Of a stretch of DNA of 56,783 bases, positions 1 to 56,783 are shown one piece after another. Both the position numbers and the translations under genes were made by a program. The notes under the pieces are model-generated. The model saw only the letters and a program-made list of their open reading frames with translations. It was not told the origin of the DNA and searched no databases. The DNA comes from Actinomycetota bacterium (GTDB lineage: Bacteria > Actinomycetota > Acidimicrobiia > Acidimicrobiales > Ilumatobacteraceae), in assembly GCA_016870865.1 (NCBI GenBank), contig VGAC01000010.1, forward strand, positions 1 through 56,783, given 5' to 3'. The first letter of the stretch is position 1. The number at the start of each line of letters is the position of its first letter.

Positions 1-1109
1 CCGCGAGCGAACAAACCGCGAGCGAACAAACTGCAGGCGAACAAGCCGCAGACAACGTTGTCGAAGTGGACGCCGAGGAAAACACCGACCAAGTTGCAGG
101 GGCACCAGTCATCATCGAATCAACGCCCGAAGTGATGGTGGACGAAGTGGCGACGCCCGAGCCCTCGAACGTAGTTTCGCTTTTCGGCAAGGAACGCGCC
201 CGCACGGAATCACCGCGCGTCAATTCCGAACATCCGAGTGTCGACCATTCGCAGTCCGAACCGGTCGACGAGGTGCCCGTCGACGAAGCTCCCGTGCCAC
301 CGCGCGACCAGGTGGACGACATCTTCGCCCGTCTGCGCGCCTCGTCGGTCTCGAAGCCCGAGAACGGCAGCGTCGTTGGGGTGCGCAAGAAAAAAGACGG
401 CACGGGTGCGCCGCCAAAGGCGACACCCGCCGTCGAACCCGTGCGCAACGATGCCGCGTTCGAGCATCGTTCGGAGGCGCTCGCGCCACTGGTCACGAGG
501 ATGTCGCGCAATCTCAAACGTGTTCTTGCCGACGAAGAGAACGAAATCCTCGAACAGCTCCGCAAGCGCAAGCCCGTGATGGAACTCAAGGCGATGTGTG
601 GGACCAGTGCCGGACACACGGCAAGGTACGTTGATGCGTTGTCGAACGAGGTGATGGCGGCCGCGAAGGCAGGTGCGAATTTCGTCGACGCCACCGCGAA
701 GCGCAAGCCGACAAAGTCCGACACCAACGCGGCAATCACCGAGACGGTGAAGCGTCTTCTCGTCACACCACTGCGCGACAAGGTCGGCGAGGTACTCCAA
801 GTGCATGCGACCGACAAGGAGGGCGCAGCGAAGGCGATCCGTGGCATTTATCGACAGTGGAAGTCGACCCAGATCAACGAGCACATTGATGACGTTGCGT
901 GCCTTGCCTACAGCCGCGGGATGTACGTCACTTTCGCGCCCGGCACCCAGGTTTGCTGGATGGTCGACCCGAACGGTCCGGCGTGTGCCGACGCGGAGGA
1001 CAATTCGCTCGCCGGCTGTGTTGTCCTCGGCAAGGAATTCCCCACGGGACACAGCGAGCCGCTCGCACATGCGGGCTGCCGTTGCCTGTTGGCACCCCTC
1101 CCGAACTAG
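1..1109 (+). CDS. Hypothetical protein with N-terminal pentapeptide repeats and phage-head-like Cys motif (5' partial)
   Basis: The frame is open from base 3, so the true start lies left of the window; 368 residues are visible. A GTG at 66 is the first candidate start inside the window, but the upstream codons look coding. The N-terminal ~110 residues begin with three near-copies of ASEQT and stay acidic and Pro/Val-rich, so probably disordered. The C-terminal half is basic and helical. It ends in a block of about 50 residues with CWMVDPNG, DAEDNSLAG, FPTGH and a final HAGCRCLLAP. The C...H-x-x-C-R-C layout resembles the C-terminal motif of SPP1 gp7/Mu gpF head-morphogenesis proteins. No other phage gene is nearby, so a phage role is not claimed. 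Function unknown. The stop lies 9 bases before the UPF0182 start. Confidence 0.75.
   Translation, partial: ASEQTASEQTAGEQAADNVVEVDAEENTDQVAGAPVIIESTPEVMVDEVATPEPSNVVSLFGKERARTESPRVNSEHPSVDHSQSEPVDEVPVDEAPVPPRDQVDDIFARLRASSVSKPENGSVVGVRKKKDGTGAPPKATPAVEPVRNDAAFEHRSEALAPLVTRMSRNLKRVLADEENEILEQLRKRKPVMELKAMCGTSAGHTARYVDALSNEVMAAAKAGANFVDATAKRKPTKSDTNAAITETVKRLLVTPLRDKVGEVLQVHATDKEGAAKAIRGIYRQWKSTQINEHIDDVACLAYSRGMYVTFAPGTQVCWMVDPNGPACADAEDNSLAGCVVLGKEFPTGHSEPLAHAGCRCLLAPLPN
3..47 (+). repeat. Three in-frame 15-bp tandem repeats
   Basis: Units at 3-17, 18-32 and 33-47 follow gcgagcgaacaaacc with few changes: the second differs at its last base, the third at four positions. They encode ASEQT, ASEQT, AGEQA. 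The array may extend left of the window edge. It lies in the disordered N-terminal part of the first protein, so copy-number changes would keep the frame. Confidence 0.85.
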
Positions 1110-1118
1110 CCTGCCCGC

Positions 1119-4067
1119 GTGCGCAATCCCTCGGACTTACCTGGTCAGCCCCGCCGGGTCCCGAAACTGAGAGTTCGCAGGCCGGGCCGGGGTCGCCTGA
1201 TCATCATCGCTGTTGTTGGTGTTTTGCTCCTGCTGATTTTGTCGGCACGCAGTCTCTCGTCCTTCTACATCAACGTGCTGTGGCACCGTTCGCTCGGGCG
1301 CACCGATGTGTACTGGGGCATCCTGGGTACCAAGTGGCTGCTCACGGGGGCGTTCACGTTGATCTTTGCCGTGCTCTTGTGGGTCAATCTGGCACTCGCC
1401 GACCGCATGGCCCCGGTGTCGGTACCGGATTCGCAGGAACAAAGGGCGCTCGCGCGGCTGCGAACTTTGTTGTTCAAGCGGCGGCGACTCACGCGCTCCC
1501 TCATTGCACTGGTGCTTGGTCTCCTCATCAGCCTTCCCGCCTCGGCCCAATGGCAGAACTGGATGATGTTCCGGAACCACAGGTCCTTCGGTATCGATGA
1601 TCCGTTGTTCAAGAACGACATCGGCTTCTACGTCTTTCGTCTGCCCTTTGCTGAATTCGTTGTCACGTGGTTCTTCGGGGCACTCGTCCTTATTGCCATC
1701 ATCACCGGTGTCTCTCACTATGTGAATGGCTCGATTCGGGTCCAGGACCCCGAGCAGCGCGTCACGCCGCAAGCCAAGGTTCACGTGTCGGTGTTGTTGG
1801 CCGGTCTCGCGCTCGTGCGTGCGGCCGATTATTGGCTGCAGCGCTTCGACCTCACGCGCTCGACCCGTGGCGTCGTCCAGGGTGCCACCTACACCGACGT
1901 GAAAGCACAGCTTCCCGCCCTGAACCTGATGATTCTCGTCTCGCTAGCGGTCGCGATCCTGTTTCTGTGGAACGTGCGCCAGCGCGGGTGGCGTCTGCCG
2001 GTACTGGCCGTTGGTTTGTGGCTCGTGGTTGCCGTCGTTGCCGGCACCATCTACCCGGCGATCATTCAGCGTTTCGTCGTGCAGCCCAACGTGAGCAGTC
2101 GCGAGTTGCCGTACATCGACCGCAACCTCAATGCGACGAAAGCCGCGCTCGGGCTCGAGGCTGTCGAAACGGTCGACTTCGATGTCGACAACATCGGCCT
2201 CGACGAGGTCGAGGCAAACGTTGCCCCGCTTCGGGACGTACGACAGCTCGAACCGACGCAGATGCGCGACCGCTTCTCGCTCGACCAGGGTCTTACGTCG
2301 TTCTATGCGATTCGCGACCTCGACGTCGACCGTTATTCGATCGACGGCCGATTGCAGCAAGTCATGCTGGCGACACGCGAGCTCAACTCCGCGGGTATCC
2401 CGAACGGCACTTGGGTCTCGCGCCACCTCCTGTACACGCACGGCTGCAACGTCGTTGCTGCACCGGCGAGTTCGGTGACAACCGATGGACGTCCGGTGTA
2501 CGTAGACCTGGGTGTCAAGCGCCCCGAGTTGTATTTTGGCAACGGCCCGTTGACGTATGCCATCACGAACACGGGCACGCCCGAGCAGCCGTGTTCCGGG
2601 GAAAAGTCCCGTGACTACACGGGCAAGGCCGGCATCAAGATGAACTCGTCGCTCCGGCGTATTGCGTTGGCCGTCAACTTCGGCGAATACAACCTCTTCG
2701 GCTCGCGCCTCGTCGACGGTGACTCACAGATTCTCCTGGTGCGTGACGTGCGCGATCGTGTGGAGAAGTTGGCGCCATTCCTCACCTACGACGCCGACCC
2801 GTACCCAGTCGTGCACGACGGCAAGGTCGATTGGGTCGTGGATGCCTTCACGTCGACGAGCCGTTACCCCTACGCGCAGCGTGCCAACACCGACCAGTTG
2901 ACACCGGGTGGCGGTCTGTCGCATTCGTTCAATTACGCACGCAACAGCGTCAAGGCCGTCATCGATGCCTACACGGGTGACGTCACCTTCTATGTCATCG
3001 ACGACGAGGACCCGATCATCCGGATGTGGCGTGGTGTGTTTCCAAAACTGTTCACCGACGGTGACAAGGCGCCCGAGTCGCTGAGTGCACACTTCCGTTA
3101 CCCCGAGGACCTCTTCCGTGTTCAGACGAACGTTTACGCGAAGTACCACTTCGACGACCCCAACCTGTTCTTCAACCGTGACGGTGCGTGGAGCGTGGCG
3201 CAGGCACCGCCGCTTGAACCAGAGCAGTCAACGGCCCTCGCGGGCGGACTGGCGGGTGCGGCCACTGCCGCCGGTGATGCGGTCGACGTGCAGGAAGCGA
3301 ATGTCGAGCGCTTCGAGCCGTACTACACGATCTTCCACGACCCGACCGGAACGGTGAAGGCGCCGACGTTCTCGATGTTGCGGCCGTTTGTGCCGTTCTC
3401 TTCTGACGACGCCCGCAAGGAACTGCGTTCGATGATGGTCGTGTCCAGCGATCCTGGCTCGTTCGGGAGGCTCACCCTCTACCAGTTCAACAACCCACTC
3501 CCACCGGGGCCCGCGACGGTCGCAGCCCAGTTCGACAGCGATCCGATCATTTCGCAGACCATCACGCCGCTCGACCTCCGCGGGTCTCGTGTCGTGTACG
3601 GCGATCTGCAGATCGTGCCCGTGGGCAAGGGTCTTGTCTACGTGCGCCCACTTTTTGTGCGCCCGGATGACACCGCTGCACGTCAGGTTTTTGTTCGCAA
3701 GGTGATGGCGTCTCACAAGGACGAGTCGGTGATTGCCGACTCCGTGAGTGCCGCGATCGGCAAGTTGTTCTCCGGGTTCAAGACCGATCTCGGTGACAGG
3801 GTCGACGACGGCAAGGGCAGCGGGTCGACGAGCACCAATACGGGTGCCACCGACTCCAGCACCACCGACTCGGGCACCGAGACCGAACCCACGGTGCCCG
3901 GTACGGCGGGCCAAACGCCTGCGGAGCTGTTGGCGCGAGCCGACGACCTGTTCGCCGAGGCCGACGCAGCACTTGGTCAGTCGCCGCCCGACTTCACCAA
4001 GTTCCAGGAGAAGCAGGCAGCCGCACGTGAACTCATTCGCCAGGCTCTCGAGGCCTTCGGCGGCTAA
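1119..4067 (+). CDS. UPF0182 family large membrane protein
   Basis: 982 residues, the usual length for UPF0182 (COG1615). The first ~310 residues carry about seven hydrophobic segments; the first, around residues 27-46, follows a basic Arg/Pro-rich N-terminus. A long hydrophilic, presumably extracytoplasmic, region follows. The C-terminus has a Ser/Thr/Gly/Asp-rich linker (about residues 905-935) and a short helical tail. The family is widespread in actinobacteria; its function is not established. The GTG start is supported by a TAGCCT box at 1107-1112 exactly 6 bases upstream, which fits a leaderless mRNA. The stop codon overlaps the stop of the convergent next gene by 2 bases. Confidence 0.93.
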   Translation: MRNPSDLPGQPRRVPKLRVRRPGRGRLIIIAVVGVLLLLILSARSLSSFYINVLWHRSLGRTDVYWGILGTKWLLTGAFTLIFAVLLWVNLALADRMAPVSVPDSQEQRALARLRTLLFKRRRLTRSLIALVLGLLISLPASAQWQNWMMFRNHRSFGIDDPLFKNDIGFYVFRLPFAEFVVTWFFGALVLIAIITGVSHYVNGSIRVQDPEQRVTPQAKVHVSVLLAGLALVRAADYWLQRFDLTRSTRGVVQGATYTDVKAQLPALNLMILVSLAVAILFLWNVRQRGWRLPVLAVGLWLVVAVVAGTIYPAIIQRFVVQPNVSSRELPYIDRNLNATKAALGLEAVETVDFDVDNIGLDEVEANVAPLRDVRQLEPTQMRDRFSLDQGLTSFYAIRDLDVDRYSIDGRLQQVMLATRELNSAGIPNGTWVSRHLLYTHGCNVVAAPASSVTTDGRPVYVDLGVKRPELYFGNGPLTYAITNTGTPEQPCSGEKSRDYTGKAGIKMNSSLRRIALAVNFGEYNLFGSRLVDGDSQILLVRDVRDRVEKLAPFLTYDADPYPVVHDGKVDWVVDAFTSTSRYPYAQRANTDQLTPGGGLSHSFNYARNSVKAVIDAYTGDVTFYVIDDEDPIIRMWRGVFPKLFTDGDKAPESLSAHFRYPEDLFRVQTNVYAKYHFDDPNLFFNRDGAWSVAQAPPLEPEQSTALAGGLAGAATAAGDAVDVQEANVERFEPYYTIFHDPTGTVKAPTFSMLRPFVPFSSDDARKELRSMMVVSSDPGSFGRLTLYQFNNPLPPGPATVAAQFDSDPIISQTITPLDLRGSRVVYGDLQIVPVGKGLVYVRPLFVRPDDTAARQVFVRKVMASHKDESVIADSVSAAIGKLFSGFKTDLGDRVDDGKGSGSTSTNTGATDSSTTDSGTETEPTVPGTAGQTPAELLARADDLFAEADAALGQSPPDFTKFQEKQAAARELIRQALEAFGG

Positions 4068-4474
4068 CGCGAGCGTCGCAAATTGTCGGCGATCTCCGCC
4101 AGGTCCTGACGGAAGGCGATTTCGTAGCGCACCTGTTCGGCGGCCAGTCGTGCCTGCACCGCGTGCAGTTGGGCGACGGTTTCCGCCGACACGGAATCGG
4201 CGTGCTTTTCGAGACCGTCGATTCCTGTCGCCAATTCGTGGATTTGGTTCGCAAACTCGCGGCCCATGTGCGCCAAACGGTCGTCGAGCACCCGCAGGTC
4301 GGCAACCACCTTGTTGTTCGCGGCCAACAGGTTGTCGTTCATCGAGATCATTTCGTCGAGCTGTTTGCGCGTCACGTCGAGGTCGGTGCGCAAGTGAGCA
4401 AACTCGGCTCGAAGTGTGTCGATGTCGGTTTCAACCAATTTCCGGAATTTCTTGAAGCCGGGCTTTTTCGCCAT
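4064..4474 (-). CDS. Small coiled-coil hypothetical protein
   Basis: 136 residues starting MAKKPGFKKFRKLVE. After a basic N-terminus almost the whole protein is a heptad-like helix (repeated L/A spacing, many E/D/R/Q), so a coiled coil is likely. There is no signal peptide, membrane segment or catalytic motif. A longer frame exists upstream but would run through the divergent tag gene. The ATG at 4474 has a TACGCT box 8 bases upstream on the same strand. The last codon overlaps the UPF0182 stop tail to tail. Function unknown; an adaptor or cell-envelope/division-related role is only a guess. Confidence 0.72.
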   Translation of the reverse strand: MAKKPGFKKFRKLVETDIDTLRAEFAHLRTDLDVTRKQLDEMISMNDNLLAANNKVVADLRVLDDRLAHMGREFANQIHELATGIDGLEKHADSVSAETVAQLHAVQARLAAEQVRYEIAFRQDLAEIADNLRRSR

Positions 4475-4525
4475 TGACGCCAAGCGTAACCAGCCGGCGT
4501 GGCGCGGGGATGGTATGACGGAGCC

Positions 4526-5137
4526 GTGGCAAAGGCTCCGCAACGTTGCACGTGGTGCCAAGGAAGCGACGTATACGTCGCCTACCACGACAACGAGTGG
4601 GGCCGCGCCGTCACCGACGAAACGCGGCTGTTCGAAAAGATCTGTCTCGAAGGGTTCCAAAGCGGACTCTCGTGGATCACCGTGCTGCGCAAACGTGAAT
4701 CTTTCCGCGAAGCCTTCGCAGGGTTCGACCCCGCGAAAGTTGCGCGCTTCAGTGACGCAAAAGTCGACAAGCTCCTCAAGAACGCGGGCATCATCCGACA
4801 CCGCGGGAAGATCGAGTCGACCATCAACAATGCGCAGCGGCTGAATGTGATGCACAAGGCGGGGGAGTCGCTTGCGGCCGTCGTCTGGTCGTTCGCCGAC
4901 AAAGCGACCCCTCCCGCCCCCGACTCCCTCGGATCACTGCTGGCCAGCACCGCTGCATCGACTTCTCTCTCGAAGACGCTGAAGAAGAAAGGGTGGTCGT
5001 TCGTCGGGCCGACCACCATGTACGCCTTCATGCAGTCAATGGGTGTCGTGAACGACCACTTCGCGGGCTGCCACGTCCGCGCGGCATGCGACCGCGAACG
5101 CCGCGCGATTCTTTGCTCGGGGGTTGGCGACCTCTGA
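4526..5137 (+). CDS. tag: DNA-3-methyladenine glycosylase I
   Basis: Removes 3-methyladenine from alkylated DNA in base-excision repair. The protein opens with RCTWC and YHDNEWG. It contains LFEKICLEGFQSGLSW, which holds the catalytic-region Glu and the Trp typical of Tag. It ends with VNDHFAGC, giving the His-x3-Cys pair that completes the Cys/His/His/Cys zinc site of E. coli Tag. Length is 203 residues from the GTG at 4526; an in-frame GTG at 4499 would add nine residues with no support. The gene is divergent from the coiled-coil gene, and the tRNA-fMet gene follows 25 bases after the stop. Confidence 0.93.
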   Translation: MAKAPQRCTWCQGSDVYVAYHDNEWGRAVTDETRLFEKICLEGFQSGLSWITVLRKRESFREAFAGFDPAKVARFSDAKVDKLLKNAGIIRHRGKIESTINNAQRLNVMHKAGESLAAVVWSFADKATPPAPDSLGSLLASTAASTSLSKTLKKKGWSFVGPTTMYAFMQSMGVVNDHFAGCHVRAACDRERRAILCSGVGDL

Positions 5138-5151
5138 TCCGCCGATACACT
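5124..5151 (+). promoter_or_regulatory. Candidate promoter of tRNA-fMet
   Basis: TTGGCG (5124-5129) and TACACT (5146-5151) are 16 bases apart. The -10-like box ends 11 bases before the mature tRNA 5' end. The -35 match lies inside the 3' end of tag. Positional inference only. Confidence 0.35.
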
Positions 5152-5162
5152 TCATTCCACGA

Positions 5163-5239
<77 letters not shown>

Positions 5240-5241
5240 TC

Positions 5242-5279
5242 CTGAGAAGACCCGGACCGCAAGGTCCGGGCCTACTCAG
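5242..5279 (+). terminator. Strong hairpin just after tRNA-fMet
   Basis: Perfect 8-bp stem CCCGGACC/GGTCCGGG with a GCAA tetraloop (5251-5270). It is extended by an outer CTGAG/CTCAG pairing (5242-5246 with 5275-5279) across small internal loops. No T-run follows. It is probably a terminator or 3'-end processing structure for the tRNA transcript. Confidence 0.6.
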
Positions 5280-5307
5280 CCAGTACTGAGTGCTCCCGAC
5301 GGACTGC

Positions 5308-5709
5308 TTACTCGCGTTCCATCGACACGGCCATTGGAGGTAGCGAAACCCAAGGCTGGCGATCGACGCACCACGCCTCGACGGTCGGGTTCACCGACGA
5401 CTTGTCGTCGAGGACGCCTGCCTTCACGGCGATGATGCCGTTCGACTTCGCAAGCTCCGACACGATCGGCGAGCCGCATCCCGGGCAGAACTTGCGACGC
5501 ACGTAGACGTCGTCCTTTCGCTCACCGCGCTCTTCGAAGGTTTTCAATTCGCCGTTCACCTTCAACTGCGATTCGTGGGCAACCAGGTTGACCGAAAAGG
5601 CCGACCCGCCCTGTCGCTGACAACGGTCGCAATGGCACACCGCGGTGGCGATGATGTCTCCCGTCAACTCGAAAGTGACGGCCTCGCACAAACAACGGCC
5701 CGTCATCAT
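5308..5709 (-). CDS. GFA (glutathione-dependent formaldehyde-activating-like) family protein
   Basis: About 133 residues starting MMTGRCLCEAV. Two zinc-binding cysteine clusters are visible: CLC near the start followed by CHCDRCQRQGG, then FCPGCGSPI. This is the standard GFA/CENP-V layout of the Mss4-like fold. The founding member was proposed to bind S-hydroxymethylglutathione, but most relatives have no proven substrate, and glutathione is not expected in actinobacteria. The ATG at 5709 overlaps the stop of an upstream small frame as ATGA; an alternative ATG lies at 5724. Confidence 0.85.
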   Translation of the reverse strand: MMTGRCLCEAVTFELTGDIIATAVCHCDRCQRQGGSAFSVNLVAHESQLKVNGELKTFEERGERKDDVYVRRKFCPGCGSPIVSELAKSNGIIAVKAGVLDDKSSVNPTVEAWCVDRQPWVSLPPMAVSMERE

Positions 5710-6035
5710 GCGCCCAGAATACATCTCCCAGTGTTGACGGATAGATGCCACGACCCTGTCCGAAGTCGTCGGTCGGGCGGGGATGAAAGAGGGCCATCCG
5801 GCCGCTTGCAAGGGCGACCCACAGGTGCACCGGAACGGTGACGCCCCGCTCGAGGTTTGTTCTCGCCTATCACCGGTCCCCTCGCGTCGTCATTGGTGCC
5901 GCCGCCCTCGGGAGAATGGGCCCCGAAAGAGTTGCGGTGAAGCTCCATCTGTCTTGCCGTCGCATCGAACCACACGAGCACCTCGGAGGCCAAGACCACG
6001 GCGAGATTGTCGAAGTTCTGCTTGTCGATGGCCAT
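5706..6035 (-). CDS. Possible small hypothetical protein (doubtful)
   Basis: A 109-codon frame starting MAIDKQNFDNLAVVL. The first ~45 residues look protein-like; the remainder is Arg/Gly/Pro-rich and resembles translated non-coding sequence. In favour: it fills the gap between the SDR and GFA genes on the same strand and its TGA overlaps the GFA ATG as ATGA. Against: no Shine-Dalgarno and a poor C-terminus. It could be a decayed gene. Confidence 0.3.
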   Translation of the reverse strand: MAIDKQNFDNLAVVLASEVLVWFDATARQMELHRNSFGAHSPEGGGTNDDARGPVIGENKPRAGRHRSGAPVGRPCKRPDGPLSSPPDRRLRTGSWHLSVNTGRCILGA

Positions 6036-6095
6036 GTTCGGGTGATGGCCGAATCGGCGGCGGCTTCACCGATGGGTGACGCTTTACGTCTTGTG

Positions 6096-6974
6096 TTACT
6101 CCTCGTCGTCGAGGCCGATGCGGCCGAATTCCTGAACAATCTGTGATCCGAGTTGTACGAAGCGGTGGTTGCGGTCACCGATCACTTCGCCGGCACCATC
6201 GACGACCATCACGTGGCCGTTCACGAACGAGGATTCGTCGGAGGCAAGGAACAGTGCGGCACTCGCAATGTCTCCGACGCGGCCACCGCGCCCCATGGGA
6301 TTGGTGACACCGATCTTGGTCTGTGCTTCGTCGAGATTGTCGGAACTGCCCGTGACCAGCCATGCGGTGAGACCCGTGGTAGTTCCGCCCGGTGCAATCG
6401 CATTCGTACGGATACCGAATCGCCCCAGTTCGGTGGCGACCGATTGTGTGAGGCCGACGACACCGTGCTTTGCCGCGGTGTAAACGTGCGGGCCGAGACC
6501 GGCGCGAAGACCCGCGGTACTGGCGGTGTTGATGATGGTCCCCGCCGAACCGTCGGCGTTGCGGCCCTGTGCGATCATCGCCCGAGCGGCGTGCTTGATA
6601 CCGAAGAACACACTGCTCAGCAAGACGTCGACCGAGCGTTGCCATTCGGCGCCCGGAATGTCGGCGACTGGTCCGACCGCGCCAAGGATGCCGGCGTTGT
6701 TGAACATGCAGTCAATGCGACCGAAATGCGACACGGCCACGGCAACCAGTGCTTCAACATCGGCTTCTTTGCCGACGTCGCAGCGCACGAAGATCGCATT
6801 CGCCCCGTGCGCTGCGGCGAGTTTCTTGCCTGCCCCGTCTTGGATGTCGGCAATGACGCACTTTGCACCCTCTTCAATGAAGCGCTCGACGGTACCCGCG
6901 CCGATTCCCGAAGCTCCACCCGTAATGACGGCAACTTTGTCGTTCAAGCGCATGTTTTTCAAACGTTCCCCCAT
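6096..6974 (-). CDS. Short-chain dehydrogenase/reductase
   Basis: Classical SDR with NAD(P)-binding TGGASGIG near residue 20, NNAG, a catalytic Ser in NTAST and the YTAAK (Y-x3-K) pair. A C-terminal extension after VVDGAGEV makes it slightly longer than the ~250-residue norm. The acidic residue after the second strand (VIADIQD) favours NAD over NADP. The start at 6974 is preceded by TAACGT 8 bases upstream (leaderless type); an ATG at 6953 (MRLNDKVAV) is the alternative. Divergent from the FKBP gene. Substrate unknown; probably a hydroxyl/keto group in a catabolic pathway. Confidence 0.9.
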   Translation of the reverse strand: MGERLKNMRLNDKVAVITGGASGIGAGTVERFIEEGAKCVIADIQDGAGKKLAAAHGANAIFVRCDVGKEADVEALVAVAVSHFGRIDCMFNNAGILGAVGPVADIPGAEWQRSVDVLLSSVFFGIKHAARAMIAQGRNADGSAGTIINTASTAGLRAGLGPHVYTAAKHGVVGLTQSVATELGRFGIRTNAIAPGGTTTGLTAWLVTGSSDNLDEAQTKIGVTNPMGRGGRVGDIASAALFLASDESSFVNGHVMVVDGAGEVIGDRNHRFVQLGSQIVQEFGRIGLDDEE

Positions 6975-6994
6975 AACGCATTACGTTAGGGGAC
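6974..6994. promoter_or_regulatory. Divergent back-to-back -10 boxes between SDR and FKBP
   Basis: TAACG-CATTA-CGTTA at 6974-6988 is an inverted repeat. It supplies TACGTT (6982-6987) 7 bases before the FKBP GTG and, on the other strand, TAACGT (6988-6983) 8 bases before the SDR ATG. Both genes would be leaderless. Inferred from spacing only. Confidence 0.45.
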
Positions 6995-7366
6995 GTGTCC
7001 TCCAAGCCCAGCGTCAGCGTTCCCGCGGGTGGGCCGCCTGCCGATCTCGTCATCGAAGACCTTGTTGTCGGCACCGGCGACGAAGCCGTGAAGGGCAAGA
7101 ACGTCGACGTGCACTACGTCGGCGTGGCGTGGAGTAACGGCAAGCAGTTCGATGCCTCGTGGGACCGTCGCGAGTCGTTCGAGTTTCGCCTGGGAGCCGG
7201 TCAGGTCATCGCGGGCTGGGACCAGGGAGTCGCGGGCATGAAGGTCGGCGGCCGTAGACAACTGACCATTCCACCGCATATGGGTTACGGCAGCCGCGGT
7301 GCGGGCGGTGTCATCAAGGGCGGCGAGACCCTGATTTTCGTCGTCGACCTGCTGCGGGTGTTCTGA
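6995..7366 (+). CDS. FKBP-type peptidyl-prolyl cis-trans isomerase
   Basis: 123 residues, a single FKBP domain without signal peptide, so cytoplasmic. Typical elements in order: VHYVGVAWSNGKQFDASWDR, FEFRLGAGQVIAGWDQG, VGGRRQLTIPP and a C-terminal LIFVVDLL. The Asp, Phe, Val-Ile and Trp positions that line the FK506/proline pocket are present. Catalyses prolyl bond isomerisation in protein folding. GTG start with TACGTT 7 bases upstream and AGGGG in between. Confidence 0.95.
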   Translation: MSSKPSVSVPAGGPPADLVIEDLVVGTGDEAVKGKNVDVHYVGVAWSNGKQFDASWDRRESFEFRLGAGQVIAGWDQGVAGMKVGGRRQLTIPPHMGYGSRGAGGVIKGGETLIFVVDLLRVF

Positions 7367-7422
7367 CCCCCTCGGGGCGTTCCGCCAATGCGTGGTCCTG
7401 GCCGAAGCCCTAACGTGGGGGA

Positions 7423-8772
7423 ATGACAGCAACCGATCCAGCACTTCGTAGGTCGCCGGGAATCTCGTATCAGGAATTGCTCGACACCGACACGCATCCG
7501 GTCCCCGAAGTTCTCCGTCTTGAGTCGAGCCCATATCTCGGCTCGGCCGACGTGTCGTCCGACCGCTTCTACAAGCGCGAGTGGCACGAACTCGAAAAAG
7601 AGCGCCTGTGGAGCCGCACGTGGCAGTTTGCTTGTCGCGAAGAGCACATCCAAAAGCCGGGCGACTACATCGTCTACGACATTTGCAACAAGTCGTACAT
7701 CGTGATGCGTACCAGCACGGGTCACGTGAAGTCCTATGTCAACGCCTGTCTGCACCGTGGACGCCAGTTGAAACACTTCGACGGTCGCTGCAGCGAGTTG
7801 CGTTGTCCGTTCCACGGATTCACCTGGACAAACGAAGGCAACCTGAAGGAAATTCCCGCGGGATGGGACTTTGAGCACGTCAACCCCGCCGAGTTCAACC
7901 TCCCCGAGGTCAAGGTCGGCACATGGGCCGGATTCGTGTTCATCAATCCCGACCCGAAGGCCGAGTCACTCGAGGCATTCCTGGGTGACTTCATCGACCA
8001 GTTCGAACGTTGGGACCTCGGCAACCGCTACGTCGCCGCGCATGTCGGCAAGAAGTTGAGGTGCAACTGGAAGATCGCCCAGGAGGCCTTCAGCGAGGCG
8101 TACCACGTGAATGCCACGCACCCGCAGATCATGCACTACCTCGGTGACACAAACAGCCAGGTCGATGTGTGGGAGAACTTCGCACGCGTCATCACCCCCG
8201 GTGGAACGCCGAGTCCCTTGCTGAAGTATTCGATCCACGAGATCGACATCATGCGGGCCATGCTCGACACCCGTGTCGACGAGGAAGTACCCGTGCAGAT
8301 TCCCGAGGGCAAGACGGCACGCGAAGTCGGGGCAGCGGCTGCACGTGAGCGTTGGCGCCCACTTGCCGGCGACATGGTCGACACGTGGTCGGATGCCGAG
8401 TACCTCGACGCCATCGACTACACCGTGTTCCCGAATTTTCACCCGTGGGGCGCATTCAACCGCATCGTCTACCGATTCCGTCCCCTCGGTGACAATCACA
8501 AGGAATCGCTGATGGAATGCCTCTTCCTCTCGCCGTTCCAGGGCCAGCGTCCCGCACCGGCGCCGATGCAGACGCTCGATTTCGACGAGCCGTGGTCGAG
8601 CGCGGAAATCCTCGCCAGTCTCGGCAAGGTGTTCGACCAGGATGTGTACAACATGGAGCGCGTGCAGATCGGCTGCGAGACTTCGATGAAGCCGGGTGTG
8701 ACGCTGGCCAACTACCAGGAGTCGAAGATCCGCTGGTTCCACATGCTCCTTGACCAGTGGCTGGGGGTCTGA
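7423..8772 (+). CDS. Rieske non-heme iron oxygenase, alpha subunit
   Basis: 449 residues. The N-terminal Rieske [2Fe-2S] site is C109-x-H111 with C128-P-F-H131 (CLHRG and CPFHG). The mononuclear iron site lies in EAFSEAYHVNATHP (H228, H233 with E225 nearby); the third carboxylate is expected further on. Such enzymes hydroxylate aromatic rings or remove methyl groups, using electrons from a ferredoxin and reductase. No beta subunit, ferredoxin or reductase gene is adjacent, which fits the alpha-only classes. TAACGT at 7411-7416 is exactly 6 bases before the ATG. A 72-residue gene follows after 2 bases. Confidence 0.92.
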   Translation: MTATDPALRRSPGISYQELLDTDTHPVPEVLRLESSPYLGSADVSSDRFYKREWHELEKERLWSRTWQFACREEHIQKPGDYIVYDICNKSYIVMRTSTGHVKSYVNACLHRGRQLKHFDGRCSELRCPFHGFTWTNEGNLKEIPAGWDFEHVNPAEFNLPEVKVGTWAGFVFINPDPKAESLEAFLGDFIDQFERWDLGNRYVAAHVGKKLRCNWKIAQEAFSEAYHVNATHPQIMHYLGDTNSQVDVWENFARVITPGGTPSPLLKYSIHEIDIMRAMLDTRVDEEVPVQIPEGKTAREVGAAAARERWRPLAGDMVDTWSDAEYLDAIDYTVFPNFHPWGAFNRIVYRFRPLGDNHKESLMECLFLSPFQGQRPAPAPMQTLDFDEPWSSAEILASLGKVFDQDVYNMERVQIGCETSMKPGVTLANYQESKIRWFHMLLDQWLGV

Positions 8773-8774
8773 TC

Positions 8775-8993
8775 ATGTGGGGAATCATTCACCCAATCGA
8801 CCGCAAGCTCTACGAGCGCGACAGCAACGGCAACATCAAGGTCAGCAAAGACGGAATCTGGGGCATTTTCGCCGTCGACGGTCGCCACCTCGAGGGCGAG
8901 ATGTACGAGTGCGATCCGCAGTTGTGCGGTTGGGTCGGTGGTCCGAAGTACACCAACGCGCGTCTCGACAAGTCAGCCGACCGCAGCGCCTGA
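8775..8993 (+). CDS. Small protein coupled to the Rieske oxygenase
   Basis: 72 residues starting MWGIIHPIDRKLYERD. Its ATG follows the oxygenase stop by 2 bases (TGATCATG), so translation is probably coupled. It is aromatic- and glycine-rich with a C-x4-C pair (CDPQLC) and has no membrane segment. No known family recognised. The amino acid use looks like a real folded domain. Position suggests an accessory to the oxygenase (stability, electron transfer or substrate delivery); this is inference. The stop is 1 base from the convergent kinase-like gene's stop. Confidence 0.75.
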   Translation: MWGIIHPIDRKLYERDSNGNIKVSKDGIWGIFAVDGRHLEGEMYECDPQLCGWVGGPKYTNARLDKSADRSA

Positions 8994-8994
8994 T

Positions 8995-10107
8995 TCAGAA
9001 CGAGTCGATCAACGCGATCAGGTCGAGGTCGCGGATCGCGGCGCTTGATCGACTGACCATCGCGCTCATGAAGGCCTTTCCGCGTTCATTGGTCGGATCG
9101 AGCGTGCCGGCGATGACGGCGACGTACACCCAGAGGTACAGCACGGCTCGCTTGTAGTCGTCCCACGCCTGTTCGGAGGTGTAGCCCCTCACGCCGTTTG
9201 CTTCAAGGGTGCTGCGCCAAAGTTCGACGAGGCGCTGTTCGTTGGCACGGCATTCTTTCGCGTCCATGTTGTGGCTCAGCAGATAGGCGACGTCCTGGAT
9301 GCCCTTGCAACGCAGCGCGCCTTGGAAGTCGATGGCGGCGAGAGCAGAGTGTGCGGGCTTGGTACCGAACATCAGGTTGTCCATGCGGAAGTCACCGTGG
9401 ATGAGCGTGTAGGGGTGCTGAACCAGCCACTGCTGCATCCTTGGCACGGCGTCGAGCAGGCGATCCTTGCTCGACTTGATCTCGTCGCAGATGAGATCGC
9501 CGAAGATCGAAACCATGTTGTCCCAGCCGGCCTTGGCGCCGCCGAGCATCGCCTCGGCGTGGATGCCGGGGAAGTGGTAGGGAAGGAACTCGTACTCGGC
9601 AGTGTCGACTTTTTCCCAAAATGAGGCGTGCAGCATGCCGAGCTCGCGCATTGCAACTTCGGCGCGCGTGATACTGCAGCCGTCGACCTGGTCACCCATC
9701 GTGTATTCGGAGAGGTCTTCCATCACGATGATGAACGAGGTCTCGCCATTGAATGCCGAGAAAAAGACCTTCGGGACGCGCATGCCCGCCCTGGGCGCCA
9801 CACGTTGGCAGAAAAGAACCTCGCGTTGGTACACGTTGAACGTCGTTGCAACGACGAGATTCGCCTCGACTTCCGTGGGGTATTTGACGACGACCGACTG
9901 TGGTGCATTGCCTGCGTTGCCGGAATAGGTCGGCGTGACGACTTCAATGAGGCCGAGCATGCCCACGCCCTCGCCAACGGGACGGCGTTGCATGGACATC
10001 ACCGCCGCATCAGACGGTAGATGGCCGCCCCACTGCAGAGCGGCAGTCAGCCACTCGCTCGTGATGTCGTTCGGGCGGAGCGGATATTTGTTCGGGTCGA
10101 CTGCCAT
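8995..10107 (-). CDS. APH/ecdysteroid-kinase-like phosphotransferase
   Basis: 370 residues with the APH fold. An N-terminal lobe contains SVVVKYP (ATP-lysine strand). The Brenner motif IHGDFRMDN lies near residue 235, and the metal-binding AIDFQ follows about 25 residues later. Related actinobacterial proteins phosphorylate small hydroxylated molecules or occur beside acyl-CoA dehydrogenases; the substrate here cannot be told. ATG at 10107 with TAGTTT exactly 6 bases upstream, so a leaderless transcript is likely. Confidence 0.88.
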   Translation of the reverse strand: MAVDPNKYPLRPNDITSEWLTAALQWGGHLPSDAAVMSMQRRPVGEGVGMLGLIEVVTPTYSGNAGNAPQSVVVKYPTEVEANLVVATTFNVYQREVLFCQRVAPRAGMRVPKVFFSAFNGETSFIIVMEDLSEYTMGDQVDGCSITRAEVAMRELGMLHASFWEKVDTAEYEFLPYHFPGIHAEAMLGGAKAGWDNMVSIFGDLICDEIKSSKDRLLDAVPRMQQWLVQHPYTLIHGDFRMDNLMFGTKPAHSALAAIDFQGALRCKGIQDVAYLLSHNMDAKECRANEQRLVELWRSTLEANGVRGYTSEQAWDDYKRAVLYLWVYVAVIAGTLDPTNERGKAFMSAMVSRSSAAIRDLDLIALIDSF

Positions 10108-10560
10108 CCACCCAAACTAACCCTTGTCGGACAGGTCGAAATTCAACGCAGCGGGATCGCTTGCGCAGCGTGATGTTGGCGCCCACGAGGCGGCCGGTCT
10201 CACACGTCGAGAACGGAACACCCGACCATGCCGGCGACGTATTTCGTGAACCCGTTGCGAACCCCACCGACACCATCAAGTGGCAGCACGAGCACAAAGT
10301 TCTTTTCAGGAACTCAGTGTTGCTCCCAGGCCTGTTGGGTGTTCCGCCGGAATACTGCTCTGACAGGCATTGGTGACTTGTGATGTTCCAATGCTGGTGG
10401 TGCGTGGTGACGTCCGACTGGCGCGGGCCCGCGTGGATGTTTCTCGTCACCGCGGCGCTCCGTTTGTCGACGACGAACGAAGCAGGCAGGGATGCCGCAC
10501 CGGCGGGTGTTACGCGGGAACCAGCGACACCCTGGGGTACCTCGTTGGTTTGCTCTGTTC
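10108..10560. other. Intergenic stretch without a credible gene
   Basis: About 450 bases between the kinase-like gene and the hairpins behind the epoxide hydrolase. All frames give Arg/Pro/Ser-rich or broken translations and none has a start context or family resemblance. It holds the TAGTTT box of the kinase-like gene at 10114-10119. The rest may be a decayed gene or a long untranslated region. Confidence 0.5.
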
Positions 10561-10608
10561 CGATGCATCCGAATGCATCGATCGTTCTTCCACCGTGTGG
10601 TGGAAGAA
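10561..10608. terminator. Two adjacent perfect hairpins
   Basis: Hairpin A: CGATGCAT/ATGCATCG (8 bp, 4-base loop, 10561-10580). Hairpin B: TTCTTCCACC/GGTGGAAGAA (10 bp, GTGT loop, 10585-10608). They lie 6 to 53 bases beyond the epoxide hydrolase stop on its own strand. No T-run follows. Likely transcript 3'-end structures. Confidence 0.6.
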
Positions 10609-10613
10609 GTCGC

Positions 10614-11756
10614 TCACCGATAGGAATCGAAGAACTCGGCCACATCCTCGGCGACGAGGTCGGGCTGTTCGGCTGCGGCGAAGTGGCCACCCGCGGGCAT
10701 GCGTGTCCAGCGTCGAATGTTCGCCACCTTCTCCGCGCCGCGCCGTGGGATGAAGATGAGATCGCCGGGGAAAACCGCCATGGCGGTCGGGGCTTCCATG
10801 ATCGGCGTGCGGTCGTGTGCCGGCTTCCAAGGTTCGTTCGTGCGGCCGTAGTACATGCGGCACGAACTCCAGAAGGATCCCGAGAACCAGTAGATGCTGA
10901 CGAGCGTGGCCAACTCTTCGAGGCTGTGTGTCCTCTCAACGTCACGGTGACCCGTTTCGGTAAGCGAGTCACTCCACAGGCGTCGACGTTCGATCAGCCA
11001 TGCAGCCATGCCCGCCGGTGAATCGTGCATGGCGTATGACAGTGTCTCGGGTTCGATGCCCTGCACTGTGTAATGGCTCGTCGCCGTGGCCATGCGCTGC
11101 TTCATCAATTGTGGGTAGTGCTTTTCTTCCTCGTCGTAGTCTTCGGCGCGCAGTGAGCCACGGTCGAGGCCGGGGAATACGGGTAACGTCATGTGCGCGC
11201 CGTGGAGGTTCGTGGCGTGCGAGTGGGCGAGTTCACTGGTGACGATCGCACCCCAGTCGCCACCGTGCGCTGCGTACTTGGGATAACCCAATTCCTCGGT
11301 CATCAACTTGTTCCACAGGTTCGCCACGTCACGTGTGGTGAGGTGGCCCACCGCGAGAGGCGACGACCATCCGAAGCCGGGGAGCGCGGGTACAACGACG
11401 TCGAAGTTGGCAGCGGCGAGCCGACGAGCAACGGGAAGATAGTCCCAGTAGGTCCACGGCCAACCGTGCGTTGCGATGATCGGCATGGGCTTCGTGCCGT
11501 TACCGCGCAGATGAACGAAGTGAACGGGAATGCCGTCAACGACGACACGATGGTTCGGCACCGCGTTCATCTCGGCCACCTTCGCCTGCCAGTCGAAGCT
11601 GTATCGCCAGTAGTGCAGGAAGTTTTCGAGCCACCCGCGTTGCATGCCGTACTTCCAGTCGTCGTTTGCCACGCCGAGGGGAAAGCGCGTGTTGTCGAGA
11701 CGATGGTGCAGATCAGAAACTGCGACCGGGTCGTAGGGGATTTCGAAATGGGCCAT
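10614..11756 (-). CDS. Epoxide hydrolase (microsomal-type, EHN domain)
   Basis: 380 residues. The N-terminal EHN region (IPYDPVAVSDLHHRL...) precedes an alpha/beta-hydrolase core. It has HGWP (97-100, oxyanion region), GGDWGA with nucleophile D167, and a C-terminal GGHFAAAEQPD that supplies the catalytic His. It adds water to epoxides via an alkyl-enzyme ester. The ATG at 11756 shares its A with the TGA of the upstream SDR (TGATG), so the two are translationally coupled. A GTG one codon earlier is less likely. Confidence 0.92.
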   Translation of the reverse strand: MAHFEIPYDPVAVSDLHHRLDNTRFPLGVANDDWKYGMQRGWLENFLHYWRYSFDWQAKVAEMNAVPNHRVVVDGIPVHFVHLRGNGTKPMPIIATHGWPWTYWDYLPVARRLAAANFDVVVPALPGFGWSSPLAVGHLTTRDVANLWNKLMTEELGYPKYAAHGGDWGAIVTSELAHSHATNLHGAHMTLPVFPGLDRGSLRAEDYDEEEKHYPQLMKQRMATATSHYTVQGIEPETLSYAMHDSPAGMAAWLIERRRLWSDSLTETGHRDVERTHSLEELATLVSIYWFSGSFWSSCRMYYGRTNEPWKPAHDRTPIMEAPTAMAVFPGDLIFIPRRGAEKVANIRRWTRMPAGGHFAAAEQPDLVAEDVAEFFDSYR

Positions 11757-12562
11757 CACTCACCCGGTTGCTTTCTGCCTCCGTACTGGTAACTACGTTC
11801 GGTACGTCCGCCGGCAACGAGCAAGTTCTGGCCCGTGATCCATGACGCAGCCGGTGAGGCGAGGAACATGACGGCTGCACCGATGTCGTCGATCGAGCCC
11901 AGGCGCCCGAGGGGAATCGTTTGGCGGAGTTTCTCCAACTGGTCGCTGATGCCGAGCACGCCGAGGTACGCCTCGGTGACGACCGGGCCGGGTGACACGG
12001 TGTTCACCCGAATACCACGCTCGGCCAACTCGAGAGCAAGCGTCTGCGTGAGATTGATCATGCCCGCCTTGGCGGCCGCATACGCACCGGTCATCGGTGA
12101 GCCACGCATGCCCGCGCCCGAGGCGATGTTGATGATCACGCCGCCGTTGGGCATGTTGGCGGCTGCGGCGCGGGCGCCCTGAAACGCCGAGGTGAGATTG
12201 AGTTCCAGCATGCCGCGAAAAAATTCGTCACTCATCTTCGAAAGTTCGTATGTCGTCGATTCGACCGAGCCTCCGACGTTGTTCACCCAAACGTCGAGTC
12301 GTCCAAATTCGGCGATGGTGCGGCGGGCGATCTCGTCGGAAAAATCGCGGATGTCGCCTTCGACGATCAGTGCGCGGCGGCCGCGTTCGCGAATGCCCCG
12401 GGCCGTCTCTTCCAAGTCGGCAAGGCGACGCGCGTTGACCACGATGTCGCATCCGGTGTCGGCCAAAGCCCACGCAATGCCCCTCCCGATTCCCTGCCCG
12501 GAACCGGTGACCACCGCAACTTGGCCGTCCATGCGAACGGAGTCAAAGACGCTCATTCGCAT
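11756..12562 (-). CDS. Short-chain dehydrogenase/reductase coupled to epoxide hydrolase
   Basis: 268 residues. TGSGQGIGRG cofactor loop, NNVGG in place of NNAG, Ser in NIASGAG and YAAAK as the Y-x3-K pair. NARR after the second strand favours NADP. The start at 12562 (MRMSVFDSV) is supported by AGGAG 8 bases upstream; an in-frame ATG lies two codons later. Its stop overlaps the epoxide hydrolase start, so both probably act in one pathway. Confidence 0.92.
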   Translation of the reverse strand: MRMSVFDSVRMDGQVAVVTGSGQGIGRGIAWALADTGCDIVVNARRLADLEETARGIRERGRRALIVEGDIRDFSDEIARRTIAEFGRLDVWVNNVGGSVESTTYELSKMSDEFFRGMLELNLTSAFQGARAAAANMPNGGVIINIASGAGMRGSPMTGAYAAAKAGMINLTQTLALELAERGIRVNTVSPGPVVTEAYLGVLGISDQLEKLRQTIPLGRLGSIDDIGAAVMFLASPAASWITGQNLLVAGGRTERSYQYGGRKQPGE

Positions 12563-12598
12563 ACCATACGCTCCTGCGGGACGGGGGAAAGAGGGGAC

Positions 12599-13429
12599 AT
12601 GTCGGGAGTTCTCGGGGATCTGAAGGGCAAAACGGCAGTCATCACGGGCGGTGCATCGGGAATCGGTTTGGCCATGGCGGAACGATTCGGTGCCGCTGGC
12701 ATGAACGTGGTGATCGCAGACATCGAGGACGCTGCGTTGTCCGCGGCGAATGACGCGCTCCTCGCCGGGGGAGTCGACAGTCGTGCAATGCGCTGCGACG
12801 TATCCGACCTCGGATCGGTCGCAGCGCTTGCCGACTTTGCCTACGAAGAGTTCGGCAACGTGCATGTTCTGTGCAACAACGCCGGCGTCGTGCATCGTGA
12901 CCGCGTCTGGGAAGCGTCGATTGAAAGCTGGGAGTGGGTGATCGGTGTCGATCTGTGGGGTCCCATTTACGGTGTGAAGACCTTCGTACCGCGCATGATC
13001 GCATCCGGCGAGCCGGGACATGTCATCAATACGGCATCTACGGCGGGGATCCTCACGTTCCCGGGTATCTGTTCCTACAACGTCGCCAAGCAGGGTGTGG
13101 TCGCTTTGTCAGAGGTGCTGCTCGCCGATGCACGCGACGCGGGCGTGCCGATTCTGGCGTCGGTGCTGTGCCCCGGAGTCGTGCGCACCAAGATCGGAAC
13201 GAGCGAGCGCAACCGACCGAGCAACGTGCAGGGTGCCGCGTTCGGGACACAGGGCCTGACGACGGCCACAGAAGCCATCGATCCCGAGGAGGTGGCCGAC
13301 CAGGTACTGGCGGCCGTGCACGAGGGTCGGTTCTGGATCATGACCCATCCGCGGTACGTGGGCCTCGTCCGAGAGCGGGCCACGACGATGGAAACCGGCG
13401 CGGCACCGCCCGTCCCGTCGCCGATCTGA
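12599..13429 (+). CDS. Short-chain dehydrogenase/reductase
   Basis: 276 residues. TGGASGIG, NNAGV, Ser in NTAST and YNVAK. VIADIED after strand two favours NAD. The C-terminal part (HEGRFWIMTHPRY) is typical of SDRs that act on bulky hydrophobic substrates. ATG at 12599 with a GGGGGAAAGAGGGG purine run upstream. Divergent from the previous SDR with a 36-base gap. A longer upstream frame would overlap that gene and is rejected. Substrate unknown. Confidence 0.92.
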   Translation: MSGVLGDLKGKTAVITGGASGIGLAMAERFGAAGMNVVIADIEDAALSAANDALLAGGVDSRAMRCDVSDLGSVAALADFAYEEFGNVHVLCNNAGVVHRDRVWEASIESWEWVIGVDLWGPIYGVKTFVPRMIASGEPGHVINTASTAGILTFPGICSYNVAKQGVVALSEVLLADARDAGVPILASVLCPGVVRTKIGTSERNRPSNVQGAAFGTQGLTTATEAIDPEEVADQVLAAVHEGRFWIMTHPRYVGLVRERATTMETGAAPPVPSPI

Positions 13430-13565
13430 TCCCCTTGTTTTGATTGTCGTACGCAAGCGCTACCAACTCCGCGTGTATTTTTGTCGGTGGTCTCACGGGG
13501 CTACATTGACTGACTGAACTCGGCAAACAAACGCCGGACAAGGGTCGGAAAACCGAGGGGGAAAC

Positions 13566-15284
13566 ATGTTGGGTGAGAAGTGGATAATCGACCGGACACC
13601 GTCGAAGAAGTTCCCCAACTACACGCGTGGTAACGCGGCCGACGTGTTGGCCGACCCGGTTAGCCCGCTCGGCTGGTCGTTGTGCTGGGAAAAAGGCGTC
13701 GTGCTTGGTTGTCGCGACGGCTTCGTGTCATTCGGGGTGTTCGATGCCGACGAGTACGGCACACCACCGGAGACCTTCGGCCTCTTCGGTGGCTACTTCT
13801 ACAACTCGCTGATGCAGGCCCGCCTGATGGGCGTTCGCATGCCGGGGGCCACTCCCGAGGCCATTGACGCTGCGTACTTCGACAACACACCCGACGTGCC
13901 ACCGTACGTCCACGAGCCGTGGCACGACAGCCCGAGGCACGAGGCGAAGCTCGGCGAAACCATGGGATATGTCATGAGTGGCGTCACCCACACACCCGTC
14001 GAGGAGCAAAAAAAGATTGCCAAGAAAATTCGTGCCGAGCGCCCCGAACTGTCGAAGCTTACCGACGCTCAACTGGTCGCCCGTGCACGTGAGATCGGTG
14101 CGCTGCTTGTTCCTTTTTTCGAGCAGCATGTCTGGGTGTCGCTTGGTGCATCGCTCGGGCCCGGCGCCGTCGGTGCGATCACTGCTGCCATCGGACGCGC
14201 CGAGGATGGTGTCAAGTTGATCGGTTCGGTGGGCGACATCGACTCGGCACTCATAGCCATCGACTTGTGGGACCTTTCGCGCCTCATCCGTGCCTCGGCA
14301 GACATCACTGCAGCATTCGAAGCCGGCGCCGACGCCTGGGAATCCAGGATCAAGGGGACCGACTTCGAAGCAGCCCTCGACGCATTCAAGTTGAAGCATG
14401 GCTCGCGTGGCCCGAACGAATGGGACCCCGCAGCGCCCTCGTACGAGACGAGCCCGCGGCTCATCTACGCCCAACTCGACCGTCTGCGTCGTCAGTCCGA
14501 CTCGGCCGACCCGCGAGCGGCAGCAAAGCGCAACTCGGCCGAACGTGAGCGCATCTTCGCCGAGATCGCCGAAATGATCGCCGGTGACGCCGAAACTGCC
14601 GGCACGTTCGCCGCGGGATACCGGTCGGCCGCAATCTGGCAGCAGGGTCGTGAGCGATGCAAGACAAACAACATTGTCCTCATCCACGAGGTGCGGATGG
14701 TGATGCACGAACTCGGCCGTCGTTGCGTTGCCGGCGGACACCTCGGCAATGTCGACCAGATCTTCATGTTGATGGAGAGTGAACTCGACGACTTTGTCGC
14801 CGATCCGGCGCAATTCACCGTCAAACTGGCCGAACGCGAAGCCGACCACAAGGAGCTTGCGACGCTGATCCCGCCGTTCATCGTGAACGGTTCCGTGCCG
14901 CCATTGAAGGACTGGAAGAAGCGTGGTCAGACCACGGTCGCACCGGTGAAGGCTGGCGACGTATTGACGGGAACCGCGTGTTCCGCGGGCACCTACACGG
15001 GCAAGGCGCGCATCGTGCTCGATCCGTTCGACCCGTCGGGCCTCGATGCGGGCGACATTCTCGTCACGCTGAACACCGACCCGTCGTGGACGCCGTTGTT
15101 CCTGGCTGCCGGTGCGGTTGTGGTGAACCTCGGTGCCATCGGTTCGCATGCCAGTATCGTGAGCCGCGAGTTGGGCATTCCGTGCGTTTCGTCGGTCACC
15201 GACGCGACCCTGCGCATCCCCGATGGTTCGACCATCACCGTCGACGGTGCGGCCGGCACCATCACCGTGGTGTCTTTGCCCTAG
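13566..15284 (+). CDS. PEP-utilizer-type swivelling-His domain protein
   Basis: 572 residues. The C-terminal ~90 residues form the mobile phosphohistidine domain of PEP synthase/PPDK: TDPSWTPLFLAAGAVV then IGSHASIVSRELGIPCV with phospho-acceptor H528. The large N-terminal and middle part is mostly helical and shows no ATP-grasp or PEP-binding barrel motifs that I can recognise. It resembles the central region of PEP-utilizing proteins such as phenylphosphate synthase and rifampin phosphotransferase relatives. A partner ATP-grasp subunit would be needed and none is in the window. Good Shine-Dalgarno (GAGGGGGAAAC) before the ATG. The stop is 1 base from the convergent ABC operon's stop. Confidence 0.8.
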   Translation: MLGEKWIIDRTPSKKFPNYTRGNAADVLADPVSPLGWSLCWEKGVVLGCRDGFVSFGVFDADEYGTPPETFGLFGGYFYNSLMQARLMGVRMPGATPEAIDAAYFDNTPDVPPYVHEPWHDSPRHEAKLGETMGYVMSGVTHTPVEEQKKIAKKIRAERPELSKLTDAQLVARAREIGALLVPFFEQHVWVSLGASLGPGAVGAITAAIGRAEDGVKLIGSVGDIDSALIAIDLWDLSRLIRASADITAAFEAGADAWESRIKGTDFEAALDAFKLKHGSRGPNEWDPAAPSYETSPRLIYAQLDRLRRQSDSADPRAAAKRNSAERERIFAEIAEMIAGDAETAGTFAAGYRSAAIWQQGRERCKTNNIVLIHEVRMVMHELGRRCVAGGHLGNVDQIFMLMESELDDFVADPAQFTVKLAEREADHKELATLIPPFIVNGSVPPLKDWKKRGQTTVAPVKAGDVLTGTACSAGTYTGKARIVLDPFDPSGLDAGDILVTLNTDPSWTPLFLAAGAVVVNLGAIGSHASIVSRELGIPCVSSVTDATLRIPDGSTITVDGAAGTITVVSLP

Positions 15285-15285
15285 A

Positions 15286-16029
15286 TCAGTCGCGTTTGCG
15301 CACGTTGGCGAGGAAACGCTTCGTACGTTCCTCGCGCGGGTTCCCTATCACCTGGTCGGGGTGACCCTCCTCGACGACGGCGCCGCTGTCCATGAAAACC
15401 ACACGGTCGGCAACACCACGGGCGAAGTCCATTTCGTGGGTGACGACGAGCATCGTCATGCCCTCTTCGGCCAGTTCACGCATCACGCGCAACACGTCGC
15501 CGACAAGTTCGGGGTCGAGGGCGCTCGTGGCTTCATCGAACAGCATGACCTTGGGTTCCATGGCGAGTGCACGTGCGATCGCAACACGTTGCTGCTGGCC
15601 GCCCGAGAGTTGAGCGGGGTATGCCGTCGCCTTCTCGGCGAGACCGACGCGCGTCAGGAGTTTCTGGGCCTTCGCCTCGGCGGCCGAACGATCCTGTCTG
15701 AGTACTTTGCGCAGCGCGATCGTGATGTTGTCGAGAACCGACATGTGGGCGAACAAGTTGAATGACTGGAAGACCATGCCCGTCGAGGTGCGCGCACGGT
15801 CGAGGTCACAATCGGGGTCGGTGAGTTCGATACCGTCGACGAACACCCTGCCGTCGGACGGTGTCTCGAGCATGTTGACACAACGCAGAAGCGTGCTCTT
15901 GCCCGATCCCGACGGACCGATGATGCACACGACCTCGCCCCTGGTGACGTAGAGGTCGATGCCGCACAGAACGTGGTTCGACCCGAATCGTTTGTGCAAC
16001 GCCTCGATGCGCACCAACGGTTCGCTCAA
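15286..16029 (-). CDS. Polar amino-acid ABC transporter, ATP-binding protein
   Basis: 247 residues, GlnQ/HisP type. Walker [10 protein letters not shown] (38-46), Q-loop FQSFNLF, signature LSGGQQQR, Walker [13 protein letters not shown] and H-loop VTHEMDFAR. Energises uptake of an amino acid or related polar compound. The start is taken as the TTG at 16029, which overlaps the permease stop (TTGA); a GTG at 16014 is the alternative. Last gene of the operon binding protein-permease-ATPase. Confidence 0.93.
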
Positions 16030-16817
16030 CGCCGGCCTGCCTTCGAACGCCGTTCCATCCACGCAGCCAGTTGCGTGAGCGGAACCGTGAGCGCGAGATA
16101 CACCAGACCCGCGACGACGAGGGGGGTGGCGTTGGCCGTGTCGTTCACACCGTTGCGGCCAAAGCGAGCGAGATCGAGTGTGCTCGCCGTGACTCCGAGG
16201 ACGGAGATGAGAGATGTGTCCTTGATGAGCAGCACGAACTCGTTGGTGAGCGGCGGAACGATGATGCGAAAAGCCTGGGGAATGATGATGGTGGCCATTG
16301 CGCGGCTGTACGACATGCCGAGCGAGCGGGCGGCCTCCATCTGGCCACGTGGCACGGCTTCGATGCCGGCACGCACCGTCTCGGCGATGTACGCCCCGGC
16401 AACCAGAGCAAGAGGAACCGAGCCCTGAATGTAGGGGTTCGGCCACTTCCAACCCGTGGCGATGGGGATACCGAAGCCGAGAATCAAGAGTGTGACGAGT
16501 AGCGGAATGCCGCGGAGCACCTCGATGTAGGTGGCGGCGAACCAGCGGTACGGCCGTACGCCCGACAGCCGCATGATCGCAAGCAACAGACCAAGTGAGA
16601 GTCCTCCGGCAAAACCGAAGATGGTGAAGATCACCGTGTTGCGAAGTGCAGTCGTGAGGATGTCGGGGAACTGGTCCTTCACGATTCCCCACTTGAAAAG
16701 GGCGCCCCCGAGGGCGCCCCAGTCGACTACGAGCAGAATCAACACCAACGCCGTGATGGTCGCGGCATACACGCCGCCACGAACCAGTCGCAGGCGTTGG
16801 CGTCGACTCCAACTCAT
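16026..16817 (-). CDS. Polar amino-acid ABC transporter, permease
   Basis: 263 residues of the HisM/GlnP type. After a basic N-terminus come a TM segment at about 20-40 and four to five further hydrophobic helices. The EAA coupling loop appears as [35 protein letters not shown] marks the start of the permease domain. The ATG at 16817 lies 16 bases after the binding-protein stop; an upstream extension would run into that gene. A single permease gene implies a homodimer. Confidence 0.93.
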
Positions 16818-16833
16818 GTATTCGTCGCGACGT

Positions 16834-17694
16834 TTACTTTGCGAAGTACTTCGCGTAGATCTCGTCGTAGGTGCCGTTCGCCTTGATTTCGGCAATGCCT
16901 GCGTTCAGGGCGTCGGCGAGGGCCGTGTTGTCCTGCGAGACGGCGAAGCCGTACTGCTCACCGGTCGGGAATGACGCAGTCAGGGCCGTCTTGTCGTCCA
17001 TCAAGGCACGCTCGGCGTTGACCGGCAGGTCCTGGAGGATGGCGTCGACGTCGCCACTCTCGAGAGCAAGGAACATGGCCGCCGCTTCGTCGAACGACTT
17101 CAGCGTCGAATCCTTGGCGTTCTCCTGTGCGTAGGTCTCACCGGTGGTGCCGGTCTGCACGGCGATCGTCTTGCCGGCGAGTGCCTCGAGTGAGGTGAGA
17201 GCATCCTTGTCTTGGGTGCGAACCAGCAGCGACTGGTCGGCATCGAAGTAGCCATCGGTGAACAGTGCGTTCGCCTTGCGCTCGTCGGTGATCGTCATTG
17301 CCGATGCAACCATGTCGCAGGTGCCGGCCTTCGGAGCCAGCCAGATGCCGTCGAAAGGCTGGACGGTGACGGCGAGTTCGAGACCCGAGCCGATGCCACC
17401 GGCGATTTCACGCACGACGTCCATGTCGAAGCCGGTCCATTCCTTCGTGGTCTCGTCCTGGAATTCGAAGGGCGGGTACGGCGCATCGGTGCAGACGGTC
17501 AGTTTCCCGTCTTCGATAAGGCCGAGGCTGGCGACATCGAGGGTCTCTTCTTGTGCTGTGGCAGTGGTGTCGGCGGTGGCGGCTTCTTCCGCTGCGGTGG
17601 TGTCTTGGGTGGATGAACTGCTGTCGTCTCCGCAGGCCGCAAGGATGAGTCCGAGGGCCAGAACGGGGGCGGCAATGCGCGAGATTCGACGCAT
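16834..17694 (-). CDS. Polar amino-acid ABC transporter, substrate-binding lipoprotein
   Basis: 286 residues. Signal peptide with lipobox LAAC (C21), then a Ser/Thr/Ala/Glu-rich linker to about residue 60 and the family 3 solute-binding domain (CTDAPYPPFEF, FDMDVVREIA, DMVASAMTITDERK). The Arg in DERK normally binds the substrate carboxylate, so an amino acid is likely. Strong Shine-Dalgarno AAAGGAG five bases before the ATG at 17694. First gene of the operon. Confidence 0.95.
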   Translation of the reverse strand: MRRISRIAAPVLALGLILAACGDDSSSSTQDTTAAEEAATADTTATAQEETLDVASLGLIEDGKLTVCTDAPYPPFEFQDETTKEWTGFDMDVVREIAGGIGSGLELAVTVQPFDGIWLAPKAGTCDMVASAMTITDERKANALFTDGYFDADQSLLVRTQDKDALTSLEALAGKTIAVQTGTTGETYAQENAKDSTLKSFDEAAAMFLALESGDVDAILQDLPVNAERALMDDKTALTASFPTGEQYGFAVSQDNTALADALNAGIAEIKANGTYDEIYAKYFAK

Positions 17695-17785
17695 TATTGC
17701 TCCTTTATGGGTGGTTGATGTGGGGTGGTTACCCATCTCGACGCTAGTCCACGGTGACTTGTGCGCCGGCGGTACCGTTCAATTC

Positions 17786-19030
17786 GTGTCGGGGACGGGA
17801 AACTGGGACCAGTTGGCAAGGGGTGTACGGCTACCGATCCCGTCATATGTCGTCGTTCCCAAATTGCACGAGGTCACATTGCCCGTGCCGCGACCAACCG
17901 CCGTGGGTGATCTCGAGGCCGAGGTGCGGAGTGTCACCACGGCGGCTTTTGTGCGGCGCGACCTCGCCGGCCGAGCCGTCGCCGTGGGTGCCGGCAGTCG
18001 GGGTCTGACCGGTCGGGTCGAGACTTTGCGCGGAGTCGTCGCGGGGCTGCGCGAATGCGGTGCCGAGCCCTTTGTCGTTCCTGCGATGGGTAGCCACGCG
18101 GGTGGAAGCGCCCAGGGTCAACGCGAACTACTCGCAGCACTCGGCATCGACGAGGAATCGCTCGACTGCGAGATCCGCTCGTCGATGACGACTGTCGAGA
18201 TCGCGCGCACGGCCGGGGGAATGCCCCTTTACCTCGACGAACACGCGGCGGCCGCCGATTTCGTGCTGCCCGTCAACAGGGTCAAACCGCACACCTGTTT
18301 CAAGGGCCCGATCGAAAGTGGTTGCACGAAGATGACCGTCGTTGGATTCGGAAAACAACCGGGTGCGGCACAGATCCACGCATGCGGCCCCGAACGCATG
18401 GCGCAGCGGTTGCTCGATGGAGTAGCGGCCGTGCGCTCGACCGGGAGGTTGCTCGGCGGTGTGGCGACCGTCGAGTCGTGTGCGGGGGATGTCGTCAGGG
18501 TCGCGGCGTTCGGTCCCGATGACGTCGGTGGTGCAGCCGAATACGAGCTCACCGACTACGCACGTAGCCTCGTGCCGCGGTTGCCGTTCCCTGACATTGA
18601 CGTGCTCGTGATCGAGCGCGGGGGCAAGGACATCAGTGGCACGATGATCGACCCGAACGTGACGGGACGCTTTTGGGTACACGGCCTGGCTGACTTCGAT
18701 GCACCACCCGCAACGATCGTTCTTCTCGGCATCACTGAAGCATCGGGTGGCAACGTTCTCGGTGTCGGCCTCGCCGACTTCATCCCCGTGTCGGTCGCAA
18801 ACGTCATCGACTGGGAGAAGACCTATCTCAACTGTCTCACGGCCGGCCCCTCGGGGGTACGCCGGTCGCGCATGCCGATGGTGCTGGCAGATGAAGATGA
18901 ATGCATCCGGGCGGCAATGATGATGTGTGGCAAGGCGGCCGACGAGCCCAAGCGCATCGTTCGCATTCGCTCCACCTTGCACCTCGAGCGTGCGTGGGTC
19001 AGCGAGGGACTCGTCGGCGAATTGCCCTGA
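17786..19030 (+). CDS. LarA/DUF2088-like protein (lactate-racemase-domain type)
   Basis: 414 residues. Key segments: VVPAMGSHAGGSAQGQ, VNRVKPHTCFKGPIESG, TKMTVVGFGK and VIERGGKDISGTMIDPN. These resemble the LarA N-terminal fold, where His residues and a nickel-pincer cofactor act on 2-hydroxy acids, but LarA's own signature is only partly present. The actual reaction is unknown (racemase, epimerase or dehydratase possible). GTG at 17786 is chosen because TACCGT lies 7 bases upstream; longer frames would overlap the transporter gene. Divergent from the amino-acid importer, so a link to the imported substrate is plausible. Confidence 0.75.
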   Translation: MSGTGNWDQLARGVRLPIPSYVVVPKLHEVTLPVPRPTAVGDLEAEVRSVTTAAFVRRDLAGRAVAVGAGSRGLTGRVETLRGVVAGLRECGAEPFVVPAMGSHAGGSAQGQRELLAALGIDEESLDCEIRSSMTTVEIARTAGGMPLYLDEHAAAADFVLPVNRVKPHTCFKGPIESGCTKMTVVGFGKQPGAAQIHACGPERMAQRLLDGVAAVRSTGRLLGGVATVESCAGDVVRVAAFGPDDVGGAAEYELTDYARSLVPRLPFPDIDVLVIERGGKDISGTMIDPNVTGRFWVHGLADFDAPPATIVLLGITEASGGNVLGVGLADFIPVSVANVIDWEKTYLNCLTAGPSGVRRSRMPMVLADEDECIRAAMMMCGKAADEPKRIVRIRSTLHLERAWVSEGLVGELP

Positions 19031-19039
19031 AGCTCGGCC

Positions 19040-19636
19040 TCACCGACGGTCGCCGGCGGGCATTTCGAGTTCGTACATCGGCACGGTACTGTCGCGCGAC
19101 AACCACAGGCCACCACCCACCTGACGAAAGTGCCGGCCGAGTTCGCGGCGATACCACGTGCCGCTGCGCCGTTGCACCGACATGTCGGTGGCCATGGGGT
19201 CGACGACGTCGTCGAAGTCGTGGGCCGTGGGAACCTCCAGATAGAGAAAGTGCCGGCATGCTGCTGCAAGGTTTTCGATTGCGGTGTGCACGGCTGCGTT
19301 GTCGGGATACTGGAGAACGCTGTGGCAAACAACGAGGTCGGACCGCCACGCCGGACGCCACGCCGCGATGTCAGCCTTCTTGTGGCCGTAGGTCGCGCAT
19401 GCGTAGTCACTGACATCGGTCGACACGACCCTCACTTTTGGATGGTTCGCGCGGTACCAATCGCGCCAAAAGCCAGGGCCTGCTCCGACATCGAGGAAGG
19501 ATCGAACCTCGAGGCCCCACCACGCAAGCAGCGAGTGAACGCCCGTTGCAAGGTGTTCGATCTGCGCGCTGGTGTGCACGGAACCACGGCCGTAGAACTT
19601 GTCGTAGTAGGCGGCATCGAATCCACGCTGTGGCAC
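19040..19636 (-). CDS. Class I SAM-dependent methyltransferase
   Basis: 198 residues from GTG 19636. SAM-binding motif I is FLDVGAGPGFWRDW, followed by an acidic STDVSDY after strand 2 and VCHSVLQYPD as motif II. The N-terminus (GFDAAYYDKFYG) is typical of small-molecule methyltransferases with a D-x-x-Y-Y-D opening. A TTG at 19684 could extend it by 16 residues. Substrate unknown. Divergent from the LLM gene and convergent with the LarA-like gene (9-base gap). Confidence 0.8.
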   Translation of the reverse strand: MPQRGFDAAYYDKFYGRGSVHTSAQIEHLATGVHSLLAWWGLEVRSFLDVGAGPGFWRDWYRANHPKVRVVSTDVSDYACATYGHKKADIAAWRPAWRSDLVVCHSVLQYPDNAAVHTAIENLAAACRHFLYLEVPTAHDFDDVVDPMATDMSVQRRSGTWYRRELGRHFRQVGGGLWLSRDSTVPMYELEMPAGDRR

Positions 19637-19708
19637 GACACGTGTGTAGCAGATGTGGGGAGCTGTCCCCGTGCCGACGACCAAATGACGACGCCCTAGT
19701 GTGAGCCC

Positions 19709-20593
19709 ATGCGTTACGGAGCGGTGTTCCCGACGGTCGAAATCGGGAAGGACCCGGGCGCGATCCGTGCATGGACGCAGGCCGTGGTTGACATGGGTTT
19801 TGGGCGGATAGTCACCTACGACCACGTCGTCGGCGCGGTGCATGCGAACCGTGAACCCAAACTGTGGGGTCCTTACACCGAACAGGACGAGTTCCACGAG
19901 CCGATCGTTTTGTTCAGTTATCTCGCCGCACTGACAACCGACGTCGAGTTGGTGACCGGTGTCGTCATTCTCCCGCAGCGGCAGGCAGTGCTGTTGGCCA
20001 AGCAAGCCGCCGACCTCGACCTCTTGTGCGGTGGGCGGCTGATTCTCGGCGTGGGGACGGGCTGGAACTACGTCGAGTACGAGTCGCTCGGCATGGAATA
20101 CCGCAATCGTGCACGCCGCATGGAGGAGCAGGTGGCGGTGATGCGCGAACTGTGGACCAACCAGGTCGTCGACTTCGACGGCAAGTACCACCGTGTCGAC
20201 CGCGCAGGTGTTGCACCGCTGCCGGGGCGCAGCATTCCCGTGTGGTTCGGCGGCTCCGCCGAGGCCTCGGTGCGCCGTGCCGCGCGCATGGGCGACGGGT
20301 ACATCTTTGGTAACACGGGTTCACGTGTCGATGCGGCCAACGACATCCTGCGGGAGGAACTCACCGCGCAGGGGCGTTCGTGGGATGACTTCCCGCGTGA
20401 TGCCGTGGTTCACCTGCAGCGCGGCGAGGCCGAACTCGGCCCCGAACTCGCCGCATGGAAGACAACGAAACCGCAGTGGGCCTCGTTGTCGACGATGGCA
20501 AACCGCATGTTCCAGGGAATGAATCCTGTGAACCGCGTCGACGACCAAATTTCGATGCTCGAGCGGTCGCTCGCATTCGTGAAGTCGATCTGA
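19709..20593 (+). CDS. LLM class (F420-type) oxidoreductase
   Basis: 294 residues, luciferase-like TIM barrel. Typical motifs: YDHVVG, LVTGVVILPQRQAVLLAKQ, LILGVGTGWNYVEYESLG and IPVWFGGSAEASVRRAARMGDG. In actinobacteria this subfamily usually uses coenzyme F420 rather than FMN; the cofactor is inferred. ATG at 19709 with TAGTGT exactly 6 bases upstream (leaderless). Reaction unknown. Ends 8 bases before the convergent sulfatase. Confidence 0.92.
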   Translation: MRYGAVFPTVEIGKDPGAIRAWTQAVVDMGFGRIVTYDHVVGAVHANREPKLWGPYTEQDEFHEPIVLFSYLAALTTDVELVTGVVILPQRQAVLLAKQAADLDLLCGGRLILGVGTGWNYVEYESLGMEYRNRARRMEEQVAVMRELWTNQVVDFDGKYHRVDRAGVAPLPGRSIPVWFGGSAEASVRRAARMGDGYIFGNTGSRVDAANDILREELTAQGRSWDDFPRDAVVHLQRGEAELGPELAAWKTTKPQWASLSTMANRMFQGMNPVNRVDDQISMLERSLAFVKSI

Positions 20594-20601
20594 CTTCACC
20601 A

Positions 20602-22173
20602 TCAGACGGGCGCGTCGCAGGCGCGTCGCGGCGCCGCTGCGTGGGGAAGAGTGCGCCACATGTCCTCGAGGAGGTCGTCACGCATCGCACGGTGGGACGC
20701 GTCATGCCACAGATTGACGTGCTGCAGCGGGTCGTTGCTGAGGTCGTAGAGCTCGCCGTCGGTGCCGTCGTGAACGCTTCCCGGAAGAGTCGCCGTGCAC
20801 ACCCACGAGCCCCGGGTGATCGTGCGTAGCGAGACGATTTTGCCGAAGAGAACGCTGTCCCATTCCGTGAGAACACGCTCGTGTCCAAGGCCGGCTGCTT
20901 CGCCGTCGTCGAGCGGCAGTCGCGCAGACTCGGTGTAGTCGGGTCGTGGCAGGCCGGCAATGTCGGCGAACGTTGCAGCAAGTGACACGAGCCCGACGGG
21001 CGTGTCGACCGTTGCGGGCGTGACCGCGGCGCGCGACGGTGCGGGTCGCCAAACAAGCGGCAGGCGCATCAACGAATCGACGTGGTACGGACCCTTGAAG
21101 AGGAGGCCGAAGTCGCCCTGAAATTCGCCGTGGTCGGTGGTGAACACGACGTCGACATCGTCGTACCAACCCTTCCGGCGCAACAGCCCGATGATGCGAC
21201 CCAACGCCTCGTCGACGAGTTCGTTCTGGATGTGGACCATCGCATTGACCTCGCGCACCTGGTCCGCGGTGAGAGTCGACGGTACCCACCTTGCGGGCGC
21301 CTCGTAGTTCGACACGAACGTGCCGTGGTACCAACCCAGCCAGTGCGCGGGCTTGGTGGCAAGAATGCGTTCACGTTCGACGGGGTCGTCGACCCAACCC
21401 GCGGGCATGTCGAGCTGTCGCCAATCGACGCGATGCAGTTCAGACATCGGTGGGTCCCAGGCGTGGTGTGGGTCGGGAAAACTGACCCAGCAGAACCAGT
21501 CGTCGGAGTCGTTCTGCGTGTCCAGCCACGACACGGCGCGATCGGCAACCCAGTCGGTGTGGTACCACTCGCGTGGTATCGGATTGTGCTTCACCTGGGG
21601 TGCCCCGGTGTCGCCTCCACCCGCTTCGTTGACCTGCAGTTGGGCGTTGAGGATCGGATAGAGCATCCCCACCGCTTCGGGGTGATTTTCCCGCAGCCAC
21701 TTCGCGTAGTGCAACGGACCCATTCCATTGTGGGTGGCAAGTTCCATGTGTTCGAACCCGCGGTGCGGTTCACGACGACCGTTGGCAGACTCGCGGTACA
21801 CCGATTCCTCTCCGAGGCTTGCGAGGGTATTTTCTGTGAAGAGTGCAAACGGGTCGAGAAACGGCTCGAAGTGCGCCTTGCCGATGAGTGCGGTGCGCCA
21901 GCCGTTGCGCCACAGGTCCATTGCAATGCTCGGTGCGTCGACGGGTAGCGCCACGCCGTTCATCCACACGCCGTGGGTTGCCACGTGTTGGCCGGTCAGC
22001 ATCGTCGACCGCGACGGCATGCAGACGACGTTCGACGGAATGGCGCGCGTGTAGCGGATTCCTTCGCCGGCAATCGAGTCGATAACGGGCGTGCGTGCGA
22101 TGGTGCCGCCGTTGCAACCGAGTCCGTCGTAGCGCTGCTGATCGGTGGTGACGAAGAGAATCCTGCGCGGCAT
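20602..22173 (-). CDS. Sulfatase (type I, Cys-type)
   Basis: 523 residues. Metal-binding TTDQQRYD at the N-terminus and the formylglycine motif C51-M-P-S-R in VVCMPSRSTMLTGQ. Further metal-site residues lie in FTTDHGEFQGDFGLLFKGP. No signal peptide, so cytoplasmic. Hydrolyses a sulfate (or phosphonate) ester; substrate unknown. The active Cys needs a maturase, which is not in the window. ATG at 22173 with GGAAGG six bases upstream. The SRPBCC stop (TGA, 22178-22176) ends 2 bases upstream of this ATG. Confidence 0.92.
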   Translation of the reverse strand: MPRRILFVTTDQQRYDGLGCNGGTIARTPVIDSIAGEGIRYTRAIPSNVVCMPSRSTMLTGQHVATHGVWMNGVALPVDAPSIAMDLWRNGWRTALIGKAHFEPFLDPFALFTENTLASLGEESVYRESANGRREPHRGFEHMELATHNGMGPLHYAKWLRENHPEAVGMLYPILNAQLQVNEAGGGDTGAPQVKHNPIPREWYHTDWVADRAVSWLDTQNDSDDWFCWVSFPDPHHAWDPPMSELHRVDWRQLDMPAGWVDDPVERERILATKPAHWLGWYHGTFVSNYEAPARWVPSTLTADQVREVNAMVHIQNELVDEALGRIIGLLRRKGWYDDVDVVFTTDHGEFQGDFGLLFKGPYHVDSLMRLPLVWRPAPSRAAVTPATVDTPVGLVSLAATFADIAGLPRPDYTESARLPLDDGEAAGLGHERVLTEWDSVLFGKIVSLRTITRGSWVCTATLPGSVHDGTDGELYDLSNDPLQHVNLWHDASHRAMRDDLLEDMWRTLPHAAAPRRACDAPV

Positions 22174-22175
22174 GG

Positions 22176-22565
22176 TCAACCTTCCCCGAATCGTTCCCGC
22201 AGTGTGCGCAGTCCGTCGCCGGCTGCTGCCCCTATGGCGAGGCCGAGCACTTCGGGTTCGATGTCGGTGCCGTAGACGACGATGCAGCGGTCGGCGGCGA
22301 GTGCGATCACGTCAACCGTTCCCACGTGGCGGGTGATCAGCGGGTTGTTGATGATCGAGTACTGGAACCTGCGCAGGTCGTTGTCGACGAGCAGAATCTG
22401 TTCCTCAAAGGTGATCCCCGACGGCAGGGTGATCCAACGCTTGTCGCCTTCGACCCGGGTCGATGATATGGGGAACCACTCGTGCAACAGTTCGGGCCGA
22501 CCGACGAAACCCCACACGGCTTCAGCGGACGATGCCAAGACCGCATGGCGTCTCACGGAACCCAC
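22176..22565 (-). CDS. SRPBCC/START-like domain protein
   Basis: About 129 residues. SVRRHAVLASSAEAVWGFVGRPELLHEWFP is the usual opening of polyketide cyclase/START-like proteins; the strand-rich middle and the C-terminal helix fit a ligand-binding cup. No catalytic residues can be assigned. GTG at 22565 is supported by TAGGTT 7 bases upstream; a longer frame to 22622 overlaps ung. Located between ung and the sulfatase on the same strand. Confidence 0.75.
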   Translation of the reverse strand: MGSVRRHAVLASSAEAVWGFVGRPELLHEWFPISSTRVEGDKRWITLPSGITFEEQILLVDNDLRRFQYSIINNPLITRHVGTVDVIALAADRCIVVYGTDIEPEVLGLAIGAAAGDGLRTLRERFGEG

Positions 22566-22588
22566 GCATGACAACCTACCGAACCTGT

Positions 22589-23278
22589 TCAGCCGACATG
22601 GTCGTCGGCAGGTAACGCCCAATCGATCGGTGCTTGAGCGTGTTCGACGAGGGCGTTGTTTGTCCGCGAAAACGGTTTGCTACCGAAGAAGCCGTTGTTG
22701 GCCGACAACGGTGAGGGATGTGCCGATTCGATGATGGTGTGGCGTGCATCGCCTGCAACGTCGAGTATCAGTGCCTTCTTCTTGCGTGCGTAGGAACCCC
22801 AGAGAATGAAGACGACATGTTGATCCTTTGCGGCCACCGCACCGATGACCCGGTCGGTGAAGGTTTCCCAGCCCTTTCCTTGGTGTGAGGCAGCGGCGTT
22901 CGCGCGCACGGTCAGGGTCGCGTTGAGCATCAGCACACCCTGGCGTGCCCACGGTTCGAGGAAGCCGTGTGCGGGTGGTGTGACCCCGAGGTCGGAGCGC
23001 AGTTCCTTGAAGATGTTGACGAGACTCGGTGGAATCACCACGCCGGGATTGACAGAGAAACACAGACCGTGCGCCTGGCCCGCGCCGTGGTAGGGGTCTT
23101 GGCCGAGGATCACCACCCGTGTGTCGGCGAATGTCGTGACATGCAGGGCCCGGAAAACTTCGTCCGGTGGGGGATACACGGTCGTCCTGCGGCGTTCGTT
23201 GGCAACGAAACTCAAGAGATCCTTCCAGTAGGGCTCTTCGAACTCACCACGGAGTATCGGATTCCAATCGGTGGTCAC
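22589..23278 (-). CDS. ung: Uracil-DNA glycosylase, family 1
   Basis: 229 residues. Water-activating loop GQDPYH with D61, uracil-stacking Phe in LCFSV, Asn in MLNATLTV, and the minor-groove loop HPSPLS with H187. Removes uracil from DNA. The opening WNPILRGEFEEPYW fits the family N-terminus, so the GTG at 23278 is used. A frame continuing upstream would run through the ROK gene. First gene of the ung-SRPBCC-sulfatase strand, divergent from the ROK gene by 21 bases. Confidence 0.95.
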   Translation of the reverse strand: MTTDWNPILRGEFEEPYWKDLLSFVANERRRTTVYPPPDEVFRALHVTTFADTRVVILGQDPYHGAGQAHGLCFSVNPGVVIPPSLVNIFKELRSDLGVTPPAHGFLEPWARQGVLMLNATLTVRANAAASHQGKGWETFTDRVIGAVAAKDQHVVFILWGSYARKKKALILDVAGDARHTIIESAHPSPLSANNGFFGSKPFSRTNNALVEHAQAPIDWALPADDHVG

Positions 23279-23299
23279 GGTGCTAGAAAATAACTCCAC

Positions 23300-24214
23300 A
23301 TGGACGTCATTGTTGCAATCGATATCGGTGGCACGAAGTTCGCCGTGGGGCTTGTCACCACGGATGGAACGATCATCGATCGCACGCGGTGCCGTGTCAA
23401 CTCCGCACAAAGCGACGAGGCGCTCTTTGAAGATCTCAACGGCCTGGTATCGGAGATGTTGGTACGTGCGCGTGGCCAGCACGGTGCGCATCCGATAGCA
23501 GTCGGTGTGGGGGCGGCCGGTCCGAACACCCCGAACGTCGAGCGCATATCGCCGCTCAACATCGCCTGTTGGCGCGACTTTCCTCTGGCCCCGCGCCTGC
23601 GGGAATGCACCGGACTTCCGGTGTTCGGCGACGGCGATGCAAAGGCCCTTGCACTGGGTGAGGGGTGGAAGGGTGCGGCGCGTGGCCACGACAACTTCCT
23701 TGCGATGGTGGTGTCGACGGGCGTGGGTGGTGGCATTGTCCTGAACGGCAAACTGCTGGATGGTGAGGGAGGAAATGCGGGCCATATCGGTCACGTGATC
23801 GTCGAGCCCGGGGGTCGACGCTGTGCGTGTGGTGCCCGCGGGTGTCTCGAAGCCGAGGCGTCGGGTCCATCGATCGAGGCGATCACCGGCAGGCCCCCCA
23901 CACAGCCCACCTACGAAACGATCCAACGCACGGGGCGGTTGGTGGGTCGCGGTATCGCATCTGTGTGCAACCTTCTCGACTTGAAGCTCGCCGTCGTCGG
24001 CGGAAGCGTGGCGTTGGGTTTCGGTGCCCCGTTCTTCCAGGCCGCGCAGGCGACGCTCGATGACCTGTGTTGTCTCGACCACTCAAAGGGCACGCGTATC
24101 GTGCCGGCACGCCTCGGCGACGATGGTTCGTTGATCGGTGCGGCGGCAGTTGGCCTGCGAGGCCTCAACCGCCGAAACCGCGGACAAGCCGCTCGAGTGG
24201 ACCGCGACCGATGA
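23300..24214 (+). CDS. ROK family sugar kinase (glucokinase-like)
   Basis: 304 residues. ATP-binding AIDIGGTKFAVG at the start; catalytic Asp in FGDGDAKALALGE; STGVGGGIV; zinc site with HIGH and CACGARGCLE, the CxCGxxGCxE motif of ROK kinases. Phosphorylates a hexose, most likely glucose, but N-acetylhexosamines are possible. No DNA-binding domain, so not a ROK repressor. The last 50 bases overlap the convergent membrane-protein gene. Confidence 0.93.
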   Translation: MDVIVAIDIGGTKFAVGLVTTDGTIIDRTRCRVNSAQSDEALFEDLNGLVSEMLVRARGQHGAHPIAVGVGAAGPNTPNVERISPLNIACWRDFPLAPRLRECTGLPVFGDGDAKALALGEGWKGAARGHDNFLAMVVSTGVGGGIVLNGKLLDGEGGNAGHIGHVIVEPGGRRCACGARGCLEAEASGPSIEAITGRPPTQPTYETIQRTGRLVGRGIASVCNLLDLKLAVVGGSVALGFGAPFFQAAQATLDDLCCLDHSKGTRIVPARLGDDGSLIGAAAVGLRGLNRRNRGQAARVDRDR

Positions 24215-25232
24215 CCCGGTCCCACCAGGCGCCGGCCGAGACGAGCAACACCCACATCAGCACCGACAATCCGAGCGCCGTGTCGAGCCCGGTCGGGCGG
24301 ACCCAGCCGAGTCGGTTGACGACGAGGTTGTAGGCAAGCCCGTGCAGCACGTACAACGTGAGGGAGATCCGCCCCGCGCGAACGAACAGATCGGTGATCG
24401 GTGAGGAGGGAAACGCCTCGACGATCCACGACACCGAGATGACGACGAGCAGCGCCGAGAGGGTGACGCCGAGGGTTGCCAGGACGCCACGCTCGAACGG
24501 GTCGGTACTTGTGAAGCGTTGCCACGCACCGCCTGTGCGGCGGCGGATGAGCGTGCTCAGGGTGTAGATGACGGTGACCGCCACAACGAGGGGTACGAAG
24601 AGCCGACGACGGTTGTTGAAAAACCACGGAAGTGAGCGCCCGACGAGGAGACCAACGCAGAAAAAGGTGAACCAGGGCAGTATCGGGTGCGTGTAGTCGA
24701 TGAAATAACGAAAGACGAAGTTGCGCGGCGAGTCGGGATTTGAAGGACTCAACCATGCAGTCGAGTGATAATCGTTCTCGCGGAAGAACCGCCACATCGA
24801 CAGTGCTGCGGCGGAGGCGGTGCACACGACGGTGACCGCGGCGATGCTGCGGCGCGACCACGTAACAACCCCCGCCGCGAGGATGAAGTACAGACCGAAG
24901 TACGGGAGGATCGTCCCTCTCCAGACCCACTCGAACATCGACCCGAGTGCGAAGAGAAGGACTCCGCGCCGTACGAGTGTCCAGCGGTCGAAATTCGCCG
25001 AGGCAAACAGCGAACAACCGATGCCCGACACGACAACGAAGATGACCGGGCTCGGCGCGAGAACGCCGTTCCAAGCATCCATGAGGCGGACGAAAAGGTT
25101 TTCCTCGTCGGCACCGATGGCGGTGTAGCCGTTCAGATAGCCGTGGTAGTTGAGGATGATGATGCCGAGCAGCGCGACGGTTCGCGTGGCATCGAGGGAC
25201 GGGTTCCGGTCAAGGCCGCTGCGCGTCGGCAT
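24165..25232 (-). CDS. DUF418/acyltransferase-like multi-pass membrane protein
   Basis: 355 residues with about nine to ten hydrophobic helices. The opening SLDATRTVALLGIIILNYHGYLNG matches the first helix of DUF418/DUF1624 and heparan-N-acetyltransferase-like proteins. RISLTLYVLHGLAYNLV near the C-terminus is also typical. Probably transfers an acyl group to a surface or lipid-linked molecule; this is family-level inference. ATG at 25232; a GTG at 25250 is possible. Downstream of the alanine-racemase-like gene with a 20-base gap. Confidence 0.8.
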   Translation of the reverse strand: MPTRSGLDRNPSLDATRTVALLGIIILNYHGYLNGYTAIGADEENLFVRLMDAWNGVLAPSPVIFVVVSGIGCSLFASANFDRWTLVRRGVLLFALGSMFEWVWRGTILPYFGLYFILAAGVVTWSRRSIAAVTVVCTASAAALSMWRFFRENDYHSTAWLSPSNPDSPRNFVFRYFIDYTHPILPWFTFFCVGLLVGRSLPWFFNNRRRLFVPLVVAVTVIYTLSTLIRRRTGGAWQRFTSTDPFERGVLATLGVTLSALLVVISVSWIVEAFPSSPITDLFVRAGRISLTLYVLHGLAYNLVVNRLGWVRPTGLDTALGLSVLMWVLLVSAGAWWDRVIGRGPLERLVRGFGG

Positions 25233-25252
25233 CGCCCTCGGTGTCGGCACGC

Positions 25253-26224
25253 TCAGACCCACTCGGTGACGTCGGGCTGCACCATGGTCAACGGGCGTTG
25301 TACGTCGACGAAGTTGCCGTCGGTCGGGCACGGTTCACCGGTTGCAACGAACGCAAGGGAGGAATGCATGTAGGGCGACTCGACCAGCACCAAACGTTGC
25401 CGTGAAAAGTGGAACGGACTGTCACCATTCGGGAGCGGCATCACGCCGTGCGCCGAACCTGCACCGACGACGACGAGTGTGCCGTCGCCGGGCACCGTTG
25501 TCGTGTGGTAGCCGGCAGTTTCGCCCGCGCGACAACGTTCGGTGCGGATGACATCGGCGCGCAGGGCGAAGTGATCCTTCGTCCCGTGCCACAGTGCGGT
25601 GCCGAGACGTGCCTCGATTGTGCGGTGTTCGTTGTCGTTGCGCAATTGGGCGAGCGCCCCCGGCGAGAGGTGACTGACACTCAATGTCACGCGCTCGGGA
25701 AGAAGGGGAAGCCACGCCCGAATCTCGGCAAGACGCGATGCATCGTCGCCGGCGGTTGGCGGATGGATGCTGCAGGCGTGAACGGTTCCACCGATGCGAC
25801 CGACGTCGTCCACCAGTGCGCCGAACCCGTCGCGGTCGACACCGAAGCGGCGCATCGACGAGGCGAGCTTCACCACGACGCGGCCCTTCCAGCCCCGTCG
25901 GGTGAGAATCTCGATGTCACGGTGCGAGCCGACGGTGAGGATCGCGTTCTCGGGAACGGCTGCGAGCGAGGCAAAGTCAGCGTCGGTGACGGGGTTCATC
26001 ACATGTGCCGCAAAACGGCCGGGCACGTCGGTGGTTTCATGGATGGTGCCTACTGCGATCGTGACGACATCCGGGAGCAGTTCCCCGATCAACTCCACCA
26101 GCCGGCCCCGTCCCAGTCCGTAACCATTTCCCTTCACGACGGGAACGAGGTGTGGAACATCACGCGCGATGCTGCGCAGGTGGCCGAAGAAGGCGTCGCG
26201 CCGGACCGTGAGCCGCAGTGCCAT
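25253..26224 (-). CDS. Alanine-racemase-like PLP enzyme (short form)
   Basis: 323 residues, shorter than the ~370 of typical Alr. The PLP lysine is in VPVVKGNGYGLG (Alr has VVKANAYGHG). The barrel continues with VVVKLASSMRRFGVD and HLSPGA. The second catalytic base may be the Tyr in GETAGYHTTTV, but the usual IPVGYADG and GRVSMD motifs are not seen. It may racemise a different amino acid or be a specialised relative. Starts 29 bases after mftF on the same strand, so it may belong to that transcript. ATG at 26224 chosen over GTG 26233. Confidence 0.78.
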   Translation of the reverse strand: MALRLTVRRDAFFGHLRSIARDVPHLVPVVKGNGYGLGRGRLVELIGELLPDVVTIAVGTIHETTDVPGRFAAHVMNPVTDADFASLAAVPENAILTVGSHRDIEILTRRGWKGRVVVKLASSMRRFGVDRDGFGALVDDVGRIGGTVHACSIHPPTAGDDASRLAEIRAWLPLLPERVTLSVSHLSPGALAQLRNDNEHRTIEARLGTALWHGTKDHFALRADVIRTERCRAGETAGYHTTTVPGDGTLVVVGAGSAHGVMPLPNGDSPFHFSRQRLVLVESPYMHSSLAFVATGEPCPTDGNFVDVQRPLTMVQPDVTEWV

Positions 26225-26253
26225 CGACAACACGGTACCGCCCGTGGGCGGTT

Positions 26254-27645
26254 TCAGTCGGCTGCGGACGCAGGGCGTGTGGTGGCAGGCAGCAACGCGC
26301 CGGTGTCTCGTTCACGAATTACCGTCTTCCACACGCCGGTTCCGTAAGTGGCGTCGTCGATGATTCGCAGAATGGTGAATCTCACGGGGTCCAGACGTGG
26401 CCGCTTCTCCCACCATTCAGCCAGTGCCGGAACGAGGGCTGCGGAGCACAGGACGACACGTGCACGACGTGAGAAGATCGCTGCTACTACGGCAATCGGC
26501 CACCAGGCACGCGTGATCGCCGACGCGAAGTTGCGGCCGACGTGCAGGTGGGTCATCCCTGCGAGGCGCGCGGACTCGGCAGCATTGTTGGGTACGAAGT
26601 GGAGTTTGCGTGACAGCATCACGGCGGTTGTGACGGCGGCACATCCCGCGATGAAAGGTGCCCCGAGTGCGAGGGCGACCCAGGACGATACCGACGTCAA
26701 TGATCCACGTGCGGGCGCCACCTTGTCTCCGTGACTGCGGCGGAGTGCGGTGGTGGACTCGCCGTAGCCCATGCGCTGGAGCGCGAAGGCGGCGAGTGTA
26801 GACCGGCGTTGGTGGAGTACTTCGATGGACGGTTCGTACCGGCAACGGAATCCCGATGCGTCGAGACGCCAAACAAGATCGACGTCTTCGCCCGTACGCA
26901 TCGCTTCGTTGAAACCTGCGACCGAGCGAATCGCCGCGACCTCACAGAGCATCACCGCAGCGGGTAACCAGCCGACGCGGGTGGCGGCGCGCACGCGGGC
27001 AGGACGATCGCCCATGTCGAGCGGCGAGCGTGCTGCTTCATAGGCACCGAGAACCGAACCGTCGTCTTTGGTGCGGACTCGCGGGCCGATGACCACCGCG
27101 TCCGAGGCGACCAACCATGCAGCAAGTGCCACGACGTCGTCGACGCAACAGTCGACGTCGGCATCGATGAAAACGACATGGCTTGTTTCGACCCGTGCCA
27201 GGCCGGTGTTGCGCGCCGCTGCCGGCCCACCGTTGGATTCGCGGCGGATCGTCGTGACAGGTGTGGCCCCCGCCGAGAACGCGGGCAGGGGCCGGGGTGA
27301 GGCGTCGTCGACGATGATTACGCCTGCGAGACCGTCGAGTTTGCCGACGAGTGTCGCCAACGAGGTTCCGTTGGATGTGTCGGTGAGATGCACCGGGATG
27401 ACGGCCGTGATGTGTGCCGCGTCGGCGGTGTGCTCAGGCGAATCGGCCAGCGGGTGGATGGCACCCGCATCGATGAGTCGGTCGACGAGCGCGCGGGCCG
27501 ATGGGGGAATTTCTCCTCCGCGCTCGATCATTTCTGCGATGCGTCGTCCGCCTTCGGTGAGGCGGAACGCACGCGTGGGCGAACCGCCGATGACCACCGC
27601 GCCCTCGTGGGGCCGCCGCCAGGTTCGGTCAACGCTGAAGCGCAT
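26254..27645 (-). CDS. mftF: Mycofactocin glycosyltransferase MftF
   Basis: 463 residues. N-terminal PqqD-like region (FRLTEGGRRIAEMI), then a GT2 domain: ITAVIPVHL, IIVDDASPRPLP, NGGPAAARNTGLA, VFIDADVD (DxD metal site) and GEDVDLVWRL. Two to three hydrophobic segments and a helical tail follow. Length and order match MftF, which adds a beta-1,4-glucose chain to mycofactocin. ATG at 27645; a longer frame is a shadow. It is separated from mftC by plsY and dedA, which is unusual. Confidence 0.9.
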   Translation of the reverse strand: MRFSVDRTWRRPHEGAVVIGGSPTRAFRLTEGGRRIAEMIERGGEIPPSARALVDRLIDAGAIHPLADSPEHTADAAHITAVIPVHLTDTSNGTSLATLVGKLDGLAGVIIVDDASPRPLPAFSAGATPVTTIRRESNGGPAAARNTGLARVETSHVVFIDADVDCCVDDVVALAAWLVASDAVVIGPRVRTKDDGSVLGAYEAARSPLDMGDRPARVRAATRVGWLPAAVMLCEVAAIRSVAGFNEAMRTGEDVDLVWRLDASGFRCRYEPSIEVLHQRRSTLAAFALQRMGYGESTTALRRSHGDKVAPARGSLTSVSSWVALALGAPFIAGCAAVTTAVMLSRKLHFVPNNAAESARLAGMTHLHVGRNFASAITRAWWPIAVVAAIFSRRARVVLCSAALVPALAEWWEKRPRLDPVRFTILRIIDDATYGTGVWKTVIRERDTGALLPATTRPASAAD

Positions 27646-27673
27646 GGCACATTCTGTCGCGGATGACGATGTT

Positions 27674-28282
27674 TCAGGCGCGCCGTTTGCGGAGGTGCCG
27701 CACGACCTCGATGAGAACCGTGATCGAGATCGCGGTGGTGAAGGCGACGACGAATGCGAGGGTGTGGTTGTCCTCGAAGGTCTTGCCACCGATGTAACCC
27801 AGGAGTGCCGCATAGGAGGCCCAGATGACGGCCGCGGCACCGACCCATTTTGTGAACCATCGATGGGGCTGACCGGTGATGCCGCACGACAGTGTCAGGA
27901 GCGTGCGTCCGCCGGGAATGAATCGTGCCGTGATGAGGAGCAGCCCTCCCCGCTCTTCGATTTGTTCGTCGGCCCACGCGAGTCGTCTGGCGCGTTTTTC
28001 GCTGCGTGAGTACCAACGCGTCACGGATTCCTTCGCCCGCAGGCCGATCTCGAAGGACATGTTGTCGCCGATGAACGCGCCGGCGGCACCGACTGCGATG
28101 ACGCCAGCGATGTTGAGATCGCCCAGCCCGGCTGTCACACCTCCGATGATCACCATGGTTTCACTGGGCACGATGGGGACCACCGAGTCGAGTACCGCGA
28201 TGATGAAAATCACGAAATAAAAGAGGGGTGAATCGGAGAGATCGCGCAGACCGTCGAAAACACCCGCCAGCGCCGCCGCCAC
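27674..28282 (-). CDS. DedA family membrane protein
   Basis: 202 residues. Motifs: VVPIVPSETMVIIGG, GAFIGDNMSFEIG and RFIPGGRTLLTLSCGI, the conserved Arg/Gly stretch of DedA/VTT proteins, plus four to five hydrophobic helices. Members are linked to lipid scrambling (undecaprenyl-phosphate or phosphatidylethanolamine recycling). GTG at 28282 starts 1 base after the plsY stop, so translation is coupled. Confidence 0.88.
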   Translation of the reverse strand: MAAALAGVFDGLRDLSDSPLFYFVIFIIAVLDSVVPIVPSETMVIIGGVTAGLGDLNIAGVIAVGAAGAFIGDNMSFEIGLRAKESVTRWYSRSEKRARRLAWADEQIEERGGLLLITARFIPGGRTLLTLSCGITGQPHRWFTKWVGAAAVIWASYAALLGYIGGKTFEDNHTLAFVVAFTTAISITVLIEVVRHLRKRRA

Positions 28283-28283
28283 G

Positions 28284-28880
28284 TCAGGCCGTTTTTCCCT
28301 TGAGGGAGTTTTCGGTGCCTGAGCGCAGTCGGCGCAAGTTCGGCAGATGCCGCGCGACGACGAGCATGGCGAGTCCGACCATGGCCAGGATTTCCCACAG
28401 GGGGGCGCCGAGGATTGCCGTGCCGACAGGAACACCGATCGTCACCACGATGGACGCAATCGAGGCTTTTTTCGTTGTTTTGCTGACGACCATCCAGAGC
28501 GCGAAAAGAACGGTGCTGAGCACGGGTTGGAGAACCACGATCGCACCGCTGCCGGTGGCGACACCTTTGCCGCCGTGAAAACCCCTCGTGAGCGGAAAGA
28601 CATGACCGACGATCACGGCGGCCGCGCACCAGTAACCACCGGCGTCACCGGCGACGAGACGACCAACGATGACGGCCGCGACTCCTTTGACGGCGTCCAG
28701 GACGTAGACAACGAGACCCTTCTTCCACCCGAGTGTTCGCGCGACATTCGAGGCTCCGGGGTTGCCCGAACCCTGTGTCGTGATGTCGATGCCGTTGGCC
28801 CTGGCGATGATGATCGCGCTGGGAAACGTGCCCATCAGATAGCCCAAGAGAGCGACGGCGACGACGATCACGTAGTGCAC
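28284..28880 (-). CDS. plsY: Glycerol-3-phosphate acyltransferase PlsY
   Basis: 198 residues, five predicted helices. The three conserved loops are present: GSGNPGASNVARTLG, FPLTRGFHGGKGVAT and a C-terminal RHLPNLRRL. Uses acyl-phosphate to make lysophosphatidic acid, the first step in phospholipid synthesis. GTG at 28880 with TAGGAT exactly 6 bases upstream, so it appears to have its own leaderless promoter although it sits between mftC and mftF. Confidence 0.95.
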   Translation of the reverse strand: MHYVIVVAVALLGYLMGTFPSAIIIARANGIDITTQGSGNPGASNVARTLGWKKGLVVYVLDAVKGVAAVIVGRLVAGDAGGYWCAAAVIVGHVFPLTRGFHGGKGVATGSGAIVVLQPVLSTVLFALWMVVSKTTKKASIASIVVTIGVPVGTAILGAPLWEILAMVGLAMLVVARHLPNLRRLRSGTENSLKGKTA

Positions 28881-28927
28881 CGACTCATCCTAGAAGCGAG
28901 CCCGTTCAGGCCGTGATCATCGGCTGA

Positions 28928-30049
28928 TCAGACACGGATCGGTTTGCGCGTGAGGCTCACCGGTCGCGAGTGGTTGCTCGTTGTTCGCGGTGTGTTTGGT
29001 GTGTTTGCCATCAGCAATTCTCCGCCGTGTCCCCTGACGCACTCGGGGTCGGGGCCATCGAGGGGCAGTCCCGTGAAGAACTTCGCGGCCATGCAGCCGC
29101 CTTGGCAGGCGTCGTAACTGCCGCACGATGCGCATGCACCAACAGATTCGGGTTCGCGCAACGAGGTGAAGAGCGCACTTTCGCGCCACACCTTCGTGAA
29201 ACCACCCCGGTCGAGAATGCTGCCTGCACGGAATTCGTCGTGCAGGACGAACGGACACGCATAGACGTCACCGAGCGGATCGATCAGGCACACGACCCGT
29301 CCTGCACCGCACAGGTTGAGGCCGGGCAGCGGCGGGCCGAGAGCATTCAAGTGAAAGAAGGAGTCTCCGGTGAGAACGTTTTCGCCGTGTGCCGTGAGCC
29401 AGCGATAGATGTCGACTTGTTGTTCGGCAGTGGGGTGGAGCTCGTGCCACGTGTCGGCCCCGCGCCCGGCCGGACGCAGGCGCGTGATCCGCAGTTGTGC
29501 GCCGTAGGAGTCGGCAAGGGTCTTGAAGTCGTCGAGTTGTGCGACGTTGTGGCGGGTGACGACGACCGAGATCTTGAACGGACCGAACTTTGTACGCGCC
29601 AGGTTGTCCATGGCGGCGATCGCGGTGTCGAAGGATCCGGTGCCACGAACGGCATCGTTGGTGGCCCTGTCAGTGCCGTCGAGACTGATCTGAATGTCGA
29701 GATAGTCCATCGCCGCGAGTCGCTTCGCGTTTTCGGCGTCGATGTATGCACCATTCGTCGAGAACTTCACACCGATCGAGTTGTCGACGGCATGGGTGAT
29801 GATGTCGAAGAAGTCGCGACGGATCATCGGCTCGCCGCCGCCGATGTTGATGTAGAAGACCTGCAGGTCGTGGAGTTCGTCGATGACGTCCTTGGCCTGT
29901 GCGGTTGTCAGCTCCCTCGGGTCGCGCTGGCCACTGCTCGACAGGCAGTGGATGCACTGCAGATTGCAGGCATAGGTCAGCTCCCACGTCAGACAGATTG
30001 GTGCGTCGAGTCCGCGCTTCATTTGCGAGACGAGAGAGTCAGTCGACAC
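28928..30049 (-). CDS. mftC: Mycofactocin radical SAM maturase MftC
   Basis: 373 residues. Radical SAM cluster C28-x3-C32-x2-C35 in YACNLQCIHC, followed by INIGGGEPMIRRDF. C-terminal SPASM cysteines include CGAGRVVCLIDP, CASCGSYDACQGGC and PDPEC. MftC decarboxylates the C-terminal Tyr of MftA and then forms the Val-Tyr lactam. GTG at 30049 is chosen because DSLVSQMKRGLDAP parallels the known MftC N-terminus; it overlaps the mftB end by 11 bases. ATG 30022 is the alternative. Confidence 0.96.
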   Translation of the reverse strand: MSTDSLVSQMKRGLDAPICLTWELTYACNLQCIHCLSSSGQRDPRELTTAQAKDVIDELHDLQVFYINIGGGEPMIRRDFFDIITHAVDNSIGVKFSTNGAYIDAENAKRLAAMDYLDIQISLDGTDRATNDAVRGTGSFDTAIAAMDNLARTKFGPFKISVVVTRHNVAQLDDFKTLADSYGAQLRITRLRPAGRGADTWHELHPTAEQQVDIYRWLTAHGENVLTGDSFFHLNALGPPLPGLNLCGAGRVVCLIDPLGDVYACPFVLHDEFRAGSILDRGGFTKVWRESALFTSLREPESVGACASCGSYDACQGGCMAAKFFTGLPLDGPDPECVRGHGGELLMANTPNTPRTTSNHSRPVSLTRKPIRV

Positions 30050-30305
30050 GAATGATCTCTGATTTCGTGAGGCTGTCGAGAGCGAGAAGAAACGAGGCAC
30101 GGCGCTCAGCTGCGATGCCGCAGGCATCGAGAGTTGCACCGACCGTGGGGTGGTTGCCGAGGCTCTTGACGACGGAGACGACGTCGGGATGCTTCAGGAA
30201 CACGAGGCGGCGGTTGCCGTAGTGGTAGGCGAGGGCTCCGAAAGGCTCGGGTCGCAATGCAACCTGTGGCGACAGACTGGCGCTGGACTCGAGTGTCAGA
30301 GGCAT
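30039..30305 (-). CDS. mftB: Mycofactocin precursor-binding chaperone MftB
   Basis: 88 residues. The stretch LSPQVALRPEPFGALAYHYG then RRLVFLKHP matches MftB, a PqqD-like RiPP recognition element that holds the MftA leader and delivers it to MftC. The ATG at 30305 has a GTG immediately before it; a longer frame runs into mftA and is rejected. It lies 28 bases after mftA and overlaps mftC. Confidence 0.93.
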   Translation of the reverse strand: MPLTLESSASLSPQVALRPEPFGALAYHYGNRRLVFLKHPDVVSVVKSLGNHPTVGATLDACGIAAERRASFLLALDSLTKSEIIRVD

Positions 30306-30333
30306 CACGCGGAGGGTCTTGGCAGCCGTCGGC

Positions 30334-30474
30334 TCAGTAGACGCCGCACATGCCGTCGATGGAGATTTCCTCAACGAGCAACTCTTCATACACGATCGAC
30401 TCGCCTGCGATGTCGTACTCGAGGGGCAAGGTCTCGGAAGCCTCGAGGACGGCGGAGTTTGGATCCGGTGTCAT
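30334..30474 (-). CDS. mftA: Mycofactocin precursor peptide MftA
   Basis: 46 residues: MTPDPNSAVLEASETL at the start, an acidic leader (YEELLVEEI) and the invariant core SIDGMCGVY at the end. The last two residues, V45 and Y46, become mycofactocin after MftC, MftE and MftD processing. The gene is too short for standard ORF cut-offs. A TACGCT box lies exactly 6 bases upstream of the ATG, so a leaderless mRNA is likely. First gene of the minus-strand cluster, divergent from the alcohol dehydrogenases. Confidence 0.97.
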   Translation of the reverse strand: MTPDPNSAVLEASETLPLEYDIAGESIVYEELLVEEISIDGMCGVY

Positions 30475-30480
30475 GGCCCA

Positions 30481-30520
30481 AGCGTACCGTGTGACACCTG
30501 TCGGGTGCGTGGGCTAGCGT
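30481..30520. promoter_or_regulatory. Divergent promoter region mftA / alcohol dehydrogenase
   Basis: Minus strand: TACGCT (30486-30481), 6 bases before mftA. Plus strand: GTGACA (30491-30496) and TAGCGT (30515-30520) spaced 18 bases, giving a leader of about 40 bases before the dehydrogenase GTG. The two promoters interleave, so shared control is possible. Inferred from motifs. Confidence 0.45.
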
Positions 30521-30529
30521 CAGCCTGTG

Positions 30530-30545
30530 CTCGGGTGCGCCCGAG
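30530..30545 (+). other. Hairpin in the leader of the first alcohol dehydrogenase
   Basis: Perfect 6-bp stem CTCGGG/CCCGAG with a TGCG loop, ending 22 bases before the GTG and upstream of the GAGGGG Shine-Dalgarno. Could affect message stability or translation. Small structure, moderate support. Confidence 0.35.
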
Positions 30546-30567
30546 ACGTCGCGAAACGAGGGGCCGC

Positions 30568-31680
30568 GTGAAGACAAAAGCCGCAATCCTGTGGGAACTC
30601 AACAAGCCATGGTCGGTGGAAGAAATCGACCTCGACCCGCCCGGCCCCGGCGAGGTGCTGGTGAACATGGTCGCTTCAGGCATGTGCCACAGCGACGAGC
30701 ATCTCGTCACCGGTGACCTGCCTTTTGCACTTCCGATCATCGGTGGCCACGAAGGCGCGGGTGTCGTCGCGCAGGTGGGCGAGGGCGTCAGTTGGCTTGC
30801 ACCCGGCGACCATGTCGTGTTCGGTTTCATCCCCTCGTGTGGGCGTTGCCCAAGTTGCAGCACCGGCCATTCCAACCTCTGCGACCTCGGTGCCTATCTC
30901 GGTACCGGCCGCCAGATCACCGACCAGACCGCTCGTCACCATGCCCAGGGCCAGGATGTCGGCATCATGTGCCTTCTGGGCACTTTCGCGCACCACACGG
31001 TCGTCAACGAAGCCTCTTGCATCAAGATAGAAAAGGACGTGCCGCTCGACAAGGCGTGTCTGCTGGGTTGTGGTGTCGTCACCGGTTGGGGAAGCAGTGT
31101 CTATGCGGCCGATGTGCAGCCGGGTGACACGGTGTGCGTCGTTGGCATTGGTGGCATCGGTGCCAACGCGGTGCAGGGCGCAAAGTTGGCCGGCGCCAAG
31201 CGTGTCATCGCCATCGACCCGGTCGAGTTCAAGCGTGAAAAGGCGATGCAATTCGGCGCGACACACACGGCTTCATCGATGACCGAAGCCGCCGATCTCG
31301 TGCGTGACATCACGTGGGGGACGATGGCGAACAAGGTCATCATGACGATGGGTGTCGGTAGCGGGGCGGTGATCGGCGAGGCACTTGCTCTCACGGCGAA
31401 GCGTGGGCGCGTGGTCGTGACCAACATTCACCCTGCGCTGGAGTTCAGCGCGAACATGAGTTTGCTCGACCTCACGTTGATGGAAAAGCAGGTTGTCGGT
31501 TCGCTGTTCGGTTCGGGCAACCCGCGTGCCGACATTCCGAAGTTGCTGGGTCTGTACCGCGAGGGACAACTCGATCTCGATGGCCTGGTGACGAAGACCT
31601 ATTCACTCGACGGTGTGAATGACGGCTACGACGACATGCGCAGCGGTAAGAACATCCGCGGTGTGCTCGTCTACAACTGA
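30568..31680 (+). CDS. Mycofactocin-type (NDMA-dependent) alcohol dehydrogenase, copy 1
   Basis: 370 residues, zinc-dependent medium-chain dehydrogenase. Catalytic zinc ligands in GMCHSDEH, GGHEGAG and LLGCGVVTGWG; structural zinc cysteines in CGRCPSCSTGHSNLC; NAD-binding VGIGGIGANAVQGAKLAG. Sequence style and neighbours fit the Rxyl_3153-type family that keeps NAD bound and needs mycofactocin (or NDMA in vitro) to re-oxidise it. Oxidises an alcohol to an aldehyde; range unknown. GTG at 30568 with GAGGGG upstream; longer frames read through the mftA region. Confidence 0.93.
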   Translation: MKTKAAILWELNKPWSVEEIDLDPPGPGEVLVNMVASGMCHSDEHLVTGDLPFALPIIGGHEGAGVVAQVGEGVSWLAPGDHVVFGFIPSCGRCPSCSTGHSNLCDLGAYLGTGRQITDQTARHHAQGQDVGIMCLLGTFAHHTVVNEASCIKIEKDVPLDKACLLGCGVVTGWGSSVYAADVQPGDTVCVVGIGGIGANAVQGAKLAGAKRVIAIDPVEFKREKAMQFGATHTASSMTEAADLVRDITWGTMANKVIMTMGVGSGAVIGEALALTAKRGRVVVTNIHPALEFSANMSLLDLTLMEKQVVGSLFGSGNPRADIPKLLGLYREGQLDLDGLVTKTYSLDGVNDGYDDMRSGKNIRGVLVYN

Positions 31681-31717
31681 TCGCAAGACGAACGAAGAAC
31701 GGATCACTGGGGGAAAC

Positions 31718-32869
31718 ATGAAGACGAAGGCAGCGGTCATCCACGGGCTCCACCAGGACTGGAGTGTCGACGACATCGAGGTGCACGCACCCAAGGCGGG
31801 TGAGGTTCTCGTGCACTGGAAGGTTGCAGGTCTTTGCCACAGCGACGAACACCTCGTCACCGGCGACATGGTGCCGCCCCAGGAAATGCTCGACATGATG
31901 GGCCTCGAGTCGATGTTTCCGATGGTCGGCGGCCACGAGGGCGCGGGTGTGATCCTCGACGTTGGTCCGGGCATCACTTCGGTCAAGAAGGGTGATCATG
32001 TGTCGGCTTCCTTCATTCCCTCCTGTGGGCGCTGCCGTTACTGCAGCACCGGCCGGCAGAATCTCTGCGACCTCGGTGCGGGCGCGATGATCCCCGGCAT
32101 GATCACCGACGGAACGCACCGTCACTTTCTCACGAACGGAACGCCGGTCGGCATGATGGCCAAGGTGGGTACGTTCTCCGAGGTTGCGTGCGTCGCCGAA
32201 GCATCGGTCATCAAGGTCGACCCCGACCTGCCGCTCGAGTCGGTTGCCCTGGTGTCATGCGGGGTCGCGACCGGCTGGGGTTCGGCGACGAACCGCGCCG
32301 ACGTGCAGCCCGGTGACACGGTGGTGGTCGTCGGCATCGGCGGCATCGGCATCAACGCTGTGCAGGGTGCAAAGATGGCGGGCGCCAAGCGTGTCATCGC
32401 TGTCGACCCCGTCGAGTTCAAGCGGGAAAAGGCGATGGAGATGGGGGCCACCCACACGTTTTCCTCGATGGAAGAAGCAATGGCACCCGTCATGGAGATG
32501 ACATGGGGACAAATGGCCGATCGTGTCATCATGACCCCGGGTGTTTTGTACGGAGAGATGATGGAGATGGCCCAGAACCTGACGGGCAAAGGTGGCACGA
32601 TGGTCGTCACCGCAATCTCACCGATGACGAGTGGTACCGCCAGCATCAACCTGTTCAACCTTGCGATGTTCAACAAGGAAGTGAAGGGCACCATCTTCGG
32701 TAGCCTGAATCCTCGCGCTGACATCCCCAGGCTGCTCGGCATGTACCGCGATGGCCAGTTGAAGCTCGACGAATTGATCACGAAGCGCTATCAGTTGTCG
32801 CAGATCAATGAGGGCTACCGCGCCATGCGGGACGGCGAGAACATCCGCGGCGTCATCATCAATGACTGA
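31718..32869 (+). CDS. Mycofactocin-type (NDMA-dependent) alcohol dehydrogenase, copy 2
   Basis: 383 residues, tandem paralogue of the preceding gene. Same zinc ligands (GLCHSDEH, GGHEGAG, LVSCGVATGWGS), structural CGRCRYCSTGRQNLC and VGIGGIGINAVQGAKMAG. It differs by a Met-rich insert (VPPQEMLDMMGLESMFPM) in the substrate region, so specificity probably differs. ATG at 31718 with GGGGGAAAC upstream. Its last 8 bases overlap the MoxR gene start (ATGACTGA), coupling the two. Confidence 0.94.
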   Translation: MKTKAAVIHGLHQDWSVDDIEVHAPKAGEVLVHWKVAGLCHSDEHLVTGDMVPPQEMLDMMGLESMFPMVGGHEGAGVILDVGPGITSVKKGDHVSASFIPSCGRCRYCSTGRQNLCDLGAGAMIPGMITDGTHRHFLTNGTPVGMMAKVGTFSEVACVAEASVIKVDPDLPLESVALVSCGVATGWGSATNRADVQPGDTVVVVGIGGIGINAVQGAKMAGAKRVIAVDPVEFKREKAMEMGATHTFSSMEEAMAPVMEMTWGQMADRVIMTPGVLYGEMMEMAQNLTGKGGTMVVTAISPMTSGTASINLFNLAMFNKEVKGTIFGSLNPRADIPRLLGMYRDGQLKLDELITKRYQLSQINEGYRAMRDGENIRGVIIND

Positions 32870-33773
32870 CGTACTTGCGCGCGTCAGGCGCGAGATCGTC
32901 GGCCGTGCCCGCGAACTCGAAATAGTTCTCGCCGCACTCGATGCCGACCGGCACATCGTGCTCGAGGGCCCACCGGGGACCGGCAAGTCGACGCTTCTGC
33001 GCGCGGTTGCCGACGCACTCGGCGTGGGGTTCGAATTCGTCGAGGGCAATGCCGAATTGACGCCGGCGAGGCTGGTCGGTGCGTTCGACCCGGCACGGGT
33101 GTTGAACGAGGGATACGTCGCCGATGCATTCATGGATGGACCACTCATTGCGGCGATGCGTGAGGGGTCGTTGCTCTACGTCGAGGAAATCAACCGTGTG
33201 CCCGAGGAAACGCTGAACGTCCTCATCACCGTGATGAGCGAGGGGGATCTCAGCGTGCCGCGACTCGGACGCATCGCGACAACGTCGGGTTTCCGGCTGG
33301 TTGCGGCGATGAATCCGTTCGACTCGGTCGGCACGGCGCGAATCTCAGGTGCGATCTACGACCGCATGTGCCGCCTTGCCGTCGGCTACCAGTCGCTCGA
33401 AGATGAGGTGGCGATCGTGGCGCGCAACGTGGAGGGTGTCGATGTCGGATGGATCGAGGGTGTGGTGCACGTCGTGCGTGCGACGCGTGAGCATTCCGAT
33501 CTGCGCACGGGTTCTTCGGTGAGGGGCGCCATCGACACCGCCCTCGTTGCGCGATCCCTCGGTGCGCTGCGTGGCAAGTCGCCCACGACGTCGAGTGTTG
33601 CGCGCGATGCGGCACTCACCGCCCTCGGTGGTCGGGTGCGGTTGCGCGAGGGCGTGTCACGTTCGACCGAAGACGTCATCATGGAAATTTGGGACTCGGT
33701 TTTCGCACCACAGAGGGATTCGGGTGAGCGGGGAAAAGGTGGAGCCCCGACAGGGGCCACGAACTCCCTCTGA
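32862..33773 (+). CDS. MoxR-type AAA+ ATPase
   Basis: 303 residues. Walker A GPPGTGKST (36-44), Walker B LLYVEEINR (104-112), sensor 1 in LVAAMNPFD and a C-terminal lid domain. MoxR-type ATPases work with VWA proteins as chaperones that insert metals or activate enzymes; the name comes from methanol dehydrogenase activation. The start overlaps the end of alcohol dehydrogenase copy 2 by 8 bases, and the VWA gene follows after 2 bases. The C-terminal tail (ERGKGGAPTG) looks disordered. Confidence 0.92.
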   Translation: MTDVLARVRREIVGRARELEIVLAALDADRHIVLEGPPGTGKSTLLRAVADALGVGFEFVEGNAELTPARLVGAFDPARVLNEGYVADAFMDGPLIAAMREGSLLYVEEINRVPEETLNVLITVMSEGDLSVPRLGRIATTSGFRLVAAMNPFDSVGTARISGAIYDRMCRLAVGYQSLEDEVAIVARNVEGVDVGWIEGVVHVVRATREHSDLRTGSSVRGAIDTALVARSLGALRGKSPTTSSVARDAALTALGGRVRLREGVSRSTEDVIMEIWDSVFAPQRDSGERGKGGAPTGATNSL

Positions 33774-33775
33774 TC

Positions 33776-34693
33776 ATGGAAGGTGCGGCCGCCGAAGCCG
33801 CGGAGAAAGAAGCGGGTCGCCGCACGAAGTCGCGCACCGAGTTGTCGCGGTACCCGAACTTCGAGCAGGTGTCACCGGAGGTGGGTGAACTCGACGAGGC
33901 GGCCCTCGACCGAGCAATGCGCGAGAACCCCGATGACACGTTGTCGATGGTCGCCGATCTCACTGCCGCGACGGATCCGAAACTGCGTGAGGCGGCAAAA
34001 CACATCGCGGCACGTTTGATGCTCGATCTGGCCGGAACGACGAAACGGCGGCGCAAGGGGATCGGGCGCATCGTCACTCAGCCTTTTCGTGGTGACGGAG
34101 ACATCGACATCGACACGAGCATCGAAGCCTTCGAGGGGAGTGGGGCGCGCAGACGCGTCAAAGTTGAGGAACTCCGCGTCAGATCCTGGTCGAAGCGTGA
34201 CACCGCCCTGTGTCTCGTCGTTGATCGCAGTGGTTCGATGGGGGGCAAGCCACTGGCAACTTCGGCACTTGCTGCCGCCGCAGTGTCGCTGCGCGAACCC
34301 GACGATTACAGCGTTCTCGCTTTCGGCCGCGAGGTGATCGTCGCCAAGTCGCAGGACATGCAAAGACCCGGGGTCGAGGTGGTCAATTCGTTGCTCAGCC
34401 TGCGTGGCTTCGGTACGACCGACCTCGCGGGTGCCTTGCGGGCTGCCGTTGAACAGCTTTCGAGATCACGTGCCACGCGCAAAGTGGTGGTGTTGCTGTC
34501 GGACTGTCGTGCGACTGAAACGGGAGATGTCGAGGCGGCCGCGCGCGCCGTGGACGAACTTTGCATCGTCGCACCAGAAGGTGACGATGCCGAGGCGCGG
34601 ACACTTGCCGCCAGCGTGGGAGCCCGTATCGCCACGGTGGCCGAGCCGACCGACGTGCCGGTCGCGCTCTGCGAGGTGCTCGACAGAAACTGA
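33776..34693 (+). CDS. VWA domain protein, MoxR partner
   Basis: 305 residues. The N-terminal ~140 residues are helical and basic (KRRRKGIGRIV). The C-terminal von Willebrand A domain has a MIDAS site: D150-R-S152-G-S154 in VVDRSGSMGG, a Thr in GFGTTDLAGAL and an Asp in LLSDCRATETGD. It resembles the C-terminal half of magnesium-chelatase BchD-type and CoxE/CbbO-like proteins. No membrane segment, so cytoplasmic. With MoxR it likely forms a remodelling complex; the target is inferred to be the adjacent dehydrogenase. Confidence 0.9.
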   Translation: MEGAAAEAAEKEAGRRTKSRTELSRYPNFEQVSPEVGELDEAALDRAMRENPDDTLSMVADLTAATDPKLREAAKHIAARLMLDLAGTTKRRRKGIGRIVTQPFRGDGDIDIDTSIEAFEGSGARRRVKVEELRVRSWSKRDTALCLVVDRSGSMGGKPLATSALAAAAVSLREPDDYSVLAFGREVIVAKSQDMQRPGVEVVNSLLSLRGFGTTDLAGALRAAVEQLSRSRATRKVVVLLSDCRATETGDVEAAARAVDELCIVAPEGDDAEARTLAASVGARIATVAEPTDVPVALCEVLDRN

Positions 34694-34696
34694 GTT

Positions 34697-35938
34697 TCAG
34701 CGGCAGGTCGGGTCGTTGGGTGGCGTCACACTGAAGCGCTGTTGCGACAACGTTTGGTTCACGTTCTCGGGCGCGACTGTCGTCGTCGTGACGTCCGCAG
34801 CACGCACTCCGCGTGACGAGCCGACGGCGGCGTCGATTTGGCCGAGCGTCTTGTTGCCCTCGCCGATGGTGGTCTCGCCCCGGAAGATGCCGAGAATCGC
34901 CTTCATCGCGTCGCTGTTGATCGTTGGTTCGATGACCGATTGACCGGCAATACGCTTCGCTGCCCCGTCGACGGTGTAGGTGCGCACATCCTTTTCACTG
35001 ACGTTGCGCATCGCCCGTGCCAACTGCAACATGTTGAGTGGCGAAAGATTGTCGTCGGTCACGACGTTGTCGAGGGCCGCACCGAGCAGTCGGTTGGCCA
35101 CCGCAGGGTTCGTCACACCCTTGTCGAGCGCGGCACGCAGGACACGACGCAGAAAGTCCTGCTGACGTGCGATTCGGCCCCAGTCGCCGGACGGGTCGCC
35201 GATCCACTTGTTCTTCTTGCTGTCGAAATACGCGTAGTGACGCGACCGCACGTAGGCAAGCGCTGCATCACCGTCGAGCTCTGCACATCCGGGTTGCTCG
35301 ACCTCAAAGAGGGTGTTCTTGTCACGAGCCGCATGGGCGAAGGGAATGCGCACGCCACCAACCGCATTGACGATGGTCTTGAATGCGCAGAAATCGATCG
35401 CGATGTAGTGGTTGATACCGATACCGAAGTTGGTCATGATCGTGTCGACGAGTCGCTGGGGTTCGTTGGGTCGGAATGCCGTGTTGATTCGATTTTTCGA
35501 ATCGGACTTGGCGATCTTCACGTACAGGTCACGTGGAAACGACAACACCGCGGCCTTGTTTTCCGCCGGATTGACGCGGATGATCATGATGGTGTCGGTG
35601 AGTCCCGCATAACCACTGCGACCTTCGACCGTTTCGCCGTACCGTGAGTCGCTGTCGAGGCATTCGTTGTTGTCGCGGCCCGTGACGAGGAAGTTCTTCG
35701 AGCTGAGATCCCCCTCGGGGAGGTTGTCGAGTTCGTCGGCGGAAACCGCGCCATCACCGCCGGGGGAGTTGGCGGTCGGTGAGATCGACACAACCTTGCG
35801 GTCGGTCACACGTTGGTTCGCGTAGACGAGCGCCCCGCCGCCGACGAGCAAACCGGTGGCAACGACGATGTTGAACCCGAATATGAGCCGTTGCGGCCAC
35901 GTGTGGTGACGCAGGTGGCGTTGGGGGCTGCGCGCCAT
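34697..35938 (-). CDS. LytR-CpsA-Psr (LCP) family protein
   Basis: 413 residues. A basic N-terminus and one TM helix (about 17-40) anchor an extracytoplasmic LCP domain: SGYAGLTDTIMIIRVNP, SFPRDLYVKI, NRINTAF, GGVRIPF, LDGDAALAYVRSRH and DWGRIARQQDFLR. The conserved Arg and Asp residues that bind polyprenyl pyrophosphate are present. LCP enzymes attach glycopolymers to peptidoglycan. A Thr-rich tail follows. ATG at 35938 with TAGCGT 7 bases upstream. Confidence 0.94.
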   Translation of the reverse strand: MARSPQRHLRHHTWPQRLIFGFNIVVATGLLVGGGALVYANQRVTDRKVVSISPTANSPGGDGAVSADELDNLPEGDLSSKNFLVTGRDNNECLDSDSRYGETVEGRSGYAGLTDTIMIIRVNPAENKAAVLSFPRDLYVKIAKSDSKNRINTAFRPNEPQRLVDTIMTNFGIGINHYIAIDFCAFKTIVNAVGGVRIPFAHAARDKNTLFEVEQPGCAELDGDAALAYVRSRHYAYFDSKKNKWIGDPSGDWGRIARQQDFLRRVLRAALDKGVTNPAVANRLLGAALDNVVTDDNLSPLNMLQLARAMRNVSEKDVRTYTVDGAAKRIAGQSVIEPTINSDAMKAILGIFRGETTIGEGNKTLGQIDAAVGSSRGVRAADVTTTTVAPENVNQTLSQQRFSVTPPNDPTCR

Positions 35939-35961
35939 AACCGAGACGCTACCCGTCCGAC

Positions 35962-38538
35962 CTATTCGGCAGCGGTCGGGGCCAGGGTGACGGATGCGAT
36001 GATCTCACTGCCACTGGTCAGTGTGTGGTTTTTGACCGACCCGGCGAAGGTGAGATCGACAATTGCGTCGCGCACCGCGGCGAGCGCCGAGTCGGGCCCC
36101 GCGACGTGGAGCGATGCGACTTCGGCACGCTGCGACACCTTTGCTTCGGTCTTCGCTCGGCGCACCGCGGCAAGGACGCTGCAGATTGCCTCGAGGTCGG
36201 CTTCGTGGTCGGCGGTGGGGGAACAGCCGTCGAGCAACTCGGCCTGCCGTGGCCACGGTGCGGTGTGGACCGATGTCTCGCTCCACCAACGCCAGACTTC
36301 CTCGGTAACGAAGGGAATGAGCGGCGCAAAGAGACGTTGAATGGCCGACAGCGCACGACGCAGAGCAACTCTCGCCGACGCCGCATCGCCCGACGACACC
36401 CCGTCGACTCCGTAGGCGCGCTGTTTGACCAGTTCCACGTAGTCGTCACAGAACCACCAGAAAAAAGCCTCGGTGCGCTCGAGCGAGCGTGCGTAGTCGA
36501 ATCCGGTGAAGGCGTGCGTGCACTCGTCGACGACATCCGCAAGACGGTTGAGCATGGCAACATCGACACGCGCGTTCGGTACGGTGGCCGGGTCGACGTC
36601 GCCGAAGGAAAGAACGAACTTGGTGACATTCAAGAGTTTCGTCGCGAGCTTGCGCCCGACCTTCATTTGTTCCTCGCTGAAGGCGGTATCGACACCCGGC
36701 CGGGCGCTGGCGGCCCAGTAGCGCACCGCATCACTGCCGTATTTGTCGAACAAGTCAATGGGCGTCACGACGTTGCCCTTCGACTTCGACATTTTCTTGC
36801 GGTCGGGGTCGAGAATCCATCCCGAAAGTGCAGCGTTGGTCCACGGTGCGACGCCGTGTTCGAAATGCGAACGAACCATCGTCGAAAAAAGCCATGTCCG
36901 GATGATTTCGTGGGCCTGTGGTCGCACGTCCATCGGGAAGATGTTCGTGAACATTGCGGTGTTGTCGAGCCAGCCACCTGCGATCTGTGGTGTGAGCGAA
37001 CTCGTCGCCCACGTGTCCATGACGTCGGGGTCGCCGATGAAACCGCCGGGCTTGCCGCGCTGCGATTCCTTGAAGCCCCCCGGCACGTCGGTGCTGGGGT
37101 CGATTGGCAGTTGGTTCTGGTCGGGAACGAGGGGATGGTTGTAGTCGATTGAACCGTCGGTCAGAAGCGGGTACCACAGCGGAATTGGAACACCAAAGAA
37201 GCGCTGGCGACTGATAAGCCAGTCACCGTTGAGGCCCTCGACCCAGTTCTCGTAGCGGTGACGCATGTGGTCGGGATGCCACGTGAGTTCATGTCCGCGG
37301 CCCACGAGCCCTGAACGCAGGTCTGCTTCGCGGCCGCCGTTGCGGATGTACCACTGGCGCGAGGTGACGATTTCCAGCGGGCGCTCACCCTTCTCGAAAA
37401 ACTTCACGGGGTGTGTGATCGCGCGGGGCTCACCGATCAGTTCCCCGCTGGCGCGCAGCCGTTCGACGACGGCCGTTTGTGCCTGCTTCACGTTTTTCCC
37501 GGCGAGGGCGGCGTAGTTTTCCCGCCCGCGTTGCGAAACGATGGCGTCGGGAGTATCGGTGATGATGCGCCCGTTTCGGGCGATGATGGCCCTTGTCGGC
37601 AGGTTCAACTCACGCCACCACGTGACGTCGGTGGTGTCGCCGAAGGTGCAGATCATCGCGATGCCGCTTCCCTTGTCGGGCTGCGCAAGGGGATGGGCAA
37701 CAATCGGGACTTCGACGTCGAAGAGTGGCGTGCGAACGGTTGAGCCGAAAAGCCGTTGGTAGCGCTCGTCGTCGGGATGGGCGACGAGCGCGACGCAGGC
37801 GGCGAGCAGTTCGGGGCGGGTCGTTTCGATGAGGATGTCGCCCGAGCCGTCGGTCCTGTGGAACGTGAGCGTGTGGTACGCCCCGGGACGCTCGCGGTCC
37901 TCCAATTCGGCCTGGGCCACCGCGGTGTCGAAGTCGACGTCCCACAGTGTCGGGGCTTCTTGCGAATAGGCCTCACCGCGAGCGAGGTTGTTCAAAAACG
38001 CCTGCTGGCTGACGCGGCGGCTGCGCTCCTCGATGGTGGTGTAGAGCAACGTCCAGTCCACCGACAGACCGAGACGGCGAAACAATTCCTCGAAGACCTT
38101 TTCGTCTTCGCGGGTCAGTTCGTTGCACAACTCGATGAAGTTCGGCCGTGAAATTGGTACCGACTTGTGGTCCTTGGGCGGGTCGCCACGGAATGGTGGC
38201 GTGAAGTTGGGGTCGTATGCGACCGACGGATCGCACGTGACGCCGTAGTAGTTCTGCACGCGACGTTCGGTGGGCAGACCGTTGTCGTCCCAGCCCATCG
38301 GATAAAACACGGCCTTGCCCGACATGCGCCAGAAGCGGGCCAGCGTGTCGGTATGTGTGTACGAAAAGACGTGTCCCATGTGAAGCGAACCGCTCACGGT
38401 GGGTGGCGGCGTGTCGATGGCGAATACTTCGGCCCGGGGGCGATTTCTGTCGAATGCGTACACACCCTCGGCTTGCCAGGTTGCCGACCATCGACTCTCG
38501 ATCCCGTCGAGAGTTGGCTTGTCAGGGGGGTTTGACAT
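35962..38538 (-). CDS. valS: Valine--tRNA ligase
   Basis: 858 residues. HIGH-type motif HMGH (53-56) in SGSLHMGHVF, KMSKS motif near residue 583 (KKMSKSKGN), an editing domain in between and an anticodon-binding domain (RALSAIQRLFAPLIPFVTEEVW). NGLPTERRVQNYYGVTCDPS points to ValS rather than IleS or LeuS. The long C-terminal coiled coil of E. coli-type ValS appears short or absent. ATG at 38538, TAGGGT 8 bases upstream, 24 bases from divergent cysS. Confidence 0.96.
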   Translation of the reverse strand: MSNPPDKPTLDGIESRWSATWQAEGVYAFDRNRPRAEVFAIDTPPPTVSGSLHMGHVFSYTHTDTLARFWRMSGKAVFYPMGWDDNGLPTERRVQNYYGVTCDPSVAYDPNFTPPFRGDPPKDHKSVPISRPNFIELCNELTREDEKVFEELFRRLGLSVDWTLLYTTIEERSRRVSQQAFLNNLARGEAYSQEAPTLWDVDFDTAVAQAELEDRERPGAYHTLTFHRTDGSGDILIETTRPELLAACVALVAHPDDERYQRLFGSTVRTPLFDVEVPIVAHPLAQPDKGSGIAMICTFGDTTDVTWWRELNLPTRAIIARNGRIITDTPDAIVSQRGRENYAALAGKNVKQAQTAVVERLRASGELIGEPRAITHPVKFFEKGERPLEIVTSRQWYIRNGGREADLRSGLVGRGHELTWHPDHMRHRYENWVEGLNGDWLISRQRFFGVPIPLWYPLLTDGSIDYNHPLVPDQNQLPIDPSTDVPGGFKESQRGKPGGFIGDPDVMDTWATSSLTPQIAGGWLDNTAMFTNIFPMDVRPQAHEIIRTWLFSTMVRSHFEHGVAPWTNAALSGWILDPDRKKMSKSKGNVVTPIDLFDKYGSDAVRYWAASARPGVDTAFSEEQMKVGRKLATKLLNVTKFVLSFGDVDPATVPNARVDVAMLNRLADVVDECTHAFTGFDYARSLERTEAFFWWFCDDYVELVKQRAYGVDGVSSGDAASARVALRRALSAIQRLFAPLIPFVTEEVWRWWSETSVHTAPWPRQAELLDGCSPTADHEADLEAICSVLAAVRRAKTEAKVSQRAEVASLHVAGPDSALAAVRDAIVDLTFAGSVKNHTLTSGSEIIASVTLAPTAAE

Positions 38539-38546
38539 ACGCGCTT

Positions 38547-38556
38547 ACCCTAGAGT
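38547..38556. promoter_or_regulatory. Overlapping divergent -10 boxes of valS and cysS
   Basis: TAGGGT on the minus strand (38552-38547) and TAGAGT on the plus strand (38551-38556) share the central TA. They lie 8 and 6 bases from the valS and cysS starts. Both genes would be leaderless and the two polymerases cannot bind at once. Confidence 0.45.
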
Positions 38557-38562
38557 CAGAAC

Positions 38563-39921
38563 GTGCTTTCCCTCTATGACACGGCCACACAGGGGATCAG
38601 ACCCCTGGCAATGCGCCGGCCGGGGCACCTTTCCGTCTATCTCTGTGGACCGACCGTCTACGGGCCGCCGCATCTCGGGCATGGGCGGGCGACACTCGTC
38701 TATGACATCCTGCGCCGCTATCTCACGTGGACCGGCGTGCAAGTGCGGTTGGTCTCGAACATCACCGACATCGACGACAAAATCATCGACCGGGCGAATC
38801 GCGAGGATAGGCCCTGGCAGGAGATAACCCACAAGTGCGAAGACATCTGGTTCCGTGCCATGTCGGCCCTCGGTGTCGAACGACCCACCGATGTGCCACA
38901 CGCGACCGAGTATGTCGCGAGCATGGTCGACATGATCGCCACGCTCGTCGCCAGCGACCGGGCCTACACGACCTCCGACGGGGTGTACCTGTCGGTCACC
39001 TCGGTTGACGACTACGGACTGCTGGCCCACCAAAAACTCGAGGACATGCTCGCCGGTGGCGGCGAGCGCGAGGTGCTTGGTGCGGGGGAGAAGCGTCACC
39101 CCGCGGACTTTGCGTTGTGGAAGTTGAGCAAGCCCGGTGAGCCGTCGTGGCCCTCGCCGTGGGGTGACGGGCGGCCCGGATGGCACAGCGAGTGCGTCGT
39201 GATGAGCCTCGAACTTCTCGGTGAAGGGTTCGACCTGCACTGCGGTGGTGCCGACCTGCGGTTTCCCCACCATGAGAACGAAAGAGCGCAGGCCGTGGCG
39301 CTCGGCAAGCAGTTCGCCGCGCACTGGATGCACAACGGATTCGTCGTCGATGCCGAGGGCGAGAAGATGTCGAAGAGCCTCGGCAACGTGGCGAATCTCC
39401 TCGACCTTGTCGAGAAGTACGACCCGCGTGCCTACCGCATGCTGTTGTTGCAGACGCACTATCGGTCACCCGTGCGCGTCGGCCAGGACAACATCGATGC
39501 AGCGGTGAAGGCACTCTCTGGTATCGATGCATTCGTCGCACGCATCGATGCCGCCGGTGCGGTGGCCGATGTTGCGTGCCTCGATGCGTTCCGTGCCGCG
39601 ATGGACAACGACCTCGACACGCCGGCCGCGACGGCACTGATGTTCGACACGATGCGTCGCGCGAACGCCGCCGCCGATGCGGGAGACGTTGCCGGGGCCG
39701 CCTCGCTTGTGGCTGCGGTGCGCGAAATGTGCGCCGCGTTCGGACTCTCCATCAACGACGTCGGCGACGTTGATCCGGTGATGGTTGCCAAGGCTACGGA
39801 ACTCGATGCGGCGCGTGCGGCAAAGGACTTCGCCCGCGCCGACGCTCTGCGCGGCGAGATTCAGGCGGCGGGCTTCGTCGTCGAAACGACGAAGGACGGT
39901 ACCCGTGTGCGTCGTGGGTGA
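38563..39921 (+). CDS. cysS: Cysteine--tRNA ligase
   Basis: 452 residues. HLGH (37-40), KMSKS at about residue 268, and the zinc-site residues C28, HSEC and FPHHE. A full C-terminal DALR/anticodon region ends in AKDFARADALRGEI, GFVVETTKDG and VRR. That tail separates it from the shorter MshC of mycothiol synthesis. GTG start with TAGAGT exactly 6 bases upstream. Confidence 0.95.
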   Translation: MLSLYDTATQGIRPLAMRRPGHLSVYLCGPTVYGPPHLGHGRATLVYDILRRYLTWTGVQVRLVSNITDIDDKIIDRANREDRPWQEITHKCEDIWFRAMSALGVERPTDVPHATEYVASMVDMIATLVASDRAYTTSDGVYLSVTSVDDYGLLAHQKLEDMLAGGGEREVLGAGEKRHPADFALWKLSKPGEPSWPSPWGDGRPGWHSECVVMSLELLGEGFDLHCGGADLRFPHHENERAQAVALGKQFAAHWMHNGFVVDAEGEKMSKSLGNVANLLDLVEKYDPRAYRMLLLQTHYRSPVRVGQDNIDAAVKALSGIDAFVARIDAAGAVADVACLDAFRAAMDNDLDTPAATALMFDTMRRANAAADAGDVAGAASLVAAVREMCAAFGLSINDVGDVDPVMVAKATELDAARAAKDFARADALRGEIQAAGFVVETTKDGTRVRRG

Positions 39922-39943
39922 CGCATCGGGGTCGAACACCGGG

Positions 39944-41080
39944 ATGAAGCGGCGTTACCCGAAGGGTTTTTGGACAATCTGGAGCACGGTCGCCCTCGAC
40001 ATGGTGGGCTTCGGAATGGTGGTGCCGATTCTCGGTCGGTACGCCGAGCGTTTCGGGGCGAGCGGCCTCGAGGTGGGCCTGTTGTTCTCGATGTTCTCGG
40101 TCGCCCAGTTCTTCTTCGCACCGGTTCTCGGTCGCCTGTCCGACCGTGTCGGCCGCAAGCCGGTCATCATCGTCTCGCTATTGGGCACGGCAATCGGAAG
40201 TTTTCTCACGGGTGCTGCCGGTGTGTTGTGGTTGCTGTTCCTGGCACGTTTCATCGATGGTGCATCGGGGGCAAGCGTGTCGGTTGCGCAGAGTGCCATC
40301 ACCGACATTGCGCCTCCCGAAGACCGACCGCGCCTGCTCGGCCTGCTCGGCGCGGCGTTCGGTGTCGGATTCGTTTTTGGTCCCGCGCTTGGTGGACTTG
40401 CCGCGCTCGGTGGCCCGCACGTGCCGTTCTACGTCGCTTCGGCTTTCGCCCTGTGCAACGCGGCTGCGGCATGGATCCGCCTTCCCGAAACCAACACCAC
40501 CCGTGCGCAGCGCGAATCAACCCGCGTGCGCCGTCGCTTCGTGGTGAATCGATACACGGGAACGGCCTTGCTGGCCGGCTCGGCATTCGCCGGCTTCGAG
40601 GCAACCTTCGCCTTGTTCGGCGAGCGACGTTTCGGTCTCACCGAGGGTTCGGCAGCGGCGGTGTTCCTGGTCGTCGGTGTGATGCTTGTGATCGTCCAGG
40701 GTGCACTCATCGGGCCACTCACCAATTCCATCGGTTCGATGCGCTTGCTGTCGGTGGGTTTCGTCGTGTTGATCGGCGGATTTCTGGTTCTGTCAGTGGC
40801 CGACGTGTGGGTGGTCCTGTTCGTTGCGCTCGCACTTTTGTCACTCGGCCAGGGCGTCGTTACGCCTTCGCTCACCAGCGTGGTTGCCGACTCGGTGGGA
40901 CCCGACAAGCGCGGTGAGGCACTTGGTATCCAACAGTCGGCTGGTGCGCTGTCACGCATCGTGGGTCCGGTGGTTGCCGGTCTGATGTTCGATCACGTGG
41001 GGGTTGCTTGGCCCTACGTCACCGCGACGGTGCTCACGTTCCTGGCCCTGATTCTCGTAACGTCTTCGGGCAGGTCATGA
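39944..41080 (+). CDS. MFS transporter (TetA-like)
   Basis: 378 residues, about 11-12 hydrophobic helices. Motif A GRLSDRVGRKP between helices 2 and 3; motif C-like GVGFVFGPALGGLAA in helix 5, typical of drug:H+ antiporters. Export of a small molecule is likely; substrate unknown. ATG at 39944; GTG codons at 39905 and 39914 overlap cysS and are alternatives. Its TGA overlaps the acyltransferase ATG (ATGA). Confidence 0.88.
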   Translation: MKRRYPKGFWTIWSTVALDMVGFGMVVPILGRYAERFGASGLEVGLLFSMFSVAQFFFAPVLGRLSDRVGRKPVIIVSLLGTAIGSFLTGAAGVLWLLFLARFIDGASGASVSVAQSAITDIAPPEDRPRLLGLLGAAFGVGFVFGPALGGLAALGGPHVPFYVASAFALCNAAAAWIRLPETNTTRAQRESTRVRRRFVVNRYTGTALLAGSAFAGFEATFALFGERRFGLTEGSAAAVFLVVGVMLVIVQGALIGPLTNSIGSMRLLSVGFVVLIGGFLVLSVADVWVVLFVALALLSLGQGVVTPSLTSVVADSVGPDKRGEALGIQQSAGALSRIVGPVVAGLMFDHVGVAWPYVTATVLTFLALILVTSSGRS

Positions 41081-43125
41081 AGGAGCGCTTATCGGTTCCC
41101 GCCCCGCGCGGAAACTTCCGGCCGCCATCGATGGGATACGTACCCGCGCTCGACGGTCTGCGTGCGTTTGCGGTCATTGCGGTCATCTTCTACCACGCCA
41201 AGTTCAGCTGGATGCAGGGTGGTTTCATCGGCGTCGAGGTCTTCTTCGTCGTCAGTGGATTTCTCATCACGTCGTTGTTGTTGGAGGAAGCCGAAGAGAA
41301 TCACAGCATTGCCTTGAAGCAGTTCTGGTACCGCCGTGCGCGGCGACTGTTGCCCGCCTTCTTCGTGATGTTGGTCGCGGTATCGGCATGGGCGCTGTTG
41401 TTCTCCGACTACAAGGTCGGGCAGCTGCGTCACGACTTCCTCTCGGCAGTCTTCTACGTGTCCAACTGGTGGCAGGTCTTCTTTAGCGACGTTCCGTACT
41501 TCGCGCCGAAGGATCCGCCACTTCTGCGCCACTTGTGGTCGCTCGCCGTCGAAGAACAGTGGTATCTCATCTGGCCGTTCGCATTCATTGGCCTGCTGCG
41601 CTGGCGACGCAGCCGTGCGAAGGCGGCCCAAACCCTGGTCGTCTCTGCGGTTGTCATCATGGTTCTCACGGCCCTGCTGTACGACGGGGCGAACCCTGAC
41701 CGGGTGAATTTTCTCTATCTCTCGACCCTCACGCGTTCGACGGGTCTGTTGCTCGGTGCGGCGGGTGCGTTGCTGTGGCGTCCCTGGACGATGACGGGGC
41801 GTGCGAAGGTTGCCGGGATTCCCGGACGCACTCTCTCAGCCCTGGCGGTGGGGAGTTCGGCGATTCTCGTCCTCCTCGCACTTTGGCTCACCGTCGAGGG
41901 GGCGTTCCTCTACCGGGGTGGTCTGGCTCTCGTGTCGGTGTGCTCGCTCGTTCTCGTCGCCACGGCGGTGCATCCGAATGCGGTTGCCGTGCAGGGCGTG
42001 CTCGGCTCACGGCCACTGGTCGAAATCGGCAGGCGTTCGTACGGCCTCTATCTGTGGCACTGGCCGATCTTTCTCTTTGCGAATGCACGCGACGGCGCGG
42101 GCAACTTCTTCATTGCGCTTGTCATCACGGCCATTGTCACCGAGGCCAGCTATCGCCTCGTCGAGGAACCGATTCGCGGTGGTGTCATCGGTCGTTGGCG
42201 GGCGATTCTCAACGACCGTGACAACCAAGACAGGCGCGACATTGCCACGACTGCAACGTGCTACGGCATCGCCGCCATCGTTCTCACCGCGAGTGTGGGT
42301 ATCGCTCTGGCAGCCACCAAGCCGATCGACATCTCGATGGACCAAGGACCCGACGAGGTCTTCGGGGCCACGACGACTGTTCCGCTCGAGGATCCCACGC
42401 AAAGCACCCCACCAGGTGTCGTTGCGCCGAGTACCACTCTTCCCGTGTTGTCCGACCCGCGTCGTCTTCTCATTGTCGGTGACTCGCAGGCAAAGGCCCT
42501 CGCCATCAACCAGCCATCAGGGATCGAAAAGACGTTCACCGTGTCGAATCGTTCGATTTCGGGCTGTGGTGTCTACGAATTCGGCACGGGCATCAGTTCG
42601 GGCATCGACTTCAAGCAGAATTTCGATACGTGTCAGGGTTGGGATGCCGAGTGGATGGATGCCGCAAAGAAGGAGAATGCCCAGATCGCACTCGTCGTGA
42701 TCGGCGCATGGGAAGTGCTCGACATGCTTCATGCCGGTACGAACTATGCGTTTTTCACCCCCCAGGCCGACACCCTCTTCAAGACGCAGGTGAAGAAAGG
42801 GGTCGATGCACTCCTGGCCGGTGGCATCGGCAAGGTCGGCCTGCTCGAGGTGCCGTGCATGCGACCGCAAAACGTCGCCGGCGCGGGGATTCCCGCGATT
42901 CCCGAACGCGGTGATGACGCCCGCACGCGTCACCTGAACGGCCTGTTGCAGCAGGTGGCGGGGGAGAACGCGGCGACGACCGTGTTCGTCAACGGCCCCC
43001 GGGAGTGGTGCACCAGTTCGATCATCGCCAACGACCTCGGTTACCGCTGGGACGGGGTGCACGTGTACAAACCCGGAGCGAAATTGATCATGGAAACGAT
43101 CGCCCCCGCCCTCCTCGCCCTCTAA
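41077..43125 (+). CDS. OatA-like acyltransferase (acyltransferase 3 + SGNH domain)
   Basis: 682 residues. The first ~380 hold about ten TM helices with catalytic H40 in IFYHAKFSW and the FVVSGFLITSLLL and RRARRLLPAFF segments. The extracellular C-terminal SGNH domain has GDSQAKAL with S470 and DGVH with D659 and H662. Such enzymes carry acetyl groups across the membrane to peptidoglycan or surface polysaccharides. Start coupled to the MFS gene by ATGA. Confidence 0.93.
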   Translation: MKERLSVPAPRGNFRPPSMGYVPALDGLRAFAVIAVIFYHAKFSWMQGGFIGVEVFFVVSGFLITSLLLEEAEENHSIALKQFWYRRARRLLPAFFVMLVAVSAWALLFSDYKVGQLRHDFLSAVFYVSNWWQVFFSDVPYFAPKDPPLLRHLWSLAVEEQWYLIWPFAFIGLLRWRRSRAKAAQTLVVSAVVIMVLTALLYDGANPDRVNFLYLSTLTRSTGLLLGAAGALLWRPWTMTGRAKVAGIPGRTLSALAVGSSAILVLLALWLTVEGAFLYRGGLALVSVCSLVLVATAVHPNAVAVQGVLGSRPLVEIGRRSYGLYLWHWPIFLFANARDGAGNFFIALVITAIVTEASYRLVEEPIRGGVIGRWRAILNDRDNQDRRDIATTATCYGIAAIVLTASVGIALAATKPIDISMDQGPDEVFGATTTVPLEDPTQSTPPGVVAPSTTLPVLSDPRRLLIVGDSQAKALAINQPSGIEKTFTVSNRSISGCGVYEFGTGISSGIDFKQNFDTCQGWDAEWMDAAKKENAQIALVVIGAWEVLDMLHAGTNYAFFTPQADTLFKTQVKKGVDALLAGGIGKVGLLEVPCMRPQNVAGAGIPAIPERGDDARTRHLNGLLQQVAGENAATTVFVNGPREWCTSSIIANDLGYRWDGVHVYKPGAKLIMETIAPALLAL

Positions 43126-43180
43126 CCCCCGGGTTCTGGGCGCGCTGAGGTGCGGTAATCGGCAAGATTTGCGCCGCGAA

Positions 43181-43196
43181 CCCCCAAGAATGGGGG
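43181..43196 (+). other. Small hairpin covering the Shine-Dalgarno of the aldehyde dehydrogenase
   Basis: CCCCC (43181-43185) can pair with GGGGG (43192-43196) across a 6-base loop. The G-run is also the only Shine-Dalgarno for the ATG at 43204. Pairing would hide the ribosome site. Confidence 0.3.
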
Positions 43197-43203
43197 GATG
43201 GCG

Positions 43204-44577
43204 ATGATCAATGTCATCAATCCGGCCCACGGAACCGTCGTTGGCCAAGTCCACAATGCCAGCGTTGCTGATTGCCTTGCCGCGGTCGACGCGGCCCACG
43301 GAGCATTCCCCGCATGGCGCAGCACGTCCCCGCGCCAACGCGGCGAAATTTTGCGCAAGGCCTTCGAGTTGATGATGCAGTCGCAGGAGGACCTGGCGCG
43401 CCTGATCACCCAGGAAAATGGCAAGGTGTTGTCCGACGCCCGTGCCGAGGTTGGCTATGCGGCTGAGTTCTTCCGCTGGTTCAGCGAAGAGGCCGTTCGA
43501 ATCGATGGTGACTATCGCCGCGCGCCGAACGGGAACAATTGGTTGCTCGTGATGCGTCAACCTGTGGGTGTCTCACTGCTGGCTACACCCTGGAACTTTC
43601 CCGCCGCGATGGCGACACGCAAGATCGGACCTGCGCTGGCGGCTGGCTGCACCGTGGTGTTGAAGCCGGCGCATGAAACACCGCTCACCGCGCTCGCTAT
43701 CGGCGAAATTCTGAACAAAGCCGGTGTTCCCGATGGCGTGGTCAATGTCGTCGTGGCTGATCCGCCGGGACCCGCAGTCGAAGCAATGCTCGACACCGGC
43801 AAGGTGCGCAAGTTGTCGTTCACCGGATCAACACGGGTGGGATCGCTTCTCCTCAGGCACGCAGCGAAGCATGTCATCAACTGCTCGATGGAACTCGGCG
43901 GAAATGCACCGCTGATCGTCTTCGACGACGCCGACCTCGACGTGGCAATCGAGGGAACCATGCTCGCCAAAATGCGCAACGGGGGAGCGGCCTGTACCGC
44001 AGCAAACCGTCTTTTCGTACACGACCGTGTATACGGCGAGTTCGCCGAAAGATTGACGCAGAAGATGGCAACGCTCCGTCTGGGTGATGGCCTTGACCCG
44101 TCCACCACGGTCGGTCCAGTCGTGTCGCTCGCCCAACAGCAACGTGTCGCCAACCTCGTGACTACTGCCAAAAGTGAGGGTGCCAACGTCACGTGTGGCG
44201 GCACAGTCGCCGATGACGCATCATTCGGCTACCAGCCGACGGTTCTCACCGATGTTCCCTTTACCGCGAGCATTCTCAACGAGGAGGTTTTCGGACCGGT
44301 TGCACCGCTCGTGCGTTTCACCGACGCTGACGACATCGTCGCGCACTCGAACTCGGTCGACCACGGTCTCGTGTCGTACATCTTCACGCGCGACATCGGG
44401 AGAGGTATGCGACTCGCCGAGGCACTGGACACCGGAATGGTCGGCCTCAACCGCGGACTGGTGTCCGATCCCGCCGCGCCGTTCGGCGGTACGAAAGCGT
44501 CGGGTCTCGGCCGGGAGGGTGCACACGACGGACTTCTTGCCTTCCTCGAAACGAAGTACGTCGCCGGAAACTGGTGA
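43204..44577 (+). CDS. Aldehyde dehydrogenase, succinate-semialdehyde dehydrogenase-like
   Basis: 457 residues. NAD-binding PWNFPAAMATRKIGPAL, the general base E230 in MELGGNAP, catalytic C264 in GGAACTAANR, and EVFGPVAPL. The ACTAANR form is the one common in GabD-type enzymes. Oxidises an aldehyde to the acid with NAD(P). ATG 43204 has the G-run six bases upstream; ATG 43198 directly abuts the run and is less likely. Placed before an acyl-CoA dehydrogenase, which suggests aldehyde-to-acyl-CoA catabolism. Confidence 0.93.
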   Translation: MINVINPAHGTVVGQVHNASVADCLAAVDAAHGAFPAWRSTSPRQRGEILRKAFELMMQSQEDLARLITQENGKVLSDARAEVGYAAEFFRWFSEEAVRIDGDYRRAPNGNNWLLVMRQPVGVSLLATPWNFPAAMATRKIGPALAAGCTVVLKPAHETPLTALAIGEILNKAGVPDGVVNVVVADPPGPAVEAMLDTGKVRKLSFTGSTRVGSLLLRHAAKHVINCSMELGGNAPLIVFDDADLDVAIEGTMLAKMRNGGAACTAANRLFVHDRVYGEFAERLTQKMATLRLGDGLDPSTTVGPVVSLAQQQRVANLVTTAKSEGANVTCGGTVADDASFGYQPTVLTDVPFTASILNEEVFGPVAPLVRFTDADDIVAHSNSVDHGLVSYIFTRDIGRGMRLAEALDTGMVGLNRGLVSDPAAPFGGTKASGLGREGAHDGLLAFLETKYVAGNW

Positions 44578-44676
44578 GTGATCTCGGCGTAGTTCTTGAC
44601 GAAACCTTGACCTGCCTGCGCCGAGAACCCCTGGAGGGTTTGGCGAAAGTGGCCTACCGACGGGTAACTTGTCTCC

Positions 44677-45891
44677 ATGGATCAGTTTTCCCTCCAGCTC
44701 AACGACGACCAACTCCAGATCCAGGACTGGGTTCGCACCTTCGCCAAAGAAGTGATCCGCCCCGCGGCCCGTGAATGGGACGACCGCGAAGAATTCCCGT
44801 GGCCCGTGGTCCAGGAAGCCGCGAAGATCGGCCTGTACGGCTGGGAGTTCCTCATGAACGCCATGGCCGACCCATCGGGGCTGATGTTGCCGGTTGCCAT
44901 CGAGGAACTGTTCTGCGGTGACGGCGGCATCGGCATGGCCATCATGGGCTCGGGTCTCGCCGCGGCGGGAATCGCCGGAAACGGTACGCCCGAGCAGGTG
45001 ATGGAGTGGGTGCCGCAGTGTTACGGCGACGCCGACGACGTGAAGCTCGGCGCTTTTTGCGTCAGCGAACCCGACGCCGGCTCGGACGTGTCGTCGCTGC
45101 GCACGCGTGCGGTCTACGACGAAGCAACCGACGAGTGGGTGTTGAACGGAACCAAGGCCTGGATCACCAACGGTGGTATCGCCCATGTGCACGTCGTCGT
45201 TGCAGCGGTTGACCCGGCGCTCAAGGGTCGCGGCCAGGCCTCGTTCGTCGTGCCCCCCGGAACCCCAGGCTGTAGCCAGGGTCAGAAGTACGAAAAGCAC
45301 GGCATCAAAGCGAGCCATACCGCCGAGGTGGTGTTGGATGACGTGCGCGTACCGGGTCGTTGCCTGCTTGGCGGCAAGGAAAAACTTGATGCGAAACTCG
45401 CCCGCGCCCGCGAAGCAGGCCGCACCGGTGAAGCCCAACCAGCGATGAAAACTTTCGAGGCCACCCGCCCTGCAGTCGGTGCGCAGGCACTCGGTATTGC
45501 CCGTGGTGCGTACGAAATCGCACTCGAATACGCCAAGGAACGCACCGCTTTCGGCAGGCCGATCATCATGAACCAGGCGATCGCATTCAAGCTCGCCAAC
45601 ATGATCACCGAGATTGATGCCGCCCGCCTGCTCATCTGGCGCGCCGCGTGGCTTGCCAAGAACGGTGGATTCAAGAATGCCGAGGGCTCGATGTCGAAGT
45701 ACTACGCATCGGAAATGGCCGTCCGTGTCACCGAAGACGCCATCCAGATTCTCGGTGGCTACGGCTACACCCGCGAGTACCACGTCGAGCGCATGCACCG
45801 CGACGCCAAGATCCACACGATCTTCGAGGGCACCTCAGAGATTCAGCAGCTGGTGATCGCCCGCGCCATCTCCGGTCTCCGCGTGGAGTAG
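44677..45891 (+). CDS. Acyl-CoA dehydrogenase
   Basis: 404 residues. N-terminal helical domain; FAD/substrate segments CVSEPDAGSD and WITNGG; ERTAFGRPI; catalytic base E384 in IFEGTSEIQ, at the usual MCAD/SCAD position; ILGGYGYTREY. An insert of ~20 residues (ARAREAGRTGEAQP) before the C-terminal helices is unusual. Introduces a double bond in an acyl-CoA and passes electrons to ETF. ATG with TAACTT exactly 6 bases upstream. Confidence 0.95.
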   Translation: MDQFSLQLNDDQLQIQDWVRTFAKEVIRPAAREWDDREEFPWPVVQEAAKIGLYGWEFLMNAMADPSGLMLPVAIEELFCGDGGIGMAIMGSGLAAAGIAGNGTPEQVMEWVPQCYGDADDVKLGAFCVSEPDAGSDVSSLRTRAVYDEATDEWVLNGTKAWITNGGIAHVHVVVAAVDPALKGRGQASFVVPPGTPGCSQGQKYEKHGIKASHTAEVVLDDVRVPGRCLLGGKEKLDAKLARAREAGRTGEAQPAMKTFEATRPAVGAQALGIARGAYEIALEYAKERTAFGRPIIMNQAIAFKLANMITEIDAARLLIWRAAWLAKNGGFKNAEGSMSKYYASEMAVRVTEDAIQILGGYGYTREYHVERMHRDAKIHTIFEGTSEIQQLVIARAISGLRVE

Positions 45892-45900
45892 CGCAGAGAA

Positions 45901-46692
45901 TCAGCGTTTGTCGGTGCGCTGATAAAGGCGCGTGGCGATCGGGGCGAAGACCACGATCAGCAGCACTGCCCACCCAAGTGAATAGAGCATTGCGTTCTGC
46001 AATGGCCACGAGGTGGGCTCGGGCGTGCCGGTGGGAAGGTTGCCGAACCGCACGCGCACGGCATGGGTCAACGTCGACACCGGGTTCCACTCGGCCATCG
46101 TGCGCAAGACACCCGGCAGGTTGTCCGACGGTACGAAGGTGTTCGCGATGAAGGTCAAGGGAAACAACACGATGAACGTTGCGTTGTTGACGACCTCGGG
46201 TGTCGGCACCACCAGACCGAGGCACGCCATCACCCACGAGAACGAATACGAGAAGAACAGCAGCAACAGGTAGGCAACAACCGCGTCGAGAACCGACCCG
46301 CGGATGCGCCAGCCGACCGCCAGCCCGGCCAACGACATGATGACAACCGACAGGCCGTTGTAGACGACGTCGCTTGCCGTGCGTCCCGCAACGACGGCTG
46401 ACCGTGCCATCGGAAGAGATCGAAAGCGGTTGATCAGTCCCTTTTGTACGTCTTCGGCAAGTCCCGATGCGGTGAACGTGGCACCGAAGACGACCGTCTG
46501 GGCGAAGATGCCGGCGATGAGGAACTCGCGGTAGCTGCCACCGGGAATGTCGATCGACCCACCGAAGACGTAGGCAAACAGCAGCACGAACATGAGCGGC
46601 TGCATGAGAACGAACACCATCACGTCGGGCACGCGCCGGATGCGGATCACGTTGCGGCGGGCGATGGTTGCGGCGTCGCGGATCATGCTCAT
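45901..46692 (-). CDS. ABC-2 type exporter permease (DrrB-like)
   Basis: 263 residues, six hydrophobic helices. PLMFVLLFAYVFGG, GLAEDVQKGLINRFRSLPMAR and PLTFIANTFVP followed by WNPVSTLTHAVR are typical of daunorubicin-type ABC-2 permeases. Exports a lipophilic compound or lipid with the adjacent ATPase. The ATG overlaps the ATPase TGA (ATGA). Confidence 0.93.
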   Translation of the reverse strand: MSMIRDAATIARRNVIRIRRVPDVMVFVLMQPLMFVLLFAYVFGGSIDIPGGSYREFLIAGIFAQTVVFGATFTASGLAEDVQKGLINRFRSLPMARSAVVAGRTASDVVYNGLSVVIMSLAGLAVGWRIRGSVLDAVVAYLLLLFFSYSFSWVMACLGLVVPTPEVVNNATFIVLFPLTFIANTFVPSDNLPGVLRTMAEWNPVSTLTHAVRVRFGNLPTGTPEPTSWPLQNAMLYSLGWAVLLIVVFAPIATRLYQRTDKR

Positions 46693-47666
46693 GACGCCCC
46701 CTCCACTTCGGCGGCATGTCCGGTGAGTTCCATGAAGACGTCGTCGAGCGTTGGTCGACGAAGGCCGATGTCGACAACGTCGATGTTCGCTGCCTGCAAA
46801 TCGTTCAGAACCGAAGAGAGTGCATCGACGCCACTGGCAACCGGTACCGATACGAGAGCCTCATCGGCAACGATGCGTACGGCGCCGGATGCGACCGAGG
46901 CAACGATCGATTCGACACGTCCAATATCTTCGGGTCTGGCGAGGTGCACATCAAGGTGCTCGCCCCCCACGTGCCTCTTCAGTTCCTGCGACGTGCCGCG
47001 TGCAATTGCACGACCGTGGTCGATGACGACGATTTCGTTCGCCAACTGGTCGGCCTCTTCCAGGTACTGTGTCGTTAGCACGACGGTCGTTCCATCAGCC
47101 ACGCGGTTGCGAATGGCATCCCAGAGTTCACCGCGGCTACGAGGGTCGAGGCCCGTTGTGGGTTCATCAAGGAACAGCACGGGCGGATCGGCCAACAGCG
47201 CACCGGCCAGGTCGATACGACGGCGCATGCCGCCCGAAAACGTCTTGAGAGGCCGGTGTGCCGAGTCGGTCAACCGGAACTGCTCGATCAGGTCCTCGGC
47301 GCGCTTTCGGGCCTCGCGCCGCGTCATGCCATAGAGACAACCGATCATTTCCAGGTTCTCTGTTGCGGTGAGGTGCTCGTCGACGGCGGCGTACTGGCCC
47401 GACAATCCAATCAGCGAGCGGACCCGCTGGGGTTCGGCAACCACGTCGAGTCCCGCGACCCTGGCCCAACCGCTGTCGGGGGAAATGAGGGTGGTCAGCA
47501 CCGATACGGCGGTCGTTTTGCCTGCGCCGTTGGGCCCGAGAAGCCCGAGCACGGTTCCCGTGGGCACCGCGAGGTCAAGGCCGTCGAGGGCCGTCACTTC
47601 GCCGTACCGCTTGACGATGCCACTCGCTTCGACCGCAAGGCCGGTGTTGGTGTGGGGGGTATTCAC
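46689..47666 (-). CDS. ABC exporter ATPase (DrrA-like)
   Basis: 325 residues. Walker A GPNGAGKTT (44-52), signature FSGGMRRR, Walker B VLFLDEPTTGLD, H-loop TTQYLEEAD. The C-terminal ~90-residue extension ending in RRPTLDDVFMELTG is the DrrA C-terminal domain. Pairs with the ABC-2 permease. GTG at 47666 with TAGGCT 7 bases upstream. Divergent from the BVMO gene. Confidence 0.94.
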   Translation of the reverse strand: MNTPHTNTGLAVEASGIVKRYGEVTALDGLDLAVPTGTVLGLLGPNGAGKTTAVSVLTTLISPDSGWARVAGLDVVAEPQRVRSLIGLSGQYAAVDEHLTATENLEMIGCLYGMTRREARKRAEDLIEQFRLTDSAHRPLKTFSGGMRRRIDLAGALLADPPVLFLDEPTTGLDPRSRGELWDAIRNRVADGTTVVLTTQYLEEADQLANEIVVIDHGRAIARGTSQELKRHVGGEHLDVHLARPEDIGRVESIVASVASGAVRIVADEALVSVPVASGVDALSSVLNDLQAANIDVVDIGLRRPTLDDVFMELTGHAAEVEGAS

Positions 47667-47770
47667 GTTTGCGAGCCTACTGAGGCTTGTTTGGGGCTGG
47701 CCTCGGATGAACTCTGTTGCCCCGACTATCGTCGGAGCAGTTGGACCGATCGGCCAAGGGGGCTTGGGCT

Positions 47771-50335
47771 ATGGCCAAAAGTAATGTCGATGTCGTAGTC
47801 GTGGGTGCCGGTTTCGCCGGCATGTACCTGTTGCACGAACTACGCCAGAACGGCTTTTCGTCGCGTGTGCTGGAGGCCGGCGACGACGTGGGTGGCACGT
47901 GGTATTGGAACCGCTATCCCGGCGCCCGTTGCGACATTGCCACGACGGACTACCAGTACACCTGGGATCCGGAGCTTTTCGAGGAGTGGCAGTGGTCGGA
48001 AAAGCACGCAGCCCAGCCCGAAATCCTGCGTTACGCCCAGTTCGTGGCGAAGAAGCATGATCTCTACTCGGGTATCGACTTCGAGGTGCGTGTCGAGAAA
48101 GCGGCATGGGACGACGCGGCGAAAAAGTGGTCGATCCATACGTCGACGGGGGAAACCATCACCAGCCGTCATTATGTGATGGCCACGGGCTGTCTCTCCG
48201 TGCCCAAGGACCCCGACATTTCGGGCACCGATCGCTTCACCGGTGATGTGTACGTGACGGGTCGTTGGCCCCACGAGGAGGTCGACTTCACGGGCAAGCG
48301 TGTCGCCGTGATTGGCACGGGTTCGTCAGCCATTCAGTCGATGCCGCACATCGCTGCGCAGGCGAAGGAGCTCGTTGTCTTTCAGCGGACCGCGAACTTT
48401 TCGATGCCCGCGCAGAACGGACCGCAGCCAGCCGATCGCCGCGCCCGCCTGAAGGCCGATCGCATCGCCTATCAGAGCGAGGCGCGCATGTCGCCGACCG
48501 GCGTGCCGATGGAGATGGCAACGGTCTCGGCGCTCTCCGTGTCGCGTGAAGAAGCGTTCTCGATGCTCGAGAAGTCGTGGCAAAAGGGAGAACTGCTGCA
48601 GATCGGTGCCACGTTCAGCGACGTCGGCATCAACCGCGCCGCAAACGAAGTTGTGTGTGATTTCATGCGTTCGAAGATTCATGAAGTCGTGAAGGACCCC
48701 GAAACAGCCGAGACGCTGAGCCCTCGGGGCCACGCCTACGGCACCAAGCGGCCGTGCATGGACACGAATTACTTCGAGGTCTTCAACATGCCCCACGTGC
48801 GCCTTGTCGACATCCGCAAGAAGCCGATTACCTCGATCACCGAGACCGGCATCGATTTCGCGGGTGAGTCCCAAGAGTTCGACGCCATCGTCTATGCGAC
48901 CGGTTTCGATGCGATGACCGGAGCAATCGTCAATGTCGACATCACCGGAAAGAACGGCATAACGCTCAAGAAGAAATGGGAGAGCGGACCGCTCACCTAC
49001 CTCGGACTCACAACCGTGGGCTTCCCCAACTTCTACATGATCACGGGCCCGGGTAGCCCGTCGGTGCTGTCGAACATGATGGTCTCGATCGAACAGCACG
49101 TCGAGTGGATTCGCGACGCTCTCCTGGACATGAGAGCAAAGGGCTTCGACACGATCGAGCCGATGCCCGAGGCCGAAGAAGACTGGCGCGTGCACTGCAC
49201 CGACTGCGCGGACATCACGCTTTTCCAGGACACGAACTCGTGGTACATGGGTGCCAACGTTCCCGGTAAGCCACGTGTTCTCTTCCCGTACATCGGGGGC
49301 GTCGGTCGCTATCGGCGTATCTGTACCGAGGCCTTGCAGGGTGGATTCGTGGGCTTCGAGATGCAGGGGAACGGAAAACACCAGATGAATCCCGGTCCGG
49401 TGCGCCTCATGCAGCCCGATGTCGAAATGATGCTCGATGCCATGGCGATGCTCGAACTTCCACCCATTGAAGCCATGTCACCCGCCGAGGCGCGCGGCTT
49501 CATGGACGCGTCCGCAACGATGCGTGCACCCGGGCCCGACGTCGGCGAGATCGTCGACGGCACCTTCCCGGGTGCCGCGGGTGACTTGGAGTACCGCATC
49601 TACCGTCCGGCATCGCAGGGCCCGCACCCGATCGTCGTGTATTACCACGGTGGCGGTTGGGTTCTTGGCAGCCACACATCCGACGACCCGATGTGCCGCG
49701 ATCTGTGCGAGCGGGCCGATGTGATGATCATTTCGGTGAATTACCGCCACGCACCCGAGGCGCGTTTCCCCGCGGCCGTCGACGATGCGTGGGAGGCGCT
49801 CAAGTGGGTCGCCGGCAACGCACGGCAGCTCGGTGGCAGTGCAGATCGCATTGCCGTCGCGGGTTGGAGCGCCGGTGGCAATCTCGCAGCCGTTGTCGCC
49901 CAGATGGCGCGCGACAACGGTGGCCCCGCTTTGTGTGGGCAGTTGTTGCTGACACCCGTCACCGACGGGTCTCGACAGTCGGCGTCCTACGACGAGAACG
50001 GCGAGGGTTACGTGCTGACGAAGAACGTCATGGAGTGGTTCTGGAACCACTACGCAAGCACCGAAGACCGCAAGCAGGTCAAGGCATCACCGCTACTCGC
50101 GAAAAGCCTCGCAAACCTGCCTCCAGCAATGATCGTGACCGGCCAATTCGACCCGCTACGAGACGAGGGAAACGCGTACGCACGTGCGCTCAGCGAAGCC
50201 GGTGTGCAGGTCAAGCGCATCCAGGCGCGTGGACACATCCACACCTCCATCACGATGGTCGACATGTTGCCGTCGGGTAAGTCGGTTCGGGCCAAGATGG
50301 CCTCGGGCCTGCGCGAATTCTTCGTGGGGAAATAG
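47771..50335 (+). CDS. Baeyer-Villiger monooxygenase fused to an HSL-type esterase
   Basis: 854 residues in one frame. Residues 1 to ~545 form a flavin monooxygenase: FAD site GAGFAG (12-17), VGGTWYWNRYPGARCD, NADPH site VIGTGSSAIQ and YATGFDAMTG. The BVMO fingerprint FxGxxxHxxxWP appears as FTGDVYVTGRWP (156-167), so the usual His is V162. Residues ~575-854 are an alpha/beta hydrolase of the HSL family: HGGGW (626-630), nucleophile S700 in GWSAGG, D794 and H824. A ketone would be turned into an ester and the ester cleaved. ATG at 47771 opens the FAD domain; GTG/ATG further up would only add a non-homologous stretch. Confidence 0.93.
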   Translation: MAKSNVDVVVVGAGFAGMYLLHELRQNGFSSRVLEAGDDVGGTWYWNRYPGARCDIATTDYQYTWDPELFEEWQWSEKHAAQPEILRYAQFVAKKHDLYSGIDFEVRVEKAAWDDAAKKWSIHTSTGETITSRHYVMATGCLSVPKDPDISGTDRFTGDVYVTGRWPHEEVDFTGKRVAVIGTGSSAIQSMPHIAAQAKELVVFQRTANFSMPAQNGPQPADRRARLKADRIAYQSEARMSPTGVPMEMATVSALSVSREEAFSMLEKSWQKGELLQIGATFSDVGINRAANEVVCDFMRSKIHEVVKDPETAETLSPRGHAYGTKRPCMDTNYFEVFNMPHVRLVDIRKKPITSITETGIDFAGESQEFDAIVYATGFDAMTGAIVNVDITGKNGITLKKKWESGPLTYLGLTTVGFPNFYMITGPGSPSVLSNMMVSIEQHVEWIRDALLDMRAKGFDTIEPMPEAEEDWRVHCTDCADITLFQDTNSWYMGANVPGKPRVLFPYIGGVGRYRRICTEALQGGFVGFEMQGNGKHQMNPGPVRLMQPDVEMMLDAMAMLELPPIEAMSPAEARGFMDASATMRAPGPDVGEIVDGTFPGAAGDLEYRIYRPASQGPHPIVVYYHGGGWVLGSHTSDDPMCRDLCERADVMIISVNYRHAPEARFPAAVDDAWEALKWVAGNARQLGGSADRIAVAGWSAGGNLAAVVAQMARDNGGPALCGQLLLTPVTDGSRQSASYDENGEGYVLTKNVMEWFWNHYASTEDRKQVKASPLLAKSLANLPPAMIVTGQFDPLRDEGNAYARALSEAGVQVKRIQARGHIHTSITMVDMLPSGKSVRAKMASGLREFFVGK

Positions 50336-50345
50336 CCTCCGTCAC

Positions 50346-50969
50346 ATGGGGGTCGACACCTCGAGTAGCCATTTCTGGGACGAGCGATACGGTGGCGAGG
50401 GTTTTGCGTTCGGAGATCAGCCGAACGACTTCCTCGTTGACGTCGAACCGACGCTGACGAGAGGTGACACGTTGATGTTGGGTGACGGTGAGGGTCGCAA
50501 CGGCGTGTGGATGGCGCAGCAAGGCCATCGAATCGCCACGGTTGACCTCAGTGCGGTCGGGGTCGCAAAGGCCAGAGAACTTGCCCGGCTCCGCCACGTC
50601 GTCATCGATGCACGGGTCGGTGACCTCGACACCTTCGACATGGGGGACGAGCAGTGGGACAACGTTGTGTCGATCTTCTGCCACGAGCCGTCCGAGCTTC
50701 GGCGCAGGGTGCACGCCAACGTAAGGGCGGCACTGCGACCCGGCGGTCGCTTTGTTCTCGAGTCGTACAATGAAGCCAACATCGGTCGCGGTGTCGGCGG
50801 CCCGCAGAGCAACGACATCACGGTCGAATTGGGAGAACTTGAATCCGACTTTGTCGGCTGGTCGTGGGAGGTCCACCGAGCGGTCGACCGCAGCATCGTC
50901 GAGGGTCGGTCTCATTCGGGCCAGAGCTCGACGGTTCAGTTCGTCGCCGTGAAGCCGGGTGGGAGATGA
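50346..50969 (+). CDS. Class I SAM-dependent methyltransferase (TehB-like)
   Basis: 207 residues. HFWDERYGGEGFAFGDQPNDFL is the opening seen in TehB/thiopurine-type enzymes. Motif I is modified to LMLGDGEGRNGVWMAQ (E/G-rich), then TVDLSAVGVAKA and LRPGGRFVLESY. Substrate unknown; may detoxify or modify small nucleophiles. ATG 10 bases after the BVMO stop; the longer frame overlaps BVMO and is rejected. Confidence 0.85.
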   Translation: MGVDTSSSHFWDERYGGEGFAFGDQPNDFLVDVEPTLTRGDTLMLGDGEGRNGVWMAQQGHRIATVDLSAVGVAKARELARLRHVVIDARVGDLDTFDMGDEQWDNVVSIFCHEPSELRRRVHANVRAALRPGGRFVLESYNEANIGRGVGGPQSNDITVELGELESDFVGWSWEVHRAVDRSIVEGRSHSGQSSTVQFVAVKPGGR

Positions 50970-50976
50970 GTCGAAG

Positions 50977-51729
50977 GTGAAGGTGTTCGTTCACGGGAAC
51001 CCCGAGACGTCGGCAATCTGGCAACCGATTGCCGACGAACTCAAAGAGGGTGGGCTCAGTGACGTCGTCTTGCTGTCACCGCCCGGATTCGGGTCGTCAA
51101 CCCCACCGCAGTGGACGGCGACGCAGCTCGCCTACACCGAATGGTTGATCAATGAGGTCGAACGTCTCGGTGAGCCCGCCGACATCGTCGGCCACGACTG
51201 GGGCGCGGGTCATGTGTACGGGGCACTCGCACGCCGTCCGGACTTGTTCTCCTCGTGGGCTGCCGATTGCGGCGGACTGCTGCACACCAACTACGTGTGG
51301 CACGACGCGGCACAGGCATGGCAGACGCCCGGAGTTGGCGAAGAGTCGGTTGGCTTGCTGACGCACATGGACAAGGCCGACCTGGCTGGGGTCCTCGAAG
51401 GTCTTGGAATGAACCAATCAATTGCGGGTGACGTCTCGATGCATGTCAACCAAGAGATGGGGCGGTGCATTCTCGCGCTCTACCGGTCGGCAGCCCAGCC
51501 GGCCATGTGCGACCTTGGCGCACGGCTGGCCTCGATGCAACTTCCCCGCGGTGCGGTCATTATCCCCACGGCTGATACCTATGCGGGTACGCCCGAAATG
51601 GCGAGAGACATTGCCCGTTCGCTGTATGCCACGACGATCGAACTGGCCGGTCGGGGTCATTGGTGGATGATCGAGGACCCTGCCACTGCCGCACGACAGT
51701 TGATCGAATTCTGGGGTGCCACAACCTGA
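50977..51729 (+). CDS. Alpha/beta hydrolase with Asp nucleophile
   Basis: About 250 residues. VHGNPETSAIW (oxyanion loop), SPPGFGSS, GHDWGAGH with an Asp nucleophile as in haloalkane dehalogenases and epoxide hydrolases, and a C-terminal GRGHWWMIEDP that supplies the His. Reaction class likely dehalogenation or epoxide opening; not decidable. GTG at 50977 has GGAG about 11 bases upstream. The in-frame GTG 50959 overlaps the methyltransferase and is the alternative. Confidence 0.85.
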   Translation: MKVFVHGNPETSAIWQPIADELKEGGLSDVVLLSPPGFGSSTPPQWTATQLAYTEWLINEVERLGEPADIVGHDWGAGHVYGALARRPDLFSSWAADCGGLLHTNYVWHDAAQAWQTPGVGEESVGLLTHMDKADLAGVLEGLGMNQSIAGDVSMHVNQEMGRCILALYRSAAQPAMCDLGARLASMQLPRGAVIIPTADTYAGTPEMARDIARSLYATTIELAGRGHWWMIEDPATAARQLIEFWGATT

Positions 51730-51757
51730 GCTTCGAGAGTCTCGGGTGGTGCCGTGG

Positions 51758-52990
51758 TCACTCGTCGTCGAGGGGCAACCCTTCGCCATCGTCGCCCGCA
51801 GCAAGTTCCATGATGCCCTGCTTGGTACGCATTTTTTCGATGGCCTTGATCGGTACGTTCAACTTCTTGAAGCGTGTGCCGTCGGTGCCGATGCTGTCGA
51901 CCTTGTCGGTGAGCTTTTGGAACGTGTCCTTCACCTCGTCGACAGCCTTGACGTAGTTCTGCCATTCCTTGTTGAACTTGGCGATCTGCTGCATGATCGA
52001 CGCTGCAGTTTGTTCGGTGTGGAAGCTGTCTGTTGCCTGGCGGATCACCGACAAGAACGAATACAGCGCCAGCGGTGAACACAACACCACCTTCTTGGCC
52101 AGTGCATAGTCGATCATTCCCGGGTCGGCTTCGTGAACGAAGCCGCTGATGCTTTCGTTGGGAAGGAACATGAGCACGTAGTCAAGGGCCTCTTCCTTGG
52201 CGTTGAGCGTGTAGTCGCGACGTGCCAGGGTGTCGACGTGGCCCTTCACCGCCTTCACAAAATCTTCCTTGGCCTGTTGACGAAGTGCATCGTTGTCGGC
52301 GTTGAAGTGGTCGGCATAGCGGTCGAGCGGGAACTTCACGTCCATGAACAGGACGCGGTCGGGCGGCATCAAGAACTTGTAGTCCGGCCGGCCACCAACC
52401 ACGTTCACGTCTTGTTTTGAATAGTTCACACCCTCGATGAACCCCACCGCACGCAACATGTCTTCGACCACGCGCTCGCCCCATTGGCCGCGCTTTTGCG
52501 AACTCGACAGAATCTCGCTGAGGTTGTCGGTGCGTCGTGCCAATGCCTCGACGGCCTTGCCCACACTGTCGTACTGGGTGTTGTTGATTTGGCGCAGTTG
52601 TTGCAGCTCGGTCGACAACGCATCGAGACGCTGGCCCATTTGCCCAACGAACGTCTTCAACGTCGTGTCGATGACCTCGGCCCGGGCACCCAGCTGCTCG
52701 CCACCCGACACCGCGATCTTCTCGGCCGCCATCTTGATGGACTCCTCGCGATCAAGACGCGCTCGCTCGCTCATTTGATGCATGGCACCCGCCAGCGACG
52801 CGTTCACCGTTTCGGTCACCGTTCGCGCCAGCTCCGCCGACATCTCGGCCCGCAACGCCGCCGTGTCGATCACCGGGGTGGGTGGCACCACCGCAACCGG
52901 CGCCGACTGCTGGGCGCGCCTCTGGCCGACAAGCAACAGGGCCACAGCCCCAAGAGCAGCGACCCCGACCACGACTGAGACAACTTCCAT
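51758..52990 (-). CDS. rmuC: DNA recombination protein RmuC
   Basis: 410 residues. N-terminal TM helix (1-20), a long coiled coil (about 45-165) and the RmuC nuclease-like domain: RGQWGERVVEDML, YKFLMPPDRVLFMDVKFPLD and LPNESISGFVHEADP. Limits certain inversions and rearrangements in E. coli. Asp/Lys residues in MDVKFPLD fit the PD-(D/E)xK-like site. ATG with TATTTT exactly 6 bases upstream. Acidic tail GDDGEGLPLDDE. Confidence 0.95.
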   Translation of the reverse strand: MEVVSVVVGVAALGAVALLLVGQRRAQQSAPVAVVPPTPVIDTAALRAEMSAELARTVTETVNASLAGAMHQMSERARLDREESIKMAAEKIAVSGGEQLGARAEVIDTTLKTFVGQMGQRLDALSTELQQLRQINNTQYDSVGKAVEALARRTDNLSEILSSSQKRGQWGERVVEDMLRAVGFIEGVNYSKQDVNVVGGRPDYKFLMPPDRVLFMDVKFPLDRYADHFNADNDALRQQAKEDFVKAVKGHVDTLARRDYTLNAKEEALDYVLMFLPNESISGFVHEADPGMIDYALAKKVVLCSPLALYSFLSVIRQATDSFHTEQTAASIMQQIAKFNKEWQNYVKAVDEVKDTFQKLTDKVDSIGTDGTRFKKLNVPIKAIEKMRTKQGIMELAAGDDGEGLPLDDE

Positions 52991-53017
52991 ATTCTCAAAA
53001 TAGACCAGGGGTGTGCG

Positions 53018-54316
53018 ATGGGAGTTCCGAGGTCAATCGGGTGTGAGACACTGTCGCTGGTGAGTGGGGCGCCAGCGGTTGACGAGGTCCAGCGGCGCAC
53101 GCTGCGCGTGTTGGTGCTGGGCCAGTTGGCGGCCGCGGCGGCTTTGTCGTCGGCGGTGACGGTTGGTGCGTATGTTGTGCAGCACATCCTTGGTCAGTCG
53201 ACGCCGTGGGGCGGCATTGCCACGGCGACGGTGACGACGGGAACGGCGTTCATGTCGCAGGTCTTGGCGCGGGTGATGAACCGCAGGGGCCGGCGGTACG
53301 GGCTGGGTGCCGGATACGCGATGGCAATCGTCGGTGGTTTGATTGCCGGCTCTGGGGCCGAGGCGAAGTCGTTGCCGGTCTTCATCGTGGGTCTGTTCAT
53401 CTACGGCTCGGGTCAGGCATCGAACCTGATGTCCCGCTACGCAGCGACCGATTTGGCGACACCCCACAAGCGCGGAGCAGCAATGAGCCGCATCCTGTTC
53501 GCCTCAACGTTCGGCGCGGTGCTGGGGCCGGTCCTGGTGCAGCCCGCACAGTGGGCCGGTGAAGAGTTGTTCGGGTGGCACAAGTACACGGGACCATGGG
53601 TGTTCTCTGCCGCGTTCTTCATCGTGTCGCTGGTCAACGTGGCGGTACGTCTGAAGCCGGATCCGCTGTTCCTGGCACGTGAAGTGCGTGGTGAATCCGT
53701 TGGTCAGGTTCCGCAATTGAAGATTCGCGAGGCGTACTCGGCGGCCTTCGAAACGGTGAATGGCCGCGTAGCGGTGTTCGCAATGGTGGTGTCGCAAATG
53801 ACGATGGTTGCCGTCATGACGATGACTCCCGTGCACCTGAAGTTCCACGGTCACGAAGCGGTGAATGCCTACATCATCTCACTGCACATCGCGGGTATGT
53901 ATGCGTTCAGCCCGTGGGTGGGGCGCTACAGCGACAAGCACGGATGTCAGGCATCGATTCGCCTGGGTGGGGTGTTGTTGGTTCTCGCGACGGCGTTCTC
54001 GGCTTTGTCGGGCGACCATTATCTGTTGCTGTTTCCCGCGTTGTGGTTGTTGGGGGTGGGGTGGAGCTTCGGCCTGATCGGCGGGTCGAGCCTGTTGATC
54101 GAATCGGTACGTGACGATTCGCGTGTGGCGGTGCAGGGTGTTGCCGACATGTCGATGAGTTTCTTCGGCGGGGTGGCAGGATTCTCGAGTGGGTTCATTC
54201 GCAAGGCCGTCGGCTACCACGTGCTGTCGATGTTTTCCCTGGTCCTGGCGATGTTGATGGTGGTGGTTGCAGTCTGGATCTCATCGGCGCGCGGGCCGGC
54301 GCGCGCCACGGTGTAG
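53018..54316 (+). CDS. MFS transporter
   Basis: 432 residues, about 11-12 TM helices. Features: VMNRRGRRYGLGAGYA (loop 2-3, motif A-like), SRYAATDLATPHKRGAAMSR, GRYSDKHGCQASIRLGG and GLIGGSSLLIESV. Substrate unknown. Codons here favour G on the coding strand. ATG 53018 with AGGGG six bases upstream; GTG 53060 possible. Divergent from rmuC with a 27-base gap. Confidence 0.87.
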   Translation: MGVPRSIGCETLSLVSGAPAVDEVQRRTLRVLVLGQLAAAAALSSAVTVGAYVVQHILGQSTPWGGIATATVTTGTAFMSQVLARVMNRRGRRYGLGAGYAMAIVGGLIAGSGAEAKSLPVFIVGLFIYGSGQASNLMSRYAATDLATPHKRGAAMSRILFASTFGAVLGPVLVQPAQWAGEELFGWHKYTGPWVFSAAFFIVSLVNVAVRLKPDPLFLAREVRGESVGQVPQLKIREAYSAAFETVNGRVAVFAMVVSQMTMVAVMTMTPVHLKFHGHEAVNAYIISLHIAGMYAFSPWVGRYSDKHGCQASIRLGGVLLVLATAFSALSGDHYLLLFPALWLLGVGWSFGLIGGSSLLIESVRDDSRVAVQGVADMSMSFFGGVAGFSSGFIRKAVGYHVLSMFSLVLAMLMVVVAVWISSARGPARATV

Positions 54317-54355
54317 ATCCTCGATCCTTTGTGCACCACAAGCCACAATGTCCGA

Positions 54356-54541
54356 ATGGATCCGACAGGAAACGTGGCCTCGTCGTCACCGGCTCAGGGC
54401 TTTGACCCGTCGAACTTCGACACTTGTCGTTCTCGGTTCGGCACGTTTCCCGAATGTCCGTTGTGCGGCCACGGACTGATTCCCGAGCATGCACATTTCA
54501 AGTGCAAGTCGTGCGGTTGGCGCGACAGCTGCTGCGACTAG
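54356..54541 (+). CDS. Small zinc-ribbon protein
   Basis: 61 residues starting MDPTGNVASSS. Two CxxC knuckles (CPLCG and CKSCG) flank EHAHFK, a classical zinc ribbon. It ends in WRDSCCD. The N-terminal 25 residues are Ser/Pro-rich. Such domains bind nucleic acid or protein; no specific family recognised. ATG at 54356, 39 bases after the MFS stop; CACAAT lies 6 bases upstream. Too short to be sure, but the Cys pattern is not random. Confidence 0.7.
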   Translation: MDPTGNVASSSPAQGFDPSNFDTCRSRFGTFPECPLCGHGLIPEHAHFKCKSCGWRDSCCD

Positions 54542-54546
54542 GACGG

Positions 54547-54714
54547 TTACTCGTTCTTCGTCGTCCAGCGAATGATGCCGGCGATCGACTCGGCGAGTTC
54601 GGCAGTGGCGGCAACCACACCGCTCCACCGCAGTGACAAATCAGGCTCGACGGTGACGATGCAGGCCGCGAGGAGTCGCCTAGTCGTCGCTACTCGTGTC
54701 GTCGGCCGGCGCAT
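54547..54714 (-). CDS. Possible short hypothetical protein
   Basis: A 55-codon frame starting MRRPTTRVATTRRLL that overlaps the end of the flavin reductase gene by 35 bases. The segment after it (LLAACIVTVEPDLSLRW then ATAELAESIAGIIRW) looks like a short helical protein. Weak start and no family; may be non-coding. Confidence 0.25.
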   Translation of the reverse strand: MRRPTTRVATTRRLLAACIVTVEPDLSLRWSGVVAATAELAESIAGIIRWTTKNE

Positions 54715-55258
54715 CGAAACCCGCTGCGGCGAGGCGTGCGAGGAGTTCGTCGCGAGGGCTTTCGCCCGGCGCACGTGCCTTGTCGTTGGCAACGCGCCAG
54801 CCATGTCGCGAAGAGTATACGAGAGGTGCATCCTTCAGTCGCCCGTAGCCGTAGTCGGTGACGCGGGCGAAGAGCAGCTCGTGGTCGGCCATCGTCTTTG
54901 ATTCGAAGATTTCGGCATGCACCCATGCGAGACAACTCTTCACCACGGGATGACCGTTTTCTTCGACCAGGTATTCGTCGGCGATGTAGTGGAACTTGCG
55001 GCCCGGATACGAGAAGTACTGGCCGATGTGCACCTGGTCACCGGCGAGGAAAGACGTCGTGAATGCGCCGCTTGCGATCAACAGTGGGTAGGTGTCGTGC
55101 TTGGGTGACACGCTGGCCATGATGATCGGCTCCTCGAACGACACCTGTGTCACCCAGTGCGAGGTGTAGGCACGGATGACGCCGTTGTGGCTGGCCGCGA
55201 CGATCTCAACGCCCTTTACTGCCTGACCGAGGGCACGTTTGAGTTTCGGGTCGATCAT
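54680..55258 (-). CDS. Flavin reductase-like domain protein
   Basis: 192 residues. FMN-binding split-barrel features: AASHNGVIRAYTSHWVTQVS, EEPIIMASVSPKHDTY, GAFTTSFLAG and CLAWVHAEIFESKTMADHE. It may reduce flavin for a two-component monooxygenase or bind flavin itself; no monooxygenase partner is adjacent. Starts 4 bases after the aldehyde dehydrogenase stop, so it is probably co-transcribed. The C-terminus is Asp/Ser-rich. Confidence 0.85.
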   Translation of the reverse strand: MIDPKLKRALGQAVKGVEIVAASHNGVIRAYTSHWVTQVSFEEPIIMASVSPKHDTYPLLIASGAFTTSFLAGDQVHIGQYFSYPGRKFHYIADEYLVEENGHPVVKSCLAWVHAEIFESKTMADHELLFARVTDYGYGRLKDAPLVYSSRHGWRVANDKARAPGESPRDELLARLAAAGFDAPADDTSSDD

Positions 55259-55262
55259 GCTC

Positions 55263-56663
55263 TCAGAGAATTTTTCGGAAGAGCTTGAGCTTTTTCTCGG
55301 TGTATGGAGGGTAGGCGATCTTCGGGTCGATGCGCGTACCGCGTGACAGCACCGGCTTACGGTGCTGGAAGAGACGCACGCTCGATTCACCGTGGTAGCC
55401 ACCCATGCCGCTTTCGCCCACGCCGCCGAACGGCAGGTTCGGGTTTGTGAGGTGCAACAGCGTGCCGTTCACCGTCACACCACCCGCCGTGGTCCGGCTG
55501 ACGACGCGATCGACCACGGCCTTGCGCTCGGAGAACACGTAGAGCGCCAGCGGGTGCGGGCGCTCGGTGACGAATGTGATGGCTTCGTCGACCGACGCCA
55601 CGGGAATGATCGGCAGGATGGGTCCGAAGATTTCTTCGGCCATGATGCGTGAATCGTGGCGCACATCGACGAGAACGGTGGGGGCGATGTACCTGTCTGC
55701 GGCGTCGTGCTGGCCGCCGATGGCGACCGACCCGTCGCCGAGCATCGAGGTCAGGCGGTCGAAGTGACGATCAGACACGATGCGGCCGTAACTTTCGCTG
55801 GTCTGTGGGTTGTCGCCGTAGAACTCGGAAATGGCCGCGTGGAGGGCATCGATGAAACGTGACTCGACCTTGCGATCGACGAGGACGTAGTCGGGGGCGA
55901 CGCACGTCTGGCCCGAATTCAGCCACTTGCCCCACGCGATGCGACGCGCCGCAACTTCGATGTTCGCGCTGTCGTCGACGATGACGGGGCTTTTGCCGCC
56001 AAGCTCCAGAGTGACCGGGGTGAGATTCTTTGCTGCCGCGGCCATGACGACGCGTCCAACGGATCCGTTGCCGGTGTAGAAGATGTGGTCGAAATGCTGG
56101 TCGAGAAGTTCCGTTGTCTCGGGGACGCCCCCCTCGACCAGTGCGATCGCGGATCGGTCGAAGTACTTGTCTACGAGACGAGCGAGCACACCAGAGGTTG
56201 CCGAGGAGACCTCCGATGGCTTCATGATGACGGCGTTTCCGGCGGCTATGGCACCGGCCGCGGGCACGAGTAGCAACTGGATGGGGTAGTTCCACGGTGC
56301 GATGACGAGCACCACACCCAGTGGCTCGGGGACCAGTCGTGAGCGCGAGGGCATCGCAACGAGGGGTGTCCCAACGCGGCGAGGCTTGTTCCAGCGCTCG
56401 AGGTTCTTGAGCATCAATTTCACCTCGGAGACCACGAAGGCGATGTCGCTGATGTAGCCCTCGGCGACGGGTTTACCCAGGTCGTTCGCCAGAGCCGCCT
56501 GAAACTCGGCCTCGTTCTCTTTGAGCATCCGCACCATGGCTTGGAGTTGCCGGCGGCGCCAGTCGAGTGGCCGCGTGGTGCCGCTGCGGTAGTTCGCACG
56601 CACTTCGGCCACACGGCCGGCGATGGATTGTGAGGTCGAGGTTGACTCGTCGAGCGTGGTCAT
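55263..56663 (-). CDS. Aldehyde dehydrogenase, class 3/coniferyl-type
   Basis: 466 residues. WNYPIQLLLVPAAGAIAAGN, base E in LELGGKSP, catalytic Cys in NSGQTCVAPDYVL, EEIFGPILPII and NLPFGGVGESGMGGYHG. The short length and TCVAPDYVL are typical of the ALDH3 group acting on fatty or aromatic aldehydes. The C-terminal tail PPYTEKKLKLFRKIL is basic and amphipathic, as in membrane-associated fatty aldehyde dehydrogenases. ATG at 56663; an upstream extension to 56750 has no family support. Confidence 0.93.
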   Translation of the reverse strand: MTTLDESTSTSQSIAGRVAEVRANYRSGTTRPLDWRRRQLQAMVRMLKENEAEFQAALANDLGKPVAEGYISDIAFVVSEVKLMLKNLERWNKPRRVGTPLVAMPSRSRLVPEPLGVVLVIAPWNYPIQLLLVPAAGAIAAGNAVIMKPSEVSSATSGVLARLVDKYFDRSAIALVEGGVPETTELLDQHFDHIFYTGNGSVGRVVMAAAAKNLTPVTLELGGKSPVIVDDSANIEVAARRIAWGKWLNSGQTCVAPDYVLVDRKVESRFIDALHAAISEFYGDNPQTSESYGRIVSDRHFDRLTSMLGDGSVAIGGQHDAADRYIAPTVLVDVRHDSRIMAEEIFGPILPIIPVASVDEAITFVTERPHPLALYVFSERKAVVDRVVSRTTAGGVTVNGTLLHLTNPNLPFGGVGESGMGGYHGESSVRLFQHRKPVLSRGTRIDPKIAYPPYTEKKLKLFRKIL

Positions 56664-56700
56664 GGGAACAGTCAACCCGACGAGGGACGGATGTTCCACT

Positions 56701-56783
56701 TCAGCCGTCAATGACGAATGGCTCACCTGAGAAGAAATCAACGCTGGCAAACGTTTCGACGGGGTTGCGCCGCAGTTTCGTCA
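56701..56783 (-). CDS. C-terminal fragment of a gene running off the window (doubtful)
   Basis: On the minus strand one frame is open from the window end to a TGA at 56703-56701. It reads RRNPVETFASVDFF then SGEPFVIDG, which looks more protein-like than the other frames. Only 26 residues are visible; identity unknown. Confidence 0.3.
   Translation of the reverse strand, partial: TKLRRNPVETFASVDFFSGEPFVIDG

Follow-up and report, generated by a model that had tools for sequence, protein, structure and literature searches.

Mycofactocin dehydrogenases, which oxidize alcohols, keep their NAD permanently bound. At the locus described here, genes for two such enzymes are followed directly by a gene pair encoding a MoxR-type AAA+ ATPase and a VWA protein. 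Within the window (the whole stretch of 56,783 nucleotides that was analyzed), ADH1 (30568..31680, plus strand, GTG start) and ADH2 (31718..32869, plus strand, immediately 5' of MoxR) are NDMA-/mycofactocin-dependent zinc alcohol dehydrogenases that score 568 and 547 bits against TIGR03989 (Rxyl_3153), both above the curated cut-off of 440 bits and therefore members of this family. They are 55.6% identical to one another, and the catalytic and structural zinc motifs are found in both. The NorQ/CbbQ-like ATPase (32862..33773, plus strand; AAA_5, 90 bits) begins within an 8-base overlap, ATGACTGA (32862..32869, plus strand), which holds the MoxR start and the ADH2 stop, and its CoxE/NorD-like VWA partner (33776..34693, plus strand; VWA_CoxE, 44 bits), with an intact MIDAS motif, starts 2 bases 3' of the MoxR end; both spacings had been given in a first-pass annotation and proved correct to the base. 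Divergent from ADH1 across a gap of 93 bases lies mftA (30334..30474, minus strand), which encodes a 46-aa mycofactocin precursor peptide with the C-terminus IDGMCGVY; IDGXCGVY is the precursor motif quoted in the accessible text of PMC5264612. The minus strand also carries a probable mftB (30039..30305), named from its position as an 88-aa ORF between mftA and mftC, the mycofactocin radical SAM maturase gene mftC (28928..30049; TIGR03962, 608 bits, cut-off 265) and the mycofactocin glycosyltransferase gene mftF (26254..27840; TIGR03965, 332 bits, cut-off 280), the start codons of the latter two being uncertain. ADH1, ADH2, moxR and vwa probably lie on one transcript. The shared promoter facing mftA that had been proposed for them gained no support from a sigma-70 consensus scan (0 matches, 0.8 in shuffles), a weak test that says little in such a genome. 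In the source genome as a whole, no TIGR04504 gene was detected at E <= 1e-50, and one SDR scores 227 bits against TIGR03971, below the cut-off of 300.

The 296 genomes of the class contain 46 copies of the MoxR family, spread over 44 genomes, and a TIGR03989 gene lies directly upstream of 37 of these copies (three of the 46, G177, G256 and G246:C31, being judged from coordinates alone) versus none of the 13 distant MoxR genes recovered by the same search. The dehydrogenase-MoxR-VWA arrangement is thus far beyond chance, and this count across Acidimicrobiia excludes a gene order unique to one genome. In a pattern-based scan of named genomes, relatives at least 52% identical came from actinobacterial records only among the matches listed, and the next matches were at most 34% identical. 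A set of 105 non-redundant copies was compiled by leaving out the matches of <= 34% identity (L132-L152 and L154-L160), duplicates (L161-L173 and L175), rows identical over residues 61-160 and any further MoxR copy at the same locus (e.g. G345, G512). A mycofactocin-coupled dehydrogenase is encoded directly upstream in 89 of the 105, across many genera and three families: TIGR03989 (79, zinc MDR), TIGR04504 (7, SDR) and TIGR03971 (3, SDR), each at E <= 1e-85. SDR partners, from two SDR families, thus account for 10 of the 105 copies. In 62 of the 82 scored pairs no more than 30 bases separate the upstream stop from the MoxR start, and 28 of the pairs overlap (by 8 bases in 10 loci and by 4 bases in 13), although the start nearest the stop was used, which biases the figures towards short distances; for 7 of the 89 pairs no start was obtained, and these are not counted. 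The tie between MoxR-VWA and a mycofactocin dehydrogenase suggested by the first-pass annotation therefore recurs, tightly spaced, in Acidimicrobiia and other actinobacteria.

The identity of the upstream partner has changed over time. A minimum of 3 switches between ADH and SDR partners was counted on a MoxR tree, which like the other tree used here is a quick one with long branches; the 16 copies whose upstream gene is of another kind or missing do not enter the count. The seven TIGR04504 pairings may reflect only position within the mft operon, because the TIGR04504 SDR is often near mftC anyway; by coordinates in 198 genomes, a TIGR04504 gene precedes MoxR in 3 of 22 cases. A separate MoxR-dependent sub-clade of ADHs was considered and rejected, as linked and free ADHs are intermixed on the quick ADH tree: the labels change 22 times, with 14 changes forced by well-supported branches, compared with a shuffled mean of 41, the free ADHs having been picked by hand rather than drawn at random.

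Both proteins of the pair carry conserved family motifs. The MoxR protein scores 55 bits against AAA_3, and AAA_5 together with the Walker motifs places it among the MoxR-type AAA+ proteins; across 28 MoxR sequences, Walker A (GPPGTGKS) is invariant or nearly so, and YxEExNR is also conserved. A VWA match was found at each of 50 loci (L011-L060, some overlapping), and the MIDAS residues D150, S152, S154, T215 and D243 show no variation across 62 sequences. The best match of the MoxR family profile is midasin (184 bits), followed by NorQ and CbbQ. Membership in GvpN, MadB and CobS was rejected by the NCBIfam curated cut-offs (79 of 267, 60 of 475 and 22 of 559 bits, respectively); among the papers listed under the name MadB, which other proteins share (a fungal light sensor and a lantibiotic dehydratase, for instance), no title was relevant. 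A single-chain model of the window VWA protein (pLDDT 94.5) has NorD as its top Foldseek match (E 2.4e-10) and midasin/Rea1 as the second match group, while the AAA part of a fused relative (L110) matches NorQ best (E 2.8e-17) and also CbbQ (6l1q and 5c3c). MoxR and VWA form a single ORF in at least 15 loci. On the quick MoxR tree, where 17 loci were labeled as fused, the fusion state changes 5 times, a soft figure since two of the labels are weak (L057 runs off the end of a contig, and at L187 one ORF was not called).

Comparison with described MoxR-VWA systems places the pair nearest to NorQ/NorD, the top fold match of both parts, with which it shares an AAA+ MoxR protein, a VWA protein and a retained MIDAS. 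However, identity is only about 25% to NorQ and 20% to NorD, or less, the VWA protein has 305 aa whereas the NorD chain is numbered to 638, and the partners are dehydrogenases, some from a metal-independent family; no NO reductase genes were found among the window neighbors scanned by profile. The MoxR fold and profile matches also extend to CbbQ of the Rubisco activase CbbQ/CbbO, an earlier example of a machine that frees a folded enzyme of trapped ligands (see PMC4660213), although the neighbors here are dehydrogenases and not Rubisco. The VWA_CoxE match recalls CoxD/CoxE of CO dehydrogenase maturation, but no CO dehydrogenase was found among the window neighbors scanned. RavA/ViaA likewise combines MoxR with a VWA partner, yet the match to the ViaA model is weak (27 bits, cut-off 500) and the neighbors differ. 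Midasin/Rea1 unites AAA+ and MIDAS parts on a single chain, as do the fused loci, and gives the best MoxR profile matches, but it is a very large eukaryotic protein (about 4,900 residues, several AAA modules) that serves ribosome assembly. MftG and mft_etfB resemble the pair as mycofactocin accessory parts of patchy distribution (MftG occurs in 234 of 311 mftC genomes according to the accessible text of PMC11778925); unlike a redox protein, however, the present pair is an ATPase pair tied to a dehydrogenase gene.

Genomes with the MoxR family mostly carry mycofactocin biosynthesis genes as well. In the class, mftC is present in 43 of the 44 genomes with the MoxR family, G217 being the exception (Fisher p 4e-34, uncorrected for kinship). 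In the phylum sample the figure is 21 of 24, and the exceptions are G454, which is 89% complete and has TIGR03989 but no mftC found, and G325 and G336, which carry diverged MoxR copies and neither mftC nor TIGR03989. Such co-occurrence, along with the location of the pair inside the mft operon at some loci (SDR2-MoxR-VWA-mftE-mftF at L044 and L109, etfB-mftE-MoxR-VWA at L047), would be expected if the pair served biosynthesis itself, for example by maturing MftC, MftD or another Mft protein, rather than the dehydrogenases. This explanation is nevertheless unlikely. Among mftC genomes, 22 of 65 from the class and 15 of 36 from the phylum sample (MoxR at E <= 1e-45) lack the pair, the latter including every one of the 8 that belong to family f78. 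Moreover, the distance to mftC is 10 kb or less for just 26 of the 46 class copies; for 9 it exceeds 10 kb, and for 11 the contig carries no mftC, while TIGR03989 adjoins 37; the dehydrogenase is thus the steadier neighbor, though contig breaks blur the comparison.

If the dehydrogenase is the client, a service that suits both kinds of partner agrees best with the evidence. Zinc loading, comparable to the insertion of iron into NO reductase by NorQD, had been suggested by the first-pass annotation alongside NAD loading and mycofactocin docking, and it draws on the fold matches to NorQ and NorD, described as metal inserters in the accessible text of PMC13036017, and on the zinc motifs of both window ADHs. 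As a common job, however, zinc insertion is set back by the existence of the SDR partners and by a structural motif that is kept regardless of the pair, and it now appears quite improbable. SDR dehydrogenases as a family have no metal or zinc requirement, and the structural four-cysteine motif occurs in all 132 ADHs, with the pair present or absent. The full set of four zinc patterns was matched by 31 of the 47 ADHs lacking the pair, by 64 of the 80 having it and by 4 of the 5 tandem ADHs; the others fail a strict pattern, as happens in both sets. In addition, 25 of the 69 class genomes with TIGR03989 contain no MoxR of this family.

The first loading of NAD into newly made dehydrogenase is improbable as well. 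Nicotinoprotein ADHs cannot exchange their NAD, and E. coli is not known to encode any protein of this MoxR family. In favor of first loading, the accessible text of PMC5264612 shows for TIGR03971 an NAD that cannot exchange; but 9 of 10 mycobacterial TIGR03971 SDRs made in E. coli held NAD in the crystal (same source), and first loading, another of the suggestions of the first-pass annotation, is disfavored because these related SDRs acquired NAD there. Finally, the pair might ride along in a favorable operon and act elsewhere. Beside seven copies neither a mycofactocin dehydrogenase nor an mft gene was called (L048, L106, L111, L122, L127, L183 and L184), and at L049, L103 and L104 the upstream SDR passes no mycofactocin model; yet the absence of any functional link is very improbable given 89 of 105 copies behind mycofactocin-coupled dehydrogenases of three families in many genera.

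Thus, MoxR-VWA is probably a remodeling machine of the NorQD/CbbQO type and a mycofactocin accessory, whose client is most likely the dehydrogenase encoded just upstream, with which it would be in physical contact. The manner of action can be sketched by analogy with NorQD, which works by a finger-in-pore mechanism according to the accessible text of PMC13036017: a finger of the VWA protein would be turned inside the pore of a MoxR hexamer, with the VWA protein holding on to the dehydrogenase, so that the folded enzyme would be opened for a moment. The target would be a feature common to the zinc-type and short-chain partners, namely a putative non-exchangeable NAD that is re-oxidized in place by mycofactocin. 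For TIGR03971, the accessible text of PMC5264612 describes the NAD as buried, with no exchange by NMR, and the release of NADH as requiring a large conformational change. Against the dehydrogenase as client stand the mftC genomes that lack the pair, among them those of f78, where 7 of the 8 carry TIGR03989 genes and the enzymes evidently manage without it, as well as the 16 of 105 copies with no mycofactocin dehydrogenase directly upstream and the two diverged copies in G325 and G336. Opening might either eject dead-end or damaged NAD(H) or allow mycofactocin to dock. Such a machine would be a reactivase, or a cofactor editor, devoted to these enzymes and driven by ATP, which opens dehydrogenases of two unrelated folds so that damaged or dead-end NAD(H) can leave or mycofactocin can enter; this is a tentative proposal, possible but doubtful.

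In the open literature, to which the search was confined (subscription papers lay outside its scope), no description of a MoxR-VWA pair with mycofactocin dehydrogenases was found among the papers listed. The main text of PMC3023750, which built TIGR03989, contains no mention of ATPase, chaperone, VWA or AAA, and the accessible text of PMC5264612 mentions neither MoxR nor an ATPase. Mycofactocin dehydrogenases may have a helper machine for which no description was found, and the pair is a concrete candidate for how nicotinoproteins are built, repaired or coupled to an external carrier. MoxR-VWA systems, whose known clients are metal enzymes and Rubisco, would then serve nicotinoproteins too, and a reactivase, if true, would be the nicotinamide counterpart of Rubisco activase. 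Adding the pair might then help the heterologous production of such enzymes for alcohol and glycol oxidation.

The two TIGR03989 (Rxyl_3153) dehydrogenase genes of the window, ADH1 (30568-31680, 568 bits against a cut-off of 440) and ADH2 (31718-32869, 547 bits against the same cut-off), are followed on the plus strand by genes for a MoxR-type AAA+ ATPase (32862-33773) and a VWA protein (33776-34693). The minus strand carries mftC (608 bits), further along it mftF (332 bits), and also mftA and a probable mftB. The end of ADH2 and the start of the MoxR gene have ATGACTGA in common, and two bases separate MoxR from VWA; coordinates and family scores thus bear out the gene order, overlap and spacing described in the first-pass annotation. 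The source genome (1.95 Mb, 42 contigs, 96% complete) contains a single MoxR gene at E <= 1e-20. In many of 28 relatives, the C-terminus of this MoxR protein ends in a conserved tail of consensus GKxxAPxGA, which might serve in binding or might simply result from the ribosome site of the VWA gene lying there.

Among 296 genomes of the class, the window MoxR protein retrieves 46 copies that score at least 261 bits and are spread over 44 genomes, below which matches drop to 13 distant copies of at most 83 bits. By coordinates, a TIGR03989 gene lies directly upstream on the same strand in 37 of the 46 copies and in none of the 13 distant ones. The sample holds 105 TIGR03989 genes spread over 69 genomes, comprising all 44 MoxR genomes and 25 without MoxR. 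Similarly, mftC is present in 43 of the 44 MoxR genomes and in 22 further genomes without MoxR; it lies within 10 kb of only 26 of the 46 copies, is more distant on the same contig in nine and is absent from the contig in 11. Genomes of family f4 (for example loci L063 and L064) mostly possess mftC and a TIGR03989 gene without the pair. Their dehydrogenases mostly score lower on TIGR03989, at about 444-495 bits, the exceptions being one each in G106 and G118 at 571-578 bits.

In a phylum sample of 296 genomes, mftC is found in 21 of 24 MoxR genomes, the three misses being one incomplete genome and two diverged copies. Reciprocally, 15 of the 36 mftC genomes lack the pair, including all eight of family f78, seven of which carry TIGR03989. 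Thus, the pair is accessory rather than a strict requirement of this enzyme family. Nor does linkage to it mark any single type of dehydrogenase, because linked and free enzymes interleave on a tree of 132 sequences. The Fisher and shuffle statistics for these comparisons treat related genomes as independent.

The most telling cases are the MoxR copies that are not linked to TIGR03989. Six of the nine such copies in the class sample, all from family f3, lie behind a mycofactocin-coupled SDR of TIGR04504 (five at 314-330 bits and the sixth, in G145, at 324 bits; cut-off 250), with a mycofactocin-associated ETF beta gene upstream of the SDR in two of these loci. The remaining three of the nine are at L047, L048 and L049. 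At L047, MoxR follows mftE, with TIGR03989 and TIGR04504 genes downstream. The MoxR-VWA pair at L048 (G123:C53, 1908-8801) is a second, diverged one; an ABC transporter ATPase and a protein of the Rv3169 family are encoded nearby, and the 14 kb contain no called mycofactocin gene. At L049, and likewise at L103 and L104, the SDR in front of the pair passes none of the mycofactocin family models and might be an unmodelled mycofactocin SDR; ABC transporter genes lie upstream of it at L049. Among the named genomes and the phylum sample, MoxR lies behind TIGR04504 at L098 and L109, and behind TIGR03971 at L129, L177 and L178 (392-437 bits; cut-off 300). Tandem MoxR genes behind two SDRs occur in G512 and G345 (L177, L178, L185 and L186), where the nearer SDR is TIGR03971 and a VWA domain forms part of the second MoxR protein by fusion. 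The record of L098 (CAMCTY010000005.1) is titled as a Bifidobacterium breve MAG, but it contains mft-like genes, and on a quick tree its MoxR falls within family f3, which belongs to the window's order; the species label is probably wrong.

With duplicates dropped and one MoxR copy taken per locus, 105 copies remain among the matches listed, including those from the pattern-based scan of named genomes. The upstream gene is TIGR03989 in 79 of the 105, TIGR04504 in seven and TIGR03971 in three, all at E <= 1e-85. Six follow another gene (mftE in two, an SDR passing no mycofactocin model in three, and in one a putative acyltransferase, judging by its sequence), and for ten no gene was called a short way upstream, although two of those ten lie near contig ends. 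A quick tree of MoxR needs a minimum of three switches between ADH and SDR partners; on it the copies behind TIGR04504 group together, whereas the three behind TIGR03971 fall on two diverged branches near the base. Because TIGR04504 genes often lie near mftC regardless of MoxR, and by coordinates 3 of 22 precede MoxR in 198 genomes, the TIGR04504 cases are firmer evidence that the pair belongs to the mycofactocin system than that it has an SDR as its specific client.

Spacing could be scored for 82 of 89 dehydrogenase-MoxR pairs in which a start was placeable; with the start nearest the stop taken, which favours short distances, 62 of the 82 lie within 30 bases and 28 overlap, ten by eight bases as in the window and 13 by four. 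MoxR and VWA form a single ORF in at least 15 loci, including Leekyejoonella, Kribbia, Pseudonocardia and Modestobacter records, and these fusions are good evidence that the two proteins act as one complex.

The zinc-type alcohol dehydrogenase and SDR folds have no metal in common, and all partners of both folds are mycofactocin-coupled by family model. E. coli is not known to possess this MoxR family. PMC5264612 describes the NAD of TIGR03971 enzymes as buried and without exchange in NMR tests, and its release as needing a large conformational change; nine of its ten structures of such enzymes produced in E. coli contain bound NAD. Thus, the pair is not needed for first NAD loading in those enzymes, which leaves a later service to the dehydrogenase as its putative role. 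The pair would remove damaged or dead-end NAD(H) or, alternatively, would open the site for mycofactocin.

Against solved structures, the MoxR profile matches midasin best (184 bits), then NorQ (69), then CbbQ and CobS. The fused relative L110 was modelled with a mean pLDDT of 86.8 and a pTM of 0.50, and its AAA part is closest to NorQ (E 2.8e-17); the window VWA model (pLDDT 94.5) has NorD as its best Foldseek match (E 2.4e-10), followed by the Rea1/midasin MIDAS domain. By VIA-align, many VWA domains match the window VWA model equally well, at Z 14-15; NorD is one of these, but its rmsd is large (9.5). All 62 sequences compared keep the MIDAS residues D150, S152, S154, T215 and D243. In NorQD, according to PMC13036017, a finger of the VWA protein is inserted in the pore of the AAA+ protein, and the proposal there is that ATP use twists the VWA protein and so opens the target. 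No description of a MoxR-VWA pair with mycofactocin or NDMA-dependent enzymes was found among the open-access papers listed, and the main text of PMC3023750, which built TIGR03989, mentions no ATPase, chaperone, VWA or AAA. The MoxR-VWA machine is of a known kind, and its client class appears to be new.
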